Below the pieces are notes generated by a model. It did no database searches, was not told the DNA's origin, and saw only the letters and a program-made list of their open reading frames with translations. This document shows, one piece after another, positions 1 through 64,000 of a DNA stretch of 64,000 nt. Position 1 is the stretch's first letter. Every line of letters starts with the position of its first letter. The stretch is from Paenibacillus sp. IHBB 10380 (GTDB lineage: Bacteria; Bacillota; Bacilli; Paenibacillales; Paenibacillaceae), in assembly GCF_000949425.1 (NCBI RefSeq), contig NZ_CP010976.1:930001-994000 (forward strand). Reading direction: 5' to 3'. A program made the translations under genes and the position numbers.

Positions 1-102
1 GCTGCACAGATCTCGATTCGTCAATCCTAACTCCACTAAGATCGAACTAAGGTTATTCTTTCTTATAGTTCCAAACAAACCTGGGTGGTGAAACGATAGT
101 GT

Positions 103-152
103 AACAAAAATCAGTCTAACACTGTAGCTTCGTGTTTTGACTGGTTTTTGTT
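103..152 (+). terminator. Hairpin, terminator-like
   Basis: AACAAAAATCAGTC at 103-116 pairs with GACTGGTTTTTGTT at 139-152, and the right arm ends in a T-run. This is the shape of an intrinsic terminator for whatever gene lies left of the window. No intact gene is seen in 1-1090. Confidence 0.5.
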
Positions 153-235
153 TATAAGGATTGAATCAATTAATCCAAAGTGGTCTTTTTATTTTGATAA
201 GGAAAATTGTTCTGAGGATTTTAGTATGGATTTAA

Positions 236-373
236 ATAAGCAGTAGAGTTGGCTCTGCTAAGTATGCATTCAATAAAACATGGAATAAGGGATCTTTCAG
301 TAAGAGAACAGATTACGTAATTTTTGATGAAATCTTAACTTTTAACGTGGGTGAATACTCTTTTGAAAAATAA
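236..373 (+). pseudogene. Orphan C-terminal coding fragment
   Basis: A short open frame without a start codon or ribosome binding site encodes about 45 residues including AFNKTWNKGSFSKRTDYV and ends at TAA 371-373. Codon content looks protein-like, so it may be the tail of a decayed gene. I do not recognise the family. A nearby ATG at 227 gives only six codons in another frame. Low confidence. Confidence 0.25.
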
Positions 374-420
374 CATTTACACATTGTTTCAATATTGGTT
401 GCAATATATTTAACGGAAGT

Positions 421-507
421 ATCGTACCTTGCTAGTATTGGCAGGGTATTTTATGTTCGAGAAGAATGAAGCATTAGACTGGATGCGTCATTAAGCTAAC
501 GGGCAGG
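421..507 (+). repeat. 5'-side cassette repeat, copy 1
   Basis: Positions 421-459 match 2187-2225 at 36 of 39 bases. The repeat folds as a hairpin (CCTTGCTA against TTGGCAGGG). It is followed at 491-507 by TTAAGCTAACGGGCAGG, a motif seen again in this region in both orientations. The order hairpin, then CTAACG-GCAGG, then gene is the same in both copies. The remaining bases up to 930 hold no gene I can support, only an ATTGTTG/CAACAAT inverted repeat near 744-772. Confidence 0.7.
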
Positions 508-929
508 CTTGCTTATATAAATTTATAACCTAAGATTATACCGTAAAATCAGGCTAACTGTAGCGGGTAGGATAGTTAAACTTGCTAAACCCTCAAACGG
601 ATTACATTTGTTATCTACCAAAAAATTAAGTAGAATTTATAATGGATCATTTGGTAAAGTGGATATTTGGTTATTGTCGATTGTCAACAATATAGTCCGA
701 TTAATTTCCTCTTAAATCGCGGTTTTTTTATTTTATCTGAACATATTGTTGTCAAATATTAATGTCAACAATGTGTTCCGTTTATTAAGAGGTGCTAAGA
801 ATATGTACTGATTCTCGTCCTTAGCAATGATTCGGTTGAGTGAGTACGTGTCCTTAACAAGGTAACATGTTTTCCCGTATCTCATATTCTTTCACAATTG
901 AATAGGGTATATAATGCGACACACCATAT

Positions 930-953
930 AAAAACCCTTGGTATACAAGGGTT
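930..953. repeat. AAAAACCCTTG hairpin, left copy
   Basis: AAAAACCCTTG (930-940) and CAAGGGTT (946-953) form a small hairpin. The same 24 bases with two changes occur at 15527-15550, next to the tRNA-Val gene beyond the integrase. They could be related terminators or remnants of attachment sites bounding the accessory region. No direct proof is visible. Confidence 0.4.
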
Positions 954-1029
954 GATGTCAATTTCTAAGATGTTTGTCCGGATTAGTTACTTTTTTATGT
1001 CATGGTTAGTTCAGACAGTGAGGTATGAT

Positions 1030-1059
1030 TTGACGAACAAATGATTCGTTTGTTACAAT
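1030..1059 (+). promoter_or_regulatory. Promoter of catB leader and gene
   Basis: A sigma-A type promoter is seen: -35 TTGACG (1030-1035), an 18-bp spacer and -10 TACAAT (1054-1059). The spacer contains AACAAA and TTTGTT as inverted halves, which could be an operator. The inferred start near 1066 precedes the leader peptide by about 25 bases. Confidence 0.65.
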
Positions 1060-1090
1060 GTCCCCATCAAATAGGAAAAGGATGAGGACG

Positions 1091-1144
1091 ATGGTTCGTC
1101 GTTTGAAACGGTTTAAGAATGTTGCTACTGCATTAAGCTTCTAA
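1091..1144 (+). CDS. Leader peptide of catB attenuator
   Basis: A 17-codon frame, MVRRLKRFKNVATALSF, has a good ribosome binding site (AAAGGATGAGG just upstream) and ends at TAA 1142-1144 inside the left arm of a perfect hairpin that precedes catB. Its end contains Ala-Thr-Ala-Leu-Ser, residues of the type that favour chloramphenicol-dependent stalling. Its start has Arg-x-Lys and Arg-x-Lys clusters like the basic motifs at which macrolides stall ribosomes. The layout matches known cat and erm translational attenuators. The function is inferred from position and sequence. Confidence 0.65.
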   Translation: MVRRLKRFKNVATALSF

Positions 1145-1178
1145 GTAAAAAAAGATTTATATTACTTAGAAGCGAGGG
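1137..1178 (+). promoter_or_regulatory. Translational attenuator hairpin of catB
   Basis: GCTTCTAAGTAA (1137-1148) and TTACTTAGAAGC (1162-1173) are a perfect 12-bp inverted repeat with a 13-base loop. The catB Shine-Dalgarno GAGGG (1174-1178) abuts the right arm, and the leader stop codon lies in the left arm. A ribosome stalled late in the leader would open the stem and free the catB start, as in cat-86 and erm genes. Confidence 0.75.
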
Positions 1179-1184
1179 AAAAGA

Positions 1185-1856
1185 ATGAAACAACATCAGT
1201 TTAACCACTGGTCTGAAATTAAGTATCTAAAGGATATTGTCACCAACCCAATGATTGAAGTAGGGGAATACTCCTACTACTCTGGTTATTACGATAATCA
1301 TGATTTTGAAGATGGGTGCGTTAGATATCTTTGGGGAGATGAAAAATCAAGAAAGTTATTTAACCCCATCGAAGACCATGGTTGGCATTTAGATAAATTG
1401 ATTATAGGAAATTACGTATGCATTGCAAGTGGTGTAATTATTTTAATGGGTGGAAATCATAATCATCATCCTGAATGGATTACCGTGTATCCGTTTGTGG
1501 AGCAGATTGAAACTTCTTACGAACCAAAAGGGGATACAATCATCGAAAGTGATGCCTGGATTGGCATGGATGCAATGATTATGCCCGGTGTGAAAATAGG
1601 TGAAGGTGCCATTGTTGCGGCTGGATCGGTTGTTGTAAAAGGTGTCCCACCATATACGATAGTAGGCGGCAACCCTGCTAAAGAGATAAAGAAACGCTTT
1701 CCAGACAAAGAAATCGAAAAGTTAAAGGAAATGCGTTGGTTCGATTGGGAACGTGAGAAAATTGAACGAGCCAGTCATATCTTCTCAAGTTCTTCTATTA
1801 ATCAATTATATGACTTTTATCAAAGGGAAATAAAACTATATGATCACCTCTTTTAA
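1185..1856 (+). CDS. catB: Type B chloramphenicol/xenobiotic acetyltransferase
   Basis: This 223-residue cytoplasmic enzyme would transfer acetyl from acetyl-CoA to chloramphenicol or a related hydroxylated drug. It has the left-handed beta-helix hexapeptide pattern (IGNYVCIASG, AWIGMDAMIMPGVKIGEG, IVAAGSVVVKG) and the CatB/Vat signature YSYYSGYY near residues 30-36. The catalytic His lies in NHNHHPEW (about residue 94), and IVGGNPAKEIKKRF near 160-175 lies in the CoA-binding region. Length is near the family's usual 210, with a small insertion around residues 50-65. A preceding leader peptide and hairpin suggest drug-inducible translation. It sits alone, flanked by the repeats of this region, as expected for a transferred cassette. 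Whether the substrate is chloramphenicol or a streptogramin cannot be told from sequence alone. Confidence 0.88.
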   Translation: MKQHQFNHWSEIKYLKDIVTNPMIEVGEYSYYSGYYDNHDFEDGCVRYLWGDEKSRKLFNPIEDHGWHLDKLIIGNYVCIASGVIILMGGNHNHHPEWITVYPFVEQIETSYEPKGDTIIESDAWIGMDAMIMPGVKIGEGAIVAAGSVVVKGVPPYTIVGGNPAKEIKKRFPDKEIEKLKEMRWFDWEREKIERASHIFSSSSINQLYDFYQREIKLYDHLF

Positions 1857-2030
1857 TAAAAACAACTCGAATGCACGGATGACACGGAACAAGAACTTGG
1901 AACAAGTGAAGTAATAAAAACAATTTAAGCTATTAATGACTATGCTGATCTTATTCCTCTTTGCACAGAATGGTTGATGTACAGTTTGGCGTTCAATAAG
2001 TGAATTATGGATTAATCTAATCACAAATTA

Positions 2031-2160
2031 TTCAACTAACGGGACACGATAGTTCAAAGGAGAGACCACAGAGGCATAACGCCAATGTGGTCTTTCTTTG
2101 ATTCCTATTAATTCAAACTGAGCAAAGCCTTCTACGTTCGAATCCTTGCTCGCTCAGGAT
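2031..2160 (+). repeat. 3'-side cassette repeat, copy A
   Basis: CTAACGGGACACGATAG (2036-2052) is followed by a hairpin, GAGACCACA (2062-2070) with TGTGGTCTT (2086-2094), loop GAGGCATAACGCCAA, and a T-rich tail, so it can act as a terminator. The copy continues to about 2160 with sequence shared with copy B at 3235-3338. It lies downstream of catB. Confidence 0.75.
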
Positions 2161-2186
2161 TATACTGATTTACATTATACATAAGC

Positions 2187-2254
2187 ATCGTACCTTGCCA
2201 GTTTTGGCAGGGTAGTTTATGTTCGTGATTCAACTAACGTGCAGGTTAGTTGAA
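2187..2254 (+). repeat. 5'-side cassette repeat, copy 2
   Basis: This is the second copy of the 39-base element at 421-459, with stem CCTTGCCA and TGGCAGGG. It runs directly into a perfect 10-bp inverted repeat, TTCAACTAAC (2229-2238) and GTTAGTTGAA (2245-2254), loop GTGCAG. The latter is a palindromic version of the CTAACG motif. It precedes the ATP-grasp gene by about 75 bases. Confidence 0.75.
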
Positions 2255-2331
2255 TAAAAACATTCATTTGTGTTAACCTTAGCTGATTATGGATGAAGAT
2301 TAGATTTAGCTGTAGAAAGGCGTGTGCTTAA

Positions 2332-3156
2332 ATGAAAACACTATTATTTGTCACGGATCTGTATTATCAAGCAAATGGGCGAACTTATTATGAGGAAGAT
2401 TTGTTTCTAACTTCCCAACTTAGAGAGTCATTTGCACTTACTATTTGTCACCCACAAGACATTCACGCTTTTGAGGAAAAGCATGAGCTAATTGTTTTCA
2501 GAAACGCTGGACCCATTGTTAATTTCAAGGACAAATACTTGTCTCTTCGCGAAAGAGTGATCGCAAATAAATATAAAACATATAATTCGTTTAATGGTAA
2601 GGGAGATATGAACGGTAAGGATTACCTCTTAGAGCTTACGAAGGCTGGATATCCCGTCATACCTACAATTGATGACATCGAATTAATTGAGAAGTTACCA
2701 GATGTTGAGACTTATGTTTCTAAACCGAAGGATGGTGCTGACTCAATAGGCTTCGAGCTTATATCTAAAAATGATCTAACATCCAAATTTGATGCAAATG
2801 TACGGAATGTCTTGATTCAGCCTTTAATTGATTTCGACTATGAAGTATCGTTTTATTTTATCGATCATGAGTTTCAATATGCATTGTATGCATCAGACAA
2901 AAAGAAGAGATGGATCTTATCAGAGTTTGTCCCGACTAAGGAAGATTTGAAATTTGCAAATCAGTTTATTGAGTGGAACAACCTTAATTGGGGGATACAA
3001 CGTGTTGATGCATGCCGAACTACACAAGGAGAGCTTCTGTTGGTCGAACTTGAAGATTTAAATCCATATCTCTCTCTATTGGAATTAAAACCAGAACTGC
3101 GTCAAAGGTTCATTGAAAACATGAAAAATTCGTTACAAAAAGCTCTCCAGTCCTAA
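2332..3156 (+). CDS. ATP-grasp domain protein, function unknown
   Basis: The 274-residue protein has an ATP-grasp layout. An N-terminal alpha/beta part ends in VFRNAGPIVNFKDKY. The central strand YVSKPKDGADSIGFELI (about 128-144) carries the ATP-binding Lys and glycine-containing loop. QPLIDFDYEVSFYFID and the late acidic/Asn block ELLLVELEDLNPYLSL (about 233-248) are the usual metal-binding positions. This resembles RimK/glutathione-synthetase-like ligases that join an acid to an amine, but the substrate is unknown. It is a single gene bounded by regional repeats on both sides. The start ATG has only a modest ribosome binding site (GAAAGG, 13 bases upstream). Confidence 0.7.
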   Translation: MKTLLFVTDLYYQANGRTYYEEDLFLTSQLRESFALTICHPQDIHAFEEKHELIVFRNAGPIVNFKDKYLSLRERVIANKYKTYNSFNGKGDMNGKDYLLELTKAGYPVIPTIDDIELIEKLPDVETYVSKPKDGADSIGFELISKNDLTSKFDANVRNVLIQPLIDFDYEVSFYFIDHEFQYALYASDKKKRWILSEFVPTKEDLKFANQFIEWNNLNWGIQRVDACRTTQGELLLVELEDLNPYLSLLELKPELRQRFIENMKNSLQKALQS

Positions 3157-3205
3157 CTCATCGTAGACATCAATACGAACATTGTTAGGCGAATCGATAC
3201 TTTGC

Positions 3206-3338
3206 ATTAAGCTAACGAGGAGCGATTTTGCATAGGAGAGACCACAGAGGCATAACGCCATTGTGGTCTTTCTTTGATTCCTATTAATGCATTACTGAGC
3301 CAAAGCCTTCTACGTTCTAATCCTAGCTCGCTTAGGAT
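3206..3338 (+). repeat. 3'-side cassette repeat, copy B
   Basis: TTAAGCTAACG (3207-3217) leads into GAGACCACA/TGTGGTCTT with the same loop core GAGGCATAACGCCA, followed by about 75 bases nearly identical to those after copy A, up to TTCTACGTTC and a shared hairpin-like tail. It follows the ATP-grasp gene by about 50 bases. The bases from 3340 to 3510 hold no supported gene; a short open frame across the repeat is probably chance. Confidence 0.75.
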
Positions 3339-3510
3339 CGTTAGACTGTCCCACGCAACTCCCGGTAATTTGTTACATGGATACTTACGGTTTCATAGGT
3401 TTTTTATGCTAGTTGATCAGTATACTAAGATCAATGTTTTCACACTAGTCATTCCTTCGGAGTGGTCCTTCTAAAGTAAATATAAAATGTGCTATTTGTA
3501 AGCATAGAAA

Positions 3511-3576
3511 AAGGCGAGAACGATACGCACGGCTGCATAAATGCGGCGTTGAACTGGGCGTAACCATTCTCGCCTT
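3511..3576 (-). terminator. Terminator of His-rich gene
   Basis: AAGGCGAGAA (3511-3520) pairs with TTCTCGCCTT (3567-3576) around a 46-base loop. On the minus strand the stem is followed by a T-run, placing it just after the His-rich gene. Confidence 0.5.
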
Positions 3577-3601
3577 AAATTTTTGTTATACTTTTTTAAT
3601 A

Positions 3602-3802
3602 TTATCGTTGAGGGGTATTTTGCTCTCTCATCATGTGGTGATAGTGATAATGATGGTGATGATGGACGATGTGCTGACCATGTGGGTGACCGGAGGTATG
3701 ATGATAGGGATGATGTGTATGTTCATGGCCGTGATGATAATAGGATTGGGGATCGGGATCCCTTTGTTGAGATCCTTGAACGTTATAGTTTTCTTGACTC
3801 AT
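3602..3802 (-). CDS. Histidine-rich small protein
   Basis: The 66-residue peptide contains about 22 His, mostly in its second half (for example HIVHHHHHYHYHHMM), with Gln, Tyr and Pro between. Such peptides bind Ni, Zn or Co, and some His-rich proteins occur on spores. The function here is not known. A good ribosome binding site (AAAGGAG, 7 bases before ATG at 3802) and a terminator downstream support a real gene. The opposite strand is also open over most of this stretch, giving Asp-rich or Met-rich shadows that are rejected. There is no signal peptide or membrane segment. Confidence 0.65.
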   Translation of the reverse strand: MSQENYNVQGSQQRDPDPQSYYHHGHEHTHHPYHHTSGHPHGQHIVHHHHHYHYHHMMREQNTPQR

Positions 3803-3889
3803 TGATTTTCTCCTTTCGTCTTTTGGTTAATTCATATTATGTTTACGAATGATTAGTGACACTTGACCTAAATAAATTGGGCTACCTAT

Positions 3890-3912
3890 AGTCGCCAATA
3901 GGCGGCTTTTTT
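3890..3912 (+). terminator. Rho-independent terminator
   Basis: AGTCGCC, loop AATA and GGCGGCT form a 7-bp stem followed by a T-run. It ends no obvious plus-strand gene and may be left from a lost cassette. Confidence 0.55.
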
Positions 3913-3959
3913 AATTATTCTGAGTACATGTGATAATAAAGGAAATGGAGGTGCTTGTA

Positions 3960-4064
3960 TTGATCGAACAGAATAATGACGTCAGACTTGCAGAAATACT
4001 AATTGAACACGGGAAAAGCGAATGCCCTAATGGATTTTTCTTTTATCTTCACGACACTGGATAA
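3960..4064 (+). CDS. Small hypothetical protein (34 aa)
   Basis: A TTG start at 3960 sits 8 bases after a strong GGAGG (3947-3951). The peptide includes NDVRLAEILIEHGKSECPNG and ends at TAA 4062-4064. An ATG at 3945 is in frame and would add five residues, but it overlaps the ribosome binding site. I do not recognise the family. The peptide has no membrane segment and could also be the front end of a truncated gene. Confidence 0.4.
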   Translation: MIEQNNDVRLAEILIEHGKSECPNGFFFYLHDTG

Positions 4065-4103
4065 GCTAATTTAAGGAGCGTGTGTTCTTATTGAATAAAA
4101 TGC

Positions 4104-4217
4104 TTGGTGAAGGGCAGGGGATTTCATGACGGTGCCGTAGCGTCGGCGTGTGAGTCTGTTTGCGATTACCTATATGGAAAACCTACTCAACACAAAAAGT
4201 GTGTCTATGGACATTAG
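4104..4217 (+). pseudogene. Orphan coding fragment
   Basis: A frame without a proper start encodes about 37 residues, including GRGFHDGAVASACESVCDY and then LYGKPTQHKKCVYGH before the stop at 4215-4217. The composition is protein-like, but no promoter or ribosome binding site is evident, so it is probably the tail of a broken gene. Family not recognised. From 4218 to 4440 I see no gene. Confidence 0.3.
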
Positions 4218-4440
4218 AATGATACCCATTATTGAGATAAATACATCAATCTACAATCTTTACAGTAATAGCGTACTAAGCCCGTATAAAATGAATGTCG
4301 TTATACATATAACGAATCTATATCAGTAAGATATCAGCACCTATAGAGGGTCGCTTTTCTCATGTTCAGGAAAAGTTTCGTTAGCACAAACACATTAAAT
4401 AGAGAGGGAGTTACACAGTTGGGGCGTAAAAGAGATCCCA

Positions 4441-4479
4441 AACGAGCCCTACTGACTTCGGTTGGTGGGCTTGTTTTTG
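4441..4479 (+). terminator. Rho-independent terminator
   Basis: AACGAGCCC (4441-4449) pairs with GGGCTTGTT (4467-4475), followed by TTTTG. It lies in a gene-poor gap before the YjcZ peptide, another possible leftover of a lost gene. Confidence 0.6.
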
Positions 4480-4617
4480 TTTAGGTAAGGAAAATTTTCC
4501 TGAGCAAATAATTATAACGCGGCATGAAGGCCTGAATCTTCTTTACCATTAAACCCAATCTCCCTTTTAAGTATTTACATATAGTAATCTGTACCCGATT
4601 GGAAAGGAGGAATTACT

Positions 4618-4731
4618 ATGGGAGAAGCTGTTGGAGGATACAGCAGAGGTTGTGGTGTTGGTGGAAGTACAGGGGCAATTTTAGTTCTGTTCATTTTGTT
4701 GGTTATCATTACTAGTGCGTTCTGTTACTAA
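4618..4731 (+). CDS. YjcZ-family sporulation peptide
   Basis: The 37-residue peptide has a Gly-rich N-terminus with YSRGCGVGGS followed by one hydrophobic helix, ILVLFILLVIITSAF. This is the typical plan of YjcZ-type sporulation/spore-coat peptides of Bacillales, usually 30-50 residues. The ribosome binding site AAAGGAGG lies 7 bases before ATG. A decayed second copy with matching upstream sequence follows at 4985-5172. Copy C of the hairpin repeat is downstream. Confidence 0.75.
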   Translation: MGEAVGGYSRGCGVGGSTGAILVLFILLVIITSAFCY

Positions 4732-4767
4732 ACTAATGTGTATTCTTAAATAACCTCATACGATACA

Positions 4768-4835
4768 AGAGACCACAGAGGCATAACGCCAATGTGGTCT
4801 TATTTGATTTTTATTTATATTAAGCTAGCGGAGCT
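4768..4835 (+). repeat. Cassette repeat, copy C
   Basis: GAGACCACA (4769-4777) and TGTGGTCTT (4793-4801) with loop GAGGCATAACGCCAA repeat the hairpin of copies A and B. It is followed by TTAAGCTAGCGG near 4821, a variant of the 5'-side motif. It separates the intact YjcZ gene from its decayed copy. Confidence 0.7.
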
Positions 4836-4859
4836 TTTATCTATTTTTGTTATTCTTGA

Positions 4860-4888
4860 AAAGATCTTGCTAGCAGGGTCTTTTTTAT
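4860..4888 (+). terminator. Rho-independent terminator
   Basis: GATCTTGC and GCAGGGTC pair (one G-U) around TA, followed by TTTTTT. It precedes the decayed YjcZ copy. Confidence 0.5.
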
Positions 4889-4984
4889 TTGGGAATGATA
4901 AATTTCCCTTGCCATTAAACTCAATCTTTATTTTATATTTTCACATATAGTAAGGTGTACTCAATTGAAAATAGAGGAATTACT

Positions 4985-5172
4985 ACGGGAGAAATTGCTG
5001 GAGGTTACGGCAGAGGGCCTCCGCTTCCGTAATCTTGGTTCTGTTCGTCCTGTTGGTAATTATCTCATCCGATTTGAGTACACTAACTCATTACTTGTTC
5101 GTAGCTATTGGTATAATTCTTGGACTCGCAGTCAGCATAGTGTCGCGCTTTCGTAGCCCTAAAAATAACTGA
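4985..5172 (+). pseudogene. Decayed second yjcZ copy
   Basis: Upstream bases (including TTTTCACATATAGTAA and GAGGAATTACTA) match those before the intact gene at 4618, but the start codon is ACG (4985-4987). The first frame reads TGEIAGGYGRG and then stops at 5030-5032. The hydrophobic stretch ILVLFVLLVIIS continues in another frame, which runs to TGA at 5170-5172 with a second hydrophobic segment and the basic tail RFRSPKNN. One start mutation and at least one frameshift therefore separate it from a working gene. Confidence 0.65.
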
Positions 5173-5255
5173 TTAATGACGGGTAGATTAGTGGATAATG
5201 CTCATTAAAATAAACAAGCTGGCTTCAGTGAAGTTTCTAAACTAACAAGTAATCG

Positions 5256-5287
5256 AGGGCACGGGGTTTCCCCTGCGCCCTGCTTTT
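5256..5287 (+). terminator. Strong GC hairpin, terminator-like
   Basis: AGGGCACGGGG (5256-5266) and CCCCTGCGCCCT (5270-5281) flank TTT and are followed by GCTTTTCC. It may end plus-strand transcription from the YjcZ copy and, less well, the minus-strand gene at 5315. Confidence 0.6.
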
Positions 5288-5314
5288 CCTCACTAGTAGA
5301 TGTCTAGTATCTGT

Positions 5315-5554
5315 TTATTCTGTTCGGTGTGTGTCGTTGTCGTTATCTTCAGTAGCTTTAGCCACTTTATTGCCCAACGAAGCGCCTACGATGCCACCTA
5401 CGACGGTTCCAACAGGACCCAAAGCGGAACCCACGACAGCGCCCACAGCACCACCACCCGCGGTTCCTACAGTTTCTCCAGCGCCAAAGCCATCCGTATT
5501 GGTCGTGTTACGGTCAGAACCATCTTTTCGATTGTTGTCATTATTTTTAGTCAT
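5315..5554 (-). CDS. Glycine-zipper domain protein
   Basis: The 79-residue protein has a polar N-terminus (KNNDNNRKDGSDRNTTNTD), a central Gly/Ala-rich hydrophobic stretch with GxxxG spacing (residues about 25-65, e.g. GGGAVGAVVGSALGPVG), and an acidic tail. This is the glycine-zipper 2TM-like pattern found in small membrane-associated or spore proteins. The ribosome binding site GAGGGAGTGAG lies about 6 bases before ATG. No partner is evident; the exact role is unknown. Confidence 0.7.
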   Translation of the reverse strand: MTKNNDNNRKDGSDRNTTNTDGFGAGETVGTAGGGAVGAVVGSALGPVGTVVGGIVGASLGNKVAKATEDNDNDTHRTE

Positions 5555-5684
5555 CTAATCTCACTCCCTCGTTTTATGAATGCTGCTCCTTATGGTGCAG
5601 TCCCAAAATATATCTTGCCCTAACCAGTCTGAAAGGATTCTTAATTATAAATCCACGGGAATGTAGATGCGGATATTATTCACA

Positions 5685-5714
5685 TTGACTTAAGAACATT
5701 AGTTCGTACATAAT
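5685..5714 (+). promoter_or_regulatory. Promoter with LexA-like (SOS) box
   Basis: -35 TTGACT (5685-5690) and -10 CATAAT (5709-5714) are 18 bp apart. Between them AGAACATTAGTTCG (5693-5706) carries GAAC-N4-GTTC, the core of the Bacillus LexA operator (CGAACRNRYGTTYG), with three mismatches to the full consensus. The position between the promoter boxes suits repression. Confidence 0.55.
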
Positions 5715-5746
5715 ACAAACAAACGTTCTTATTAGGAGTGAATAAC

Positions 5747-5947
5747 ATGCCAGTGAAGTATCTTGAGAAAATCATCGAAATCATGTATCAATCAGGAAAA
5801 ATCACGCAGCGGCGTATTGAAGTGAATAGTATCCATAACGGATTGATTAGAGCTACCTGTCTAATGACTGGATCACCACGCACATTCCGTATCGATAACA
5901 TATTGGCATGGCAAGCTCCAAGAACAGCAGTACGGGAGGCAGTCTAA
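5747..5947 (+). CDS. Small WYL-like protein
   Basis: This 66-residue protein resembles a shortened WYL domain (KYLEKIIEIMYQSGKITQRR, then GLIRATCLMTGSPRTFRID and NILAW), a fold that senses ligands or nucleic acids in transcription factors. ATG 5747 lies 8 bases after AGGAG, so the in-frame GTG at 5738, inside that site, is less likely. The stop overlaps the next start as TAATG, implying translational coupling with the HTH gene. A LexA-like box in the promoter suggests SOS control. No catalytic residues are expected. Confidence 0.6.
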   Translation: MPVKYLEKIIEIMYQSGKITQRRIEVNSIHNGLIRATCLMTGSPRTFRIDNILAWQAPRTAVREAV

Positions 5948-6228
5948 TGCTAGCTGATGCGGAGCGTAAGCTATTAAGGGTGCTATATAACTATTGTAGG
6001 CGGCACAATGTAATTCCGACCATGGGAGATTTGGAACGACTGACAGGCAGGAATATGAACAGCGTACGGGAAAGTCTGAACGAGTTGGAGAGTCTGAACT
6101 ACATCTTTTGGGAAGACAAAGCTTCAATGAGTTCAATTCAGATTATAGAAGGATGGGAGAGAGAGAAGAGTAAACCTGCAACTCCTCTGGCATCAAAGGA
6201 CAACACCAATTATTGGGTGGAACATTGA
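5947..6228 (+). CDS. LexA-type winged-helix DNA-binding protein
   Basis: The 93-residue protein has a winged helix over residues about 5-60 (AERKLLRVLYNYCRRHNV, IPTMGDLERLTGRNMNSV, RESLNELESLNYI), resembling the N-terminal domain of LexA. There is no C-terminal protease domain. ATG 5947 overlaps the preceding stop and has GGGAGG 7 bases upstream; an upstream in-frame ATG at 5908 would overlap the previous gene more and lacks such a site. With its neighbour it may form a small SOS-responsive regulatory pair. The target is unknown. Confidence 0.65.
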   Translation: MLADAERKLLRVLYNYCRRHNVIPTMGDLERLTGRNMNSVRESLNELESLNYIFWEDKASMSSIQIIEGWEREKSKPATPLASKDNTNYWVEH

Positions 6229-6237
6229 AAGTCAAAG

Positions 6238-6270
6238 AAGACCACAAGGGATTATCTCCGATGTGGTCTT
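6238..6270 (+). terminator. Terminator related to the GACCACA repeat
   Basis: AAGACCACA (6238-6246) pairs with TGTGGTCTT (6262-6270), followed by GCTTT. The stem is the same as in the regional repeat, but the loop differs (AGGGATTATCTCCGA). Confidence 0.7.
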
Positions 6271-6332
6271 GCTTTAAGTTACCCTCTGACTTCGTTTTGC
6301 AGCTATATGTAATTCTTCCTTAATGTTCATGA

Positions 6333-6872
6333 TTATTTATCCTTAAATTTAGTGCGAACTTCATCAAAGGATTGTTTCATTTGCTCATCTGTTTCCGTTG
6401 AGATAAACCCCCACCCAAATTTATCATCCATTATCAAAGCGATAAATTCTTTGTCTCCGTCACCTCGCATGAGAGTTAAGGTCCCTTTTTTACCAGCACT
6501 TTCATAGTCAGTTGTTTCAACCACTCTCGGATTTAAAAACATCTTATTTTTTTCGGTGACCATCGAAATGGTAAACTCAAGTATTTGTTTAGTGTCAGGG
6601 TGAACTTTTTCATCGACAAACTTCTTCTTCGCATCAAGATCAGTTCCATTCAGGTAAGTATTTACGTATTCAATAGATAATTTCTCCCCAGGTGTTAGTT
6701 CTTTTTCCTTTTCAGGTTCAACGGTTGGCTCGGATTTTTCCACTGGAGTTTGCGTTCCTTCGACTTGGGGAGTGGTTGCAGTCTCATTCGTTAACACGTT
6801 ATTTGAGTTGTTGTTACACCCTGCTAAAAGTACGAACGTTAACATTAGAGAAAATATAATAGCTTTCTTCAA
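6333..6872 (-). CDS. Putative lipoprotein
   Basis: The 179-residue protein starts at TTG 6872 with GGAGGG about 10 bases upstream. A lipoprotein signal peptide (KKAIIFSLMLTFVLLAGC, Cys at about 19) is followed by a Thr/Glu/Pro-rich linker (residues about 25-62) and a compact domain (ELTPGEKLSIEYVNTYLNG to the end) rich in charged residues. It should be anchored on the outer face of the membrane. The domain is not one I can name; NTF2-like folds are possible for such lipoproteins. No operon partner. Confidence 0.7.
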   Translation of the reverse strand: MKKAIIFSLMLTFVLLAGCNNNSNNVLTNETATTPQVEGTQTPVEKSEPTVEPEKEKELTPGEKLSIEYVNTYLNGTDLDAKKKFVDEKVHPDTKQILEFTISMVTEKNKMFLNPRVVETTDYESAGKKGTLTLMRGDGDKEFIALIMDDKFGWGFISTETDEQMKQSFDEVRTKFKDK

Positions 6873-6979
6873 TAAGTGGTACCCTCCTTTATTTTCTAAA
6901 CTATTTTGATATGTCTACCAAAAAAATGTAGGGATAGCTCTTTCAGAACTAAGAAAATATCGCGACGTGAAAAGCATTT

Positions 6980-7039
6980 GTGTGGGTGCCCTACGAGGAT
7001 ATTGAACGCATAGAACGGACTACTCAGATACTGCATTAA
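6980..7039 (+). pseudogene. C-terminal remnant related to gene at 12108
   Basis: The fragment encodes VWVPYEDIERIERTTQILH and a stop. The gene at 12108-12311 ends in a similar TWVPYEDIEHVSMIG, and the DNA is alike over CCTTACGAGGATAT. It is therefore a leftover 3' end of a second copy of that small gene. Confidence 0.5.
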
Positions 7040-7042
7040 ATA

Positions 7043-7103
7043 AGATCACATTGGCGTTATGCCTTTGTGGTCTCTTCATTGCACTATCGTATCCGTTAGC
7101 TCA
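7043..7103 (-). repeat. 3'-side cassette repeat, copy D
   Basis: Read on the minus strand: CTAACGGATACGATAG, then GACCACA, loop with GGCATAACGCCAA, then TGTGATCTT (hairpin 7043-7073). The order and spacing are the same as copy A but inverted, and here the neighbouring genes also read leftward. It lies downstream of the gene at 7230-7583. Confidence 0.7.
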
Positions 7104-7229
7104 GTAACAGTCAGCTGAAGAAAACAGTATCTCCCCTACCTAATTCAGTGAGTAATTGGCGCATTTTCGATTTGCCTCGCACATGCACTTAAATAAGATC
7201 CCTACATTACTTTGTTGGGGATACGAGTA

Positions 7230-7583
7230 CTAATCTTCTGGCATTTGCCAACCCGTTTCCTCATCCCAAATGGCATCCGTATCATCTAGATGCACATGCC
7301 AATCCCCATTAGAAATACTTCTTCTAATATCCGTCAAACAGGTCAACCAATAAAACAGCGCATGCAATGTATCTTCAAAATCATCTGAAAAGGGTAGCTT
7401 TGTTGAACCTGCAAAGATCACTGTTGGTTCATCCTGATCATAGTCATAAACACAAAATGTTTCTCCAATATCCTTCATTTCAAAACCCGCATTGTATTTA
7501 TCAATGATGGCCGTTATCTCTTGCTCCTCACTGTTGGTAAGGTTATAGTTTCTCATACAAGTGTAATAAACAGAAACTCCCAT
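7230..7583 (-). CDS. Conserved hypothetical protein
   Basis: The 117-residue soluble, acidic protein starts MGVSVYYTCMRNYNLTNSEE and contains IGETFCVYDYDQDEPTVIF and FEDTLHALFYWLTCLTDI. I associate this with a widespread small family of unknown function in Bacillales, but I cannot name the family. The ribosome binding site AAAGGAG lies before ATG 7583. It is flanked by regional repeats: copy D downstream and TTAAGCTAACGGGCAG (8041-8057, minus) upstream. It is a lone cassette-like gene. Confidence 0.65.
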   Translation of the reverse strand: MGVSVYYTCMRNYNLTNSEEQEITAIIDKYNAGFEMKDIGETFCVYDYDQDEPTVIFAGSTKLPFSDDFEDTLHALFYWLTCLTDIRRSISNGDWHVHLDDTDAIWDEETGWQMPED

Positions 7584-7639
7584 GCTACATTTCTCCTTTT
7601 TCTCAGTGTATCAGAACTAATGTTCCCATGTACAATTAA

Positions 7640-8040
7640 TCGACGATGTTTACTTTTTTGCTCCTATACTATTCTACTTACATTTCATTGCTAATTAAAG
7701 TATCTTAATTCCTAAGTTTCAGTCAATTACCCTTCTTTACTCTTAATTCTCAGGATATACAAGGGCTGCGCCGTCCTTCGCTTACAGAGAAAACAAAGCC
7801 GTTTGTCTAGAAATATATAAAGATGGTGAAACTTTCTTAAATTTTCAAAAAAGAGGCACTCCATCTACATGATGAAATGCTTCTTCAACTTCTTTTACCA
7901 GCGGAAAGCGCAGTTACTTCCCTCTTGAATAACTTACAAAACCTTGTCTTTCTATAGTTTTAACAATGATCACTAAAGAACCTACGTTCTCATTATTATT
8001 CCATATTAATCCATTGTAAGTAAATATTCATTGCATTAAA
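7640..8040. other. Gap with gene remnants only
   Basis: No intact gene is seen. A minus-strand stretch at about 7850-7930 reads LRFPLVKEVEEAFHHVDGVPLF before a stop, but with an upstream stop and no start codon, so it looks like the tail of a decayed gene. Confidence 0.3.
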
Positions 8041-8111
8041 CTGCCCGTTAGCTTAACAAAGGGCCACCTCTCGGCAACCCTTATGTATTGTGCTATAGTG
8101 TCCCGTTAGCG
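8041..8111 (-). repeat. Cassette repeats, 5'-side motif and copy E
   Basis: On the minus strand, GTTAAGCTAACGGGCAG occupies 8057-8041 and CTAACGGGACACTATAG occupies about 8109-8093. The latter is the 3'-side element of the gene at 8195; the former is the 5'-side element of the gene at 7230. The two sit about 40 bases apart, as at a junction between two cassettes. Confidence 0.7.
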
Positions 8112-8194
8112 TAAGAATATTATCTACCACATCATTAAGCCGTTATTTATATTCAGATGTTTTTTCTGCCCAGCGTCTTATAACTGCTTGATGA

Positions 8195-8404
8195 TTAATT
8201 ATTATTCTGTCTTGCTTTAACCACTCTCGGTATTTTTTCCTCGAAAATGGATAATACATGTGAAATCAATTTTTCGCTCGGGATCATGTTATCTTTCAAA
8301 ACAGCATATATAAGGTTCAAGAAAGTCTTCGCATCTTGTTCAGTTAAACTTTTGATTGATTCCATGGTGCTATCATTCGAGAAATTTTCTTCCTTCGTCT
8401 CCAT
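8195..8404 (-). CDS. Small hypothetical protein
   Basis: This 69-residue protein (METKEENFSNDSTMESIKS at the start) is predicted largely helical and soluble, with SLTEQDAKTFLNLIYAVLKDN and a basic tail. ATG 8404 has GGAGGAA 6-8 bases upstream, so the nine extra residues of the longer frame (to 8431) are unlikely. Family not recognised. It is bounded by a 5'-side motif at 8521-8506 and copy E after the stop. Confidence 0.5.
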   Translation of the reverse strand: METKEENFSNDSTMESIKSLTEQDAKTFLNLIYAVLKDNMIPSEKLISHVLSIFEEKIPRVVKARQNNN

Positions 8405-8505
8405 AACTATTCCTCCATATCTATGTATCATTTATTCTTCCTACACGACATTATATATGAGTCCCTTGGATATAACGCTTTTAGTCGTTGAAAAGTTGCT
8501 TTAAC

Positions 8506-8521
8506 CAGCCCGTTAGCTTAA
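8506..8521 (-). repeat. 5'-side cassette motif
   Basis: On the minus strand this reads TTAAGCTAACGGGCTGG, matching 491-507 except at one base. It lies about 100 bases upstream of the gene at 8404. Confidence 0.65.
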
Positions 8522-8630
8522 TCACTAACATAACTAAACTAACCTTCAAAAACTAGCAATGGACGTCGCTCACATAAATGTAACATCAATAATTCATTTG
8601 GGATATCGTGTAAATGAAGATTTGCAATGC

Positions 8631-8924
8631 CTATCGTATTTTGTACTCGTAGGTTTCCCCATTTATTTCTATCTCTGCATTTAAGGGCTTCTTATCTGTT
8701 GTTACTATTTCCTTGGGAATCTCAGCTAAATAGAGTAGGGTGCCTGTCTTTAAAGGCTCAATACTTGATATATTGGCGTAAGTAAAATCCTCACCACTAC
8801 CCTCTTCAAGAACTTTAAAGGTATTGTACTCATACTTGTTGTCATATTTAATTTTAACGTCCGCTAATTTGTCGGCTGTTTTACCTAACTCGGTAAGGTT
8901 TTTGATCTTTAAGGTGATCGCCAA
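8631..8924 (-). CDS. Hypothetical protein, probably 5'-truncated
   Basis: The open frame encodes 97 residues (LTELGKTADKLADVKIKYD, then beta-rich sequence to GETYEYKIR). Its only start is TTG 8924, which has no ribosome binding site, and the upstream DNA belongs to a plus-strand phage sigma-like fragment. I therefore read it as the C-terminal piece of a larger, cut gene. Family not recognised. Confidence 0.35.
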   Translation of the reverse strand: MAITLKIKNLTELGKTADKLADVKIKYDNKYEYNTFKVLEEGSGEDFTYANISSIEPLKTGTLLYLAEIPKEIVTTDKKPLNAEIEINGETYEYKIR

Positions 8925-8940
8925 ATAGGTAGTCGCACAG

Positions 8941-9039
8941 GAAATGGATATCAGCCGTGGTGCAGCTCAGACAATGTTGGATAGAGCAGAAGTGAAAATA
9001 AAAGACAACAAAGCAAATAGCCTATTCCTTGTGGGATAG
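8941..9039 (+). pseudogene. Tail of a sigma-70-like (phage) factor
   Basis: The frame reads EMDISRGAAQTMLDRAEVKI followed by KDNKANSLFLVG and a stop. ISRGAAQTMLDRAEVKI fits the recognition helix and following helix of sigma-70 region 4 in small phage or ECF-like factors. The start is missing, so it is a remnant at the left edge of the phage-like region. Confidence 0.4.
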
Positions 9040-9045
9040 GTTTTT
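9021..9045 (+). terminator. Rho-independent terminator
   Basis: CCTATTCC (9021-9028) and GGGATAGG (9033-9040) form a stem followed by TTTTT. It terminates the sigma-like fragment upstream of the gene at 9118. Confidence 0.7.
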
Positions 9046-9117
9046 ATCTGTCATAAATCTACAACATATAGTATATTCAAAAATGGTAATACAAAATAAT
9101 CCAATAGGGGTGTTATT

Positions 9118-10455
9118 TTGACAAATCGTATCTCGAAGAAGGAAAGAAATCTCATTATTAATAGTCAAGTAATTGAGGACTATATGTGGTTAAAGGTTTT
9201 ACTTGAATCAAAATGGTCTCTATTAATTAATGAGGTTCCAGACGAACACAAAACAGATTTTCAATTTGTAGTTCCATATATACTAAAACAATGCGGTGAT
9301 GAATGGAAGGGTGATGAATCGGTATTACATCCTGTCGAAGACTTAGGAGATGGAAGGCGAGCCTGTGGTCTTTGCGGTAGGGAAAATAGGTATATCTACT
9401 ACATCCAAAATAGACTTAATGGGAATAAGTTAAATGTTGGTGGAGACTGTGTGGAAGATTATGTTGACATCGACTTTTTACATGAAGGTAACTCCAGAGG
9501 GCAATTATTTAGAAAGGCAAAGGAAATAAGAAGAAGAAGAGGGTTGATTAATCAACGATTTCCCGGTATACAAAATAGAATTGATAATTGGTTAAACAAA
9601 GTAGTGAAATATGATATTGTATTGCCTACACATCTAGAAGAACCCTATTTATTTCAAGGGGCAAAACTTCGGGAATTGCATAATACATTTCTGAGAAGAG
9701 AAGCAGATGAAGCAATTCTTGATGAAATGGAAGATATTCTAAACAAGGAGATAGAATATATACGTACATTCGATGAAAATCAACTTCATAATCGTGAAAA
9801 TCAATTCATTGCTACAAAAAGAATTATGACTTGGCTAGAAAATCGGCGTGATCATAAGACTATGAAAACGCTCAAACAAAACGGAGTTATAACAAAAGAG
9901 ACAATTTCATGCATATGGGAGAGCAGCTTTGTAGAAAAGAGCTCGGACCTAATTTCTGGACTCTTTAAATCAACAAGCTTCGAAATAATTGAAATTGATT
10001 ATGATAACGATGGATTTATAATAAAAAAGGAACCTTCAAAATTGGAGTTGATCTTAAAATTCGATAAATTTTTCTCGAATTTTGGTGAGAGAATTATGGG
10101 GCATAACACGAATGCTGCGTTTTCGGATAACAATATTTCAAAATTAAGTTCAATATATGGAACTAATTCACCTTATGTGTTTCGAGATGAATTAAAAAAG
10201 AAGATTGGAGCTTGGAGTGTAGGAATTAGTATATTAGATGAAGAAGTGGAGCATAACCACGGATATTTGTTGGACAAAAGAAACCAAACCTATGTCCAAG
10301 TCAAGCTAAACGAACTTGTGGCGGAAGCTAAAGGAATCGTTTTAGGGTTGAATAACCCCGATAGAAATAAATTTGAAAAATATGTTCGTGAAAAAGTGGG
10401 GAAAAGGTATAATTTTGTATTACACATGCCACCTATAATTAGAGAGACTAATTAA
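9118..10455 (+). CDS. Large hypothetical protein with Cys motif
   Basis: The 445-residue protein begins at TTG 9118 after AGGGGTG. An N-terminal helical region is followed by CGLCGRENRYIYYIQNRLNG with a third Cys in NVGGDCVEDYVD (residues about 83-120), suggesting a metal site. Residues about 120-260 are very rich in Arg, Lys and Glu and look helical; the rest is mixed alpha/beta. There is no signal peptide or membrane segment. It is richer in A+T than the core genes, which suggests recent transfer. I do not recognise the family; a DNA- or RNA-related role in a mobile element is only a guess. Confidence 0.65.
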   Translation: MTNRISKKERNLIINSQVIEDYMWLKVLLESKWSLLINEVPDEHKTDFQFVVPYILKQCGDEWKGDESVLHPVEDLGDGRRACGLCGRENRYIYYIQNRLNGNKLNVGGDCVEDYVDIDFLHEGNSRGQLFRKAKEIRRRRGLINQRFPGIQNRIDNWLNKVVKYDIVLPTHLEEPYLFQGAKLRELHNTFLRREADEAILDEMEDILNKEIEYIRTFDENQLHNRENQFIATKRIMTWLENRRDHKTMKTLKQNGVITKETISCIWESSFVEKSSDLISGLFKSTSFEIIEIDYDNDGFIIKKEPSKLELILKFDKFFSNFGERIMGHNTNAAFSDNNISKLSSIYGTNSPYVFRDELKKKIGAWSVGISILDEEVEHNHGYLLDKRNQTYVQVKLNELVAEAKGIVLGLNNPDRNKFEKYVREKVGKRYNFVLHMPPIIRETN

Positions 10456-10473
10456 TCGTGGAGGAGCTTCACT

Positions 10474-10611
10474 ACGAAACCTACAATAGATGAACCGATA
10501 TACATACAACCTGAGAAGTGTGTTAGATGTGTATGGGGTGAGTGGATAGGCACTAAACAGTATTGTGGTAAGCAGAAGAAGCAGTGTGTAAAGAAGGTAA
10601 ATCCTTCCTGA
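10474..10611 (+). CDS. Small Cys-rich phage-type protein, ACG start
   Basis: The 45-residue product includes IQPEKCVRCVWGEWIGTKQY, CGKQKKQC and a basic tail, with CxxC and two later Cys that could bind zinc. A strong TGGAGGAG lies 7 bases before ACG at 10474, where a start codon is expected. No ATG, GTG or TTG occurs in this frame after the upstream stop. Either ACG is used weakly or a former ATG has mutated. It sits between two other small genes of the phage-like block. Confidence 0.4.
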   Translation, partial: TKPTIDEPIYIQPEKCVRCVWGEWIGTKQYCGKQKKQCVKKVNPS

Positions 10612-10642
10612 TGTCGAATTGTGATGCTGGGAGGCAGATATT

Positions 10643-10870
10643 ATGGATTGGAAAGTAGAGATGTTTGATTGGGAAATGATTTCGAATGTGGCAGTACCAT
10701 TTATTATAGCTATCATTGCAATTTTGGTGGCGTTCGCTGCGGTACGCTCAGTCCTTAATTCGCTTCCAGATAGATTGGCTGAACTATTAAAAATAGTGGC
10801 GATTAAAATATGTTTAGCTGCAGGAGCAATATCATATTATATTGCCAGTCATATATGGGAATCGAGATAA
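10643..10870 (+). CDS. Small membrane protein
   Basis: This 75-residue protein has a hydrophobic helix at about 15-38 (NVAVPFIIAIIAILVAFAAV) and a second moderately hydrophobic one at about 46-68. It resembles small phage or conjugative-element membrane proteins, possibly holin-like, but that is only a guess. GGGAGG precedes ATG by about 8 bases. The leader upstream (TGATGTCGAATTGTGATG) recurs before the gene at 11574. A weak terminator follows at 10871-10892. Confidence 0.55.
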   Translation: MDWKVEMFDWEMISNVAVPFIIAIIAILVAFAAVRSVLNSLPDRLAELLKIVAIKICLAAGAISYYIASHIWESR

Positions 10871-10892
10871 GTACCTTAACGGGTGCTTTTTT
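10871..10892 (+). terminator. Short terminator
   Basis: GTACC, loop TTAACG and GGTGC are followed by TTTTTT. The stem is only 5 bp. Confidence 0.45.
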
Positions 10893-10919
10893 CTATTTTA
10901 CATAAAGGAGCTGATAACG

Positions 10920-10988
10920 ATGGCATTGACAGCCAAACAGCAAATGTTCGTAAAAGAATACCTGATTGACCTGAATGCCACTGTTTAG
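10920..10988 (+). pseudogene. Truncated phage terminase small subunit
   Basis: ATG 10920 follows AAAGGAG and reads MALTAKQQMFVKEYLIDLNA then TV and TAG. This is the usual N-terminus of phage terminase small subunits (Terminase_2 type), which normally run about 150 residues. The rest is gone, so it is a 22-codon stub left by a deletion. Confidence 0.7.
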
Positions 10989-11015
10989 ATACAGCGTTAA
11001 GAATGCGGTTAAGAT

Positions 11016-11073
11016 CACTCTAATTTATATTATGACCTAATGGTATGTGCAGGTTCGAATCCTGTCAAGAGTG
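11016..11073 (+). pseudogene. tRNA relic, arms deleted
   Basis: CACTCT (11016-11021) and AGAGTG (11068-11073) can pair as an acceptor stem around an intact T-arm (GCAGG, loop TTCGAAT, CCTGT at 11049-11065). Only 58 bases are present and no proper D or anticodon arm fits, so it is a deleted phage tRNA. Confidence 0.5.
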
Positions 11074-11186
11074 AAAATTCACGTTGTTGGTTGTTGCTAC
11101 TCTAGTGAAACCATTGCTGCATAAGGTTTTTTTGTGTTCGTATATTTGTTCGCTTTTGTTCGTTTTTAGTGCCGTTTTTCAATTTT

Positions 11187-11209
11187 CGGCACCAGATTCG
11201 GCACCAGAT
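11187..11209. repeat. GGCACCA direct repeats, left edge
   Basis: GGCACCA occurs twice (11188-11194, 11200-11206) within two copies of TTCGGCACCAGA. The 13-mer TTCGGCACCAGAT recurs at 15465-15477 just past the integrase. These may be attachment-site arms or integrase-binding sites. From 11210 to 11417 I see no supported gene. Confidence 0.5.
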
Positions 11210-11417
11210 AGGAGGGAGATTTTTATATCTTTAGGCAAATACGAAGACCGCTGAGGTTGGGTAGTTTGTATGAGATCCTGAATCCATAGGAATCAAGAAG
11301 AGAGCAGCACCCGACACAATCATGTACCTGTTTGACGGCGTAATAGCCGCAAGGGTAGAGAATGCGGGATAACTGTTCTCTTTTGGTTTAATAATAGAGC
11401 TTGACGGTTAAATGCTG

Positions 11418-11504
11418 GAAGGCGCGCCTATGAGAGGGTTTAGTGTAGTAGAAACATAACGGTCTCCAAAACCGTAGTCGGTGGTTCAATTCCATCAGCC
11501 TTTG
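11418..11504 (+). tRNA. tRNA-Trp-like (CCA), probably defective
   Basis: An anticodon arm ACGGT-CTCCAAA-ACCGT gives anticodon CCA, followed by a T-arm GGTGG-TTCAATT-CCATC and AGCCTTT, which pairs with GAAGGC at 11418. GTTTAGTGTAGTAGAA resembles a D-arm, but about 12 extra bases separate it from the acceptor, so the molecule is 87 bases long. It is probably a phage tRNA with a small insertion and may be non-functional. Confidence 0.5.
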
Positions 11505-11573
11505 TTGATTATGTGGTAATAAGTGGAAGTTTTCCTTTGATGTCGAATTGTGATGTTGAGGGAGGTGAAGGAT

Positions 11574-11771
11574 ATGCCAAAAACACATGAAGAAATTGCA
11601 GATGAAATTGTCCAGGCGGCTATGACAGCGAGAGGTCAAACGCTCTCCGGAATGGGTAGCAACAATGCGGCTGTCGGCGCTAACCATTTACAACAGTTGA
11701 GCAATGCGGCCGTTGTTTCACTGTATAAAGAAGTGATCAGGGCTATTAAAGCGCCAGATGGTACATTATAG
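11574..11771 (+). CDS. Small phage-type hypothetical protein
   Basis: The 65-residue protein begins MPKTHEEIADEIVQAAMTAR at ATG 11574, 8 bases after GGGAGGTGA; an earlier in-frame ATG lacks this site. It is helical and soluble, with GQTLSGMGSNNAAVGANHL in the middle. The family is not named by me. It shares its leader motif with the gene at 10643 and is followed by a second ribosome binding site with ATG-TGA and a terminator. Confidence 0.5.
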   Translation: MPKTHEEIADEIVQAAMTARGQTLSGMGSNNAAVGANHLQQLSNAAVVSLYKEVIRAIKAPDGTL

Positions 11772-11789
11772 GAGGATAATTAAAATGTG

Positions 11790-11816
11790 AAAAGCAGGGG
11801 TAATTCCCCTGCTTTT
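11790..11816 (+). terminator. Rho-independent terminator
   Basis: AAAAGCAGGGG, TAATT and CCCCTGCTTTT form an 11-bp stem ending in a T-run, just after the gene at 11574. Confidence 0.8.
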
Positions 11817-11833
11817 GCTCTGTTTTATCTCTC

Positions 11834-11870
11834 AGAGCGGGAGTCTGGACTTGAACCAGAGCCAGCCGAC
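11834..11870 (-). pseudogene. 3' half of a tRNA
   Basis: On the minus strand the sequence reads as a T-arm (CTCTGG, TTCAAGT, CCAGA) followed by CTCCCGC, the 3' side of an acceptor stem. No matching GCGGGAG is found to the right, so only the 3' half of a tRNA remains. Confidence 0.4.
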
Positions 11871-12000
11871 ATTAGTTAATCAGCAGCATCCAATATCCAA
11901 CATAGACGCGCAATAGAGCGTAAACTAAGTTAAAAGAAGCGCATATCAGCATGTACAAGTATTATGCATTGGTTATTTTATTCACCATGCTGGAAAAAAG

Positions 12001-12032
12001 GAGCCTCGGATGTGATTCTAAGGCTCTTTCTT
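12001..12032 (+). terminator. Rho-independent terminator
   Basis: GAGCCT (12001-12006) and AGGCTC (12021-12026), followed by TTTCTT. The gap 11871-12107 otherwise holds nothing I can support. Confidence 0.55.
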
Positions 12033-12107
12033 ATTAATTATTACCCTTAGCAGGTGTTTTGAAGTGAAAGAAGAATAAGATATTGAATAAAAGACCGAAG
12101 GGATTTT

Positions 12108-12311
12108 ATGAACGTGAAGGAAGAACTACATATAGCAGTTGCGAATGGTCAGAGGGTAACTGTAAAGCTTCATGACGACGAAATCATAACAGGAGTAGCA
12201 GAAGTGTCCACCGATCCTAAACATGCTAAGATTCAATCGTCAGAAGGTCCTACATGGGTTCCTTACGAGGATATAGAACATGTTTCGATGATTGGAAATC
12301 CGGTTCATTAA
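12108..12311 (+). CDS. Small beta-rich hypothetical protein
   Basis: The 67-residue protein includes NGQRVTVKLHDDEIITGVAE and TWVPYEDIEHVSMIG. The pattern (short strands, xGxV, closing WVPYEDI) is like SH3/Sm-like small barrels that bind nucleic acid or protein. This is an analogy, not an identification. A fragment of a relative lies at 6980-7039. AGGGATTTT precedes ATG. The next gene follows after 24 bases and is probably cotranscribed. Confidence 0.5.
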   Translation: MNVKEELHIAVANGQRVTVKLHDDEIITGVAEVSTDPKHAKIQSSEGPTWVPYEDIEHVSMIGNPVH

Positions 12312-12335
12312 ACCTACTAAGTGAGGTGGTGCAGT

Positions 12336-12893
12336 ATGTGGAAGCACACTTATAATAGAATGCTTGCAAGAGGAGTAACTGAGTACGTGGATTCAAAAAT
12401 GAAGAACAAAGCTACGGCCAAAGCATTTAATAATGTATTGAGACAGCATGAAGAAGAAAGGAAACATTTCGAAGCATACCTTGATAGTTATATCATCCGC
12501 TTATCTACTCAAATAGAGCAAACAAATTTATTTTTAATTAATCAAATCGATATTGAACGAAAAATTGAGAAGCACAGAAAGAGGTTTACAGAATGTTTTT
12601 CATCAACTTACCCCGTATACCATAATTATAATCAGATAATGCTCTCTCCAAATGATATGGGATCGCTGAATTCAATTATAACAATCAATAAAAGTGATTA
12701 CATTTCTATCTCTCAATACGAGCAAAAAGGCAAGCAAACCACTATTGCGTTTATTATCTATAACACAGAAATCATACAAAATCTGAAAGAAAAATTTGTT
12801 AATGAGAATATTCGTCTGTCAATTAATGTTCAATCATATAGCGCTTACTCTTCCACTCATGTTATCGGTTTTCTATTATCTCAACAAAAATAG
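12336..12893 (+). CDS. Hypothetical protein (185 aa)
   Basis: The start ATG 12336 has GAGGTGG upstream; the in-frame GTG at 12321 overlaps that site. Residues 1-95 are helical and charged (NKATAKAFNNVLRQHEEERK, EKHRKRFTECF). The C-terminal part is beta-rich with SIITINKSDYISISQYEQ and TTIAFIIYNTEIIQNLKEK. No signal peptide or known motif. It is A+T-rich and belongs to the mobile block. Confidence 0.5.
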   Translation: MWKHTYNRMLARGVTEYVDSKMKNKATAKAFNNVLRQHEEERKHFEAYLDSYIIRLSTQIEQTNLFLINQIDIERKIEKHRKRFTECFSSTYPVYHNYNQIMLSPNDMGSLNSIITINKSDYISISQYEQKGKQTTIAFIIYNTEIIQNLKEKFVNENIRLSINVQSYSAYSSTHVIGFLLSQQK

Positions 12894-12962
12894 CCCCACC
12901 GACCAAAGTCAGCAGGGCAATGAACAAATACATTACTTAGTTATGCTTAGCCAAATATAGAA

Positions 12963-13250
12963 TCAATACTTAAGGATTTTTTTCTGTTTGTCACTATTCT
13001 TATCATCGCTCGTATCACTGAATAACAACTCCGGAAATAGATCAGAGAGCTTTGTATTATCGATCACTAACTTCTCAATTCCCTCAATGTCGGTTAAGTT
13101 TATACCCATTTTCTCCGTAATATCTTGCCAGTAGAGGAGTTCTATGCGTTTTTGTTCAAAGAGAGCGTTTGTGTCCCTTAACAACTGAAGGTATTTTCTT
13201 TGTTTCTTCGCGTTTACGTATTCATTGAAAGCGGAGGGAGCATCTTCCAA
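12963..13250 (-). CDS. Hypothetical protein, uncertain 5' end
   Basis: The frame encodes at least 95 residues (FNEYVNAKKQRKYLQLLRDT, then LYWQDITEKMGINLTDIEG), highly charged and helical. The only usable start is TTG 13250, with no ribosome binding site, and the frame stays open a further 50 bases or so upstream (reading DNRSRVVASIRS), so it is likely a truncated gene. Family not recognised. Confidence 0.35.
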   Translation of the reverse strand: MEDAPSAFNEYVNAKKQRKYLQLLRDTNALFEQKRIELLYWQDITEKMGINLTDIEGIEKLVIDNTKLSDLFPELLFSDTSDDKNSDKQKKILKY

Positions 13251-13381
13251 ACTGCGTATGCTGGCGACTACTCTTGATCGGTTATCAAAGGTTCTAATTC
13301 AAGGAAGCTTAGGCACTTATCCAAACATAAATAATGGATTCATATTTCTCCACAATGGAGATTCAAGGGAGAGGATTAACT

Positions 13382-14236
13382 ATGACAGACAAGCCAATTG
13401 ATGGACATGTATCACCGTTTGAAGAAGTGCGGCAGGTGGATGAGAACGCAAATGAGTATTGGACAGCTCGTAGCTTAGCTAAGATATTGGATTATACTGA
13501 CTTTCGAAACCTTGAAAAGACAATTATGAAGGCACAAACTGCCTGTATGAACAGCGGACAAGAAGTGGAAAACCATTTTGTTAAGTCCAACGAAATGGTT
13601 GAGATTGGCTCCGGTGCAAAACGATCTATTCGAGACTACCGCCTTTCTCGGTACGCATGTTATCTCATCATTCAAAACGCTGATCCAGCAAAGGAGATTG
13701 TAGCTCTGGGCCAGACCTATTTTGCAGTTCAAACTCGCAAGCAGGAGGTATTTGAGCAGGCCACAGAAGATGAACGGCGTATCATGCTGCGTGATGAATT
13801 GCGGAAGCATAACATTCAGTTGGCTGATGCTGCTTACCAAGCAGGAGTATTAACGACCATTGATTTTGCTGTGTTCCAGAATCACGGGTACAAAGGTCTG
13901 TACGGCGACTTGGATGCTAAAGGAATTCACAATCATAAAGGATTGAAGAAGAGTCAGAGGATTCTCGATCATATGGGCAGTACCGAGTTGGCAGCTAACC
14001 TTTTCCGCGCTACTCAAACCGAAGAGAAAATACGTAGAGAGAACATCCAAGGAAAAGAAGAAGCAAACCAGGCTCACTTCGATGTAGGCGTCAAGGTACG
14101 GCAGACGATCCGTGAACTAGGCGGCACTATGCCAGAGGATTTACCGACACATGAAGATGTTAAGAAAGTTGAAAGGAGATTGCAGCGAGGTCAGTTAGAT
14201 CTGTCATCTGGAGATAAAGACTCATCCAACAAATAA
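13382..14236 (+). CDS. DinD/BRO-type DNA-damage-inducible protein
   Basis: The 284-residue protein starts at ATG 13382, 7 bases after GGGAGAGG; an ATG 48 bases upstream has no such site. Residues about 25-125 form a BRO-N/DinD-type DNA-binding domain (YWTARSLAKILDYTDFRNLE, SIRDYRLSRYACYLIIQNAD). The C-terminal part (LGQTYFAVQTRKQE onward) matches E. coli DinD in layout and length of about 275. DinD is reported to inhibit RecA filaments. Such genes are common on prophages. No LexA box is seen upstream. The integrase gene follows closely. Confidence 0.75.
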   Translation: MTDKPIDGHVSPFEEVRQVDENANEYWTARSLAKILDYTDFRNLEKTIMKAQTACMNSGQEVENHFVKSNEMVEIGSGAKRSIRDYRLSRYACYLIIQNADPAKEIVALGQTYFAVQTRKQEVFEQATEDERRIMLRDELRKHNIQLADAAYQAGVLTTIDFAVFQNHGYKGLYGDLDAKGIHNHKGLKKSQRILDHMGSTELAANLFRATQTEEKIRRENIQGKEEANQAHFDVGVKVRQTIRELGGTMPEDLPTHEDVKKVERRLQRGQLDLSSGDKDSSNK

Positions 14237-14255
14237 CTATAAGGTGGCGTATATT

Positions 14256-15446
14256 ATGGCAGTGATCAAAGATAAGAACGTAAAGGTTAATCCGTGGTAT
14301 TTTACTATTGAGGTAGGTAAAGGAAGTGAACGCAAGCGAATCAAGCGTCGTGGATTCAAACGAAAGCAAGATGCTACAGAAGCAGAAAGGGCTCTATTAA
14401 ATGAATTAGGACAAGGCCTTAATCTGGATGCTTCTAAGACACTCTATCGTGACTTTATGCAGGACTTTCTCCGTGATAAGAAAGCCAGAGTCAAGCAGGG
14501 TACGTTAGATACTTATACTGCTTTGATCAAAAATCACATTCTTCCTACGCTGGGTGATCTGCAGCTCGGCAGTATCACGCCCCGGCATATACAGAATCTG
14601 TACAACGATATCATTGAATCTGGACGACTCTCAGGAGAGAACTTGCAGAAGGTCCACACGCTAATTAATGAAAGTTTGAAGAAGGCTGCCGGTTGGGATA
14701 TGATCATTAAGAATCCAGCTGCTGTGGTGGATCGTCCTATTGCCACTCTCAAAGAGATGCTTTACTGGACAGATACAGAATCTCATATGTTTTTGGAGGC
14801 GGCGAAGGTGGATCCGTTATATTGCGCCTTCTTGCTAGCTATAACAGCCGGAATGAGACAGGGGGAAATACTAGGTTTAAGGATTCAAGACAGCGACACA
14901 AAAAATAGGACAATCTCTGTACGTCAAATCCTTAATCACAATGGAAAGGACATAGAGCCAGGGGCAAAGTCTGCATCAGGGATCCGAGCTATTGGAATTG
15001 ATAAGGTTACAGCTGCAGAGCTGGGGGAGTTGGGTCACAGGGTTAAAGAAAGGAAGATGTTGAATAGGGATATATATGAGGATAATGATCTGCTTATTTG
15101 TACTGAGTTAGGAACGCCAGTATCACCGAGAAACTTGAACCGATCATTCTATAGAATTATCAAGAAGATCAATGTAGCTATCACTAAACGTATAGAGAAT
15201 GGTGAGCAGGTGGAGCTTTTGAAGAAGATTCGTTTTCATGATCTCCGACATACACATGTGGTCATGTTGCTGAAGATGAATGAGAATAGCAAGAGGATTG
15301 CGGAGAGAATGGGGTGGTCCAGTATAAAGATGCTCGATCGATATTCACATATTACACCGCATATGCAGCAGGAGACTGCGGAAGCATTCGGAGAGATGTT
15401 TTTTGCGGCACCAAATGGCACCAGTAAGGAAGTTAATTCGCTTTAG
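14256..15446 (+). CDS. Tyrosine-type phage integrase
   Basis: This 396-residue recombinase has an N-terminal arm-binding domain, a SAM-like core-binding domain (about 55-150, MQDFLRDKKARVKQGTLDTY) and a complete catalytic domain. Arg is in TAGMRQGEILGL (about 201), Lys in GAKSASGIR (238), His-x-x-Arg in FHDLRHTH (328/331), Trp in MGWSS (354) and the nucleophile Tyr in MLDRYSHITP (363). ATG 14256 follows AAGGTGG; GTG 14244 overlaps it. The gene's 3' end carries GGCACCA repeats and lies about 110 bases from tRNA-Val, typical of an integrase beside its attachment site. The protein looks functional although the element is eroded. Confidence 0.92.
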   Translation: MAVIKDKNVKVNPWYFTIEVGKGSERKRIKRRGFKRKQDATEAERALLNELGQGLNLDASKTLYRDFMQDFLRDKKARVKQGTLDTYTALIKNHILPTLGDLQLGSITPRHIQNLYNDIIESGRLSGENLQKVHTLINESLKKAAGWDMIIKNPAAVVDRPIATLKEMLYWTDTESHMFLEAAKVDPLYCAFLLAITAGMRQGEILGLRIQDSDTKNRTISVRQILNHNGKDIEPGAKSASGIRAIGIDKVTAAELGELGHRVKERKMLNRDIYEDNDLLICTELGTPVSPRNLNRSFYRIIKKINVAITKRIENGEQVELLKKIRFHDLRHTHVVMLLKMNENSKRIAERMGWSSIKMLDRYSHITPHMQQETAEAFGEMFFAAPNGTSKEVNSL

Positions 15447-15477
15447 TTGAATAAAGGGCACCAGTTCGGCACCAGAT
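15407..15477. repeat. GGCACCA repeats, right edge
   Basis: GGCACCA occurs four times (15407, 15417, 15457, 15468), spanning the end of the integrase gene and the bases after it. TTCGGCACCAGAT at 15465-15477 is identical to 11197-11209. These are candidate integrase arm sites or att remnants. Confidence 0.5.
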
Positions 15478-15526
15478 GGGCATTTTGGAGCCTTATTTGA
15501 GGACTGTATTTAACCTATGAAATAAC

Positions 15527-15552
15527 AAAAACCCTTGATACACAAGGGTTTT
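15527..15552. terminator. Terminator beside tRNA-Val
   Basis: AAAAACCCTTG and CAAGGGTTTT form a bidirectional hairpin immediately 3' of tRNA-Val. A near copy lies at 930-953. Confidence 0.6.
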
Positions 15553-15558
15553 CAGTGA

Positions 15559-15630
15559 TGATCTGTACTGGATTCGAACCAGTGACCCCTACCCTGTCAA
15601 GATAGTGCTCTCCCGCTGAGCTAACAGATC
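15559..15630 (-). tRNA. tRNA-Val (GAC)
   Basis: The 72-base gene has a 7-bp acceptor (GATCTGT/ACAGATC), D-arm GCTC-AGCGGGA-GAGC, anticodon arm CTATC-TTGACAG-GGTAG with anticodon GAC, and T-arm ACTGG-TTCGAAT-CCAGT. CCA is not encoded. All arms pair, so it should be functional. It marks the border between the mobile element and core genome. Confidence 0.93.
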
Positions 15631-15802
15631 ATAATATGTAATTATCTTGTTTTCCAAAGACTTTTTCTATCATATCAGCCCTTATAGCAGGTGTCAATAC
15701 TTTTGGGTCAATAAGCGTGATTCTAGCAATCTATAGGTTTAAACATGGGTAAAAGAGTCTACAATGCTTGGTATATCCATTCGCAAAGGAAGTGGTGATG
15801 GT

Positions 15803-16003
15803 ATGCCGACGAATAAGAGCTGGTGTCTGGTGGTAAGTGTCGTTATCGTTATTATGCTTAGCGGATGCTCTTTGGAGCAGGAACAATCAACAACTGTTGA
15901 GTTAGAAAGGTTAGATTCGCATAATACGCCTGTGATGGAAGAAGTATACTCAGATTCGGTCATAGAAGAGGTTTACTCTACAGATGAAATTTCTCTTCCA
16001 TAA
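15803..16003 (+). CDS. Small putative lipoprotein
   Basis: ATG 15803 has GGAAGTGGTGATGG upstream, better than the ATG at 15764. The 66-residue product has a signal peptide with lipobox VVSVVIVIMLSGC (Cys about 19) and a short acidic mature part (MEEVYSDSVIEEVYSTDEIS). The function is unknown. A long bidirectional terminator follows directly. Confidence 0.55.
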   Translation: MPTNKSWCLVVSVVIVIMLSGCSLEQEQSTTVELERLDSHNTPVMEEVYSDSVIEEVYSTDEISLP

Positions 16004-16054
16004 ATAATAGATCAAGGGCCGCCATTTGTTTATGGTGGCCCTTGATCTATTATT
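16003..16054. terminator. Long bidirectional terminator
   Basis: Arms 16003-16025 and 16032-16054 are complementary over 23 bases (one G-U) around TTGTTT. It lies between the lipoprotein gene and the convergent membrane peptide gene. Confidence 0.8.
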
Positions 16055-16163
16055 CTTCTTCATCCCATTTACGTGAATAACCCTTTTGGGTGACGTAAAA
16101 GAAAGAGAAGATGAGTACTATGGTCATCACGACACCAAGGAAAATAGTCACACCCATGCCCAT
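16050..16163 (-). CDS. YtzI-like small membrane peptide
   Basis: The 37-residue peptide has one transmembrane helix (VTIFLGVVMTIVLIFSFFYV) followed by TQKGYSRKWDEEE. The helix then KGYS-K tail resembles the YtzI group of short Bacillales membrane peptides. ATG 16163 has AAGGAG 11 bases upstream; a second Met two codons on is possible. The stop lies within the shared terminator. The function is unknown. Confidence 0.55.
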   Translation of the reverse strand: MGMGVTIFLGVVMTIVLIFSFFYVTQKGYSRKWDEEE

Positions 16164-16290
16164 AATGATGTTAGCTCCTTCTCTGAATGAGTTTATCGAA
16201 TTTTACTCAACTATACAGGAAATTATTTTTTTTGTATAATAGTCGGACGACAATTGGGTCTCAACATTAGAGAGAAGGAGAGGATAGATA

Positions 16291-16734
16291 ATGGCTGCAG
16301 AGATTATCCATGTAAAGACTGAGGACCAGCTCCAATATGGTCTAGATATTCGGAAGAAGGTATTCGTAGTCGAGCAACAAGTACCGGTGGAAATAGAGAT
16401 TGATGAATATGACAAGATTAGTCCAGATGTACATCACATTCTTATCCAAGATGATGGTGAATATGTCGCTACAGGACGGTTGATATATTATGATGATGAT
16501 ACGGCGAAGATGCAAAGGATTGCTGTAGATCGTGATTATCGGACAAAGGGTTTTGGAAGAGTATTGTTGATGGCTATGGAGAACTTGGCACGGGAATTGG
16601 GTATGCATTATTCGCTGCTCGATGCTCAGTGTCAGGCGGAAACGTTTTATCGTAAACAAGGTTATGAAGTTATCTCAGAAGAACCATTTGATGATGCTGG
16701 TATTCTCCATGTACGGATGAAGAAAGCTTTATAG
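16291..16734 (+). CDS. GNAT acetyltransferase, YjcF/ElaA-like
   Basis: The 147-residue single-domain acetyltransferase has the subgroup's N-terminal signature RKKVFVVEQQVPVEIEIDEYD. The acetyl-CoA loop is at MQRIAVDRDYRTKGFGRVLL (about 82-101), and DAQCQAETFYRKQGYEV (about 114-130) is the late motif. It closely follows B. subtilis YjcF in plan and length. The substrate is unknown. A TATAAT at about 16236 and an AGAAGGAGAGG ribosome site precede it. Confidence 0.85.
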   Translation: MAAEIIHVKTEDQLQYGLDIRKKVFVVEQQVPVEIEIDEYDKISPDVHHILIQDDGEYVATGRLIYYDDDTAKMQRIAVDRDYRTKGFGRVLLMAMENLARELGMHYSLLDAQCQAETFYRKQGYEVISEEPFDDAGILHVRMKKAL

Positions 16735-16824
16735 TTTTTTGTTGCATGGAATTACTTCTATATGGGAACCATAGATATAACCTTTGAAATAAAGGTATTA
16801 CATGGACTAAAGAGGAGTGATTCT

Positions 16825-17064
16825 ATGGGAAATGTAGAACGTGAGCAATTCGTTGCTGTACAGAAAAATGGCGATGGAGATTTGACCGCTTTTCGGACTT
16901 CCTCTGGTCGTGTGCTGGATTATAATCAGGCTAAAGAAGAAGTAAATGCGGGGAATATCGCCGGTGTTAATTTATTTAAAGGTAGGGATGGCGAGTTATA
17001 TATTCGTGGAGACGCGGATGGAGACCCTACCAATAATTTGGACCAACTTCCTCGTTTTGAATAA
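16825..17064 (+). CDS. DUF3892-type small protein
   Basis: ATG 16825 lies 7 bases after GAGGAGTG. The 79-residue product has FVAVQKNGDGDLTAFRTSSG, then DYNQAKEEVNAGNIAGVNLF and GRDGELYIRGDADGDPTNNLDQLP, which is the DUF3892 pattern (YCR-repeat-like beta strands). Molecular role not known. The longer frame from 16762 has no ribosome site. A strong terminator follows. Confidence 0.75.
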   Translation: MGNVEREQFVAVQKNGDGDLTAFRTSSGRVLDYNQAKEEVNAGNIAGVNLFKGRDGELYIRGDADGDPTNNLDQLPRFE

Positions 17065-17078
17065 ATTTGCATGAACAA

Positions 17079-17120
17079 GCAGCTTCAAAGTACCTTATGG
17101 GTACTTGAAGCTGCTTTTTT
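17079..17120 (+). terminator. Rho-independent terminator
   Basis: GCAGCTTCAAAGTACC (17079-17094) pairs with GGTACTTGAAGCTGC ending at 17114, followed by TTTTTT. Confidence 0.85.
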
Positions 17121-17149
17121 AATATCAGAAAGTATAAATTTCCATCTAT

Positions 17150-17202
17150 ATTTCATCGGTAACCGAATGCCATTCTTTTGGGACGATGATGTTGGTTATC
17201 CT
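17150..17202. repeat. ATTTCATCGGTAA repeat, copy 1
   Basis: ATTTCATCGGTAACCGAAT begins a stretch of about 50 bases related to 19519-19568 (ATTTCATCGGTAATCGAAT, then a TTTGG-ACGA block). Both lie downstream of terminators between convergent genes. Confidence 0.5.
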
Positions 17203-17212
17203 TGTTTCTGTA

Positions 17213-17953
17213 TTATTCATATTCATAAATACGTTGCTGCTCTAAAAAAGTCATCGAGCCTGTTGCATCTATAAACTCGTCTTTATTGTCTCCATAATGC
17301 ATTAGATAGATGATCCGTTGGATGTCCTCAGGAAGTGTTAATAACTCTTGTAGTGTTGAATGTACTTCACCTGATCCTGTTAATTGGCAGTCATGAAGGA
17401 TGACATCACAGGATCTCTCGTGTACTAAATAAGCCAGTAATGAAGGATTAAATTTCATATCAGCACTATAGAAGATATGTTCATTCAGATAGAGTGAGTA
17501 ACTCATTTTACCAGGGATATGTTCTGTAGGTAAAATTTCAACATGGATCTGATCAGATATGAACTGTGCTTGACCGGGGGAGAGGGGGATGATTATGAAG
17601 ATATCCTCCAGCGTCATAATTTCACCTTTTTGGTATAATCCACCCTTTAAGGTGTGTTCCCATAGAATGTCGATGAGTGTGTCAGCAATATATAGAATCA
17701 TTTTGCGCTTATGTTTAAATTTCATAGTGAAGGCTAGTTCTTCAAGTCCACCGACATGATCTGCGTGGATATGGGTGATTAATACAGCATCGATATCGTC
17801 AAAGGAAACGTTTAATTGGTGCAAAGCTATCGGTGCAGTTACACCACAATCAATTAACAATGTGAACTCTTTATCGTAAATTAGAGCGTTGTTGTTGAAA
17901 TAACGTCTGGCAAAAGCACTGCCTGTTCCCAACATCTGTAGTTGTATGCTCAA
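17213..17953 (-). CDS. Metallo-beta-lactamase-fold hydrolase
   Basis: The 246-residue protein has the MBL fold: [20 protein letters not shown] at the front, the zinc motif [10 protein letters not shown] (His61, His63, Asp65, His66), a later [12 protein letters not shown] metal Asp and HDCQL. It is closest in plan to the RNase Z/beta-lactamase-superfamily II hydrolases that act on phosphodiesters or lactones. TTG 17953 with AAGGAGG 8 bases upstream is the likely start; an ATG 21 bases earlier overlaps that site. Substrate unknown. It is convergent with the gene at 16825. Confidence 0.75.
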
Positions 17954-18110
17954 ACGGTGTAACCTCCTTAACATTTGTATTCAATATACCATTAGATAAG
18001 GGGGGCATAACAGGTACATTATTCCAGAATGGTATGACATCAGAGTTCCCAACTGATCCATTTCTCATACAATGGAGAGAGGCATCAGATAAGGAAATGA
18101 GGAATCACGT

Positions 18111-18299
18111 ATGGTTAAAGCTAAGGGGAAGAAGCCTGTTCAACCTAAAGGAGAAAAGGCGAGAAGAGGGATGAAAATCGTGACTTCGGATGTATGCGAA
18201 GTATGTAAAACACCTTGCCCTGCAGGCATGGAATATGCCGCGCGAATGAGAATTCCAGGTACAGTTGGTAAAGGAATACCTTGCATTCTTACAAAATAA
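18111..18299 (+). CDS. Small Cys-motif protein
   Basis: The 62-residue basic protein has a Lys-rich front (KAKGKKPVQPKGEKARRG) and a cluster CEVCKTPCPAG with a later Cys in GIPCILTK, suggesting a zinc-ribbon-like site. I recognise it only as a conserved small protein of Paenibacillus-type genomes. GAGG precedes ATG by about 9 bases. A terminator follows. Confidence 0.6.
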   Translation: MVKAKGKKPVQPKGEKARRGMKIVTSDVCEVCKTPCPAGMEYAARMRIPGTVGKGIPCILTK

Positions 18300-18324
18300 G
18301 TTCATAAAAGATGAGATCATAAAG

Positions 18325-18353
18325 CCTGCTGGACGATTTATGCAGGTTTTTTT
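18325..18353 (+). terminator. Rho-independent terminator
   Basis: CCTGC (18325-18329) and GCAGG (18342-18346) are followed by TTTTTTT. Confidence 0.6.
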
Positions 18354-18436
18354 CTAATGAATACCATTAACACCGCAACTTGCGATTTAACTTGTAGTAT
18401 AAATAATGACAACATGAATGGAAGGGGGGATCAATA

Positions 18437-18991
18437 ATGAGATGGAAGAAAATTATGATAAGCACACTTGTACTTTCTTTGATGGGCGGATCACTTTTGT
18501 TTGCTGATTCGGTTTCACAGAAGGTTGGCTTGTGGGTTAATGGCCAAGAGGTTCAAGATGGCGGATATATGATTAATGGTAAAACTTATGTGCCAGTTCG
18601 TGAATTTAATGGGGTTGTGAATTGGAGTTCAGAGAATAATGAAGTGAAATTCTTGAAGCCTAACGTACATATTTTCCTTTTCAAAGGGGATACTGTATTT
18701 GGGAATGTGAATAAGGGGAAGCTCAAGTTCAGCGTGTTCTCTCAAGTAGATGGATTAACAACGAATATAGCTAGCGTGAAGGTGGCTATTACGGACCCCG
18801 CGGGTAACATGTTAGATATTCAATCTCAGGATTTAAGTAGTGATCAGAAGGATAACTTTTGGTTCAGAACATATGATTTTACTTACGATTTCAAAACGAC
18901 TGGAAAGTACACCATAGGCTTCTACATAAAGGTATCTAAGAATGCTGAATACCAACTGGTCACTCAGAAAATTATTACAGCTTTGAATTGA
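18437..18991 (+). CDS. Secreted stalk-domain (copper amine oxidase N-like) protein
   Basis: The 184-residue exported protein has signal peptide residues 1-23 (IMISTLVLSLMGGSLLFADS). A short copper-amine-oxidase-N-like domain follows (VGLWVNGQEVQDGGYMING, KTYVPVREFNGVVNWSSENN), common on surface proteins of Paenibacillus. The C-terminal beta-sandwich (about 75-184, SVKVAITDPAGNMLDIQ, DFKTTGKYTIGFYIKV) looks Ig-like. GGGGGGAT lies 6 bases before ATG. The role is probably structural or adhesive. Confidence 0.7.
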   Translation: MRWKKIMISTLVLSLMGGSLLFADSVSQKVGLWVNGQEVQDGGYMINGKTYVPVREFNGVVNWSSENNEVKFLKPNVHIFLFKGDTVFGNVNKGKLKFSVFSQVDGLTTNIASVKVAITDPAGNMLDIQSQDLSSDQKDNFWFRTYDFTYDFKTTGKYTIGFYIKVSKNAEYQLVTQKIITALN

Positions 18992-19118
18992 TGCTAGAGA
19001 ATGTGTAGTGGGGAGCTGAGGGGCCAATAGAACTAGGTGCAGTTCCAAATTGACCTCCACAGTCTTCCATGTTACGATAACAAACGTATGATAATCCAAC
19101 CAGAAGTGAGGTTTTCAA

Positions 19119-19436
19119 ATGAGTGATCACACACATGAACACGGCGATGGATGCGGTTGCGGACATGATCATGAGCAAGGCCATGAGCATGAAGAGTTTG
19201 TCATAACGTTGACAGATGAGCAAGGCAATGACGTGGAAATGGTTCTTGTAGAGACTTTTGATGTAGGCGAGAAGGTCTATGCTCTGCTGCTAGAACGTGA
19301 GAACCCTGAAGCGGATGGCATCATCCTGCGAATGGAAGAAGAGAACGAGGAAATGGCGCTTTATAATATTGAAGACGAAGAAGAATGGAAGTCTGTTGAA
19401 GAAGTATATAATGTGCTTGTAGCACAGCAGGAATAG
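19119..19436 (+). CDS. DUF1292 protein (YrzB-like)
   Basis: The 105-residue acidic protein has a His/Cys-rich N-terminus (DHTHEHGDGCGCGHDHEQGH) that may bind metal. A DUF1292 domain follows (EFVITLTDEQGNDVEMVLVE, KVYALLLERENPEADG, ILRMEEENEEMALYNIEDEE). YrzB in Bacillus lacks so long a His tail. Cytoplasmic, function not established. AAGTGAGG precedes ATG. Confidence 0.8.
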   Translation: MSDHTHEHGDGCGCGHDHEQGHEHEEFVITLTDEQGNDVEMVLVETFDVGEKVYALLLERENPEADGIILRMEEENEEMALYNIEDEEEWKSVEEVYNVLVAQQE

Positions 19437-19464
19437 ATGACATTCTAACCCAAGATATTATATG

Positions 19465-19498
19465 AAAAGAAGCACTGTATATACAGTGCTTCTTTTTG
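19465..19498. terminator. Bidirectional terminator
   Basis: AAAAGAAGCACTGTAT and its complement (19481-19496) form a 16-bp stem with T-runs on both strands. It serves DUF1292 on one side and, probably, speA on the other. The repeat copy 19519-19568 (ATTTCATCGGTAATCG) lies just after it. Confidence 0.85.
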
Positions 19499-19579
19499 TG
19501 GCCAAATATTAGATAAATATTTCATCGGTAATCGAATATCGTCCTTTGGAACGACGTAGTCGTCTACCCTTAGATGATG

Positions 19580-21067
19580 TTAGAATATAGCGTCTGTCTC
19601 TACAATGACTTTAACATTGTGGATATAACGGTCTTCAGGTCCCTTAACGGGAAGGCCTACTTCAACATGATCAATGATGTAATCAATGTTATCTTGGGAA
19701 ATGACTTCACCGGGCAGTAGAATAGGGATTCCTGGTGGGTATACATATATAAATTCTGCGATTATCCGGCCTGCCGATTCCTTGAATGGAATGACTTCAG
19801 TATCTGCATAAAAGGCATCTCTAGGTATGAGAGAAAGCTGTGGTGTTTCTGGGATTTTGATAACGAGTTCATGAGCTGGGTTCACTTGATAATAAGTTGA
19901 GGACATTTTACGCAAGGCACTCAATAAGATATCTATTGTATCTTGCTCATCACCGGGTGTAACTAGACAAAGGATATTGTACATGTCACTCAGTTCAACT
20001 TCCAAGTTGTAATGCTCACGTAGCCAGTTCTCAGTCTCGTACCCTGTAATTCCTAAATGACGAACATGAATAGATAGTTTTGTGGGATCATAGTTATGAG
20101 TCGCTTCTCCACCCAAGATTTCAGCCCCGAAACAGTAGAGACCGTCAATTTGGTTGATTTCTGTCCGCGCATACTGTGCCAGATCAATAGCCTTTTGCGC
20201 AATATCATGTCCATGCAACGCCAAATTGCGTCTTGAAGTATCAAGTGAGGCTAGAAGGATGTAAGAAGTTGACGTCGTTGTTAGCATGCTAATGATGGTC
20301 TGAACACGATGGGGTTTCACGAATCCATTCTTCACATTCAGATTAAGGACAGAGCTTTGTGTCAACGATCCTCCTAATTTGTGCACACTAGTAGCAGCCA
20401 TATCGGCGCCAGCTTCCATCGCGGACATCGGAAGATCTTCATGGAAGTGAATAAGTACGCCGTGCGCCTCATCAACAAGTACAGGAACGTTACGGCTATG
20501 AGCTAGCTCCACAATTTCCTTAAGGTCTGCACATACGCCATAGTATGTTGGATTGATCACAAGGACAGCTTTCGCATCAGGATGACGATCAAGCGCTCTT
20601 CTGACAGAACTGGTGGTAATGCCATGGTCGATCCCTAGGTTCAAATCATGTGCTGGAGAGACAAATACAGGTTTAGCTCCCGCAAATATGATGCCTGACA
20701 TGATTGATTTATGTGCATTACGTGGAACAATGATCTTATCACCAGGAGAACACATGGATAGAATCATGGTCATGATTGCACCGCTTGTACCTTGTACACT
20801 AAAATAGGTATAGTCCGCTCCGAATGCATCCGCTGCTAGGGTCTGTGCTTCTTCAATGACACCTGTAGGTTGATGTAAATCATCAAGTGGCGAAATATTG
20901 ATTAGATCTATAGAAAGGGCATTATCGCCTATGAAATCCCGGAATTCCTTATCTGCACCTCTACCTTTTTTATGTCCAGGGATATGAAATTGAACGGGAT
21001 TGCTGTCCGCATGTTTTTTGAGTGCAGTAAAAAGCGGCGTGGAACTATGATCCATGTGTGATGTCAC
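19580..21067 (-). CDS. speA: Arginine/lysine/ornithine decarboxylase, group III
   Basis: The 495-residue PLP enzyme matches Bacillus SpeA (about 490 residues), which decarboxylates arginine to agmatine for polyamine synthesis. Key features are FHIPGHKKG (28-34), the phosphate-binding loop TSGAIMT (94-100), NPTYYGVCADL (172-182), the cofactor Asp and His in VLVDEAHG (198-203), and the Schiff-base Lys230 in ATSVHKLGGSLTQSS. The C-terminal domain is intact. The frame opens at GTG 21067 near AAAGG; ATG four codons on is an alternative. It stands alone in its orientation. Confidence 0.88.
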   Translation of the reverse strand: MTSHMDHSSTPLFTALKKHADSNPVQFHIPGHKKGRGADKEFRDFIGDNALSIDLINISPLDDLHQPTGVIEEAQTLAADAFGADYTYFSVQGTSGAIMTMILSMCSPGDKIIVPRNAHKSIMSGIIFAGAKPVFVSPAHDLNLGIDHGITTSSVRRALDRHPDAKAVLVINPTYYGVCADLKEIVELAHSRNVPVLVDEAHGVLIHFHEDLPMSAMEAGADMAATSVHKLGGSLTQSSVLNLNVKNGFVKPHRVQTIISMLTTTSTSYILLASLDTSRRNLALHGHDIAQKAIDLAQYARTEINQIDGLYCFGAEILGGEATHNYDPTKLSIHVRHLGITGYETENWLREHYNLEVELSDMYNILCLVTPGDEQDTIDILLSALRKMSSTYYQVNPAHELVIKIPETPQLSLIPRDAFYADTEVIPFKESAGRIIAEFIYVYPPGIPILLPGEVISQDNIDYIIDHVEVGLPVKGPEDRYIHNVKVIVETDAIF

Positions 21068-21216
21068 AACCTTTCTTTAGTTGAAATACAAACATGAGTA
21101 TAGCAAATTAGGGGGGGAATGCAAGTTTTAGTTTAATCTATTTAGGATGTGAAATTTATTCGTAATATGGGTAATTTATATAATAGATCTTCAGATTAGA
21201 AAGGGATGAGATAAAT

Positions 21217-22515
21217 ATGACGCAAGAAACGCAGCATAATGAAGACGCAACGGTCGTCAGACGACGATTGAGATCTCCTTTTTTCATCCAATTGATGATT
21301 ATTATCTTCTTGGTAGAATTTCTAAAAGGCTCATTACTCGTGACGTTACTACCCGTGTACATGAAGAATTCACTTGGATTAACCGCTTGGAGTATAGGGA
21401 TAGCTTTCTCACTGCAATATGTAGGGGACAACCTGTTTCGCAGCCCTTCAGGCTGGATTTCTGAACGTTTGGGCTTTCGTAAGACGTTGTCAGGAGCGCT
21501 GTTACTTACGGTGATTGCTGTTGCAATTATAGCATTCTCATCTGCGCCCCTCTGGCTTGCCATAGCTTGTTTAATCTTAGGAATCGGAACATCCCCTCTT
21601 TGGCCCTGCGCAATGACAGGTGCAACAGAAATATCGGGTCCGAATAACAGTAACGGTACAGCGATTGGGGCGCTTGAAATGGCTTCACTTGCAGGTATTG
21701 GTGCGGGACCTGTTGTGATGAATTTCTTGATGCAACATACAGGTTCTAACTATCACACGGCTTTCTTGTCTTTAATTGGCTGTGGTGTCTTGTTAGTTCT
21801 CGTTGCATTGTTGCTTCCTGGACGTGTTCATAGTGTTGTACCACATATTCAGGAGGAGGAAATCGTACATCGTAATGTACTGGCTTATGTAGCGTTCAAG
21901 ATATTAAAGCTTGTGAACAGTGTTAAGAAAACTTTGCATGAAGTGAAGCACACCTTGAAAGTCAGCTGGCTTGTTTATCCCGCTTTATTTATGCAATCAT
22001 TTGTCATTGGATTGTTGACACCTGTCATTACGTTGTACGTACAGAACGATCTACACTTTAGCCCTAATATGTACAGTATTCTGTTAATTGCGGGTGGGGG
22101 AATTACGGTTGTTGCTCTTATACCGTGTGGTAAGCTTGTAGATCGATTTGGGACCACTCCTTTTCTACACGCTGGTTTTATCCTAGCTACTGTTTCTATC
22201 GCAATCTTTTCCATGGTTCGATCATTGCCTCTTGTATTTGTATTTGTCGCCTTGATCGGTATTAGTTATGCGTTTATTCTACCTGCATGGAACACGTTTA
22301 TATCGCATTTGGTACCTAAAGGTGAGAGAGGTGCGGTGTGGGGATTCTTCTTGACCTTGCAAGGATCTGGGATGGTTGTAGGTCCGATTGTATCGGGGAG
22401 AATGTGGGATGTAATGGGGCATGCTGCCCCATTCATCACAAGTAGTGTCGTCATGGGCTTACTGTTCATCACGCATTGGGTGTTGACTAAGAAACAAACA
22501 AATGCAGCCCACTAA
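21217..22515 (+). CDS. MFS transporter
   Basis: The 432-residue protein has about 12 hydrophobic helices in two halves, with the major-facilitator loop GWISERLGFRKTLSG between helices 2 and 3 (about 88-102) and its counterpart CGKLVDRFGTTPFL in the second half. A long polar loop (about 215-250) links the halves. Substrate unknown; sugar or drug export are both possible. Its stop overlaps the stop of the convergent DUF1054 gene by 4 bases. Confidence 0.85.
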   Translation: MTQETQHNEDATVVRRRLRSPFFIQLMIIIFLVEFLKGSLLVTLLPVYMKNSLGLTAWSIGIAFSLQYVGDNLFRSPSGWISERLGFRKTLSGALLLTVIAVAIIAFSSAPLWLAIACLILGIGTSPLWPCAMTGATEISGPNNSNGTAIGALEMASLAGIGAGPVVMNFLMQHTGSNYHTAFLSLIGCGVLLVLVALLLPGRVHSVVPHIQEEEIVHRNVLAYVAFKILKLVNSVKKTLHEVKHTLKVSWLVYPALFMQSFVIGLLTPVITLYVQNDLHFSPNMYSILLIAGGGITVVALIPCGKLVDRFGTTPFLHAGFILATVSIAIFSMVRSLPLVFVFVALIGISYAFILPAWNTFISHLVPKGERGAVWGFFLTLQGSGMVVGPIVSGRMWDVMGHAAPFITSSVVMGLLFITHWVLTKKQTNAAH

Positions 22516-23138
22516 GAAAAGGATTGTTTGTAAAGTGGAAGCAGGTTCTCGAACGTAGACTGGATGAGAGATATAAGTTGGTCACCATTGCTCAGAATAG
22601 CATCGTCGTTCGAGATACGCAGACCACATAAAATTTCGGATTTTTTAATGGTTGATAATTTAATTGCCATCGCCTGTAACTCTTCCGTTGATGTGTCTCC
22701 GTTTAGTTTGCCCTGTGGTTCCATATGATCCATGGACCAATAGTAATGGTTAGGAATTATTTTTTTGAATTTGTTCGTATCATCTGCTAAATTTTTGCCG
22801 AATACGGCTTTATTAGAGCTTTCATAAATCACTGCAAAAATAATAAACAGATGTGATGAGAACATCCCAACTTGGAAATGTGGGAGTGCCTTATATCCTC
22901 TTTTATTAGCGGCCCAAGCTACCCATGTATCGTTAGGTGGATTAACTGTACGCCGCGCATGTTTGGCGACATGTTGATACATTTCTTCGCCACAGAGTGC
23001 AGATAGAAAAGGAGAAATCTCCCCTCCAAGTATCTCAAGTTTAGGTCGAACATTGGCTATCAAGGCTTCCATTCGTTGTTCTAGCCCTGGTACTTGAAAG
23101 ACATCAAAGTCTTGTTGGTTAAATCCAGTGAATGACAT
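22512..23138 (-). CDS. yktB: DUF1054 protein (YktB)
   Basis: This 208-residue cytoplasmic protein has the YktB pattern: FTGFNQQDFDVFQVPGLEQR at the front, then HVAKHARRTVNPPNDTWVAW, HFQVGMFSSHLFIIFAV and YYWSMDHMEPQG. The family is widespread in Bacillales with about 210 residues and no assigned function. GGAG lies upstream of ATG 23138. It overlaps the MFS gene end by 4 bases in convergent orientation. The 290 bases upstream are intergenic, with no site I can name. Confidence 0.85.
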   Translation of the reverse strand: MSFTGFNQQDFDVFQVPGLEQRMEALIANVRPKLEILGGEISPFLSALCGEEMYQHVAKHARRTVNPPNDTWVAWAANKRGYKALPHFQVGMFSSHLFIIFAVIYESSNKAVFGKNLADDTNKFKKIIPNHYYWSMDHMEPQGKLNGDTSTEELQAMAIKLSTIKKSEILCGLRISNDDAILSNGDQLISLIQSTFENLLPLYKQSFS

Positions 23139-23426
23139 ATCTATATCTCCTATTCATGCGTTGCAAATTGTAACGCTTTTTTGTCTTTTCTTCATTATAT
23201 CATAGACTTGTCCAAGCACTCATCTTGGATAAAATGCACCTAATTTTGAAAGGACAGGTTTGCAAAGGCATAGAAAAGGGTAAAAATAGTCAATAAACCA
23301 AGTTACACTTACATAGGATAAAGTATAAAATAAATAGTAAGCGAATTAGATCTCAGTAGGACGTGTTATATCTCTAAATCAGTCGTTATTCTTATGATAT
23401 CAACCAAGTCTTAGGGGGGGAGTGCC

Positions 23427-24023
23427 GTGAATAAGAGCTATGAAGTGGAATACAGCAATCTGGAACTTAGATTTAAAAGACGGCATATTCAAGACTTAAT
23501 CAAAGAATTGATTCAAGAGGGCTACTCCCTTTATTGGAGTGAGAATGAAGCTCTATTCATTGTTTCGGTAAGAACAGGACGTAAATTGGTTAAGTTACGC
23601 TTTGTGAGAACACGTAGTGGTTACAAGATGGTTGGAGATTATATTATTCGTGATGCTCGGCTTGCGGATTGGATGGAGAAATTGATTGAAAATACGCGTG
23701 GGCATGCAGTGGTAAAACGATTTAAAGATCGACAAATTCTCATCGAGAATATATTGTTCGGTGAAGTAATTCAGTTAGTCGAGATTTCCGGTTATCAGCA
23801 AAGAGTTCTATTTCAGAAAGCCCCTCTTGTAACAGAACAAGAGATGGCTGGAATGTATCATTCCAATGAAGGGGATTTACGCCTTAAGTTACGGCAGGTT
23901 GAAATGGACGATGAGCTAGAAAAGTTGTACCAAGCGATGGAAAATAAGGATACAGAAATGATCCAGCAGTGTAAAGATCAGCTTAGTCTAATCAGCCGTG
24001 AATTGATGATGCTTGAATGGTGA
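23427..24023 (+). CDS. Conserved hypothetical protein (198 aa)
   Basis: The start GTG 23427 follows GGGGGGAGTG. The basic, mixed alpha/beta protein includes LELRFKRRHIQDLIKELIQE, a beta-rich middle (ALFIVSVRTGRKLVKLRFVR, KMVGDYIIRDARLADWMEKL) and a helical C-terminus. I know similar proteins only as conserved Paenibacillus hypotheticals. There is no signal peptide. A terminator at 24061-24092 separates it from gnd. Confidence 0.65.
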   Translation: MNKSYEVEYSNLELRFKRRHIQDLIKELIQEGYSLYWSENEALFIVSVRTGRKLVKLRFVRTRSGYKMVGDYIIRDARLADWMEKLIENTRGHAVVKRFKDRQILIENILFGEVIQLVEISGYQQRVLFQKAPLVTEQEMAGMYHSNEGDLRLKLRQVEMDDELEKLYQAMENKDTEMIQQCKDQLSLISRELMMLEW

Positions 24024-24060
24024 GAAAGACTTTGGTTTACAATAGAAGAATCTCTTGAGT

Positions 24061-24092
24061 TAAACACCTCGAAATCGAAAGCGGGGTGTTTA
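24061..24092 (+). terminator. Rho-independent terminator
   Basis: TAAACACC (24061-24068) pairs with GGTGTTTA (24085-24092), part of a larger stem with T-rich flanks. Confidence 0.65.
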
Positions 24093-24203
24093 TTCATGAG
24101 AGGAATTAGCAGCAGGGGTTCACTTCTACTCGTAAACACGTTAATATAGTAGTATTCTATATAAATAATTAAAAATAAATGGAGCAAAGGATGAAGAAAC
24201 CAG

Positions 24204-25616
24204 ATGGCTAAACAACAGATAGGTGTCATTGGACTTGCTGTAATGGGCAAAAATTTGGCTTTGAATATTGAAAGCAAAGGCTTTACAGTTTCAGTATACA
24301 ATCGCTCTCCTGAGAAAACGAATGACCTTCTCAAAGAAGCAGAAGGCAAGAATTTGATTGGGGCTTTTTCCGTTGAGGAATTTGTGGAATCACTTGAAGT
24401 GCCACGCAAAATTCTAATCATGGTCCAAGCAGGTAAAGCAACCGATGCAACGATTGAACAATTGTTACCCTATCTTGATCAAGGTGACATCATCATCGAC
24501 GGAGGTAACGCATACTTCCCAGATACACAACGTCGTAGTAAAGAACTTGAAAACAAAGGATTCCGTTTCATTGGGGCTGGCGTTTCTGGTGGGGAAGAAG
24601 GAGCATTGAAGGGTCCTTCGATCATGCCTGGGGGTCAAAAAAGTGCTTATGAGTTGGTTCAACCCATTCTTACAGCCATTTCTGCTAAAATAGACGGCGA
24701 ACCTTGTAGTACATATATTGGACCAGACGGTGCAGGACACTATGTCAAAATGGTGCATAACGGCATCGAGTATGGAGATATGCAATTAATAGGTGAAGCT
24801 TATCATCTGTTGAAGGATGTATTACACCTAAATGCAGAAGAACTACATGAAATCTTCACGGAATGGAACAAAGGGGAATTGGATAGCTACCTCATCGAGA
24901 TCACAGCTGATATTTTCTCTAAATATGATGCAGAGACTAGTAAACCAATGGTGGATGTTATCTTGGATGCTGCGGGTCAAAAAGGAACAGGTAAATGGAC
25001 AAGCCAAAGCTCACTTGATCTAGGTGTGCCTTTATCTATGATCACTGAATCCGTCTTCTCACGTTTTCTTTCTGCTATGAAGACAGAGCGTATAGAAGCG
25101 AGCAAAATATTGAATGGTCCTGTAGTAGAACCTTTCCAAGGTGACAAGGCAGAGTTCATTGAGAGTATTCGCAAGGCTCTGTTTGCAAGTAAAATCGTAT
25201 CGTATGCTCAAGGATTTGCGCAGCTTCGTGTCGCTTCTGACGAATATGGCTGGGACTTGAAATATGGTGAACTTGCCAAGATCTGGCGTGGCGGATGTAT
25301 CATTCGTTCCCGTTTCCTACAAAACATTACCGATGCTTATGAGAACAATCCAGCGCTTAAAAACTTACTACTAGATCCATTCTTCAATGATGTTGTAAGT
25401 AAATATCAAGGGGCTTGGCGTCAAACGATTGCTACTGCTGTAACAAGAGGTATCCCGGTACCTGGGTTCGCAAGTGCTCTTGCATACTTTGACAGCTATC
25501 GTACAGAAAGATTGCCTGCCAACTTGCTTCAAGCACAACGCGATTACTTTGGTGCTCATACCTTCCAACGTGTAGATAAAGAAGGATCTTTCCACTACAA
25601 TTGGATGCAAGAATAG
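24204..25616 (+). CDS. gnd: 6-phosphogluconate dehydrogenase, decarboxylating
   Basis: The 470-residue cytoplasmic enzyme converts 6-phosphogluconate to ribulose 5-phosphate with reduction of NADP in the oxidative pentose phosphate pathway. The Rossmann loop is [18 protein letters not shown] (6-23), and YNRS after the second strand fits NADP use. [34 protein letters not shown] (about 124-143) and [20 protein letters not shown] (catalytic Lys) are all present. The full length equals the family norm. It stands alone between terminators, ahead of a convergent small gene. Confidence 0.97.
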
Positions 25617-25623
25617 TCAAATC

Positions 25624-25947
25624 TTAAATGGGTGGTTCAGGTTGTGAACCACAAGAGGGGACAAGGCCATGCATGACTTCCATTAGGCATGACCGCATTC
25701 TTTCTTGGTCAAGATCATTTGGCCAAGACCTGCTCAGTAGCAGTAGGGTCACCTCACCAAAACATTGGAATTTGTGTAACAATCGTGGCTTAGAGAGATC
25801 CAGCAGTGCTGGGTCTTCCTGAGCCACTTTTTGTTGTATGTAATGGAACACCCAAATCATGTCGTCACGGCAAAGCACATGACTGGGGTCATAGATCTGT
25901 TCAATACGCTTTAATCCAGTTATGGGTGTGAATTCTATATGTGACAT
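25624..25947 (-). CDS. Hypothetical protein (107 aa)
   Basis: The frame starts at ATG 25947, about 11 bases after AAAGGAGTGG. It encodes a soluble helical protein (GLKRIEQIYDPSHVLCRDDM, FHYIQQKVAQEDPALLDLSK, CLMEVMHGLVPSCGSQPEP). Family not recognised. It is convergent with gnd and 7 bases from its stop. The plus-strand frame over the same region has no ribosome site and is rejected. Confidence 0.55.
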   Translation of the reverse strand: MSHIEFTPITGLKRIEQIYDPSHVLCRDDMIWVFHYIQQKVAQEDPALLDLSKPRLLHKFQCFGEVTLLLLSRSWPNDLDQERMRSCLMEVMHGLVPSCGSQPEPPI

Positions 25948-26054
25948 CTCAGATAGTCCACTCCTTTCTATCTATTCAAATAACTCTCTACTAAAATATT
26001 GAGTTACTTTAGTATATGAATTGATAGCTATAATAGAATCACTTTTTTGGATGA

Positions 26055-26084
26055 TTGTCGAAGCTTTTGGGGCTGTGTTATGAT
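26055..26084 (+). promoter_or_regulatory. Promoter of aroK
   Basis: -35 TTGTCG (26055-26060) and -10 TATGAT (26079-26084) are 18 bp apart, about 55 bases before the aroK start. Confidence 0.5.
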
Positions 26085-26139
26085 ATGACAATGAGATCAT
26101 GATGAAAGCTAAAGGATCGTTAGATTAAGGGGTGAAACT

Positions 26140-26652
26140 TTGAATCAATCCCAAGATAATATCATCCTAATCGGAATGATGGGGACGGGTAAATCTACGG
26201 TTGGTTGCTTGCTAGGGGAGCAACTTGGATATAAGTTGGTAGATCTAGATGCTGCTGTAGAGCAAGAAGTTGGATGTAGTATCGCTAGCATGTTTGCTAA
26301 TCATGGAGAAGCTTACTTTCGACAAGCAGAGACATCCATGCTTCAGAAGGTGTTGACAGGCACACAGCAGGTGATTGCAACAGGCGGTGGAGCTGTGCTT
26401 AATCCTTTGAATTGTGAGCTTATGAAGAACCAAGGATGGGTCGTAGCATTAACCGCGGAAGTGAATGACATTGTTGCACGTGTACAGGGGGATGGAGTAA
26501 GACCATTACTCGCGGATAATCCGGAGAGCAGAATTCGTGCCATACTCGAAGAACGGAAGAGTGCGTATTTATTTGCTGATTACACAGTCGATACATCGCA
26601 ATATTCTGTGGAAGAAGTAGCATCTTTGATTTTAGCACATTACCGCGTCTAA
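26140..26652 (+). CDS. aroK: Shikimate kinase
   Basis: The 170-residue kinase phosphorylates shikimate at O3 using ATP. The P-loop is GMMGTGKST (12-20); shikimate-binding LVDLDAAVEQEVGCSI (about 33-48), EAYFRQAE, ATGGGAVL (about 79-86) and the lid Arg in GDGVRPLL (about 115-122) are all present. TTG 26140 follows AAGGGGTGA. It is followed by aroA 82 bases later, so two steps of the chorismate pathway lie together. Confidence 0.93.
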   Translation: MNQSQDNIILIGMMGTGKSTVGCLLGEQLGYKLVDLDAAVEQEVGCSIASMFANHGEAYFRQAETSMLQKVLTGTQQVIATGGGAVLNPLNCELMKNQGWVVALTAEVNDIVARVQGDGVRPLLADNPESRIRAILEERKSAYLFADYTVDTSQYSVEEVASLILAHYRV

Positions 26653-26734
26653 GCTTGTTGCCAAAGCCCAAAGTATTAATCTTATACGTGATTGGAATTA
26701 TATTATATAACTGTTGAAGAGGAGCTATATCACT

Positions 26735-28027
26735 ATGGACGTTATCGTTAGACCGACACCGGAGTTGAAGGGAACCATTGGAGCTTTATCTTCCAAAAAT
26801 TATACAACACGCTACTTGCTTGTAGCTGCATTAGCCGAAGGAACGAGTACGATCTATTATCCTGCACATAGTGAAGATAGCGATGCTATGAGACGCTGTA
26901 TTCAGGATTTAGGTGCCGTTCTAGAAGAGGACGAGGAGAAGGCTGTAATCACAGGGTTTGGCAGACACCCCAAGGATATTAAGGAGCTTAATGTAGGTAA
27001 CGCAGGGGCTGTATTACGCTTCCTCATGGGTATCGCCACATTGTGCCCGGAGGTTACTTTTGTTAATACATATCCTGATTCTTTGGGGAAGAGACCTCAT
27101 GATGATTTAATAGAAGCACTGGGATTATTAGGAGTTGAAGTAGATCACAACAACGGACGATTACCAATAACGATCCGGGGCGGGCAACCTAAGGGTGGTA
27201 AGATAAGCGTATCAGGAGCTGTGAGCTCTCAATATTTAAGTGCACTCCTCTTTCTAACACCGCTATTGGCTGAAGATAGCGAAATTGAAGTGTTGGATGA
27301 TTTGAAATCTAAAGTTGTTATTGGTCAGACCCTTGAAGTACTTGAACAAGCGGGAATCGTGATTCATGTGTCCGAGGATTACATGCATTTTCGAGTGCCT
27401 GGAGGACAGTCCTATCAAGCGAAAACCTATACAGTACAAGGGGATTATCCTGGATCTGCGGCAGTTCTTGCTGCGGCAGCCGTCACTCAATCTGATGTCG
27501 TGATCGAACGGTTACCTGTATACAGTAAACAAGGAGAACGTGCCATTATCGATGTGCTTAAGATGATGGAGGTTCCGCTTACCCATGAGAACGATATTGT
27601 ACGTGTCCAAGGGAACGGTCACTTAAAGGCTGTGGAGTTCGATGGAGATGCTGCTACAGATGCCGTACTAGCTATGGTAGCCGCAGCAGTGTTCGCAGAA
27701 GGAACCTCTCGTTTCTATAATGTAGAGAACTTACGGTACAAAGAGTGTGATCGAATTACTGATTATTTAAATGAGCTTCGTAAAGCAGGCGCTAATGTGG
27801 AGGAACGGCAAGCAGAAATTATTGTACATGGTCGTCCAGAAGGTGTTGAAGGTGGCGTAGAGATTAACGCCCATTACGACCATCGTGTGATTATGGCTCT
27901 TAGTATTGTAGGACTGCGTTCTAAGAACCCAATTATAATTAAGGATGCTCATCATGTGGCTAAATCCTACCCTCAGTATTTCGATCATATTCGAGCGCTT
28001 GGCGCAAAGGTAGAATGGGTACAATAG
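26735..28027 (+). CDS. aroA: EPSP synthase
   Basis: The 430-residue enzyme joins shikimate 3-phosphate and PEP to give 5-enolpyruvylshikimate 3-phosphate, the target of glyphosate. The motif around residues 88-100, NVGNAGAVLRFLMG, corresponds to the usual LGNAGTAxRxL. SGAVSSQYLSALLFL, YKECDRI and HYDHRVIMALSIVGL near the C-terminus are family marks. ATG 26735 is 8 bases after GAGGAGC; TTG 26714 lies before this site and is rejected. It sits just after aroK. Confidence 0.93.
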   Translation: MDVIVRPTPELKGTIGALSSKNYTTRYLLVAALAEGTSTIYYPAHSEDSDAMRRCIQDLGAVLEEDEEKAVITGFGRHPKDIKELNVGNAGAVLRFLMGIATLCPEVTFVNTYPDSLGKRPHDDLIEALGLLGVEVDHNNGRLPITIRGGQPKGGKISVSGAVSSQYLSALLFLTPLLAEDSEIEVLDDLKSKVVIGQTLEVLEQAGIVIHVSEDYMHFRVPGGQSYQAKTYTVQGDYPGSAAVLAAAAVTQSDVVIERLPVYSKQGERAIIDVLKMMEVPLTHENDIVRVQGNGHLKAVEFDGDAATDAVLAMVAAAVFAEGTSRFYNVENLRYKECDRITDYLNELRKAGANVEERQAEIIVHGRPEGVEGGVEINAHYDHRVIMALSIVGLRSKNPIIIKDAHHVAKSYPQYFDHIRALGAKVEWVQ

Positions 28028-28046
28028 AAAAAAGGAGGGATGAAGG

Positions 28047-28487
28047 ATGTCATTTACGAATCCGACTCGTGAACAAATTGGTGTGATTCTAGAGAAGGCT
28101 GGCAATATTGCAGTGGTAGGGTTATCTGATCAATCCGATCGCACTTCTTATATGGTTGCCTATGCAATGCAATTGAAAGGGTATCGAATTATTCCTGTCA
28201 ATCCAGTGGCTAAGGATAAGCAAATACTCGGTGAGGTCTGTTATTCATCGCTTAAGGATATTCCTGAGCCTGTTGACATTGTTAATGTATTTCGACGTAG
28301 TGAATATTGCGCAGCAGTGGCTCAAGAAGCCGTAGACATCGGGGCGAAGGTACTTTGGTTACAACAAGGTATCATAAGTGATGAGGCAGCTAAGATCGCT
28401 GAAGAGAATGGCCTGGCCGTTATAATGGATCGATGCATTAAGGTAGAGGATTCATTAGCTCTAAGTCATCGTGGTAAGAAAGAATAA
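28047..28487 (+). CDS. CoA-binding domain protein (YccU-like)
   Basis: This 146-residue single Rossmann-fold protein has IAVVGLSDQSDRTSYMVAYA (about 21-40), GYRIIPVNPVAKDKQILGEV, VDIVNVFRRSE and ALWLQQGI-like VLWLQQGIISDEAA, the pattern of CoA_binding_2 proteins. These bind CoA; the cellular role is unknown. AAAGGAGGGATG precedes it by a short gap, and it follows aroA by 19 bases, so it is likely cotranscribed. Confidence 0.85.
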   Translation: MSFTNPTREQIGVILEKAGNIAVVGLSDQSDRTSYMVAYAMQLKGYRIIPVNPVAKDKQILGEVCYSSLKDIPEPVDIVNVFRRSEYCAAVAQEAVDIGAKVLWLQQGIISDEAAKIAEENGLAVIMDRCIKVEDSLALSHRGKKE

Positions 28488-28508
28488 AATGACAGTTCAT
28501 CAATTGGG

Positions 28509-28551
28509 AGACACCAAGCAAGCGCTCGTCATGGCTTCTTTGGTGTCTTTC
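28509..28551 (+). terminator. Rho-independent terminator
   Basis: AGACACCAA (28509-28517) pairs with TTGGTGTCT (28540-28548), followed by TTC. It ends the aroK-aroA block. Confidence 0.7.
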
Positions 28552-28622
28552 ACTCGTTGTTATATTGTATTCATTCGTTTTTAGGTTTTTGATTTCTTGA
28601 AAATGAGTAGTGGCTTTTTATT

Positions 28623-28651
28623 TTGACAAAATGACTAGTAACGCTTACCAT
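28623..28651 (+). promoter_or_regulatory. PTS promoter with GTAACGCTTAC operator
   Basis: -35 TTGACA (28623-28628), a 17-bp spacer and -10 TACCAT (28646-28651). GTAACGCTTAC (28638-28648), with GTAA/TTAC halves around CGC, lies across the spacer and -10. It has the core of a catabolite-responsive element but matches the full consensus at about 10 of 14 positions. Confidence 0.5.
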
Positions 28652-28722
28652 TCAATATACATAGGTTAAGCGCGGTGTAGACTTACATCTTTGGTAAGCA
28701 CTATGGAGAAAGGGGGGGTACC

Positions 28723-30609
28723 TTGAATTGGTTGGGATCTTTACAACAGCTCGGTAGAGCAGTCATGCTCCCTACAATGGTGCTACCTTCTGCTGCTATT
28801 TTGTTGAGTATCGGCAGTCTGCCTTGGGAAGCATGGGGTCTTTCATCCGTAGCAGAAGTAAGTACGTGGGCAGGACAAGCCATTTTTTATTTCTTGCCTT
28901 ACCTATTCTCTGTTGGAGTAGCATGGGGACTTGCCAATCAAGCTGGGCCAGCGGGTCTTGCGGCATTGGCTGGAATGTTTGTCTACGATCAAGTGACGGG
29001 ACATCTTGGGAATGGCGGTATCCAACCTTCTACATTAATCGGGATTATATTTGGGATTATAGCAGGTGTCTCATATAACCGATTTCGAAATATTAAGCTT
29101 CCGGAAATCGTTCAATTTTTCGGCGGATCAAGATTTGTTCTACTGATCGTTGGACTTTTTTCAGCTGGATTTTCTTGGGCAATGGTTGGAATAGCACCTC
29201 TTTTGCAGAGGGGTCTTAATGAATTGACCTTTATTATGACACAGCTGGGTGGATTCGGGTTGTTCGTATATGGCATGTTATACCGAATTCTAACCGCGTT
29301 TGGATTACATCATTTGCTCAATAATGTATTTTGGTTTCAAGTGGGAACCTTTACCACAGCTGATGGGACTGTTATCCAGGGGGATTTACCCCGTTATTTT
29401 GCGGGTGATCCTACAGCCGGAATTTTCATGGCGGGATTATTTCCGATCATGATGTTTGCACTGCCAGGGATTGCCTTTGCGATTACCCATGAGGCTCGTG
29501 AGGATCTTAAACCTAAGATCAAGAAGACATTCTTAACAGCTGCTTTAGTCTGTTTTTTGACAGGAGTGTCTGAGCAAATTGAATTTGCATTTTTATTTGT
29601 TGCTCCTTATTTATTTATAGTGCACGTTGTTTTGTCAGGTTTAGCGATGTCTCTTACATATGCACTGGACATCCATCATGGCTTCTCATATTCAGCAGGA
29701 GTTATTGATTACATACTTAATTTCCATCTATCCCACAATGCCTGGATGCTACTTCCGATTGGTGTAGGGTATGGACTGATCTATTACTTGTTATTCAGAT
29801 GGGCAATCCGGAGGTTTCGGATTCCGACACCTGGACGAGAAGAAGGATCTGTACTGGAAGATTGGGGAGGGAGTATTCCTTATCAAGCGCCACTTATACT
29901 AGAGGCACTTGGTGGAAAGTCCAATATTGTACAAGTTGAATCCTGTATTACACGTCTTCGCCTAACGGTCAAAAATGACAGATTGATCGATAGTAATGGA
30001 CTTAAATCGTTGGGTTCGGCAGGACTGATCAAGTTGGGTGGGGGTAATGTTCAAGTTGTGTTTGGTACGTACTCTGAACTTATTCGTGAGGAAGTGAACA
30101 AGCTGATGCAAAGAGATCTGCAGCAAGTATTGTTCAATGCACCCGTTAAGGGAGTCATGCTACCCATCGAAGAAGTGCCAGATCACATTTTTGCGGCCAA
30201 ATTGGTGGGCAATGGTGTAGCCTTTCTGCCGGAACGAGATGAATTGGTATCTCCCGTGTATGGAACAGTTATTCATGTATATCCAACGATGCATGCCCTT
30301 GGTATTTCTACACCAGAGGGGCTTGAGGTACTGCTTCATATCGGAATAGATACTTCTCAATTGAAGGGTGGACATTTCACAGCTATGGTTAAAGAAGGGG
30401 ATAGTGTAGTTCCAGGGCAATTGCTTGTCAAATTTGATTTACCGTATCTTCGCAACCACGCTGCTTCATTAGTAACACCTATGGTTATTACTAATCCAGA
30501 GCGAGTGAGATCTTGGAGCTTTGCTCCTTTTAAAAGTGTTAAAAAAGGGCAGGCATCCGTAATGTCTGTTGTTCTACACGACAGGAATGTTGGAGGGTTT
30601 GAATCATGA
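28723..30609 (+). CDS. PTS glucose/N-acetylglucosamine permease IICBA
   Basis: The 628-residue fused transporter takes up and phosphorylates a hexose or amino sugar. The IIC membrane domain (1-350) includes GLHHLLNNVFWFQ and GVSEQIEFAFLFVAPYLF. The IIB domain (about 385-465) has the phospho-Cys in VESCITRLRLTV. The IIA domain (about 490-620) has the phospho-His in EVLLHIGIDTSQLKGGHF. TTG 28723 follows a G-rich ribosome site. It overlaps ptsI by 4 bases. Glucose versus GlcNAc is unclear; the motif around HHLLNNVFWF leans to the NagE side. Confidence 0.85.
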   Translation: MNWLGSLQQLGRAVMLPTMVLPSAAILLSIGSLPWEAWGLSSVAEVSTWAGQAIFYFLPYLFSVGVAWGLANQAGPAGLAALAGMFVYDQVTGHLGNGGIQPSTLIGIIFGIIAGVSYNRFRNIKLPEIVQFFGGSRFVLLIVGLFSAGFSWAMVGIAPLLQRGLNELTFIMTQLGGFGLFVYGMLYRILTAFGLHHLLNNVFWFQVGTFTTADGTVIQGDLPRYFAGDPTAGIFMAGLFPIMMFALPGIAFAITHEAREDLKPKIKKTFLTAALVCFLTGVSEQIEFAFLFVAPYLFIVHVVLSGLAMSLTYALDIHHGFSYSAGVIDYILNFHLSHNAWMLLPIGVGYGLIYYLLFRWAIRRFRIPTPGREEGSVLEDWGGSIPYQAPLILEALGGKSNIVQVESCITRLRLTVKNDRLIDSNGLKSLGSAGLIKLGGGNVQVVFGTYSELIREEVNKLMQRDLQQVLFNAPVKGVMLPIEEVPDHIFAAKLVGNGVAFLPERDELVSPVYGTVIHVYPTMHALGISTPEGLEVLLHIGIDTSQLKGGHFTAMVKEGDSVVPGQLLVKFDLPYLRNHAASLVTPMVITNPERVRSWSFAPFKSVKKGQASVMSVVLHDRNVGGFES

Positions 30610-32354
30610 TACAAGGCATCGGCGCTGCGGCAGGCGTAGCAATAGGTAAGGCATTTGTTCTTCCGAGTTGGGAATGGGATCTCCCTGAGTCTAGAATGGA
30701 TGCTGTAGATTTAGCCAAGGAGTTTGAGCGGCTCTATGAAGGTATTCGTACTTCTAGAGATGAGATCGAGTTCATCAGGAACGAATTCAAAGAGGTGGTT
30801 GGAGGGGAAGAATCCAGTATTTTTGATGCCCACCTTGCTATTCTAGAAGATCCTGTTTTTATGAATGAAATTCAAGGTATCATTGAACGCCAATATAAAG
30901 CGGCAGAAGTTGCAGTGAAAGAAGCCATTGATCATTTTGTCACGATGTTCGATTTGCTAGATGATGAGTACATGAAGGAACGGGCATTAGATATTAAGGA
31001 TGTAGGGAACCGATTATTAAAACATTTGCTGGGGGCACCTGAAATTACACTCCCAGTGGATACGCAACCTTATATTCTAGTGGCCAAAGAACTTTCACCG
31101 TCTCAATTCGTGCATCTTAACCCTTCACACGTGCTAGGCATTGTAACCTTAGTAGGTGGCAAAACATCACATTCGGCTATTATGGCACGCGCGATGGGAA
31201 TTCCACTGGTATCGGGGCTTGAGAATAAACTTGAGACGCCTATTCAGACAGGGGATTTACTCGTCATTGATGGAGATCAGGGGCATGTGTACATTCACCC
31301 AAATGATGCTAAGGTAGTACAGTATGAAGCTATTCGGAAAAAGCAACAGCAGAAGAAAGATCAGCTCCAGCTGCTCTCTGCCGTGGACGCGGTTACGAAA
31401 GACGGGACAAAGATACACCTTGCTGCAAATATTAGTTCGGTTAAAGAAATGGACCTAGCGTTGAAGTTTGGTGCGACTGGGGTTGGTTTGTTTCGAACAG
31501 AGTTTCTCTATATGGACCGGACTTCCTTTCCAAGTGAGAATGAGCAATTCGAAGTTTATCGCCGTGTAGCCGAGCAAATCGTGATGGGGTCTGTCGTGAT
31601 TCGAACGCTTGATATTGGGGGAGATAAGCAGCTTGATTATTTCTCTTTACCAGAAGAAGATAATCCCTTCCTAGGATACCGGGCTATCCGAATTAGTCTG
31701 GATCGTAAGCCATTGTTCAAAACTCAATTAAGTGCGATCCTACGGGCCAGTGCTTACGGCAATGTTAAGATTATGTTTCCAATGATTTCATCTGTTGATG
31801 AAGTGAAACAAGCTAAAGACATAGTACGCGAAGCGATGGCTGAGCTAGATGAACGAGGACTGGCTTATGATGCTAATATTCAGATTGGTATCATGATTGA
31901 AGTGCCTGCTGCCGTAACGATAGCGGATTTACTTGCAGAAGAAAGTGATTTCTTCAGCATAGGTACCAACGATCTAGTGCAATACGTATTAGCTGTGGAT
32001 CGTATGAATGAGCAAATTGCTCATATGTACCATCCCTTCCATCCAGCGATATTAAGGATGCTTAAAATGACTGTGGAAGCAGCACATGCAGCAAATATCC
32101 CAGTGAGTGTCTGTGGTGAGATGGCAGGAGATGAGCGTGCGATTCCATTATGGCTTGAGCTTGGAGTAAATGATTTAAGTATGTCTCCGCAATCATTACT
32201 TAGAATGAAACATCGTTTATTAAATACCAATGCTGCCGATGATCGGCAAGTTGCCAAAGACTGTTTCAAGATGCGTACGAATTCTGAGATAGAGGGCATT
32301 CTAACTCATTATCATGAATCCCATGGCAGTAGTCGTTCCATGGCTAAAGATTAA
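30606..32354 (+). CDS. ptsI: PTS Enzyme I
   Basis: This 582-residue cytoplasmic phosphotransferase passes phosphate from PEP to HPr. The phospho-His is 189 in GGKTSHSAIMARAMGIP, and the PEP-binding domain has GVGLFRTEFLYMDR, RTLDIGGDKQLDYF, GYRAIRISLDR, IGIMIEVPAA and CGEMAGD. Full length. The ATGA overlap with the permease gene means tight coupling. No HPr gene lies here, so HPr is encoded elsewhere. Confidence 0.95.
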   Translation: MIQGIGAAAGVAIGKAFVLPSWEWDLPESRMDAVDLAKEFERLYEGIRTSRDEIEFIRNEFKEVVGGEESSIFDAHLAILEDPVFMNEIQGIIERQYKAAEVAVKEAIDHFVTMFDLLDDEYMKERALDIKDVGNRLLKHLLGAPEITLPVDTQPYILVAKELSPSQFVHLNPSHVLGIVTLVGGKTSHSAIMARAMGIPLVSGLENKLETPIQTGDLLVIDGDQGHVYIHPNDAKVVQYEAIRKKQQQKKDQLQLLSAVDAVTKDGTKIHLAANISSVKEMDLALKFGATGVGLFRTEFLYMDRTSFPSENEQFEVYRRVAEQIVMGSVVIRTLDIGGDKQLDYFSLPEEDNPFLGYRAIRISLDRKPLFKTQLSAILRASAYGNVKIMFPMISSVDEVKQAKDIVREAMAELDERGLAYDANIQIGIMIEVPAAVTIADLLAEESDFFSIGTNDLVQYVLAVDRMNEQIAHMYHPFHPAILRMLKMTVEAAHAANIPVSVCGEMAGDERAIPLWLELGVNDLSMSPQSLLRMKHRLLNTNAADDRQVAKDCFKMRTNSEIEGILTHYHESHGSSRSMAKD

Positions 32355-32368
32355 GGACGCATAGAGTT

Positions 32369-32416
32369 AAGCCTCCGTATACATTTCTATTGGAATGTAT
32401 ACGGAGGCTTATTTTT
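32369..32416 (+). terminator. Rho-independent terminator
   Basis: A 17-bp stem, AAGCCTCCGTATACATT against its complement at 32394-32410, followed by TTTTT, ends the PTS operon. TTCAAGCACTGATTTCGG just after it recurs near 42323. Confidence 0.88.
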
Positions 32417-32451
32417 CAAGCACTGATTTCGGTGTTGACGTTAATAATAGT

Positions 32452-32976
32452 TTATTTCCCAGCTAATGCATCACAGAATGCCTTACCGTATGGAGGTAGA
32501 TCTGGGGGTCTTTGTGCTGAAATAATATGTCCATCAACAACGACAGACTCATCTTTCCATATCGCTCCGGCATTCTCCATATCATCCCGAATTCCAGGCG
32601 TTGAGGTGACCGTCACCCCACTTAGAATCTTAGCCGAGATAAGTACCCAACCCGCATGACAGATTTGCCCAATAGGTTTCTTAGCTTTATTCATTTCCTG
32701 TATAAGAGAAATAACCTTGCCATACCTACGTAGTTTATCAGGAGCCCAGCCTCCGGGTACGAGAATAGCATCATAATCTGAGCTTTCTACTTCCTCATAG
32801 GCATAATCACTAGTGGCAGGTACACCATATTTCCCCATATATGTTTTCCCCTTCTCAGATCCAACGAGGTGAACAATAGCGCCCTCTTCACGTGCTCTAT
32901 AGATCGGATACCATAGTTCTAAATCCTCGAAATCTTCATCCACAAGGGCAATGACTTTCTTACCACTTAATCTCAT
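32452..32976 (-). CDS. PfpI/DJ-1-type protein
   Basis: The 174-residue class I glutamine amidotransferase-like protein has KVIALVDEDFEDLELWYPIY (about 6-25), DAILVPGGWAPDKLR and the nucleophile elbow in IGQICHAGWVLISAKIL (Cys about 107, followed by His). It matches the PfpI/YraA/GSP18 group, linked to stress and glyoxal or protein repair. GGGAG is upstream of ATG 32976. It stands alone, opposite to the next gene. Confidence 0.85.
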   Translation of the reverse strand: MRLSGKKVIALVDEDFEDLELWYPIYRAREEGAIVHLVGSEKGKTYMGKYGVPATSDYAYEEVESSDYDAILVPGGWAPDKLRRYGKVISLIQEMNKAKKPIGQICHAGWVLISAKILSGVTVTSTPGIRDDMENAGAIWKDESVVVDGHIISAQRPPDLPPYGKAFCDALAGK

Positions 32977-33145
32977 TTAAAACATCTCCCATCTATTTCT
33001 ATCACTAGTATAGTTTAACCCATTCGTATTCATTCTATCAAAAAGGGATTCTATGACAATTAAATATCTGATATAAAGGATGGAGGAATTAGTGCATCCA
33101 AAGTCGAATATGGAGGAAACAACCTAATTAATGGGGTGTATTTAA

Positions 33146-33580
33146 ATGAGTCAACAGTGTATATGTGGCCAACAGATGAAGCTAGAGCTTAGAACGGTTG
33201 TATATGCCCGTACAGTGGAAATTCTTCATGTTCCGGTTCGTACATGCGAGGATTGTTCCACCTATTTTCTTCTGCCACCCATTAAAAATGTACTTGCGGA
33301 GTACATGAATGAATTGGGTAAACAACCGAGTAAAAGAAAAGTTTCTTTTACGGAATTTAATGAGCTATCACATGTTATTCATGAGGTATTCTCACAAGAG
33401 GAATCTGATTGTTGTATAGAAATGGAGAATGCGGTGAAAAAAGCTATTCATGATCGAACGAATCTATTGCTGGATTTGTACAGATATGCAGAAAGTGTGA
33501 AAGACCATAAATGGACAGAGAATCTTCGACAACGATTGACTCAGCTTTCAGGAATTTTGTCGAAAATAGGAAGAAATTGA
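33146..33580 (+). CDS. YgiT-type zinc-finger-like protein
   Basis: The 144-residue protein starts with CICGQQMKLELRTVVYAR and PVRTCEDCSTYFLLPPIK, giving a CxC-n-CxxC zinc knuckle as in YgiT/MqsA N-termini. The rest is helical, charged and without the usual HTH. No toxin gene is adjacent. The function is unknown. ATG 33146 is preceded by GGGGTG. Confidence 0.6.
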   Translation: MSQQCICGQQMKLELRTVVYARTVEILHVPVRTCEDCSTYFLLPPIKNVLAEYMNELGKQPSKRKVSFTEFNELSHVIHEVFSQEESDCCIEMENAVKKAIHDRTNLLLDLYRYAESVKDHKWTENLRQRLTQLSGILSKIGRN

Positions 33581-33699
33581 TTGCATTTTCATAAAATAAA
33601 GCATATTTTATGCGGCATAATAGCTTTTTTTCGCAGTTTTTGTTACGATAGTGAAAAGAAGTGAAAAGATTTCATGAATTGAGGAGGTAAGTATATCGA

Positions 33700-34041
33700 A
33701 TGGCTACAATGACTAGACTAACTACAAATGAGCAATTACAATCCGCATTGGAGACGTCAGGGGACAAGCCTTTACTTGTTTTTAAACATAGTACTCGTTG
33801 TCCTATAAGCAGTAGGGCATATGAAGAGGTTATGACTTACTTACAGGATAAGCCTAATGAGTCCGTTGAGTATGCGATTATTTATGTAGTAGAAGATCGA
33901 ACAGTGTCGAATGAAGCAGCTTCTTTAATCGGTATTAGACATGAATCTCCTCAACTGATTCTAGTCAATGTTGGTAAACCAACTTGGCATACTTCACATT
34001 CTCATATTACTTCTGATGCACTGAAAGAACAATTGCATTAG
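33700..34041 (+). CDS. ytxJ: Bacilliredoxin-type protein YtxJ (BrxC)
   Basis: The 113-residue thioredoxin-fold protein has the monothiol active site KHSTRCPISSRAYEE (about 29-43), LLVFKHS before it and ESPQLILVNVGKPTWHTSHSH. YtxJ/BrxC acts in removing bacillithiol from proteins. In B. subtilis ytxJ lies close to ccpA, as here. GAGGAGG precedes ATG 33700. Confidence 0.88.
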   Translation: MATMTRLTTNEQLQSALETSGDKPLLVFKHSTRCPISSRAYEEVMTYLQDKPNESVEYAIIYVVEDRTVSNEAASLIGIRHESPQLILVNVGKPTWHTSHSHITSDALKEQLH

Positions 34042-34066
34042 AAATGAAGCGTTATCATTGCGTAAA
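34041..34066 (+). promoter_or_regulatory. cre-like site ahead of ccpA
   Basis: GAAATGAAGCGTTATCATTG contains ATGAAGCGTTATCA, which equals the catabolite-responsive element of acsA (ATGAAAGCGTTATC) with one A missing. It may be a decayed or weak site for autoregulation of ccpA. Confidence 0.35.
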
Positions 34067-34144
34067 GTATTATTATATCGTATCATTAATTTTAATATGA
34101 CTGATCGAACTGAAAAAATTTATTGACAATTGGAGAGAAAGAAA

Positions 34145-35155
34145 TTGACGGTAACCATTTACGATGTGGCACGTGAAGCAGGCGTATCCATGGCCACGGT
34201 TTCGAGGGTTGTAAATAATAACCCCAACGTGAAGCCTCAGACCCGAAAGAAAGTATTTGAAGCTATTGAACGTTTAGGATATCGACCCAATGCAGTGGCT
34301 AGAGGTCTTGCAAGTAAGAAGACGACGACTGTGGGTGTCGTAATACCGGACATCTCAAACTCTATATTTGCAGAAATTGCTCGCGGTATTGAAGATATTG
34401 CAAACATGTATCATTACAATATCATTCTATGTAATGCGGACAAGAAGAAAGAAAAGGAAATTCGTGTTATTAATACATTATTGGAGAAGCAGGTAGATGG
34501 ATTGCTGTTCATGGGCGGAACCGTAACAGAAGAACACATTCATGCTTTCCAATCTTCTGCTGTACCCATTGTACTATGTGCTACGAGAGATGATAATGGT
34601 AACTATCCATCAGTTGACATTGACCATGAGACTGCTGCATTTGATGCTGTAAATACATTAATTCGTCATGGACACCGTGAAATTGGCATGATTAGTGGCA
34701 CGCTTCAAGATCCAGCAAACGGTTATTCTAGATTCCAAGGTTATAAGAAGGCGCTTGAAACAGCTGGTATTGAATATCAAGAAGACTGGGTTCGGATCGG
34801 TAATTACCGCTATGAGTCTGGTGTTGAAGCTATGAAATATTTCTTAGGTCTTAAGAAGAAGCCGACGGCTATATTTGCTGCAACGGATGAGATGGCAATT
34901 GGTGCTATTCATAGCATTCAGGATGAAGGACTTAAAGTACCAGACGACTTCTCTATTATTAGCGTGGACAATATTCACATGGCCTCTATGGTACGCCCAC
35001 AACTGACTACAGTGGCTCAGCCAATGTATGACTTAGGCGCCGTTGCTATGCGGTTGTTAACTAAGCTGATGAAGAAAGAGAATGTGGAGAACCCAAGGGT
35101 TATTTTGCCGCATGAGACGATCCTTCGCCTTTCTGTTAGTCATGTGAACGAATAA
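34145..35155 (+). CDS. ccpA: Catabolite control protein A
   Basis: This 336-residue LacI-family regulator of carbon catabolite repression binds HPr(Ser-P) and cre sites. The HTH is [20 protein letters not shown] (4-23), the hinge is [20 protein letters not shown] and [18 protein letters not shown], and the periplasmic-binding-protein-like core is complete. TTG 34145 is 7 bases after GGAGAG and aligns with the usual N-terminus; TTG 34130 lies before the ribosome site. It sits near acuA and acsA, both known CcpA targets in Bacillus. Confidence 0.93.
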
Positions 35156-35189
35156 TTCGATTATGGATCATGATACCCTAAATACAAGG

Positions 35190-35213
35190 AAGCTCCGATT
35201 TGGAGCTTTTTTT
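35190..35213 (+). terminator. Terminator of ccpA
   Basis: AAGCTCC, GATTT and GGAGCTT followed by TTTTT, 35 bases after the ccpA stop. Confidence 0.8.
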
Positions 35214-35256
35214 GGTGGAGTTAATGAATTTTAGTAATAAGAAGGAGGAAATAGAA

Positions 35257-35964
35257 GTGTCTAATTATAAAGAAACTATTGGTCTTATAGGGGCTATGAA
35301 TGAAGAGGTAGAATTGCTTTTGTCTGAGATGGAGAGAAGTGAAGAGGTCACGAAGGCTGGAGTACATTACGTCACAGGCACACTGCATGGTAAGTCGATC
35401 GTTGTATGTAAGTCTGGCGTAGGTAAAGTGAATGCTGCTGTTACGACACAGATCCTAATTGATCAGTTCTCTGCTTCCAAGGTCCTATTTACCGGTGTAG
35501 CAGGCGCAGTTCATCCAGACCTAAATATCGGTGATATCGTCATCTCTTCAGTTTGTATTCAACATGATGTAGATGTAACGGCTTTAGGATTCTCACGTGG
35601 GGAAATACCTTACCAAGAAACGTCCGCGTTTCCAGCAGATGAGCAGTTGATATCTTTAGCAGAGCAAGCTTGTCTTGAAGTGTGTGACGGGAACTATAGA
35701 GTAGGCAAAGTACTCTCAGGCGATCAATTTATTGCTAGTAGAGATACAGTTGCATGGCTTAGTGAGCACATGGACGGTGCCTGCGTAGAGATGGAAGGTG
35801 CTGCGGTTGCCCAAGTATGCCATATGAATAGTGTGCCATTTGTTATCATTCGTTCGATGTCTGACAAGGCGGATGGATCGGCACATGTTAATTTCGCTGA
35901 ATTTACTGTCGCTTCGGCTCAGCGCTCTCATGACATCTTAGAGAATATGTTAAGCAAAATGTAA
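35257..35964 (+). CDS. mtnN: MTA/SAH nucleosidase
   Basis: The 235-residue enzyme cleaves methylthioadenosine and S-adenosylhomocysteine, recycling adenine and methionine precursors. IGLIGAMNEEVELLLSEME is at the N-terminus with the catalytic Glu, GVGKVNAAVTTQILID follows, then LSGDQFIAS, VEMEGAAVAQVC and MSDKADGSAHV with the catalytic Asp. GTG 35257 follows AAGGAGG; an ATG at 35200 lies inside the ccpA terminator and is rejected. Confidence 0.93.
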   Translation: MSNYKETIGLIGAMNEEVELLLSEMERSEEVTKAGVHYVTGTLHGKSIVVCKSGVGKVNAAVTTQILIDQFSASKVLFTGVAGAVHPDLNIGDIVISSVCIQHDVDVTALGFSRGEIPYQETSAFPADEQLISLAEQACLEVCDGNYRVGKVLSGDQFIASRDTVAWLSEHMDGACVEMEGAAVAQVCHMNSVPFVIIRSMSDKADGSAHVNFAEFTVASAQRSHDILENMLSKM

Positions 35965-35991
35965 AATAATATTGAAGTATTAATCATGCTG

Positions 35992-36032
35992 ATATGGCTC
36001 TGCACTCTGTAATAAAGAATGCAGAGCCATAT
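35992..36032. terminator. Bidirectional terminator
   Basis: ATATGGCTCTGCA and TGCAGAGCCATAT form a 13-bp stem between convergent mtnN and acuA. Confidence 0.82.
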
Positions 36033-36036
36033 GTGT

Positions 36037-36669
36037 TTAATACATAAAACGCTGCTGGAACCGAATATGATCGAATTGCTCCTTAGAAGATAAGGGGACA
36101 TCTCTGCCCATTCGAACCATTAGGCAATTGGCGGGGTGGGAACATATTTCAGGGTCATCGGTCGCATACCATTCCATATCGACGATTTTCATCAATTTCT
36201 CCATCATTTTCCGATAATCCCACACACTTAATCCACTTCCCTTTAAATCCCAATGCCAATAATATTCTGTCGTAAACACGATATATTGTTCCATCTGATT
36301 ATCCTCAAAGGCCGTTGTAATCATCTTTTGTCCAATTCCCAAGGAACGGTAATCATCTGCAACTTCTATAGCACCAAGTTCAATGAGATCGATCATGTGC
36401 TCTTGAGACCAGCGTTCTTGCTCGTCCGCATAATGGAATGTCACGTAGCCAACAATCGTCTGTTCATCTCTTGTAATTATAATTCTTCCTTCAGGCAGAT
36501 TAGCAATTTCAATTAAGGCTTTATGTTGTTCAGAAGGAGGACGAAAGGCGTCTAGATCAGGATGCATTGATAACTCGGCTAATCGTTCAGGCGCAATAGG
36601 CCCCTCAATTATTAAGCAAGAATCACGCCAGGGTAATGGATGAACATGGTAGTATTTGGGGTGTTTGAT
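36037..36669 (-). CDS. acuA: AcuA protein acetyltransferase, ATC start
   Basis: The GNAT enzyme acetylates and inactivates acetyl-CoA synthetase in Bacillus. LDAFRPPSEQHKALIEIANL, RIIITRDEQTIVGYVTF, DYRSLGIGQKMI (acetyl-CoA loop), VFTTEYYWHWDLKG and DPEICSHPANCLMVRMGR match AcuA throughout. An ATG at 36567 would drop the first 34 residues, yet coding continues upstream in frame as KHPKYYHVHPLPWRDSCLII. The only well-placed start there is ATC 36669, 7 bases after AAAGGAG; this gives 210 residues, the usual AcuA length. acuB and acuC are not in the window. It is divergent from acsA. Confidence 0.82.
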   Translation of the reverse strand: MKHPKYYHVHPLPWRDSCLIIEGPIAPERLAELSMHPDLDAFRPPSEQHKALIEIANLPEGRIIITRDEQTIVGYVTFHYADEQERWSQEHMIDLIELGAIEVADDYRSLGIGQKMITTAFEDNQMEQYIVFTTEYYWHWDLKGSGLSVWDYRKMMEKLMKIVDMEWYATDDPEICSHPANCLMVRMGRDVPLSSKEQFDHIRFQQRFMY

Positions 36670-36840
36670 AAGTACACTCCTTTCTATTACTACCTTACTT
36701 ATAGCAAAAAAACAAAAAAATGAAAAGGGATGGCAGAGAGTTCTATCCTATGCTATAATCTTTTTGACATAATTTAGTCACAATTTAACTTGATTAAATA
36801 AGATAAATTTTAAGTTATTGTGCGACGTGATGAAGTGGAC

Positions 36841-36855
36841 ATGAAAGCGTTATCT
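36841..36855 (+). promoter_or_regulatory. Catabolite-responsive element of acsA
   Basis: ATGAAAGCGTTATCT matches the Bacillus cre consensus WTGNAARCGNWWWCA at 14 of 15 positions. It lies 34-48 bases before the acsA start, where bound CcpA would block transcription. acsA is a known CcpA target. Confidence 0.75.
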
Positions 36856-36888
36856 TACTGTTATTGAATGATTGGAGGAGGAAGAAAA

Positions 36889-38613
36889 ATGGAACTTCAT
36901 CTTAGCGAACAATTGCCAAGTGTAAACTCTTCGTCCAATATGGGGGATTACAATGCGGCCCTTGAGCAATTTAATTGGGAGGATGTAGAACGGCAATTTA
37001 GTTGGTACGAAACAGGACAAGTTAACATGGCATATGAAGCGATTGATCGTCATGTAAAAGAAGGACGAGGAGACAAAACAGCGTTATTGTACAGTGATGC
37101 TTCTCGGGAAGAATCCTATACTTTTGCTCAATTAAGTGAACGTTCTAATCAGTTTGGTAACATTTTACGTGATCATGGCATCGGTAAGGGAGATCGTGTA
37201 TTTATATTTATGCCTCGTAGCCCAGAATTGTATATTTGCCTGCTTGGAATTCTTAAAGTAGGTGCTGTGGTAGGACCACTATTTGAAGCATTTATGGAGA
37301 CAGCAGTCAAAGACCGATTGGAAGATAGTGGGGCCCGGGCGTTAATTACGACTCCTGAGCTATATGGAAGGGTCCAGAGACAAGAGCTACCTGAGCTGAA
37401 GCATGTCATTATTGTAGGTGATAGCGCAGAACAGAATGGAGATACGATTAGCTATCAAGAAGAGATGAAGAATGCATCTCAGGATCTTGAAATAGAATTT
37501 CTAGATCGAAATGATGGTTTGATTATGCACTATACTTCGGGCTCTACAGGTAAGCCCAAAGGGGTCTATCATGTTCAGAATGCGATGATCCAGCATTATT
37601 ATTCAGCGAAGGTTGTGCTCGATTTACAAGAGGATGATATATACTGGTGTACTGCCGATCCTGGATGGGTGACAGGGACGTCCTATGGTATATTTGCTCC
37701 ATGGTTACATGGAGTAACAAATGTTGTCCGTGGGGGACGTTTCAGCCCACAGGATTGGTATGCAACCATCGAGAAATATAAAGTCACGGTATGGTATAGT
37801 GCTCCAACAGCTTTTCGTATGTTGATGGGTGCAGGTAATGATCTCATATCTAAGTACGATCTGAGTAGTCTTAGACATGTACTATCTGTAGGTGAGCCAC
37901 TAAATCCTGAGGTAATCCGTTGGGGGAATAGTGCATATGGTCACCGAATTCATGATACTTGGTGGATGACAGAAACAGGCGGTCAGATGATCTGTAACTA
38001 TCCAAGTATGACCATTAAGCTTGGATCAATGGGACGTCCGCTACCTGGGATTGAGGCAACGATTAAGGATGACAATGGGAATACAGTACCTCCCTATACG
38101 ATGGGGAACTTAGCTATTAAGTCACCTTGGCCATCTATGATGAGTCAGATATGGAATAATCCTCAGAAATACCAAGAGTATTTCCGTGTAGAGGGATGGT
38201 ACATTTCAGGAGATTCAGCTTATATGGATGAGGAAGGTTACTTCTTTTTCCAAGGACGAATTGATGATGTCATTAATTCATCGGGTGAACGAATCGGACC
38301 CTTTGAGGTGGAGAGTAAATTATTAGAACACCCAGCGGTAGCTGAAGCGGGAGTAATTGGTAAACCAGATGTCGTTCGTGGAGAGATTATTAAGGCATTC
38401 ATATCACTTCGAGAAGGATATACACCAACTCAGGAGCTGAAGGATGAAATATATCAGTTTGTGAAGGTGGGGCTATCTGCTCATGCAGCACCGCGTGAAA
38501 TTGAGTTCAAAGATAAATTACCAAAGACTCGATCTGGGAAAATTATGCGCCGGGTATTGAAGGCGTGGGAGCTACATCTTCCAGAAGGTGACTTATCTAC
38601 GATTGAGGATTAA
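36889..38613 (+). CDS. acsA: Acetyl-CoA synthetase
   Basis: The 574-residue AMP-forming enzyme activates acetate. It has the P-loop-like IMHYTSGSTGKPKGVYH (about 207-223), WWMTETGGQMI, YISGDSAYMDEEGYFFFQGR and the C-terminal PKTRSGKIMRRVLKAWE, whose Lys is the acetylation site used by AcuA. ATG 36889 lies after GGAGGAGG; the earlier in-frame ATG 36868 precedes it. It is divergent from acuA, with a cre in the leader, so acetate use is under both transcriptional and post-translational control. Confidence 0.94.
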   Translation: MELHLSEQLPSVNSSSNMGDYNAALEQFNWEDVERQFSWYETGQVNMAYEAIDRHVKEGRGDKTALLYSDASREESYTFAQLSERSNQFGNILRDHGIGKGDRVFIFMPRSPELYICLLGILKVGAVVGPLFEAFMETAVKDRLEDSGARALITTPELYGRVQRQELPELKHVIIVGDSAEQNGDTISYQEEMKNASQDLEIEFLDRNDGLIMHYTSGSTGKPKGVYHVQNAMIQHYYSAKVVLDLQEDDIYWCTADPGWVTGTSYGIFAPWLHGVTNVVRGGRFSPQDWYATIEKYKVTVWYSAPTAFRMLMGAGNDLISKYDLSSLRHVLSVGEPLNPEVIRWGNSAYGHRIHDTWWMTETGGQMICNYPSMTIKLGSMGRPLPGIEATIKDDNGNTVPPYTMGNLAIKSPWPSMMSQIWNNPQKYQEYFRVEGWYISGDSAYMDEEGYFFFQGRIDDVINSSGERIGPFEVESKLLEHPAVAEAGVIGKPDVVRGEIIKAFISLREGYTPTQELKDEIYQFVKVGLSAHAAPREIEFKDKLPKTRSGKIMRRVLKAWELHLPEGDLSTIED

Positions 38614-38637
38614 TAATCATATTTAAATATCATACCG

Positions 38638-38694
38638 GAAACTCCTTTGGAGACTTGTGAAAGATTGATATTACGGGGATCCAAAGGAGTTTTC
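38638..38694 (+). terminator. Terminator of acsA
   Basis: GAAACTCCTTTGG pairs with CCAAAGGAGTTTTC across a 30-base loop. Confidence 0.65.
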
Positions 38695-38701
38695 TATGAC
38701 A

Positions 38702-38747
38702 AAAAAAACCTTCAATACCACTAAGAAAGTGGCGTTGAAGGTTTTTT
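38702..38747. terminator. Bidirectional terminator
   Basis: AAAAAACCTTCAA and TTGAAGGTTTTTT enclose a smaller CCACT/AGTGG stem. It ends the PBP gene on the minus strand. Confidence 0.8.
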
Positions 38748-38777
38748 GTTCTAGACATCATGATACGTGCAAGGCGG

Positions 38778-41700
38778 TTATTCCTTTTCGTGATAGACAG
38801 GACTAGAGGGTTCAGATTCACCCACATCATTTACTGCAGTTACACGATACCAGCCTTTAAGTGGAACGCTTGTCACATACAAGTAATTCGTGGTACTGCT
38901 CGATCCTATAGGAGAATATGGACCATCTTGATTCTCGCTGTAGTAGATTTTGTAGTTAATACCGGTACTATCGCTTCCTGGAGCCCAATGTATCGTTATG
39001 CCATTGCTTGATGACTCCACTTGAAGCTGTCCAGGTGACGTTGGTGTAGTGGAGGGTTCTCCTGTTTCCGGTGGAAGCGTGGAACCATTGCCGTTTCCAG
39101 CGCCGTTCTCACCTGAGTCTGTAGGTGGGACAACAGTATCAGGTACAATAATCGGATCAACGGGATCTGGAACGATGTCGGTTGATCCATTTGTCTTTCC
39201 AACAATTTGACTAGGCGCTGATTCCTTTCCGGATACATCGACTGCTACGACATAGAAATTATAATTTCCATTAGCTGTAACGTTACTTGTGAATGCTTTG
39301 GTATCATCACTGAGAACGACGTTACCAAGATATTGAAAGCCATTGTTATTCAATGATCTATAAAGTCTGTAACCTACGACGTCAGGTGATCCACTAGCAT
39401 TAAAGGTGATGATTGCCGAGTTATTAGTATAAGTAAATCGTACGTTTTTCGGTGAAGTAGGTGCAGCTCCATCATCTATTCGTGGGTCGATTCTAGTAGG
39501 CATATCACTTGTAGCATCTTTTGGAAGATAATATCCTAAAGATTCATGATTTCTCATAACCCTAAATGCGACTTGGAGTTCCTTAATTAGATCCTGAATT
39601 GATTTTTCACGCTTGATGACTGTTTTTTCTTTTAGCATGTCATCAGGTGTACCATCTCGTGGAATATAATTCACACCATTATACGTGATGTATTTAGCCT
39701 TTGCGATGCCATCATCACTATCCATAGGGACATATTTAGCGTTAAATAGATCTGTTACAAATTTGTCTGTAAGTGATGTTGGAAGTTTACCACTGTAGGC
39801 GGATACCGTTTTGTTGACAATTCCGCTAGGTCTCTCAAATTTAGAAGTTGTGAAAAGTTCGGGTCGCTTGTCTATCGTTTCATTCATAATCAGTGTCCAT
39901 ATGGATTGAGCATGTTTTCTCTGCGTGTCTACCAAGACGTTGACAGACTCCTTGTAACCTACCCAGACGCCTAAGGTAACGTCAGGAGAGTAGCCCATGA
40001 ACCACACATCAGCATAGTTTTGCGTTGATCCTGTTTTACCCACGATAGGTACTTTGTTGAAATGTTTATACTTTTCTTTAACAAGACTTGCTGTTCCTTC
40101 TGTAATGGCGGTACGTAACATATCCGTCATGAGGTAAGCCGTTTGCTGAGAAAATACTCTGACAGGCTTTTTCTCGTGTTGATATACAATTTTACCGTTA
40201 GAATCAACAATCTTCTCAATCATATAGGCATCATTAAAATTACCTTGATTTGGAATAGAGCTATATGCGTTTGTCAACTCTTCAACCGATACTCCCTTTG
40301 CTAGACCGCCGAGTACACCCGTTTGTGCACTATAATCTGATTTCTGAAGAGTGGTTATACCTAGTTTTTTGGAAAAATCCCATGCTTTATCAATAGTTAT
40401 TACGTTGTTAAATAATTTCAAAGCAATCGTATTCTTGGATTTATTCAGAGCATAACGTGCTGTGACCAATCCTTCATAGCCACGAGATGAGTTCTTGGGA
40501 ATATGGTATCCCTTCTGACCATCTTTAAGAATGATGGGTGCATCATCCACAATGCTAGCTGGCTGAATAGCACCTGAATCTAGTGCAGGTAAATAGGCCG
40601 CTATAGGCTTCATGGCCGATCCTGGCTGACGAACCATCTGCGTAGCATAGTTCATCTGTTCCTTATAGAAATCACGGCCCTCAATCATGCCCAGAATAGC
40701 CCCTGTTTTGTTGTCCAGCATCATTGCGGCCGTCTGTTCCATACCTTTTTCTTTACTATCAGCATAGAAATGATCAGGGTTGTCTGAAATTGTATGCATG
40801 GACTTATAAATGCCCTTATCAATAGTTGTATAAATGCGGTAGCCACCTGTTGTCAGTTGTTGTTTAGCAGCTTCTAACAATTCGTTGTTATCTTTTACTG
40901 GCTGATCAGTTTCTTCTGTAGCGGCAGCATTTAACGTCATTAGAATTTCGGCAGCCTTCCGTTCAGTTTCCATCATAAGATATGGATAGGTCGAATAGGC
41001 TTTGATTTGCTGTGAAGCTAAAGATTTTTTGATATCGAAGGTTAAGGCATCGTTATATTCGCCATTTGTAATTTTACCTTCTTCCAACATGCGTCGAAGT
41101 ACAAGTTTCTGGCGCTCCATGGCACGCGCAAAAGCATCTGGAACAAATTCACCTTTCCCATTAAAAGCTGAATAGGTTGAAGGCAGTTGAGGCAGACCCG
41201 CTAGATAAGCCGCTTGAGCTATATTTACTTTGTCTAAGTCATTAATGTTGAATATTCCCTTGGCAGCAGCTTTAATCCCATACACGTTGTACCCGCTTGA
41301 GCCATTCCCAAAGGGAACTTTGTTGAGATAGGCAGCTAGGATTTCATCTTTCTTAATAAAGCGTTCTAATCGAAGCGATAGTAGCAATTCCTTAATTTTA
41401 CGATTATCAGTTCGGTCAAGGTTTAGAAATACGCGTCTTGATAACTGCTGTGTGAGCGTACTACCACCGGTCTGTACAGATTCATTCAATACCCTTTGCT
41501 TGATGGCACGCAGGGTACCATTCATATCTATTCCTTTGTGACTGAAGAAATTGTTATCTTCAATGGCCAGGATGGCATTAATGACAAGGGCGGGAATTTT
41601 CCCATACTCCACAGGGCGTCTATCCTCATCTGTACGTAACTGGCCAATCGGTGTACCATCACGAAAATATGCGAATCCTGTAATGCTATTCTGGCTCATC

Positions 41701-41903
41701 TTCTGTTCGATTTCAGCTCTTGACCGTACGGGCTCATCTTTGACAATAGCAGAAACATAGCCGAGTCCTGCGCCCCCAACGAACAGCACTCCCATGGTCA
41801 TAAGAACAAACAACCACAGTACAGTAATTCCTAGTGTACGTCCAAAGGACCTTTTACGAGGCTGTTGTTCTTCTGGCGTAGTATTATTATTAGTATCAAC
41901 CAT
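38778..41903 (-). CDS. Class A penicillin-binding protein with FN3 domains
   Basis: The 1041-residue membrane enzyme polymerises and crosslinks peptidoglycan. One helix (about 22-50) is followed by a glycosyltransferase GT51 domain with catalytic Glu in AILAIEDNNFFSHKGID (Glu115). The transpeptidase has SxxK in RQPGSAMKPIAAYLPAL, the SxN-like NKSKNTIALK and the KTG motif VGKTGSTQNYADVWFMGY. Two fibronectin III domains follow (PKNVRFTYTNNSAIITF; GQLQVESSSNGITIHWAPGS), joined by a Pro/Gly/Thr-rich linker. The C-terminal extension is longer than in most PBP1A. ATG 41903 has AAGGAGG upstream; the longer frame to 41945 has none. Confidence 0.9.
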   Translation of the reverse strand: MVDTNNNTTPEEQQPRKRSFGRTLGITVLWLFVLMTMGVLFVGGAGLGYVSAIVKDEPVRSRAEIEQKMSQNSITGFAYFRDGTPIGQLRTDEDRRPVEYGKIPALVINAILAIEDNNFFSHKGIDMNGTLRAIKQRVLNESVQTGGSTLTQQLSRRVFLNLDRTDNRKIKELLLSLRLERFIKKDEILAAYLNKVPFGNGSSGYNVYGIKAAAKGIFNINDLDKVNIAQAAYLAGLPQLPSTYSAFNGKGEFVPDAFARAMERQKLVLRRMLEEGKITNGEYNDALTFDIKKSLASQQIKAYSTYPYLMMETERKAAEILMTLNAAATEETDQPVKDNNELLEAAKQQLTTGGYRIYTTIDKGIYKSMHTISDNPDHFYADSKEKGMEQTAAMMLDNKTGAILGMIEGRDFYKEQMNYATQMVRQPGSAMKPIAAYLPALDSGAIQPASIVDDAPIILKDGQKGYHIPKNSSRGYEGLVTARYALNKSKNTIALKLFNNVITIDKAWDFSKKLGITTLQKSDYSAQTGVLGGLAKGVSVEELTNAYSSIPNQGNFNDAYMIEKIVDSNGKIVYQHEKKPVRVFSQQTAYLMTDMLRTAITEGTASLVKEKYKHFNKVPIVGKTGSTQNYADVWFMGYSPDVTLGVWVGYKESVNVLVDTQRKHAQSIWTLIMNETIDKRPELFTTSKFERPSGIVNKTVSAYSGKLPTSLTDKFVTDLFNAKYVPMDSDDGIAKAKYITYNGVNYIPRDGTPDDMLKEKTVIKREKSIQDLIKELQVAFRVMRNHESLGYYLPKDATSDMPTRIDPRIDDGAAPTSPKNVRFTYTNNSAIITFNASGSPDVVGYRLYRSLNNNGFQYLGNVVLSDDTKAFTSNVTANGNYNFYVVAVDVSGKESAPSQIVGKTNGSTDIVPDPVDPIIVPDTVVPPTDSGENGAGNGNGSTLPPETGEPSTTPTSPGQLQVESSSNGITIHWAPGSDSTGINYKIYYSENQDGPYSPIGSSSTTNYLYVTSVPLKGWYRVTAVNDVGESEPSSPVYHEKE

Positions 41904-42049
41904 CCGTGTTATATCCTCCTTATTAACGGAACTATTATAGCACAAAAACCGACATTTGAATCCCTATATTCTACCCAGTAGCTAAGAACTAACTAATTTG
42001 ACTTATTAAAAGTTAATGAGGTAAAAATTAATATATCGGAGGAATGGCT

Positions 42050-42121
42050 ATGAAATGGAAAGAATTATCTCCTGCGTAGCAGGAAGTGGAGCGTCAATTA
42101 GAGGTTATTTATTGGCTCTAA
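42050..42121 (+). pseudogene. Broken small ORF
   Basis: ATG 42050 follows TCGGAGGAATGG and reads MKWKELSPA, TAG, then QEVERQLEVIYWL and TAA. A good ribosome site with an in-frame stop at codon 10 suggests a decayed small gene. Confidence 0.4.
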
Positions 42122-42174
42122 TTCATAATCAGTGCTTGCCGAAAACAGAATTCTATGCTGAATCGTAGCGGAGA

Positions 42175-42290
42175 GGATGGAATTGTCTTGTAGAAGCGAA
42201 GCGTTCGCCTTTGCCCCTGAATTTTTACCGCAAACAGCGGTATATTCAAAAAAATTTGGGGGCAACAGCGATCGGAAGGACAATCCATCC
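42175..42290. repeat. Large nested palindrome
   Basis: The outer arms GGATGGAATTGTC (42175-42187) and GACAATCCATCC (42279-42290), middle arms TTGCCCC and GGGGCAA (42211-42217, 42259-42265), inner stem TACCGC/GCGGTA (42226-42242) and a side hairpin GCGAA/TTCGC (42196-42208) nest in one structure. It could be a non-coding RNA or a miniature mobile element. TTCAAGCACTGACG at 42323 nearby recurs at 32415. Confidence 0.55.
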
Positions 42291-42374
42291 GCGTAGCGGT
42301 CAGTTATCAACACGGTACATTATTCAAGCACTGACGTTGGTGTTGAGTCAATAAACATGAAGAAAGCATAAAAA

Positions 42375-42398
42375 AACCTGGAACATAAGTTCCAGGTT
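42375..42398. terminator. Terminator of rpsD
   Basis: AACCTGGAAC, ATAA and GTTCCAGGTT, flanked by A and T runs, is strong on both strands and follows rpsD. Confidence 0.85.
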
Positions 42399-42411
42399 TT
42401 TGATATTCGGA

Positions 42412-43011
42412 TTAACGGTTGTAGAATTCGACGATTTGCTTTTCATCGATATCTTGGGACAATTCAGAACGTTCCGGGAAACGAATGAATTTACCTTCGA
42501 ATGAAGTATCGTTAAATTCAAGGTAAGCTTGAAGGTGTGAACGGTTCTCCAAAGCTTCTTTAATAGAAGAAAGACCACGACTTCTTTCACGAAGACTGAT
42601 AACATCACCAGTGTTCAGCATGTAGGAAGCGATATCTACTTTCTTACCGTTGACAGTGATATGTCCATGAGATACCAATTGACGAGCACCTGCACGGGAA
42701 TTTGCAAAGCCAAGACGGTAAACCAAGTTGTCCAAACGGCTTTCTAGTAGGAACATAAAGTTCTCACCAGCGATTCCTTGCATTTTTTGAGCTCTATTGA
42801 ATAGAGTTTTAAATTGCTTTTCACCCAAACCGTACATGTGACGAAGTTTTTGCTTTTCAAGCAATTGCATACCGTAGTTACTGATTTTTCTGCGTTGGTT
42901 AGCGCCGTGTTGTCCCGGAGGGAAAGGGCGTTTCAAATCTTTACCTGTACCGCTGAGAGAAATTCCAAGACGACGACTTAATTTAAATTTAGGACCAGTG
43001 TAACGTGCCAT
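42412..43011 (-). CDS. rpsD: Ribosomal protein S4
   Basis: This 199-residue primary 16S rRNA-binding protein of the small subunit has all family marks: [20 protein letters not shown] at the start, [28 protein letters not shown], and the S4 RNA-binding domain [32 protein letters not shown]. It is monocistronic, with its own strong promoter, a long structured leader and a terminator, consistent with autoregulation by S4. Confidence 0.98.
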
Positions 43012-43205
43012 TGTATAGTAGACTCCTTTATTGGTTAAATTTCAGTAGGGCCCTATTTGTGCCGTATGTTGTTTCATGTGCTGCGGCTCATAGGCCCAAA
43101 GCACAACTGACATGAAAGTTCAGCCGCTGTCTTGTCAGTAACAATATACGTGAGGGTGACACAACGTTACGCCCAAAGTTCTTAACAAGAACAATGTTAT
43201 TCAAC
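43012..43205 (-). promoter_or_regulatory. Probable S4 leader RNA
   Basis: About 190 bases separate the promoter from the rpsD start. They contain several complementary blocks, for instance GGGCCTA with TAGGGCCC and CATGAAA near TTTCATG. In Firmicutes, S4 represses rpsD through such a leader. I infer this from position; I did not fold it. Confidence 0.45.
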
Positions 43206-43212
43206 AATGAAT

Positions 43213-43240
43213 TTTATATTAAATCATATACAAAAGTCAA
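43213..43240 (-). promoter_or_regulatory. Promoter of rpsD
   Basis: On the minus strand, -35 TTGACT (43240-43235), a 16-bp spacer and -10 TATAAA (43218-43213); TAAAAT two bases further is an alternative. Confidence 0.65.
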
Positions 43241-43516
43241 GTCCTAACAATTAACGAGAAAAGTCATATTATGTCGATAGTTCTTTGTACCTAAAAAAAT
43301 ACTGTGAATATATGAAATAGGCGTGCAAATTTAGTTGGGAGAGAGTAGAATGTGATTAGTATAATTAAGTGATGCTTTTAGCGGTATCTAGAGCTTAACG
43401 GCTTTCTTATTCACAAGTGGGCTAGCTTTACTTGCATAATTACTATCGAAAAAGATGTGCCATAAGTCTTACTTAACTTGATCTTGTTTAATATAGATGT
43501 AAAGGAGCGCTTTTTT

Positions 43517-45508
43517 ATGTTAGAGCATCAGCTTAAGGTTTCAAAGCATGAAAGTATGCCCGCGGGTTACGTTCCAATACTTAGGTCTGGCTCTGAATCT
43601 TTTAATTTGTGGATGCACCAAATGGATATCACATCCTATGATTTTCCTTATATTAAATCTCTTTTACAAGAAAGCTATTTAGATTGGCAAGAGCAAGTAT
43701 CCTCGTTACCCATTATGGAAAAATTGGTTTGGGGATTACTTCATTGTGATGGCTCATGGATTGAAGGTGATGCCTCCATTCAAAGCTACATGTCACAAGA
43801 GGGACAGTCTATCTTTGCTCGATGCCTGACAGACAAAACGGAGATTCGTGCACATTGGCAAGGAAATCTAGGCGATGATCATTCTGAGCACATGATATCT
43901 ATGATTCCCTTATTTACAAAAAGTCAGCAGGAGCTTTACGCCGTTATGGTAGTCATTATTCCTGAACAGGTAGCTGAACTAGGAGGCGTGAGTGTGGCTA
44001 TAGCTACATCGCTCCATTTTCAAGCCTGCTTTTACAAACGGTTTGAATACATATTTGTGTCAGACGTAATGAACGCACAGATTAAAGAAGGACGAGAAGC
44101 AAGTCGTCGATCTATTTTATTTCAAATTGTCCAGCGGTTACACGATCAGATTGATGTTGACACCGTTCTGACTGAGGTGCTAGATAGCATTGAAATTCTT
44201 TACCCTACAGCAACATTACAACTATTCATGTCACAAGATCATCAGAGTAGTAATCCAAGAGTTAAACCGCTTATTCTTAGTTCAGGATTAGATGATGTAC
44301 GTATTCAGACATTTATGGAAGGTTGTCTTACAAGGCAAGAATCTACGCTGAGTAATGGTGCTAAGATGATGGAGATTGGGATTCCATTCGGTGGTAAACA
44401 AGGCGTATATGGTGTGTTTCTTCTACAGATAAGTAAAGAATTTTTTGCTGAGTTAGATTTACAATTGGTTACAACTTTAGTGGATACCGCTGGAAGTGCT
44501 TTTGAGAACGCTAAGTTGTACGAGCAGTCCAATCTTCTTATACAAGAATTAAAACATATTAATCAATTAACAAAGCTACTTAATCAGAGTCTTCAATTGA
44601 ACGATATTTATCAATCTGCAAATGAAGAAATGTTAAATATTTTCAAGGCAGATTATTGTTGCATTCTTCAGTTTAACGAAACTATAGATGGTTTAGAGGT
44701 TCAATCTTGTAATGTACCTTCTCTTGAAAAGGATATTTTTGCTAAAGACTATGGATTTTCCGGATTGGTATATACGAATGGGGAGCCCCTTATTCTATCG
44801 GACTATCTAGTGAACTTAAATGTGTCATCTAAATTTATGGAAGATACAGGGTCTTCATCTCTCATTGCGAGCCCTTTAACTATTAAAGGAGAAGTAACAG
44901 GTGTTATTCTGTTATCGCATGAGAAGTCACATTACTTTTCATATGATAATTACAGATTACTGCAAACGTTGGCTAACCACATTGGTCTGGCAGTTAGTAA
45001 TGCCTTGCTCCATGCTGAGGTAAGACGTATGGCTTGTCGAGATGTGTTGACGGATCTCTATGCTCGTCACTATCTGGATGAGGTCATCCGAGAGAAAATG
45101 ATAAATGATTACTGCGGTTGTTTAGTTGTAGTAGATATTGATGAGTTTAAACAGGTAAACGATAAGTATGGTCATCAAAAAGGTGACAAGATACTGAAGA
45201 AGGTTAGTGAGATCATTAAAACTTCTATTCGTAAAAGTGATACACCCGCACGTTGGGGAGGAGAAGAATTAGCTATATATCTTCCACAAATGAGTATTAA
45301 ACAGGGTCTAATTGTTTCTGAGCGGATTCGAAGACGTGTAGAAGAAGAAACCAATCCAAGTGTAACGATATCCATCGGGATATCAGAATGGAATTGGCTA
45401 GAAGAAACGGTTAGTGTAGATTCACTCTTTTACCGAGCGGATATGGCGCTATATCGGGCTAAAAATAATGGTCGTAATCAAATACAAGTGGAAGATAGAC
45501 GTGAATGA
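43517..45508 (+). CDS. GAF-GGDEF diguanylate cyclase, DgcP-like
   Basis: The 663-residue cytoplasmic sensor has GAF-type regions (about 190-330 and 345-495) and a GGDEF domain (about 505-660). The active-site variant is RWGGEELAIYLP, and an inhibitory RxxD site (RKSD) lies 5 residues before it. This predicts synthesis of cyclic di-GMP with product inhibition. The plan and position beside rpsD match B. subtilis DgcP (YtrP). ATG 43517 follows AAAGGAG. The 340 bases upstream hold the divergent rpsD promoter and no other gene. Confidence 0.85.
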   Translation: MLEHQLKVSKHESMPAGYVPILRSGSESFNLWMHQMDITSYDFPYIKSLLQESYLDWQEQVSSLPIMEKLVWGLLHCDGSWIEGDASIQSYMSQEGQSIFARCLTDKTEIRAHWQGNLGDDHSEHMISMIPLFTKSQQELYAVMVVIIPEQVAELGGVSVAIATSLHFQACFYKRFEYIFVSDVMNAQIKEGREASRRSILFQIVQRLHDQIDVDTVLTEVLDSIEILYPTATLQLFMSQDHQSSNPRVKPLILSSGLDDVRIQTFMEGCLTRQESTLSNGAKMMEIGIPFGGKQGVYGVFLLQISKEFFAELDLQLVTTLVDTAGSAFENAKLYEQSNLLIQELKHINQLTKLLNQSLQLNDIYQSANEEMLNIFKADYCCILQFNETIDGLEVQSCNVPSLEKDIFAKDYGFSGLVYTNGEPLILSDYLVNLNVSSKFMEDTGSSSLIASPLTIKGEVTGVILLSHEKSHYFSYDNYRLLQTLANHIGLAVSNALLHAEVRRMACRDVLTDLYARHYLDEVIREKMINDYCGCLVVVDIDEFKQVNDKYGHQKGDKILKKVSEIIKTSIRKSDTPARWGGEELAIYLPQMSIKQGLIVSERIRRRVEEETNPSVTISIGISEWNWLEETVSVDSLFYRADMALYRAKNNGRNQIQVEDRRE

Positions 45509-45535
45509 GAGTGCCTGCGGGTACTCTTATTTTGT
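45508..45535 (+). terminator. Short terminator
   Basis: AGAGTGCC, TGC and GGGTACTCT followed by TATTTTG, starting at the last base of the stop codon. Confidence 0.6.
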
Positions 45536-45683
45536 TTCGACCAGCTTGAACACACATTGAGAAGGATAAAAGGCTTCGAACTTTCGGGTTTTTATGAATA
45601 TATCGATAGATTTATTTGTGGAAGGTATGGGCACAATAAATGAATGAAAATTGGCTACGAGGATGGATAAGGAGGTTGTAATC

Positions 45684-46511
45684 ATGAATATGAAGCTGAA
45701 AAGCATATTAAACTGGATGTTTACGATAGTGATATGTTGTTTACTCACCAGCTGTAACCTTTTGTCTAACGGTAGATCTCCTGATGAATTGTTCCAGTTA
45801 ACGTTGAGTGGATTAACGGGCAGTGACGCTTTTACATTTAAGGGTGAAACCGCACTGCGCAGAAATGAACAAGATAAGTTTCAGCAACACTTTGCCTATG
45901 AGGGTAAGGTTAAGAATCATGATGAACTAGTAATTCAGAGTATTATACCTATACAGAGTTCGCGTGCAGCAACTGATCAACAGAGGTCTGCTCAGAGCCA
46001 GAATCAAATGACGAGTCTGCGACTGACGGATGGGCAGTGGATTCAGACGTCTAATACAGATACAGATATAGGTATGAATCAAGTGCTGATCAGGCTTAAT
46101 CCACTCGGTCAGCTGGAAGGTATTAATAAGCTGAAGAAGGGGATTAGAGAAGAAGAAGCAGCCGCAAGAGGGACGAAGGTACTTCGAATTGAATTAGATC
46201 CTAAGGATGCTCGAACGTGGCTAGACGACCAATTAAGCGATGAAATGAACCGTCTGAGGGATGAGGCTATAAGTGCTCAAGTAAGTGACTCTAAACTGCA
46301 GAAAGAGCTAGATCAGATTTGGGGTGAAGGAAAGGAACAGATGAAGACGATGTTTGAACAAGCTGACGTAGGCACTGTCTATCACTTAACGATTGATCGA
46401 ACAAGAAATCTTCCGCTGAGACTGACCTCAGAAAGTAAAATTGCATACAAGGATGTAGAAGGAAATGAGCAGCGCGAGACGATGGTTAGTGATGTCACTT
46501 TTCAACATTAA
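45684..46511 (+). CDS. Putative lipoprotein
   Basis: The 275-residue protein has a lipoprotein signal with WMFTIVICCLLTSC (Cys about 24) and a long mature part with GLTGSDAFTFKGETALRRNE, beta-rich repeats and YHLTIDRTRNLPLRLTSESK, resembling beta-sheet lipoproteins that bind other envelope parts. ATG 45684 follows AAGGAGG by 8 bases; an earlier frame start at 45651 has none. The exact family is not recognised. Confidence 0.65.
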   Translation: MNMKLKSILNWMFTIVICCLLTSCNLLSNGRSPDELFQLTLSGLTGSDAFTFKGETALRRNEQDKFQQHFAYEGKVKNHDELVIQSIIPIQSSRAATDQQRSAQSQNQMTSLRLTDGQWIQTSNTDTDIGMNQVLIRLNPLGQLEGINKLKKGIREEEAAARGTKVLRIELDPKDARTWLDDQLSDEMNRLRDEAISAQVSDSKLQKELDQIWGEGKEQMKTMFEQADVGTVYHLTIDRTRNLPLRLTSESKIAYKDVEGNEQRETMVSDVTFQH

Positions 46512-46538
46512 ATTGCTCATGTCTATAGGTATCTACTG

Positions 46539-46567
46539 CTGACTTACAAATTACATCGTGCTACAAT
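46539..46567 (+). promoter_or_regulatory. Promoter of aminopeptidase gene
   Basis: -35 CTGACT (46539-46544), a 17-bp spacer and -10 TACAAT (46562-46567), about 55 bases before the start. Confidence 0.5.
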
Positions 46568-46624
46568 AGAGAATGTGAATTAACCAGTGTTCAAAAATTA
46601 GAAAACATTAAGGAGGGGATAGCA

Positions 46625-47740
46625 ATGCGTGATCCTAGAATTCAAGAATTAGCGCAGAATCTCGTACAATATTCCGTTGACGTACAACCTGGGGAGAACG
46701 TTCTGATTGAGATGATCGGTAGCGAGCGCGATCTTATTAAGGCTATAGTGGAAGAAGTGGCTAAGCGTGGAGGTCATTCGTTCATCCAGCTTACAGATAA
46801 AGCGTTACAACGTACAATGCTTGTGCATGCTACACAAGAGCAGATGGAAACGTGGACTGAACTTGATTTAGAACGTATGAAAAAGATGAACTGTTACATT
46901 GGTATCCGTGCTGGAGAGAACGTTAATGATCAGGCTGATGTTCCAGAAGATAAAATGAAATTATTCAATTCCATATATAATCATAAGGTACATAGCAAAC
47001 AGCGCGTCAACCATACGAAATGGGTGGTATTGCGTTATCCTAATCCGAGTATGGCACAGCTTGCTAATATGAGTACGGAAGCTTTTGAAGACTTCTATTT
47101 CGATGTATGTAATCTCGATTATGGCAAAATGGACATCGCACAGGACCCGCTTGCTGAGCTTATGAGAAAAACGGATAAAGTACGTATTGTGGGTCCAGGG
47201 ACAGATCTTAACTTCTCTATCAAGGGAATCGGTGCTGAGAAATGCTCAGGTCAAAAGAACATTCCGGATGGTGAGGTGTATAGTGCACCCGTCCGTGATT
47301 CTGTCAATGGGACAATAAGCTACAATGCACAAACAGTGTACAATGGTATTTCTTTCGAGAATATCAAGTTTACGTTCAAAGAAGGAAAGATCGTAGAAGC
47401 GACGAGTAATGATACGAAGCGCCTGAATGATATTCTGGATTCCGATGAGGGAGCAAGATATATTGGGGAGTTCGCTATTGGGTTCAATCCATACATTCTT
47501 CATCCAATGAAAGATATATTGTTTGATGAGAAAATTGCAGGTAGCCTACACTTTACACCAGGTCAAGCTTACGATGTAACCAACAATGGTAACACGTCAT
47601 CGATTCATTGGGATCTAGTCCTAATTCAACGTCCAGACTACGGTGGCGGAGAAATATATTTCGATGATGTTCTTATTCGTAAAGATGGAATATTTGTAAT
47701 TCCAGAGCTTGAAGGATTGAACCCTGATCATCTAAAATGA
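46625..47740 (+). CDS. M29-family aminopeptidase
   Basis: The 371-residue metallo-aminopeptidase of the AmpS/thermophilic type has an N-terminal domain (QPGENVLIEMIGSERDLIKA, YIGIRAGENVNDQADVPEDK) and a C-terminal catalytic domain with NIPDGEVYSAPVRDSVNG, YIGEFAIGFNP and IHWDLVLIQRPD, where conserved Glu, His and Asp bind two metals. It is somewhat shorter than AmpS (about 410). It removes N-terminal residues from peptides in the cytoplasm. AGGAGGGG precedes ATG. Confidence 0.88.
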   Translation: MRDPRIQELAQNLVQYSVDVQPGENVLIEMIGSERDLIKAIVEEVAKRGGHSFIQLTDKALQRTMLVHATQEQMETWTELDLERMKKMNCYIGIRAGENVNDQADVPEDKMKLFNSIYNHKVHSKQRVNHTKWVVLRYPNPSMAQLANMSTEAFEDFYFDVCNLDYGKMDIAQDPLAELMRKTDKVRIVGPGTDLNFSIKGIGAEKCSGQKNIPDGEVYSAPVRDSVNGTISYNAQTVYNGISFENIKFTFKEGKIVEATSNDTKRLNDILDSDEGARYIGEFAIGFNPYILHPMKDILFDEKIAGSLHFTPGQAYDVTNNGNTSSIHWDLVLIQRPDYGGGEIYFDDVLIRKDGIFVIPELEGLNPDHLK

Positions 47741-47832
47741 ATGAGAAACCACTTGCGTTAGAAAGCGGATTCAATGTATCATTATAGAGGTAAGATAAGT
47801 GAAAATGATTCCGAAAGTTACGGAGGGATAAT

Positions 47833-48078
47833 ATGTCCAGTAACAACGCAGCAGTTGTTGAAATTGCTCAAACAGCAGGTAAGTTCAGTTCTTCGATTGT
47901 ACTACAAGCAGATAACAAGTACATTGATGTGAAAAGTATTTTGGGCTTGTTTACGACACTAGTAAGTCGTAAAGCCTACGAACTACATGTTCATGGTCCA
48001 GATGCAGCTGAAGCCAAAGTAGCTATGCAGGAAGTGTTTTCTAAACATGGTTTGGAAATCGTAGTTGTAGCCGATTAA
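47833..48078 (+). CDS. HPr-like protein lacking the catalytic His
   Basis: The 81-residue protein aligns without gaps to HPr from residue 15 on: IAQTAGKFSSSIVLQADNKY matches LVQTASKYDADVNLEYNGK, and DVKSILGL matches NLKSIMGV. Ser35 falls on HPr Ser46, the HPr-kinase site. His15 of HPr falls on Asn4, and the first strand is absent. No in-frame upstream start exists (stops precede), and GGAGGG sits before ATG. It therefore cannot carry PTS phosphate in the usual way; a Crh-like regulatory role is possible. Confidence 0.72.
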   Translation: MSSNNAAVVEIAQTAGKFSSSIVLQADNKYIDVKSILGLFTTLVSRKAYELHVHGPDAAEAKVAMQEVFSKHGLEIVVVAD

Positions 48079-48085
48079 TGGTTGT

Positions 48086-48124
48086 AAAAGCACCCTTACT
48101 GAGCTCAGTAAGGGTGCTTTTTTA
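48086..48124 (+). terminator. Perfect-palindrome terminator
   Basis: AAGCACCCTTACTGA and its complement meet around the central GC, followed by TTTTTT. Confidence 0.88.
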
Positions 48125-48210
48125 TTGAGGGTTCTTGTATTGGTGTGTGATTTCGTCTAATATTAAGGATAGTAGCAAAGTAGTGACTTTTAGACATAGG
48201 GGGAAGATGC

Positions 48211-48504
48211 ATGACTTCATTTGATTTACAGGAACAATTGAATATCAAAGCAATCAATCTTCTACAAGAAGATGCAGATAAAATTCAAAAGCTAATTGAA
48301 GTACAAATGGAGAATCTAGCAACACGTTACTGCCCTCTATACGAGGAAGTACTAGACACCCAAATGTATGGATTTTCTAAAGAGGTTGATTTTGCAGTGC
48401 GGGCGGGACTCTTGCCTGAATATACAGGGAAACAGTTGGTCAGTGAGCTAGAACGTAAGTTAGCCATTCTTTATGAAGCCTTGAACAATAAAAGTGGCCT
48501 GTGA
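48211..48504 (+). CDS. ylaN: YlaN (DUF1507) protein
   Basis: The 97-residue helical protein has [57 protein letters not shown] and [15 protein letters not shown], matching YlaN. In B. subtilis YlaN binds Fe(II) and helps relieve Fur repression, and ylaN lies next to ftsW. Here ftsW is also close, though on the other strand. GGGGAAG precedes ATG. Confidence 0.9.
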
Positions 48505-48540
48505 GTAACAGGCATACATAGAGCAAGTTATATAAATAAA

Positions 48541-48576
48541 AACGGGTACCTCTATCGTAAGAGGTACCCGTTTTTA
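48541..48576. terminator. Bidirectional terminator
   Basis: AACGGGTACCTC (48541-48552) and GAGGTACCCGTT (48561-48572) lie between convergent ylaN and the antiporter gene. Confidence 0.85.
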
Positions 48577-48587
48577 TTTAGAGTGTG

Positions 48588-49658
48588 TTAGACCAGATAG
48601 AAGGATACGCCTAATATTACATAGACAACTAATAGTAATAGTCCTTCATACCAGTTGGTTGAACCGTCATCAATAATAGATTTAGCTATGAATACGGACA
48701 CGGATATCGCAACGAGTTCAATGATCGTGAATATAATATCCATCGTATCGCCCGTGAAATAACTAATGAAGACTAGGACAGGGGCAACAAATAAGGAAAT
48801 TTGTAGACTGCTACCAACAGCGATTTCAACAGCAGCGCCCATCTTGTTCTTCATCGCTAACATGATTGCTGCACTATGTTCCGCAGCATTACCAATAATA
48901 GCTACTACGAAGGCCCCTACAAATAGCTCACTGAGTCCAAAACGGGTGGTGAACATTCCGAGAGTACCTACAAGCCACTCACTGACGAATGCCACCATGA
49001 TCGTAGCCAAGACGAGGTACAGGATAGACTTACGTTTGGACCATTGAGGTTTATGCTCGTGTGGTGTCTCCTCCTGATTATCTTCTGTAACATCCCCCAA
49101 ATACGCTTTGTGGGTAATCATAGAGAAAATAAGCCAAGCGATATAGGCAACAATGAGGATTCCAGCTACGACCAAGCTTAGTGTTTTGGTACCTGATTCC
49201 GTGATGGAGTGCGTATTAAAGAAAACAGCTGGAACGAAGAGGGCAATGACAGCAAGGATCATGAGAGAACCATTCATTCCAGCTAATGAAACATTGAACT
49301 TCTGTACTTTGAACTTTAGCCCTCCAGCAAAAAGGCTCAGACCTAGAACGAGGAGCAAATTACCGATGATGGAACCGGTTAAGCTAGCCTTTACCATGTC
49401 GTACAAGCCCTCTTTAACTAAAAATATGGCGATGATTAATTCGGCTGCATTACCAAAGGTTGCATTGAGGAAACCACCAAGTCGTTGCCCGGCATAATGC
49501 GACACACTTTCGGTAGCCTTTCCAAGGAATCCTGCAACAAAAATAATCGATATTGCGGATAAAACAAACTGGACAGTTGGGTCCCAACCTGCGAAATGAC
49601 CTAATGCGCTCAGAATAAATGTGATAAATAACAAGGAAGGACTCATCCATTTCTTCAA
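48588..49658 (-). CDS. chaA: Ca2+/H+ antiporter, CaCA family
   Basis: This 356-residue membrane protein has about 11 helices and both alpha-repeat signatures: FGNAAELIIAIFLVKEGLYD with SLTGSIIGNLLLVLG, and IIGNAAEHSAAIMLAMKNKM with VGSSLQISLFV. It resembles B. subtilis ChaA (YfkE), which extrudes Ca2+ for H+. TTG 49658 lies 6 bases after AAAGAGGTG; the longer frame to 49736 lacks such a site. An acidic/His loop (EDNQEETPHEHKPQ) lies mid-protein. Confidence 0.9.
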   Translation of the reverse strand: MKKWMSPSLLFITFILSALGHFAGWDPTVQFVLSAISIIFVAGFLGKATESVSHYAGQRLGGFLNATFGNAAELIIAIFLVKEGLYDMVKASLTGSIIGNLLLVLGLSLFAGGLKFKVQKFNVSLAGMNGSLMILAVIALFVPAVFFNTHSITESGTKTLSLVVAGILIVAYIAWLIFSMITHKAYLGDVTEDNQEETPHEHKPQWSKRKSILYLVLATIMVAFVSEWLVGTLGMFTTRFGLSELFVGAFVVAIIGNAAEHSAAIMLAMKNKMGAAVEIAVGSSLQISLFVAPVLVFISYFTGDTMDIIFTIIELVAISVSVFIAKSIIDDGSTNWYEGLLLLVVYVILGVSFYLV

Positions 49659-49891
49659 CGTTAACACCTCTTTAAAAGTATAAGTTTGGTTAAGATTCTT
49701 ATTCAATATACCCAAAATGGTTATAGTTGTAAACATGGATTAATACACGTATAATGCGGTTATTAGAGGGTATATCTAAACCAATAACATATCAATTCAT
49801 AGATATTAAACTTTTTTTAATATTTTGTGCAAGCAAGATTTGCTTTTAGACCCTTTAGGATTTACAATAACGAATAATGAGGTGAAGGGGG

Positions 49892-50284
49892 ATGGGCATG
49901 ACGGAACAACTTCAACTGGATAATGGAACTATACGGATTTCGGATGATGTCGTCTCGAAAATTGCTGGCATGGCAGCACTGGAGACCCCAGGTATTGCTG
50001 CGATGTCCGGAGGGCTATCCGAAGGATGGGCTAAGCGTCTTAGTGGCAAGAATGTACAAAAAGGAGTTACGGTAGAAGTTGGTCAGTTAGAAGCAGCTAT
50101 CGATTTACGAATTATTGTGCTTTACGAAACACCGATTCATGAAGTATGTCGTATGCTACAACAAAATGTACGCGAAGCTATCGAAAGTATGACGGGATTG
50201 CATATTGTTGAAATCAACGTCAAAGTGGAAGGCGTCGCCTTCAAAGATGATGAAATTGATGATTTAGTTATTCGTAATAAATAA
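49892..50284 (+). CDS. Asp23/Gls24-family protein
   Basis: The 130-residue protein has the Asp23 pattern: NGTIRISDDVVSKIAGMAAL, GIAAMSGGLSEGW, GVTVEVGQLEAAIDLRIIVL and VREAIESMTGLHIVEINVKV. Family members gather under the membrane and are tied to envelope stress or fatty acid metabolism (YloU, YqhY). GAGGTGAAGGGGG precedes ATG. It converges with ftsW over a shared terminator. Confidence 0.88.
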   Translation: MGMTEQLQLDNGTIRISDDVVSKIAGMAALETPGIAAMSGGLSEGWAKRLSGKNVQKGVTVEVGQLEAAIDLRIIVLYETPIHEVCRMLQQNVREAIESMTGLHIVEINVKVEGVAFKDDEIDDLVIRNK

Positions 50285-50310
50285 ATATCATACGAACGAT
50301 GAATTCAAAA

Positions 50311-50347
50311 AAAAGACTACACGGAGGATAATCCGCGGTAGTCTTTT
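50311..50347. terminator. Bidirectional terminator
   Basis: AAAAGACTAC (50311-50320) and GTAGTCTTTT (50338-50347). It overlaps the last codons of ftsW. Confidence 0.8.
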
Positions 50348-51537
50348 TTGGATTTAATATATTCTTGCGTGACAGCAGGTTTATTGCTTTCGCGTGAAAT
50401 ACTAAGCACTATGCCCATGCTGAACATCATGACAAGTAAAGAGGAACCGCCATAGCTAATGAATGGCAGGGTAACACCAGTCAAAGGAATAGTCTGAGTA
50501 ACTCCGCCAATATTAATGAATGCTTGGATAGCGATGAGTCCCATAATACCAATGCCAACTAATGTTCCGAATGGATCAGGACATCTTAGAGAGATGAGAA
50601 TTCCTCGCCATATAAAGTATAAGTATAGTAATAGAAAGATGGCTGTGCCGATAAAGCCGAATTCCTCACCTATGACAGCAAAGATAAAGTCATTATAAGG
50701 GTTCGGTAGATAATGAAGTTTCTGTACGCTCTGTCCGAATCCAGCGCCGGTTAAACCACCTTCTCCGATGGCTGTTAGAGATTGAATAAGATGGAATCCC
50801 GTTCCTTCTTCATCTTGAAAGGGATCTATAAAGGCCTCGATCCGACCCATCTTATAGTTCTTCTGTACGGAAGCCGAGGGGTCATCCGGCGCAATAGATT
50901 TAATGGCCGCATTTATTCCGAGGACAAGGCTTGCTCCGACGATGAGAAGCGCAATGGAACTTGCAATATGTTTCATACTAGCTCCACCGGCATAGATAAT
51001 TAAGCCACAAGTTAGGACTAGAATTAAACATGAGCCCAAATCGGGCTGCATCATGATCAGACCAGCGACCACACCAACAATAAGCATAACGGGTATAAAG
51101 CCCTTTTTAAGATCACGCATCCGCTCCCCTTTTTTGGTGATCAGGGCTGCAAGGTATAGAATAGTTGCAATTTTGGCAAGCTCTGTAGGTTGAACTCCTA
51201 GTGTGCCGATACCGAACCAGCTTCGAGCACCATTCCTAACTTCGCCAATATAGGGAACTAATATAAGCATAATTATCGTGACAATAAAGATAGGCATGAA
51301 CAATTTTTTATATTTACTGTAATGAATATTCATAGCAATAAACATGAAGAAGCCCCCTACGACAATCCACAAAAATTGACGCTTAGGGAAAAATAATGCG
51401 TCGTCTTTACTGACAATGGTTAGACTTGAGCTTGAACTAAATACCATGACAAGGCCAAATCCCACAAGTAGTAACGTGAGGATAAGCAACTGGAAATCCG
51501 GCGTTCCTCTTTTGGATTGAGGCTTGTTTTTACTCAT
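50317..51537 (-). CDS. ftsW: Cell-division SEDS glycosyltransferase FtsW
   Basis: The 406-residue protein has about 10 membrane helices and polymerises lipid II at the septum with a class B PBP. SEDS marks are GFGLVMVFSSSS at the start, RSWFGIGTLGVQPTELAKIA (about 107-126), the catalytic Asp loop in MMQPDLGSCLIL, EEFGFIGTAIF and LPFISYGGSSLLVMMFSMGI near the end. The position near ylaN supports FtsW over RodA or SpoVE. The YugN gene lies 15 bases upstream in the same direction. Confidence 0.88.
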   Translation of the reverse strand: MSKNKPQSKRGTPDFQLLILTLLLVGFGLVMVFSSSSSLTIVSKDDALFFPKRQFLWIVVGGFFMFIAMNIHYSKYKKLFMPIFIVTIIMLILVPYIGEVRNGARSWFGIGTLGVQPTELAKIATILYLAALITKKGERMRDLKKGFIPVMLIVGVVAGLIMMQPDLGSCLILVLTCGLIIYAGGASMKHIASSIALLIVGASLVLGINAAIKSIAPDDPSASVQKNYKMGRIEAFIDPFQDEEGTGFHLIQSLTAIGEGGLTGAGFGQSVQKLHYLPNPYNDFIFAVIGEEFGFIGTAIFLLLYLYFIWRGILISLRCPDPFGTLVGIGIMGLIAIQAFINIGGVTQTIPLTGVTLPFISYGGSSLLVMMFSMGIVLSISRESNKPAVTQEYIKSKKDYRGLSSV

Positions 51538-51551
51538 GATTGAAGTCCCAT

Positions 51552-51893
51552 TTAAGCTTCTAACATTTCTTTAAATTGTTGCAGTTTTTTGTTTGCAATA
51601 CCTTGAACCGCGGCAGGAATGGGAGTTTCATATTCTAGACCGTGTGGGAAAGTTGCTTTACCCATATATACCGCTTCTATAACAAGAATGGTATCCGGTT
51701 TCTCAAGCTTGCCTTCGACAACTCGGGTATTCATACGTACATAGTATTCCGTTTTATTATCCTCAATTTTATACTCGTATGTTGCGCGGTAGTATTCCCA
51801 CTGCCAACGAACAAATCCAGCTTTTTCAGCTGTTTCATCTAGCAAAGCTAAATCGCTTTTCACACCATTTAAACCTGTATTTTCGATCATCAT
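51552..51893 (-). CDS. YugN-like protein
   Basis: The 113-residue soluble protein has KSDLALLDETAEKAGFVRWQ, WEYYRATYEYKIEDNKTEYY, VRMNTRVVEGKLEKPDTILV and GKATFPHGLEYETPIPAAVQ, which is the YugN family pattern. Function unknown. GGAG lies before ATG 51893. It is probably cotranscribed with ftsW. Confidence 0.83.
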   Translation of the reverse strand: MMIENTGLNGVKSDLALLDETAEKAGFVRWQWEYYRATYEYKIEDNKTEYYVRMNTRVVEGKLEKPDTILVIEAVYMGKATFPHGLEYETPIPAAVQGIANKKLQQFKEMLEA

Positions 51894-52139
51894 GATTCAT
51901 TCATCTCCTTAATTACATTCACCTATTCAGTTCTTTATTCATGATATTATGTTTCAGGGACTTGTGCAAGCTTTGAAGACCTTAAGGAATACACGGTAGC
52001 AGGCATTTCTGATACAATAGTAGAACATATTGACCCAAGTCTAAGAAGAGGTGAAACACCTCATTTTTGGAATCCTTCTTAATTGTGGTCATGCAGGACG
52101 GCAAGATCGTAGGGTAATGCTCGAAAAGGAGTGAATTGT

Positions 52140-53312
52140 ATGACAAAGGAAATGTTTTTAAGTGAATTACAACCTAAATTGGTAGAGTGGAGAAGGTATT
52201 TACACCGCCATCCAGAGCTGTCTTACCGTGAGCAGAACACAGCTGAATTTGTTGCGACTAAGCTACGTGAGTTAGGTATTGAAGTGCAGACGAATGTTGG
52301 TGGGGGTCATGGCGTTGTAGGACTGCTTAAGGGAGGGAAACGGGGAAAAAGAATTGCTCTACGAGCAGATATGGACGCATTGCCCATTCAAGATCAGAAG
52401 AAATGTGAGTACAGCTCTGAGGTGGATGGCGTGATGCATGCTTGTGGACATGACGGTCATACGTCTATTCTTCTCGGCGTTGCTTCCTATTTCAGTCGGT
52501 ATCAGCATGAGATTCAAGGCGAGATTGTATTTATTTTTCAACCCGCGGAGGAAGTGTGTCCTGGAGGTGCTAGGGGCATGATTGAAGGTGGGGTATTGGA
52601 TGGCGTAGATGCTATATACGGAATTCACTTATGGACACCTCTTCCCCTAGGAATGGTTGGGAGTAACGGAGGTTCCTTGATGGCAGCAGCTGATGAATTT
52701 TTTATTGATATTAAGGGTAAAGGGGGCCACGGTGGGATTCCACATGTGACCATTGATAGTGTGGTTGCAGGTTCTGCTCTTGTGATGCAGCTTCAGAGTA
52801 TTGTTAGTCGCTCTGTTGACCCTCTACAGCCGGCTGTAGTAACTGTGGGGACGATTGCAGGTGGATCTGCACAGAATATTATTGCGGAGCAATGCCGGAT
52901 TACAGGAACGGTACGGTCATTTGATGAGGATACGAGATGGTTTATCCGTGACAAAATCGAATCCATAGCTATGCTCACTGCTCAAACGTATGGGGCAGAG
53001 GCCAGTGTGGAATATGTGATGGGATATCCACCGCTCGTTAATGACGAAGCTGAAACACAACGCTTTTTCACAGAGGCTCCACACATTTTTGGAGCTGAAT
53101 ATGTTCAGCAAATGTCTAAGCTGATGCCAGCAGAGGATTTCGCTTATTATGTTCAACAGGTACCGGGGTGTTTCATGTTCGTTGGTGCAGGTAATGCAGA
53201 TAAAGGAATGGATTATCCTCATCATCATTCCCTTTTTGATTTTGATGAAGAAGCTATGCTGCATGGCGTGAAGCTACTCCTAACGATGGTTCAATCTGCG
53301 CAGAAAGAATAG
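52140..53312 (+). CDS. M20-family amidohydrolase
   Basis: The 390-residue metallohydrolase belongs to the M20D group (hippurate, N-acyl amino acid or indole-acetyl-amino-acid hydrolases). Metal ligands are in HACGHDGHTSILLG (about 98-111) and IFQPAEEVCPGGARGMIEGG (catalytic Glu pair), with a dimerisation insert (about 180-290, KGKGGHGGIPHVTIDSV) and a last His in YPHHHSLFDFDEEAM. ATG 52140 follows AAAGGAGTG; GTG 52131 overlaps it. Cytoplasmic; the exact acyl substrate is unknown. Confidence 0.9.
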   Translation: MTKEMFLSELQPKLVEWRRYLHRHPELSYREQNTAEFVATKLRELGIEVQTNVGGGHGVVGLLKGGKRGKRIALRADMDALPIQDQKKCEYSSEVDGVMHACGHDGHTSILLGVASYFSRYQHEIQGEIVFIFQPAEEVCPGGARGMIEGGVLDGVDAIYGIHLWTPLPLGMVGSNGGSLMAAADEFFIDIKGKGGHGGIPHVTIDSVVAGSALVMQLQSIVSRSVDPLQPAVVTVGTIAGGSAQNIIAEQCRITGTVRSFDEDTRWFIRDKIESIAMLTAQTYGAEASVEYVMGYPPLVNDEAETQRFFTEAPHIFGAEYVQQMSKLMPAEDFAYYVQQVPGCFMFVGAGNADKGMDYPHHHSLFDFDEEAMLHGVKLLLTMVQSAQKE

Positions 53313-53434
53313 TGAATGAGGAATATCCTTTTGGGACAGATTAACATTAAAGTTCGTCATTTAAAGTGAAGTTCATTTCCGGTTACACTTCGGAGATGGG
53401 CTTTTTCTCATTGTAGCTAAGAGGGAGGATATTC

Positions 53435-55153
53435 ATGGATAACGGTAAAGCTTGCATTGTACAGCGGGATCGAACGGTGTTGCTCGAATGTAGGCATCCC
53501 CACTTCGAGTTGGCAAGGGAGAAACTCTCCTGTTATGCAGAATTGCTCAAAAGTCCGGCTTCCTTTCATACCTATCGAATTACTCCGCTCTCTTTATGGA
53601 ATGCGGCCGCGCTAGGGTGGACAGCTACTATGGTGAACGATAGTTTGCAGTCCATTTCTCGCTTTGATGTTCCTGTAAATTTGTTGGAGGACATTCAGCA
53701 ACTCATATCTAGGTATGGGCAATTAACGCTAGAGGTAGATACGATTGTTCCACAGCAACTGATTCTCAAGAGCTCGGAACCGCATATTTTGGAAGAGATT
53801 ATGGGATACGAGGATCTTCTCTCTCTTGGAATGCGGCAACGATCTATGACGGAAGTCACCCTTCATCAAGAGCGAAGGGGGCGCTTGAAGCAAGAGTTGA
53901 CGAGGATTGGGTTTCCTGTTCTAGACTTGGCTGGATACCATGAAGGTCAACCTTTAGTATTCTCGTGGCGAGAGGATTTCCCAGGACTCAGAGATTACCA
54001 GAAACAAGCGGTTAAGGCATTCGAAGGAATGCCAGGTAGTGGAGGTAGTGGAGTTGTCGCGCTACCATGCGGTGCAGGGAAAACAGTTGTTGGTATGGCC
54101 GTAATGGAGAAACTGCAATGTGAGACCCTTATCTTGACATCCAATACAACCTCCGTTCGCCAGTGGATCGATGAGGTTCTTCAGAAGACGACATTAACAG
54201 CTTCTGAAATCGGAGAGTACTCCGGACAGAAGAAAGAAGTGAAGCCCGTCACGGTAGCCACTTATCAGATTCTGACACATCGCCGATCTAAAGAAAGTGA
54301 ATTTCAGCATGTGAAGCTGTTTAATGAGCGTTCTTGGGGGCTTATTATTTATGACGAGGTACATCTTCTGCCTGCCCCTGTATTTCGAGCAACAGCAGAC
54401 ATTCAGGCTACACGACGTCTTGGGTTAACGGCCACACTAGTACGTGAAGATGGATGTGAGCAAGATGTCTTCTCCTTAGTAGGACCTAAACGGTATGACA
54501 TGCCATGGAGACAGCTTGAAGAGCGTGGATGGATCGCTAAGGTAGATTGCATTGAGGTAAGAGTTGCGATGCCACCTGAAGTAAAGGAACAGTATCTTTG
54601 TGCAGAGAATAAATACAAATTTCGATGGGCTGCGGAGAATCCAGCTAAGCTCTCAATGATTAAAAATATAATAAAGCGTCATTACGATTGTACCATTCTT
54701 ATTATTGGCCAATATATAGATCAGCTCAAGATGATTGCAACAGTTATTCAGGCACCCCTTATATCTGGCATGATGAGTCAACAGGAACGAAATGATTTAT
54801 ATGCTGCATTTAGGCAGGGAGATATTCCTATTCTCGTTGTGTCTAAAGTGGCTAATTTTGCGGTTGATCTACCCGATGCATCTATTGCTATAGAAGTATC
54901 AGGAAGCTATGGATCTCGTCAAGAAGAGGCGCAGCGGCTGGGTAGAATATTACGTCCCAAATCTAATGGAAAAAGGGCCTACTTCTATACTCTTGTAACT
55001 AGGGATAGCAAAGAGGAGGATTATGCCCTTCGGCGCCAGATGTTCCTTATTGAACAAGGGTATGAGTATCTCATTCAGAATGCGTCTGATGAAGAACCGG
55101 TTCGTAATGCGGGTGAACAACTTCAAGTGGAGGAGGACGCATCTTTGCTATGA
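53435..55153 (+). CDS. XPB/Ssl2-type DNA helicase
   Basis: The 572-residue superfamily 2 helicase resembles bacterial XPB. It has an N-terminal damage-recognition-like region (1-180), QxxxRxYQ-like LRDYQKQAV, Walker A PCGAGKTVVG (Lys216), DEVH box (307-310), LTATLVREDG (331-340) with the XPB RED motif, and in the second RecA domain VSKVANFAVDLPDASIAIE and QRLGRILRPKSNGKRAY. It probably unwinds or translocates on DNA in repair. Its stop overlaps the next gene by 4 bases, so the partner is coupled. GAGGGAGG precedes ATG. Confidence 0.9.
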   Translation: MDNGKACIVQRDRTVLLECRHPHFELAREKLSCYAELLKSPASFHTYRITPLSLWNAAALGWTATMVNDSLQSISRFDVPVNLLEDIQQLISRYGQLTLEVDTIVPQQLILKSSEPHILEEIMGYEDLLSLGMRQRSMTEVTLHQERRGRLKQELTRIGFPVLDLAGYHEGQPLVFSWREDFPGLRDYQKQAVKAFEGMPGSGGSGVVALPCGAGKTVVGMAVMEKLQCETLILTSNTTSVRQWIDEVLQKTTLTASEIGEYSGQKKEVKPVTVATYQILTHRRSKESEFQHVKLFNERSWGLIIYDEVHLLPAPVFRATADIQATRRLGLTATLVREDGCEQDVFSLVGPKRYDMPWRQLEERGWIAKVDCIEVRVAMPPEVKEQYLCAENKYKFRWAAENPAKLSMIKNIIKRHYDCTILIIGQYIDQLKMIATVIQAPLISGMMSQQERNDLYAAFRQGDIPILVVSKVANFAVDLPDASIAIEVSGSYGSRQEEAQRLGRILRPKSNGKRAYFYTLVTRDSKEEDYALRRQMFLIEQGYEYLIQNASDEEPVRNAGEQLQVEEDASLL

Positions 55154-56766
55154 AGGACCTATCCGTTCTGGATCAAGAGCTTTTACATCAAATATATATT
55201 CACTTTGCGGGAATGACCTTCGAGGAGACAAGTGTCATTCCTTTAAGAACAGAGGGGCAAAGTGGGGCTGAACTCATGCTCGCATTTCTATCTTTAAGGA
55301 GAAAGGGATATGTAGTAGCTACTGAGAAGTATTGGGGGGAGCGGCTATATTGTATTTCTCCAGAGAAGATTCCTTCCATACACGAAGCTTTTTTCACTCC
55401 TAATCTAGATGAAGTAGAGGGCACTGGAATTCAACTTATTAGGAAAGAAAAACAAGGCATCGTTCTTGATATATTCAGTACATTGGTATTTCTTTCTCAG
55501 TATAAGCCCCTCCTTACGACCAAGGGAACGTTGTATAAGAAAAGTATTCAGGGGTTAACAGCGGTCATTCAGCTTGATTTAGAGGACTTAAGAGATCTTT
55601 CCTTGGATGTGTTACAGCCTCTGCTAAAGGACTATCCACAACCTATAGCCGTTATACTTGATTTGCTTGTTCTGCTGAATCTTGTATCGATAGATATGGA
55701 GGAGAAGCAAGTCATTATACATGAAAAATCTTTGTATCAATGGTTGAGCTTAAGCACGGAAGAAATGACCAGCATTGTATTTCACATAGTGAATGAACGT
55801 TACAATGACCAACATCGTGAGATGCAACATTTTTGTCAATCCATCAGATGTTCAACTTTTAGGGCAGGAGCTTGGTTGGATGTGGACAAGATTATGCATT
55901 GGATGATCGGACAGGGGCTCTTGGTAGAAGCGCAAAGAGGGGAATGGCAATCTAAAGCCGTAGCATGGCTACATGCTTTGGTTGGTTTCGGTTGGATGGA
56001 CATGGCGATATCAGAAGGCTATTTCCGTTGGAAAAGACAGAGTGAGTATATGGATGAGTCTGCGTCCAGCGCAACGGATTCCGAGTATAGTAGTTTTTAC
56101 GTACAGCCGGATTACGACATTATGATCCCGCCTAATGTAGGTTTCTTACAGCGCTGGAGAGTTCTTTTGTTTACCGAGATGATGAAGAATGATCATATGT
56201 CTGTCTATCGGTTAACGAAGCAAAGTATTGCAAGAGGGCTGAGCAAGGGGATCGTTATAGAGGAAATGATCCAATTCTTAGAGGAGCATTCCTTGGGTGA
56301 GGTGCCAGAGCATGTGTCTATAGTACTTGAACAGTGGGCTAGAGAAATGCATGATGAGTCATTTGAAGCTAGAAATGGGCAGTTATTTCATAGCATTGAA
56401 GGGGAAGGAGCGAATGGAGTATTTATGGATTCTGTTCGCTTATTGTCTAATACAGTTGAAGATATCCCTACACCTGAGTCACTATTTCAAGGCATGGAAC
56501 AAATTCCGATGAGGTGGAGGAAGGAATTTAGGAGTTACCATTTCTCAACGACTACAACGATTGTTGAACAAGCTTTAGCATGGCATACGAAAGTGGAGAT
56601 GACCATGAATGGGAAGCTGGCTGAATTTACGCCAACGAATATATGTTACAGTCCTTGGATGGTACGGGGTGAACTAACGGTACTTCAGGATCAGGATTAT
56701 CAAGTGATTGAATTGTACCCAAATGACTTTCAAGAAATTAAGTTGCTCATCCCTCCTTTTAAGTAA
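55150..56766 (+). CDS. Helicase-associated (XPB N-like) protein
   Basis: The 538-residue protein has mostly helical winged-helix-like segments (for example HIVNERYNDQHREMQHFCQS) and a central domain FYVQPDYDIMIPPNVGFLQR (about 317-336) followed by TEMMKNDHMSVYRLTKQSIA. This is the Helicase_C_3 (XPB/Ssl2 N-terminal) pattern. In eukaryotic XPB this domain is fused to the helicase; here it is a separate gene overlapping the helicase stop (ATGA). It is probably a subunit that regulates the helicase. No nuclease motif is seen. Confidence 0.78.
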   Translation: MKDLSVLDQELLHQIYIHFAGMTFEETSVIPLRTEGQSGAELMLAFLSLRRKGYVVATEKYWGERLYCISPEKIPSIHEAFFTPNLDEVEGTGIQLIRKEKQGIVLDIFSTLVFLSQYKPLLTTKGTLYKKSIQGLTAVIQLDLEDLRDLSLDVLQPLLKDYPQPIAVILDLLVLLNLVSIDMEEKQVIIHEKSLYQWLSLSTEEMTSIVFHIVNERYNDQHREMQHFCQSIRCSTFRAGAWLDVDKIMHWMIGQGLLVEAQRGEWQSKAVAWLHALVGFGWMDMAISEGYFRWKRQSEYMDESASSATDSEYSSFYVQPDYDIMIPPNVGFLQRWRVLLFTEMMKNDHMSVYRLTKQSIARGLSKGIVIEEMIQFLEEHSLGEVPEHVSIVLEQWAREMHDESFEARNGQLFHSIEGEGANGVFMDSVRLLSNTVEDIPTPESLFQGMEQIPMRWRKEFRSYHFSTTTTIVEQALAWHTKVEMTMNGKLAEFTPTNICYSPWMVRGELTVLQDQDYQVIELYPNDFQEIKLLIPPFK

Positions 56767-56868
56767 AAAAAAGTAAGTTTCGTTATGGAAAGTCCTTCAT
56801 AAGAAACGTCGGATATGATATGATGGAGGGGTCTCCTGATAGAAAAGGAGAACTTTTTTAGAATTGAG

Positions 56869-57312
56869 ATGAAGTTCATGGACGTATTAGAGTTACAAAC
56901 AGTCAACATGGCAGAAGTGTTGATGTACGCCTATGAATTAGGCGATATGATTAATCAGTCTGTCAATGTGTCAGATTATCTATATTGGAAGAGTCAAGTT
57001 GAAGCTCATCCTGAAATCCAATCTTTAGTTAAAAAGTTGGAGGCTAAGAAGGAACTGTTCGACGAAACGCAGCGTTTTGGGCACTTCCACCCTGATTTCC
57101 ATGCTGCTAAAGAGAATGTGCAACTTGTTGAAGCTGAGCTCGAGTCTTATCAAGAAGTGGTTAACTTCAAGTTAGCGGAGAAGAAGTTGGATGATTTGTT
57201 GCATCAGATGTCAGAGACGATTGCCTTCTCTGTTTCAGATACGATTAAAGTACCTAGTAATGATCCTGCACCTAAAGGATGCGGTAGTGGGGGCGGCTGC
57301 TCTTGCGGTTAA
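56869..57312 (+). CDS. ylbF: YlbF (RicF)
   Basis: The 147-residue protein of the YlbF/YmcA family has QTVNMAEVLMYAYELGDMIN, YWKSQVEAHPEIQSLVKKLE, QRFGHFHPDFHAAKENVQLV and a C-terminal GCGSGGGCSCG with Cys that, in the B. subtilis RicAFT complex, take part in binding Fe-S clusters. The complex guides RNase Y and affects biofilm and sporulation. Spacing from AAAGGAG to ATG 56869 is long (about 17), so the exact start is uncertain. ylbG follows. Confidence 0.9.
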   Translation: MKFMDVLELQTVNMAEVLMYAYELGDMINQSVNVSDYLYWKSQVEAHPEIQSLVKKLEAKKELFDETQRFGHFHPDFHAAKENVQLVEAELESYQEVVNFKLAEKKLDDLLHQMSETIAFSVSDTIKVPSNDPAPKGCGSGGGCSCG

Positions 57313-57345
57313 TTGGTTAGTTAGAGAAAGAGGGGGGTTAATAAC

Positions 57346-57609
57346 ATGTTCGCGGAACGTACTGGTTACATCATATGGGTGAACGATTTGAAGGCAGCAC
57401 GGAATCTGGAGAAATACGGAACCGTTCATTATATATCCAAAAGAATGCATTATGTGGTGATGTACGTGAATGCTGATAGAGCAGAGGAAATTTCCAAAAA
57501 TATACGTAGGCTTTCTTATGTTCGCAAGATTGAACGCTCTTATCGCAATGAAATTCAGACTGAATATAGCAGTGATATTCCAGATAAAACAAGCTATTAT
57601 GGTCTCTAG
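57346..57609 (+). CDS. ylbG: YlbG (DUF2129) protein
   Basis: The 87-residue protein has ERTGYIIWVNDLKAARNLEK, YGTVHYISKRMHYVVMYVNA and SKNIRRLSYVRKIERSYRNE, the DUF2129 pattern. It directly follows ylbF, as in B. subtilis. Function not established. AGAGGGGGGTT lies upstream of ATG. A strong terminator follows. Confidence 0.9.
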   Translation: MFAERTGYIIWVNDLKAARNLEKYGTVHYISKRMHYVVMYVNADRAEEISKNIRRLSYVRKIERSYRNEIQTEYSSDIPDKTSYYGL

Positions 57610-57668
57610 ATTCTCTTAAGTAGTAGCAGAGAAGAAGGCGTAGAACCCCCTTTATGATTCATAATGAT

Positions 57669-57693
57669 GCGGTCCCTAAGGACCGCTTTTTTT
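57669..57693 (+). terminator. Terminator after ylbG
   Basis: GCGGTCC, CTAA and GGACCGC followed by TTTTTTT. Confidence 0.9.
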
Positions 57694-57785
57694 GTATAGT
57701 TGTTCTAGAAAATAAAAGTTTAGTACACAATTATATACATAGGGACGTAGTTATTAGATAATTCTATTTAACTATCTATATATTG

Positions 57786-59134
57786 CAGCGATAGAGAGCG
57801 TAAAATATTTTGTGTAAATAGAAAAAGGAAGACCTTTTCTTGTAGAATTGAGTTACCACACAACAATTCAAAGAGAGGTCTTCCCTATGAATCATTTTAC
57901 AACAGATTTAGTCCAAGCTCTAGTCACAAAGCAAGATGTAACGGAAGTATTTCGCAGTCACTTAGAGTCTGCCATGAATCATCTGCTAGAGACGGAGCTT
58001 ACTGCATTCCTAGACTATGAAAAATATGACCGTATAGGCGTGAATTCAGGTAATTCTCGAAACGGTGGCTACTGCCGAACGCTTCATACCGAGTATGGGG
58101 ACCTGCAGTTAAACATTCCCCGAGATCGTAATGGAGAGTTTAAGCAACAGACCGTAGCACCGTATAAACGCTCGAATGACACGCTAGAATCCTTCGTCAT
58201 TCACATGTTTCAAAAGGGCGTAACGATGACGGAGATTGCCGACCTAATCGAGAAAATGTATGGTCACCATTACACGCCACAAACCATATCTAACATGACA
58301 AAAGTAATGGTCGAACATGTCGACGCTTTTATGAAACGCCCACTTGAGAAGCGATATGTATGCGTCTATATCGATGCTACATATATCGCAGTTAAGCGTG
58401 AAACTGTATCTAAGGAAGCTGTCTATCTTGCCGTGGGAATTCGTGAGGATGGTTCTAAGGAAGTACTCGCGTACGCCATTGCACCAACCGAATCAGCGTA
58501 CATCTGGAAAGAACTGCTCCATGACGTGAAACAGCGTGGTACTGAACAAATCCTTCTCTTTATCTCCGATGGACTCACAGGTATTGTGAATGCGATTCAG
58601 GAGATCTATCCGCAGGCAAAGTACCAAACATGCTGTGTTCATTTAGCTCGTAATATAGCCCATAAAGTTCGCGTCTCAGATCGAGCAGAGATCTGCGAAG
58701 ACTTCAAATCCGTCTATCGATCCGATGATGAAGAAGCTGGTAAAGCAGCTCTAGCAACCTTTTGTGACAAGTGGAGGGCTGCTTATCCTAAGGTCGTTAA
58801 ATCCCTACAAGAAAATCCCTACATCTTTACGTTTTATAGCTTTCCAAAGCCTATTTGGAGAAGCATTTATTCGACGAATTTAATCGAATCGTTTAACAAA
58901 CAGATTAAGAAATACACAAATCGTAAAGAGCAATTCCCCAATGAAGAAGCACTTGAAAAGTTCTTGGTTTCACAGTTTGAAAGCTATAACCAACGCTTTG
59001 CTACACGTTGTCATATTGGTTTTGATCAAGCTCGCTCAGAACTGCTAGCTATGTTCTCGACCAAAGACTAATCCTAGTTCTTCAAGACAAGGTTATTTTT
59101 ATTTACACATAAATCTTGACGCTCCCCAGCGATA
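57786..59134. mobile_element. IS256-family insertion sequence with target duplication
   Basis: The 8-bp direct repeat CAGCGATA flanks the element at 57786-57793 and 59127-59134. The element itself is 57794-59126 (1333 bp). Its ends are imperfect inverted repeats: GAGAGCGT...TGTGTAAATA at the left and, on the minus strand, GGGAGCGT...TGTGTAAATA at the right (21 of 27 matching). The intact duplication suggests a recent insertion. It landed just left of the promoter of the gene at 59222. Confidence 0.9.
57887..59071 (+). CDS. IS256-family transposase
   Basis: The 394-residue mutator-type transposase is complete. It has SGNSRNGGYCRTLHTEYGDL at the front, then the DDE residues: Asp in CVYIDATYIAVKRE (about 165), Asp in ILLFISDGLTGIVNAI (about 230) and Glu in IYSTNLIESFNKQIKKYTNR (about 335), together with CCVHLARNI. 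ATG 57887 lies after AGAGAGG; the frame's earlier ATG 57848 lies close to the inverted repeat and has no ribosome site. Confidence 0.93.
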   Translation: MNHFTTDLVQALVTKQDVTEVFRSHLESAMNHLLETELTAFLDYEKYDRIGVNSGNSRNGGYCRTLHTEYGDLQLNIPRDRNGEFKQQTVAPYKRSNDTLESFVIHMFQKGVTMTEIADLIEKMYGHHYTPQTISNMTKVMVEHVDAFMKRPLEKRYVCVYIDATYIAVKRETVSKEAVYLAVGIREDGSKEVLAYAIAPTESAYIWKELLHDVKQRGTEQILLFISDGLTGIVNAIQEIYPQAKYQTCCVHLARNIAHKVRVSDRAEICEDFKSVYRSDDEEAGKAALATFCDKWRAAYPKVVKSLQENPYIFTFYSFPKPIWRSIYSTNLIESFNKQIKKYTNRKEQFPNEEALEKFLVSQFESYNQRFATRCHIGFDQARSELLAMFSTKD

Positions 59135-59139
59135 CTCAC

Positions 59140-59168
59140 TTGTGAATCATAGAGGTATACTGTAATAT
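59140..59168 (+). promoter_or_regulatory. Promoter of gene at 59222
   Basis: -35 TTGTGA (59140-59145), a 17-bp spacer and -10 TAATAT (59163-59168). The insertion sequence ends only 6 bases left of the -35. Confidence 0.5.
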
Positions 59169-59221
59169 AATAGGTATAAATACATAGATATAAAGACCTA
59201 TGTGGTGGAGAGTGATATTCC

Positions 59222-59659
59222 ATGCGCGACAAGGGGACAGAACGTTGGAGCACATATGAATCTTTTTTTGTGGCTCTAAGTGACAAGAAGGTAGCTGATA
59301 TTGTTGTTACTAACCATGCTAGAACACGATATTTAGACCGGGTTGAGCATGGAGAGAAAGATAATAATGAGATTGCAGCATGGATGTGGGAATGTCTTAA
59401 GCAAGATCGAATAAAGCCTTATTATCGTAATGAGCAAGACGTGTATCTAATTGATGAGGATATCGTTGTAGTCGCTGAGTTTACAGAGCTTGAAAATGAA
59501 CTGGATATTTATGGAAATATTCTTCACAAGATGATTATTGTTACCTTTTTAGGTAAAATGTCAGAAACGATGGAATTAAGGGATTTAAAGACGTACTATT
59601 CTTGGCTTAGACATTCCCGTAGGATGACACTTATTAAGAACGGCCGCAAACGAAAATAA
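59222..59659 (+). CDS. Conserved hypothetical protein (145 aa)
   Basis: The basic/mixed protein has DIVVTNHARTRYLDRVEHGE (about 27-46), WECLKQDRIKPYYRNEQDVY, DEDIVVVAEFTELENELDIY and IIVTFLGKMSETMELRDLKT. The HARxRYxxRV core resembles that of small RelE-like or DUF4258-type folds, but no partner antitoxin is nearby. It ends in a basic tail (RRMTLIKNGRKRK). GGTGGAGAG lies 11 bases before ATG. Role unknown. Confidence 0.65.
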   Translation: MRDKGTERWSTYESFFVALSDKKVADIVVTNHARTRYLDRVEHGEKDNNEIAAWMWECLKQDRIKPYYRNEQDVYLIDEDIVVVAEFTELENELDIYGNILHKMIIVTFLGKMSETMELRDLKTYYSWLRHSRRMTLIKNGRKRK

Positions 59660-59800
59660 AAGTAATGAAGACACGAGGATACTTCATGACCGATCATCAT
59701 AAATAGTAGTCATTTTACACATGCAGCTTGTTTTATTGCATGTTTTTTTTGTTACCATGTTCCGTTACAATAGAGTCACGAAGAAGGGGGAGCTCACGAT

Positions 59801-60694
59801 ATGAATTTTCACCAGCTTCATATATTCCATACCGTTGCGGAGCGGGGAAGTTTCTCTTCAGCAGCTCAGATGCTACATATGTCACAGCCGGCAGTAACGA
59901 TGCAAGTACAAGCGTTAGAAGAGTACTTTGGAACCAAATTATTAAACCGTTCAACCAAAAAAATTGAATTATCTGATGCCGGTAGAGCGCTATTACCTTA
60001 TGCTAAGCGAAGTATAGAATTAGTACATGAAGCGGATGTGGCGATGTCTTCTTTTACTTTTATGTTACAGGGGAGATTACAGCTCGGGGCTAGTCTTACG
60101 ATCGGTGAATATGTTCTACCGAGAATACTCGGACCTTTTGGTCAACAGTTTCCTCATATTAACATCATGATGAAAGTCATGAATACAACGCAAATTATAG
60201 AGGAAATTACGAAACATCAGTTGAATTTTGGCCTCATTGAGGCACCGATTGAGCATCCTGATATGGTTATTGATGTTGTCATGCAAGATGAGTTAAAGCT
60301 AATTGTACCCGCTCTCCATCCTTTAGCTGAGTATGAAGAGGTGGATTTGGACATGGTGTTAGAATACCCCTTTATTCTAAGAGAACGGGGCTCTGGGACA
60401 CGTCAAGTGATGGAGGATCAACTTCTTAGCAAGGGATATCCGGCAGGAAATCTTCACACGGTGATGGAATTGGGAAGTACAGGTGCGGTGAAGTCAGCAG
60501 TGGAGGCGGGACTAGGCATAACGATGTTATCCCCATCATCAGTCAAGCATGAAACAGCACTAGGCTTAGTCAAAATTATTAATATTCGTGATGTGGAGTT
60601 TAAGCGGCAGTTCTACGCCATACATTTGAAGTCCACGGTACTGCCTATTCCGGCGGTTACATTCCTTACTTTTTTACAAAATAACACAATATAG
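59801..60694 (+). CDS. LysR-family regulator
   Basis: The 297-residue regulator has a winged HTH over residues 1-60 (FHQLHIFHTVAERGSFSSAA, QMLHMSQPAVTMQVQALEEY) and a periplasmic-binding-like effector domain (about 90-290, LQLGASLTIGEYVLPRILG, GLGITMLSPSSVK). It is like CysL/CbbR-type members of Bacillales; the effector is unknown. GGGGGAG precedes ATG. The PHP gene follows 33 bases later in the same direction and may be cotranscribed. Confidence 0.88.
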   Translation: MNFHQLHIFHTVAERGSFSSAAQMLHMSQPAVTMQVQALEEYFGTKLLNRSTKKIELSDAGRALLPYAKRSIELVHEADVAMSSFTFMLQGRLQLGASLTIGEYVLPRILGPFGQQFPHINIMMKVMNTTQIIEEITKHQLNFGLIEAPIEHPDMVIDVVMQDELKLIVPALHPLAEYEEVDLDMVLEYPFILRERGSGTRQVMEDQLLSKGYPAGNLHTVMELGSTGAVKSAVEAGLGITMLSPSSVKHETALGLVKIINIRDVEFKRQFYAIHLKSTVLPIPAVTFLTFLQNNTI

Positions 60695-60727
60695 TATGGA
60701 TGATTATAGAGTAAGGGGTGATGGGAT

Positions 60728-61576
60728 ATGACAGAAGAACAAGGTCGGTGTGATCTACATACACATACACAAGCATCGGACGGGATGCAGCCACCAGCTG
60801 ATAATGTTAGGTTGGCGAAAGAAAAGGGACTCTCTGCGATTGCTATTACGGATCATGACACAGTTGCAGGAATTGCAGAAGCTTTAGAAGCGGGGAAGAA
60901 ATATGGTGTGTCTGTGATCCCTGGTGTTGAAATTAGCACCCGAGCAGAGGGGAAAGACATTCATGTGTTAGGTTACTATGTTGACTATCTAGACGAAACG
61001 TTCCTCAAGAGATTAGCTGAGCTCCGAGAAACCCGTCAACTTCGCAATGGTAAAATTCTGAAGCGTCTTCAGGAGCTGGGTATCGCTATAACCTTGGATG
61101 AGGTTGTGCTTGGATTAGGGCGTGAACTGAAACCCGATGAAAGCGTGGGTAGGCCTCATATTGCCGATGTTCTAGTTCAGAAAGGATATGCAACGGATAT
61201 GCGCGATGCATTTGATCGCTACTTAGCCGAGGGAGCAGCAGCTTTTGTGTCTGAGCCACGAATTTCGCCTGAGGATGCATGTATATGGATTCGTGAAGCT
61301 GGAGGTGCACCTGTTCTTGCCCATCCTGGATTGTATAAGGATGATGGCTTAGTTAGACAGATTATTAAGAGTGCGAAGCCGGTAGGCATTGAAGTGTATC
61401 ACTCAGATCATGGGGCTGAAGAGGAAGTGCGTTATCTTGCCCTAGCAGAGGAATGGGGGCTTGTTGTGACTGCGGGCTCAGATTATCATGGGGCCAGACA
61501 AGGCGTCGTCTTTCATGGAGATATCGGTAGTGTAACCATCTCTGTAAATGTACTGGGACAACTTCAAGGCCACTAG
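60728..61576 (+). CDS. PHP-domain phosphoesterase (YciV/RNase AM-like)
   Basis: The 282-residue metal hydrolase has all PHP motifs: CDLHTHTQASDGMQPPADNV (metal His pair), ITDHDTVAGI, GVEISTRAEGKDIHVLGYYV, GRPHIADVLVQKGY, PVLAHPGL and TAGSDYHGARQ. It matches the TrpH/YciV group, shown in E. coli to be a 5'-3' exonuclease on short RNA and 3',5'-bisphosphates. GGGGTG lies before ATG. A terminator follows. Confidence 0.9.
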   Translation: MTEEQGRCDLHTHTQASDGMQPPADNVRLAKEKGLSAIAITDHDTVAGIAEALEAGKKYGVSVIPGVEISTRAEGKDIHVLGYYVDYLDETFLKRLAELRETRQLRNGKILKRLQELGIAITLDEVVLGLGRELKPDESVGRPHIADVLVQKGYATDMRDAFDRYLAEGAAAFVSEPRISPEDACIWIREAGGAPVLAHPGLYKDDGLVRQIIKSAKPVGIEVYHSDHGAEEEVRYLALAEEWGLVVTAGSDYHGARQGVVFHGDIGSVTISVNVLGQLQGH

Positions 61577-61618
61577 GTGGTATTAGTGTAAGGATAATAA
61601 GAACGATATTAGCATAAA

Positions 61619-61667
61619 AGAAGCTCTAAGGAGGCGTTCAAGTTGACCGCCCTTAGAGCTTCTTTTT
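61619..61667. terminator. Bidirectional terminator
   Basis: GAAGCTCTAAGG and CCTTAGAGCTTC enclose a GGCG/CGCC stem, followed by TTTTT, between convergent genes. Confidence 0.83.
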
Positions 61668-63411
61668 AATTTTTGATGACGCTAGGAAGACGCTTGATTA
61701 GCTCTTCATCGGGTGTAATGAATAAAGTTTTCTGGTGATCGTAGATCACAAATCCAGGCTTGGATCCACTTGGCTTACGTACGTGACGGATGAGTGTTGA
61801 ATCGACAGGCACGCTGCTTGATTCTTTGGCTTGACTGTAATAAGCAGCGAGCTGTGCAGCTTCTTCGAGTGTTGCTTCTCCAAACTCATTGCTCCGAATG
61901 ACGACATGTGATCCCGGGATGTCTTTCGTATGGAGCCAAGTATCATTCGGACCAGCAAGTTTGTTCGTAACATACTCATTTTGCAAGTTGTTCTTGCCGA
62001 CGTAAATATCGATGCCTTCTGAAGAAGTGTATACATGTAAGGTTGGCTTGTCGGTTTTCTTCTTCTTTTTATGTGTTTTCTTGCTGCGATCTCGTAAGTA
62101 TCCTTGTTGTATTAATTCCTCACGAATTTCTTCAATATCGTTCATCGAGGCAAAAGATAATTGCTGAAGCAGCTCATCCATGTAACGAATTTCCTCACGT
62201 GTCTTATCCAATTGTTCTCCGATAACGATAAGGCTATTTTTGTATTTGCTATATTTTTTGAAGTAGCGTTGTGCGTTATCTGATGGACCCAATAGAGGAT
62301 CTAGTGGAACCGTTATTATGGCTTGCTCTTCATCATAAAAGTTGGATAACTGGGCAGATTTATCACCTTTATTCATTGTGTGAAGTGAGGCAAAGATCAG
62401 CTCACCCCAAATGCGGTATTGGTCGGCATCTCCTGCATCCGTTAAGTCCTCATTGAGATGATCTAATTTCTTAATATTTTTAGAACGTTCATTGTGGAGG
62501 AATCGGAGTAAGTCACTGACCTTTTGTTTGACCGTGTCTCGTTCGGCCTTTTCTCCGTAATAATCTTCCATACAGTCACTGATGGAATCGTAGGTTTTGT
62601 ATTCATCTCCCAATAGTGCAAGAGGAACTGCAGAGAACACCATTTTTCCCTTGGCATTGGCTCCCATAACCGGTTTAAATTCGTGGTTCTTCACGTGTTC
62701 CATCACACGCGAGAATGCATGCCATAGTTTAAGTGGGGCGTTATATTGTTCAGCAACCTCTTCCTTCTCTGCTCGCAAGACAATGTCTTGGGCAATCAGG
62801 GGGCTTAATCCACTGAAAGAATCAACAATCCAGGAGATGGGTTCTTGTTCACCCTCTGTGTAAGCTGTAATGAAAGAATCTTTATCGATCTCTAGCGGAT
62901 TTAGCTTGTTCTGCTTAGGGGGTTCTGTATAAGCTACACCCGGCATCACGATGCGGTAACTGCTGATGGCTGGCGTCACATGGTGAATACCATCTAATAT
63001 GTTACCCGTAATGGAATCCATCAGAATAATGTTACTATGACGTCCCATAAGTTCAATGATAATTTTTTTCAAAGATACATCACCGAGCTCGTCACGCTGA
63101 CGAATGGTTATATGAATAATTCGTTCCATACCCACCTGCTCAATTTCTTCAATAGTACCACTTTCACAGTGCTTCCGCATAAGCATGCAGAACATGGGAG
63201 CTACCTGAGGATTAAGAAAGCTTCTCTCTGTTAGCTGAACACGAGGATAGGTTGGATTGACGGAGAGGAGTAGCTTAGCATTTCCTTCCCTTGACCGTAT
63301 GTTGAAGAGAATATCGTGATTATTCGGTTGATATATTTTATTGATTCGGGCGCCTTTGTATGGCTGAAGTTGTTGCACAATAGCCCTCGTTACTATACCG
63401 TCTAATGCCAT
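61666..63411 (-). CDS. rqcH: RqcH/NEMF-type ribosome rescue factor (YloA)
   Basis: The 581-residue cytoplasmic protein has an NFACT-N domain (ALDGIVTRAIVQQLQPYKGA, MFCMLMRKHCESGTIEEIEQ), helix-hairpin and coiled-coil middle regions (about 200-440) and the NFACT-R domain (THKKKKKTDKPTLHVYTSSE, NDTWLHTKDIPGSHVVIRSN). RqcH binds obstructed 50S subunits and adds C-terminal alanine tails. Formerly annotated as fibronectin-binding protein. It lies beside yloB as in Bacillus. The start ATG 63411 has GGGAGA upstream. Confidence 0.92.
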   Translation of the reverse strand: MALDGIVTRAIVQQLQPYKGARINKIYQPNNHDILFNIRSREGNAKLLLSVNPTYPRVQLTERSFLNPQVAPMFCMLMRKHCESGTIEEIEQVGMERIIHITIRQRDELGDVSLKKIIIELMGRHSNIILMDSITGNILDGIHHVTPAISSYRIVMPGVAYTEPPKQNKLNPLEIDKDSFITAYTEGEQEPISWIVDSFSGLSPLIAQDIVLRAEKEEVAEQYNAPLKLWHAFSRVMEHVKNHEFKPVMGANAKGKMVFSAVPLALLGDEYKTYDSISDCMEDYYGEKAERDTVKQKVSDLLRFLHNERSKNIKKLDHLNEDLTDAGDADQYRIWGELIFASLHTMNKGDKSAQLSNFYDEEQAIITVPLDPLLGPSDNAQRYFKKYSKYKNSLIVIGEQLDKTREEIRYMDELLQQLSFASMNDIEEIREELIQQGYLRDRSKKTHKKKKKTDKPTLHVYTSSEGIDIYVGKNNLQNEYVTNKLAGPNDTWLHTKDIPGSHVVIRSNEFGEATLEEAAQLAAYYSQAKESSSVPVDSTLIRHVRKPSGSKPGFVIYDHQKTLFITPDEELIKRLPSVIKN

Positions 63412-63671
63412 GTTACATATCTCCCATCGATTATGTTTGAGTACAAATCTAATTACATTATGTCATTTACATGTTATTAAATCCCGTTAATTATAGGATT
63501 TCGTGATAAGCTGTGTAGCCTTGTATCCTCTATGATGCCATAGTTCGGTCAAAAACTTAAGAGGTGTCTCTGTGATATTTTAACACCTGTCCGAATATGA
63601 ATACGATATACAAGGTGGAAAAGCTGTTATGTCGCCGAAACTGCGAAAGAGACCGGGAGGGAACGGGAAGC

Positions 63672-64000
63672 ATGGAATTAAAAAAATGGCATCAGATGCG
63701 TGCGGAAGAATTGCAGGATATGTTAGGTGTTCAACCGCAACAGGGCCTTACAGAAGAAGATGTGGAACGAGTCAGAAAGAAGAATGGATGGAATGAATTA
63801 ACCGAAGCTAAACGGATATCGCCCATTATCCTGTTCTTGAATCAATTTAAAGATTTCATGGTATTGGTATTAATGGGGGCGACTCTTCTATCGGGAATGC
63901 TAGGTGAGTATTTGGATGCCATCACGATCATTGCCATTATTCTCTTAAATGGAATTCTAGGATTTGTCCAGGAGTTCCGAGCAGAACGTTCATTGCTTGC
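63672..64000 (+). CDS. yloB: Calcium-transporting P-type ATPase, N-terminal part
   Basis: The first 109 codons are in the window: the cation ATPase N-terminal domain (KKWHQMRAEELQDMLGVQPQ, TEEDVERVRKKNGWNELTEA) and the first helices (FMVLVLMGATLLSGMLG, TIIAIILLNGILGFVQEFRA, ERSL). This fits YloB-type Ca2+ pumps. The catalytic DKTGT lies beyond the window end. GGGAGGG and GGGAAG precede ATG 63672. It is divergent from rqcH; the gap of 260 bases holds no other gene. Confidence 0.88.
   Translation, partial: MELKKWHQMRAEELQDMLGVQPQQGLTEEDVERVRKKNGWNELTEAKRISPIILFLNQFKDFMVLVLMGATLLSGMLGEYLDAITIIAIILLNGILGFVQEFRAERSLL

Follow-up and report, generated by a model that had tools for sequence, protein, structure and literature searches.

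The closest described systems to the locus reported here are integrons and CALINs, the pdif modules of Acinetobacter plasmids, and dif together with the chromosomal XerA, XerC and XerD recombinases. In integrons the unit is a gene with its own attC site, and the only junction is R'. They are reported to be very rare in Firmicutes, for which PMC9024848 gives one complete integron (Limnochorda pilosa) and a few CALINs. The pdif modules consist of genes framed by short Xer-type sites, for which Xer-type exchange has been proposed (PMC7399989); the title of a reference in that paper describes them as flanked by inversely oriented sites. Among the matches listed from the open-access PMC literature, no description of arrays or sites like those considered here was found. 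We analyzed a window of 64,000 nucleotides from Paenibacillus sp. IHBB 10380 and compared it with other genomes. Our reading, to which we give a probability of roughly two in three on sequence comparison, is that the window probably covers a portion of a gene-cassette array whose exchange borders are two types of sites, A and B, and that an Xer-like recombinase encoded in some linkers is the likely candidate catalyst.

Sites were called by position-weight matrix (PWM) scans, with scores in bits, and a linker model, R1, served as a second search; this model is sequence-only because RNAalifold found no pairs in the first alignment. The PWM background was low, with at most one A and no B site at 8-16 bits in a 200-kb mononucleotide shuffle read on one strand. 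The two repeat site types are A (arm-GGGACAC-arm, consensus TTNARCTAAC-GGGACAC-GATAGTTNAAT) and B (arm-GGGCAG-arm, consensus TTNARCTAAC-GGGCAG-GATAGTTNAAT), and both are imperfect palindromes, such that A at 2037 and B at 2235 of the window also match the PWM on the other strand. They mostly occur in pairs, 50-90 bp apart with a hairpin between them, forming a linker on the 3' side of the gene with the box order arm, spacer of 7, arm, stem, arm, spacer of 6, arm. By eye, in the element listing, the linker hairpins resemble terminators. The relevant features of the window are as follows.

421..460, plus strand: hairpin stem of the kind that precedes B, linker interior of a recurring subfamily (from the sequence)
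487..520, plus strand: B site with core TAACGGGCAG at 497, the 5' border of the first gene module (PWM 25.0 bits)
507..2040, plus strand: gene module 1 (B to A), ORF 1185-1856, 223 aa, hexapeptide acetyltransferase (Pfam PF00132)
2027..2057, plus strand: A site, TAACGGGACACGATAGTTCAA at 2037 (PWM 43.8 bits; R1 28.5 bits, model 4-42)
2058..2224, plus strand: linker interior with hairpins GAGACCACAGAGG...GTGGTCTTTCTTT and ACCTTGCCAG...GGCAGGGTA (from the sequence)
2225..2256, plus strand: B site, palindromic TTCAACTAACGTGCAGGTTAGTTGAA, at 2235 (PWM 25.8 bits on the plus and 17.6 bits on the minus strand)
2245..3212, plus strand: gene module 2, ORF 2332-3156 (274 aa), no Pfam match
3203..3235, plus strand: degenerate A site (3213), followed by the GAGACCACAGAGG hairpin (PWM 10.0 bits)
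8495..8525, minus strand: B site TAACGGGCTG at 8515, the 5' border of the module with ORF 8195-8431 (PWM 14.5 bits)
8109..8505, minus strand: gene module, ORF 8195-8431 (78 aa), no Pfam match
8026..8122, minus strand: complete linker with A at 8108 (PWM 40.5 bits), hairpin GGGTTGCCGAGAGGTGGCCC and B at 8050 (PWM 42.9 bits) (R1 76.8 bits, E 5.4e-22)
7098..8040, minus strand: gene module, ORF 7230-7583 (117 aa), no Pfam match
7072..7108, minus strand: A-like site TAACGGATACGATAGTGCAA at 7098, followed by the GAGACCACAAAGG hairpin (R1 19.2 bits; picked up by the B matrix at 19.4 bits, A-like by eye)

No A partner of the B site at 497 was found upstream of it in the window, and the linker interior at 2058..2224 exceeds the usual 50-90 bp of the distance statistics. 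The window also holds five copies of CTAACGGG against 0.69 expected, with at least five in none of 100 shuffles, and Rfam at gathering thresholds returned two tRNAs and nothing else. A sequence-only reading of this region had described single genes framed by separate 5' and 3' motifs, all oriented with the genes. The quoted motifs are indeed in the window sequence and coincide with PWM sites, and their PWM strands follow gene orientation within the window; the supposedly separate 5' and 3' motifs, both present, are normally the two halves of one linker, as in the complete example with A at 8108 and B at 8050. The hairpin that had been noticed in front of two genes does exist, at 421-460 and 2187-2226. 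Since a related stem precedes a B site at C1:2021274, we assign it to the linker.

The same reading had let its case depend on how the motifs lie relative to genes, and this placement is non-random: across the array loci, 298 B sites are on the array strand and 5 on the opposite strand, and the clear ORFs in B-to-A segments of 250-1500 bp run with the sites in 126 cases and against them in 5. The other condition concerned comparison between genomes: of 105 shared segments, 44 start and 63 end at a site, where random placement gives 6.8 and 7.9, so that the exchange bordered by motifs which had been predicted is borne out. A border was counted if either genome of the pair, or both, showed the site, and the control used the identical rule. 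B-to-A segments account for 24 of the 105 (0.3 expected for random placement), the other border types being B-to-B (3), A-to-B (4) and A-to-A (3); no site was detected at the start of 61 and at the end of 42. At B, identity sets in right after ...GGGCAG and, at the opposite end, stops there. B-to-A gene modules are common to different genera with up to 99% identity while their linkers differ. Thus, the proposed unit of a gene with its borders has to be amended, as the exchange is bordered by motifs but often involves the gene alone, from B to A, without the 3' repeat.

Of the window modules, only 7098-8040 found a counterpart in another array, in genome G040, which belongs to another genus (92% over 532 bp and 85% over 113 bp); the window copy has a 346-bp insertion relative to it. 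At the DNA level, ORF 2332-3156 is matched at 66-80% elsewhere, in other genomes. Counting against our reading, homologues of the 223-aa gene (1185-1856) elsewhere had no site of at least 10 bits nearby in 21 of the 25 loci read, and the same was true of the 117-aa gene (7230-7583) in 4 of 4. A search for precise indels between array loci gave 28 candidates. Because the site-bounded ones among the 25 listed rest on one short flank (81-128 bp), we relied instead on the permuted arrays of genomes G053 and G197, which have a 7.5-kb flank in common at 90% identity and an array in place that is rearranged: it comprises 14 shared segments, at most 8 of them collinear and none inverted. Between species, genes have traded positions with A and B sites as the borders, and the earlier idea of cassette-like shuffling for the window array is supported with the amendments given here.

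Genes and linkers appear to move separately. In 43 pairs that share the upstream gene, the linker was the same in 4, different in 24 and intermediate in 15 (13 gene families lie behind the 39 pairs whose linker was not the same), and in 621 pairs the same linker had neither flank in common. The arms divide accordingly: R'' arm identity was 0.87 where the gene was shared, 0.63 where the linker was shared and 0.615 at random, and the values for the R' arm were 0.91, 0.50 and 0.49. Thus, the outer arms (left of A and right of B) travel with the adjacent gene, the inner arms and the hairpin travel with the linker, so that a gene is exchanged independently of its linker and a linker independently of its gene. 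In the linkage profile at B, linkage to the flank rises sharply between +9 and +10; at A, the gene side holds to -1 and the linker side is weak from +4 and firm from +11. The A spacers agree no better than random (12/439 with the same linker, 1/36 with the same gene, 125/4137 at random) and so give no guide to the exact crossover point within A.

Some linkers encode a 280-aa Xer-like tyrosine recombinase in the order A-int-B, int replacing the hairpin and pointing in the same direction as the cassettes. Of 78 int loci, 46 have an A site upstream, which in 42 cases lies at a distance of 82-103 bp from the start, and of 75 loci, 45 have a B site downstream, 24-73 bp past the stop; no site above threshold was found in 32/78 and 30/75, respectively, and some of these had variant sites by eye. 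The contexts of int are varied, with 45 upstream segments falling into 43 clusters. Across 21 homologues, R138, K162/K165, H229, H255 and Y264 are invariant and R232 nearly so; we take these residues to have the catalytic roles known for the family. The best solved relatives by sequence are XerC-like 4a8e (119 bits), presumably the archaeal XerA, and XerD 1a0p (116 bits). The protein misses the curated cutoffs of XerC (195 versus 335) and XerA_Arch (195 versus 220) and scores 90.8 bits with the integron integrase profile TIGR02249 (cutoff 265), the alignment breaking at profile position 182. In alignments, residues 203-267 match IntI4 241-305 in one stretch, and about 38 residues of IntI4 are apparently absent. 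No protein above the TIGR02249 cutoff was found in the eight array genomes searched. The earlier reading had found no integron integrase; a candidate recombinase does exist and is encoded outside the window. Its plasmid relatives (24 records) are all below 60% identity, the best at about 52%, and one pattern scan of viral contigs revealed no relative.

Within Paenibacillaceae, elements occur in 231 of 295 genomes, and they were also found in 21 sampled genomes from ten other families. Near-identical genes occupy arrays of different genera, and the cargo includes GNAT, APH, glyoxalase and Cass2-type proteins. The recombinase, with up to eight candidates scored per genome, was detected at E<=1e-60 in 44 of the 295 (up to three matches per genome); at least eight elements were present in 35 of these 44 and in 69 of the other 251 (Fisher p 8e-11, from a hand count uncorrected for kinship). 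Several copies carry stops or are truncated, and in the genome of the window the sole copy detected has a broken frame; apparently intact genes occur, for example, in Paenibacillus guangzhouensis, P. castaneae and P. terrigena. Because elements (231 genomes) are far more widespread than the detected recombinase (44), the A and B sites could be served by a different enzyme, such as XerC/XerD of the host.

In the mechanism that we propose, the recombinase would bind the arms of the double-stranded site in the manner of dif, with strand exchange taking place across the spacer. A would pair with A and B with B, as the spacers differ in length and sequence, and the intermediates would be circles of the form gene-A-linker-B and linker-B-gene-A, although no excised circle was seen. 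The recombinase would have been lost or have decayed in most array genomes, including that of the window, and their present arrays would be remnants.

An initial guess from the consensus boxes was that the linker as a whole is an attC site, and in a developed form we keep it as an unlikely rival: the linker would recombine as a folded single strand, R'' pairing with R' and L'' with L', and weak strand selection would lead to exchange at R' (B) with the bottom strand and at R'' (A) with the top strand. The box order fits the R''-L''-VTS-L'-R' plan, and attC sites without extrahelical bases recombine at R' on delivery of the bottom strand and at R'' on delivery of the top strand (PMC2727003), the same two junctions as here. 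Furthermore, pairing at one L''/L' position is below the level of shuffles (0.13 versus 0.28), as it might be for an unpaired base. Folding and covariation did not support the idea, however. The attC-type fold was predicted in 11 of 277 elements and, after swapping of the R' arms, also in 11 of 277 (minimum-energy DNA folds, one draw; a protein-aided fold lies outside such models), local dyads dominated the folds (at least four R''-L'' pairs in 123, L'-R' in 74), and R'' and R' showed no surplus pairing in 90 elements. In A-int-B about 1 kb separates the boxes, and the recombinase apparently lacks the insertion in the catalytic domain which PMC8138268 terms essential for integron function.

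A still less probable view is that A-int-B is an autonomous transposable element and A-hairpin-B its miniatures, which insert behind immobile genes as terminators. The varied contexts of int, the occurrence of one linker subfamily behind many unrelated genes (the 621 pairs above) and the terminator-like look of the hairpins would suit it, but as a full account it is already contradicted by the B-to-A modules which different genera have in common with different linkers, and the permuted arrays at one locus and the outer arms, which go with the gene and not with the element, also argue against it. Homologous recombination between short repeats, with decay and no site-specific enzyme, is very improbable as the source of the mosaic: linkers of one subfamily offer 80-100 bp of similarity, no recombinase was found in 251 of 295 family genomes and several copies are broken, but the changes of partner fall within a short core common to linkers that differ in their interior, none of the 14 segments is inverted, and the sites are conserved over many genera with the recombinase coded between them.

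Compared with the described systems, the arrays are like integrons and CALINs in that single genes stand in rows, pointing the same way and each with its site on the 3' side (the strand counts above), and in the conserved exchange border, the tyrosine recombinase, similar cargo and the occurrence of arrays without a detected recombinase. They differ in that the recombinase is Xer-like, below the IntI cutoff and apparently without some 38 residues of IntI4, and that its gene sits inside the linker, pointing with the cassettes; moreover, gene and linker are separate here and there is a second junction at A. No fixed platform of an integrase with attI emerged from these comparisons; the A site that precedes int (46/78) or the B site that follows it (45/75) might be a candidate for one. 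Short Xer-type sites framing genes are a likeness to pdif modules, whereas the sites here are direct, of two alternating kinds, in long arrays and with a recombinase between them; by strand (298 versus 5 B sites), the inverse orientation around modules was not seen. In a comparison confined to the arm-spacer-arm plan (11-6/7-11), the sites would be dif-like. The chromosomal XerA, XerC and XerD are the closest solved relatives and similar in size; the array recombinase differs in falling below the curated XerC and XerA_Arch cutoffs and in being coded between A and B. We tentatively suggest, at somewhat less than even odds, a second, IntI-independent cassette system of Bacillota, in which an Xer-type recombinase, itself carried as an exchangeable linker, would move genes independently of their 3' linkers by acting at dif-like sites of two alternating kinds. 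Provided that the proposed mechanism is right, a large Gram-positive group possesses a gene-shuffling platform of its own, in a phylum where integrons are reported to be very rare and yet most sampled genomes of this family carry elements, and the separate exchange of gene and 3' site makes it directly testable how genes acquire recombination sites. In its two simple sites and terminal stem the linker has the components of an attC, and could be a kind of double-stranded precursor of the integron cassette or an independent invention.

The motifs which the sequence-only reading had quoted from either side of genes are present in the window (C1:930001-994000 of its genome), where CTAACGGG occurs 5 times against 0.69 expected. 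The motif pair is real, and we reworked it as two related sites, A and B, each with an arm-spacer-arm structure: TTNARCTAAC-GGGACAC-GATAGTTNAAT for A (consensus of 90 A halves) and TTNARCTAAC-GGGCAG-GATAGTTNAAT for B (89 B halves). Below, the unit A-hairpin-B located 3' of a gene is called a linker and the gene segment from B to A a module.

Sites A and B in the window (position, strand, type)
497, plus, B site
2037, plus, A site
2235, plus, B site
3213, plus, variant A site
8515, minus, B site
8108, minus, A site
8050, minus, B site
7098, minus, A-like site

The sites at 8108 and 8050 and the hairpin between them form a complete element (E = 5.4e-22 with R1, a search model of the full element built from 13 elements of the window genome). 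The hairpin AGACCACA...TGTGGTCT recurs 3' of several window genes (2063, 3240, 4770, 6240 and 7050) and was found also at window genes having no recognizable A site. A phage-type integrase with an arm-binding domain (14244-15446), which adjoins a tRNA gene (15559-15630), is apparently separate from the cassette system.

In the window genome, TAACGGGCAG had 33 matches, clustered in several regions, compared with 8 for a reversed control pattern. Among 295 sampled genomes of one family, identified as Paenibacillaceae from members with contig-matched names (e.g., Paenibacillus terrigena, P. castaneae and P. guangzhouensis), a strict full-element pattern was detected in 25, with 0 reversed control matches in each genome, and R1 elements (E<=0.001, up to 13 candidates scored per genome) occurred in 231 genomes and 16 of 19 genera. 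A class-level sample yielded R1 matches at E<=1e-5 in 47 of 398 genomes, 21 of the 47 coming from ten other families. Array loci amounting to 1.0 Mb gave 326 A and 303 B calls when both strands were counted, and 263 A and 298 B on the array strand once overlapping calls had been merged. The median distance was 70 bp from A to a following B (50-90 bp in 158/196) and 754 bp from B to a following A (188 cases); where neighbors were of the same type (76 B-B, 50 A-A), either the partner has diverged or the site truly stands alone. The placement relative to genes is non-random, as had been proposed: 298 B sites lie on the array strand versus 5 on the other, and in B-to-A segments the ORFs agree with site orientation in 134 cases versus 11 (126 versus 5 among clear cases). 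Of 136 modules from 25 loci, 131 contained an ORF of 60 aa or more; the median ORF length was 166 aa, and the median distance from B to the ORF start was 96 bp. TTCGCGAATA, which may be an accessory or promoter element, was observed 14 nt after B in 26/270 modules with up to two mismatches (5 in a control interval), and in 21 versus 0 at one mismatch.

To compare array loci of different genomes, we aligned all against all and kept segments of 250-2500 bp, at least 85% identical and away from locus ends, which gave 105 shared segments from 46 genome pairs. The borders of these segments often coincide with the motifs: counting sites recognized in either or both genomes of a pair, 44 segments have their start at a site and 63 have their end there, whereas random placement under the same rule gave 6.8 and 7.9; neither border was at a site in 32, versus 91.2 at random. 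These segments included 24 B-to-A, 3 B-to-B, 4 A-to-B and 3 A-to-A. In single alignments, identity starts right after GGGCAG, with unlike linkers upstream. Identity between genera reached 99%, e.g., over 1153 bp between genomes G053 (g1) and G026 (g9). The arrays of G053 and G197 occupy the same place (7.5 kb common flank, 90%) and have 14 common segments of at least 300 bp; no more than 8 of these are collinear, and none is inverted. The window module at 7098-8040 matches a module in a G040 array: a 532-bp stretch reaching A is 92% identical and a 113-bp stretch at the B end is 85% identical, and the window copy carries a 346-bp insertion. Against this, two window genes, the 223-aa gene of module 1 and the 117-aa gene of module 7098-8040, occur outside arrays too. 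No nearby site of at least 10 bits was found for the former in 21 of the 25 loci read from other genomes (L276-L299 and L301), or for the latter in any of 4 loci (L300, L302-L304).

It had also been proposed that each gene with its borders is a single unit. Borders do often lie at the sites, but gene and linker are not one unit. Among 277 distinct linkers, 43 pairs with the same upstream gene had the same linker in 4 cases, a different one in 24 and an intermediate one in 15, the latter 39 pairs representing 13 gene families; for 38 pairs with the same downstream segment the numbers were 7, 18 and 13. A further 621 pairs had a linker in common and neither flank. The outer arm of A goes with the gene (identity 0.87, versus 0.63 with the linker and 0.615 at random) and that of B with the next gene (0.91, versus 0.50 and 0.49). 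Position-by-position linkage profiles placed the partner change in or at the edge of the spacer at A, and at its right edge at B.

No integron integrase scored over the cutoff in the 8 array genomes scanned. These scans brought up a 280-aa tyrosine recombinase located in arrays, designated int, which reaches no NCBIfam cutoff. Its best structure matches were XerC-like 4a8e (119 bits) and XerD (116 bits), and it aligned to IntI4 only in a C-terminal stretch, offset by 38 residues; predicted catalytic residues show little or no variation among 21 homologues. At E<=1e-60, with no more than 8 candidates scored in each genome, int was detected in 44/295 family genomes, and several of the copies are truncated or contain stops; at E<=1e-40 there were 376 homologues, the best 120 of which were listed. 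For 80 loci of named genomes (Paenibacillus, Cohnella, Brevibacillus, Bacillus sp.), kept from 179 stretches, A was found upstream of int in 46/78 (82-103 bp before the start in 42/46), B downstream in 45/75 (24-73 bp after the stop) and both in 29/73; several loci scored without A or B have variant sites visible by eye. Since 45 upstream segments fell into 43 clusters, A-int-B recurs in varied surroundings. Array-rich genomes more often have int (at least 8 elements in 35/44 genomes with int versus 69/251 others, Fisher p = 8e-11, counted by hand from the R1 listing and uncorrected for kinship). The single copy found in the window genome is disrupted, with pieces in two frames (C1:1037087-1037755 and C1:1037697-1037930), and lies close to a B half and to a complete element.

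Several other features were observed. A leader hairpin (type CCCTCCC...GGGAGGGTTTT) recurs shortly before the int start codon among 21 loci read (e.g., L195:560-660); it might act by occluding the ribosome site or as a transcription terminator. A second tyrosine recombinase, outside the window (G000:C1:2668815-2669644), is also broken into two frames; its C-terminal piece matched the integron-integrase profile better than int (112 bits), R1 had no match in the 20-kb stretch around it (L074), and a similar gene occurs at G008:C5:315087-315880. Plasmid relatives of int with about 52% identity adjoin similar sites (L326 and L325, Sporosarcina psychrophila and Peribacillus simplex), and the Sporosarcina plasmid has single minus-strand genes with A-like sites between them. 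Matches on contig C2 (about 17 kb) of the window genome duplicate those at C1:351-356 kb with the same contexts and scores; C2 may be an element that exists in an integrated as well as a free form, or may have been duplicated in assembly.

We favor exchange at two double-stranded, dif-like sites, in which A would recombine with A and B with B, because each is complete and is a crossover site, the recombinase is Xer-like, and the position of int between A and B fits two separate sites; we infer catalysis, circles and the role of the recombinase. An integron-type attC, with the linker folded as a single strand, would account for both junctions equally well, since depolarized attC sites are reported to recombine at R' or R'' according to which strand is used (PMC2727003). 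However, such a fold was predicted in 11/277 linkers and equally in 11/277 swapped controls, and pairs between the arms R'' of A and R' of B showed no coupling in 90 elements; we regard this reading as the less probable one. L''-L' coupling appeared at two positions, one with fewer pairs than chance, and a few other single pairing tests were borderline, uncorrected for multiple testing. Integrases can also work on double-stranded sites (PMC4792948).

A Pfam scan covered 106 module proteins out of 131 ORFs. Among the 25 of 67 families listed, GNAT acetyltransferases (PF00583, 11) were the most frequent, followed by APH (6), glyoxalase (4) and, with 3 each, CPT, DinB, GyrI-like, methyltransferases and Cass2, a named integron-associated protein; PADLOC recognized one family with 3 members. 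This cargo resembles that of integron cassettes.

For Firmicutes, the IntegronFinder 2.0 study (PMC9024848) reports one complete integron and a few CALINs (attC arrays lacking an integrase). Concept and sequence-string searches of open-access PMC literature gave no account of these arrays among the matches listed, and their newness rests on the tested failure of defining integron and pdif features. The arrays follow an integron-like logic. In canonical integron cassettes, however, gene and attC stay together, whereas here genes and linkers are separate modules, and their separate exchange is thus the main departure from integrons.
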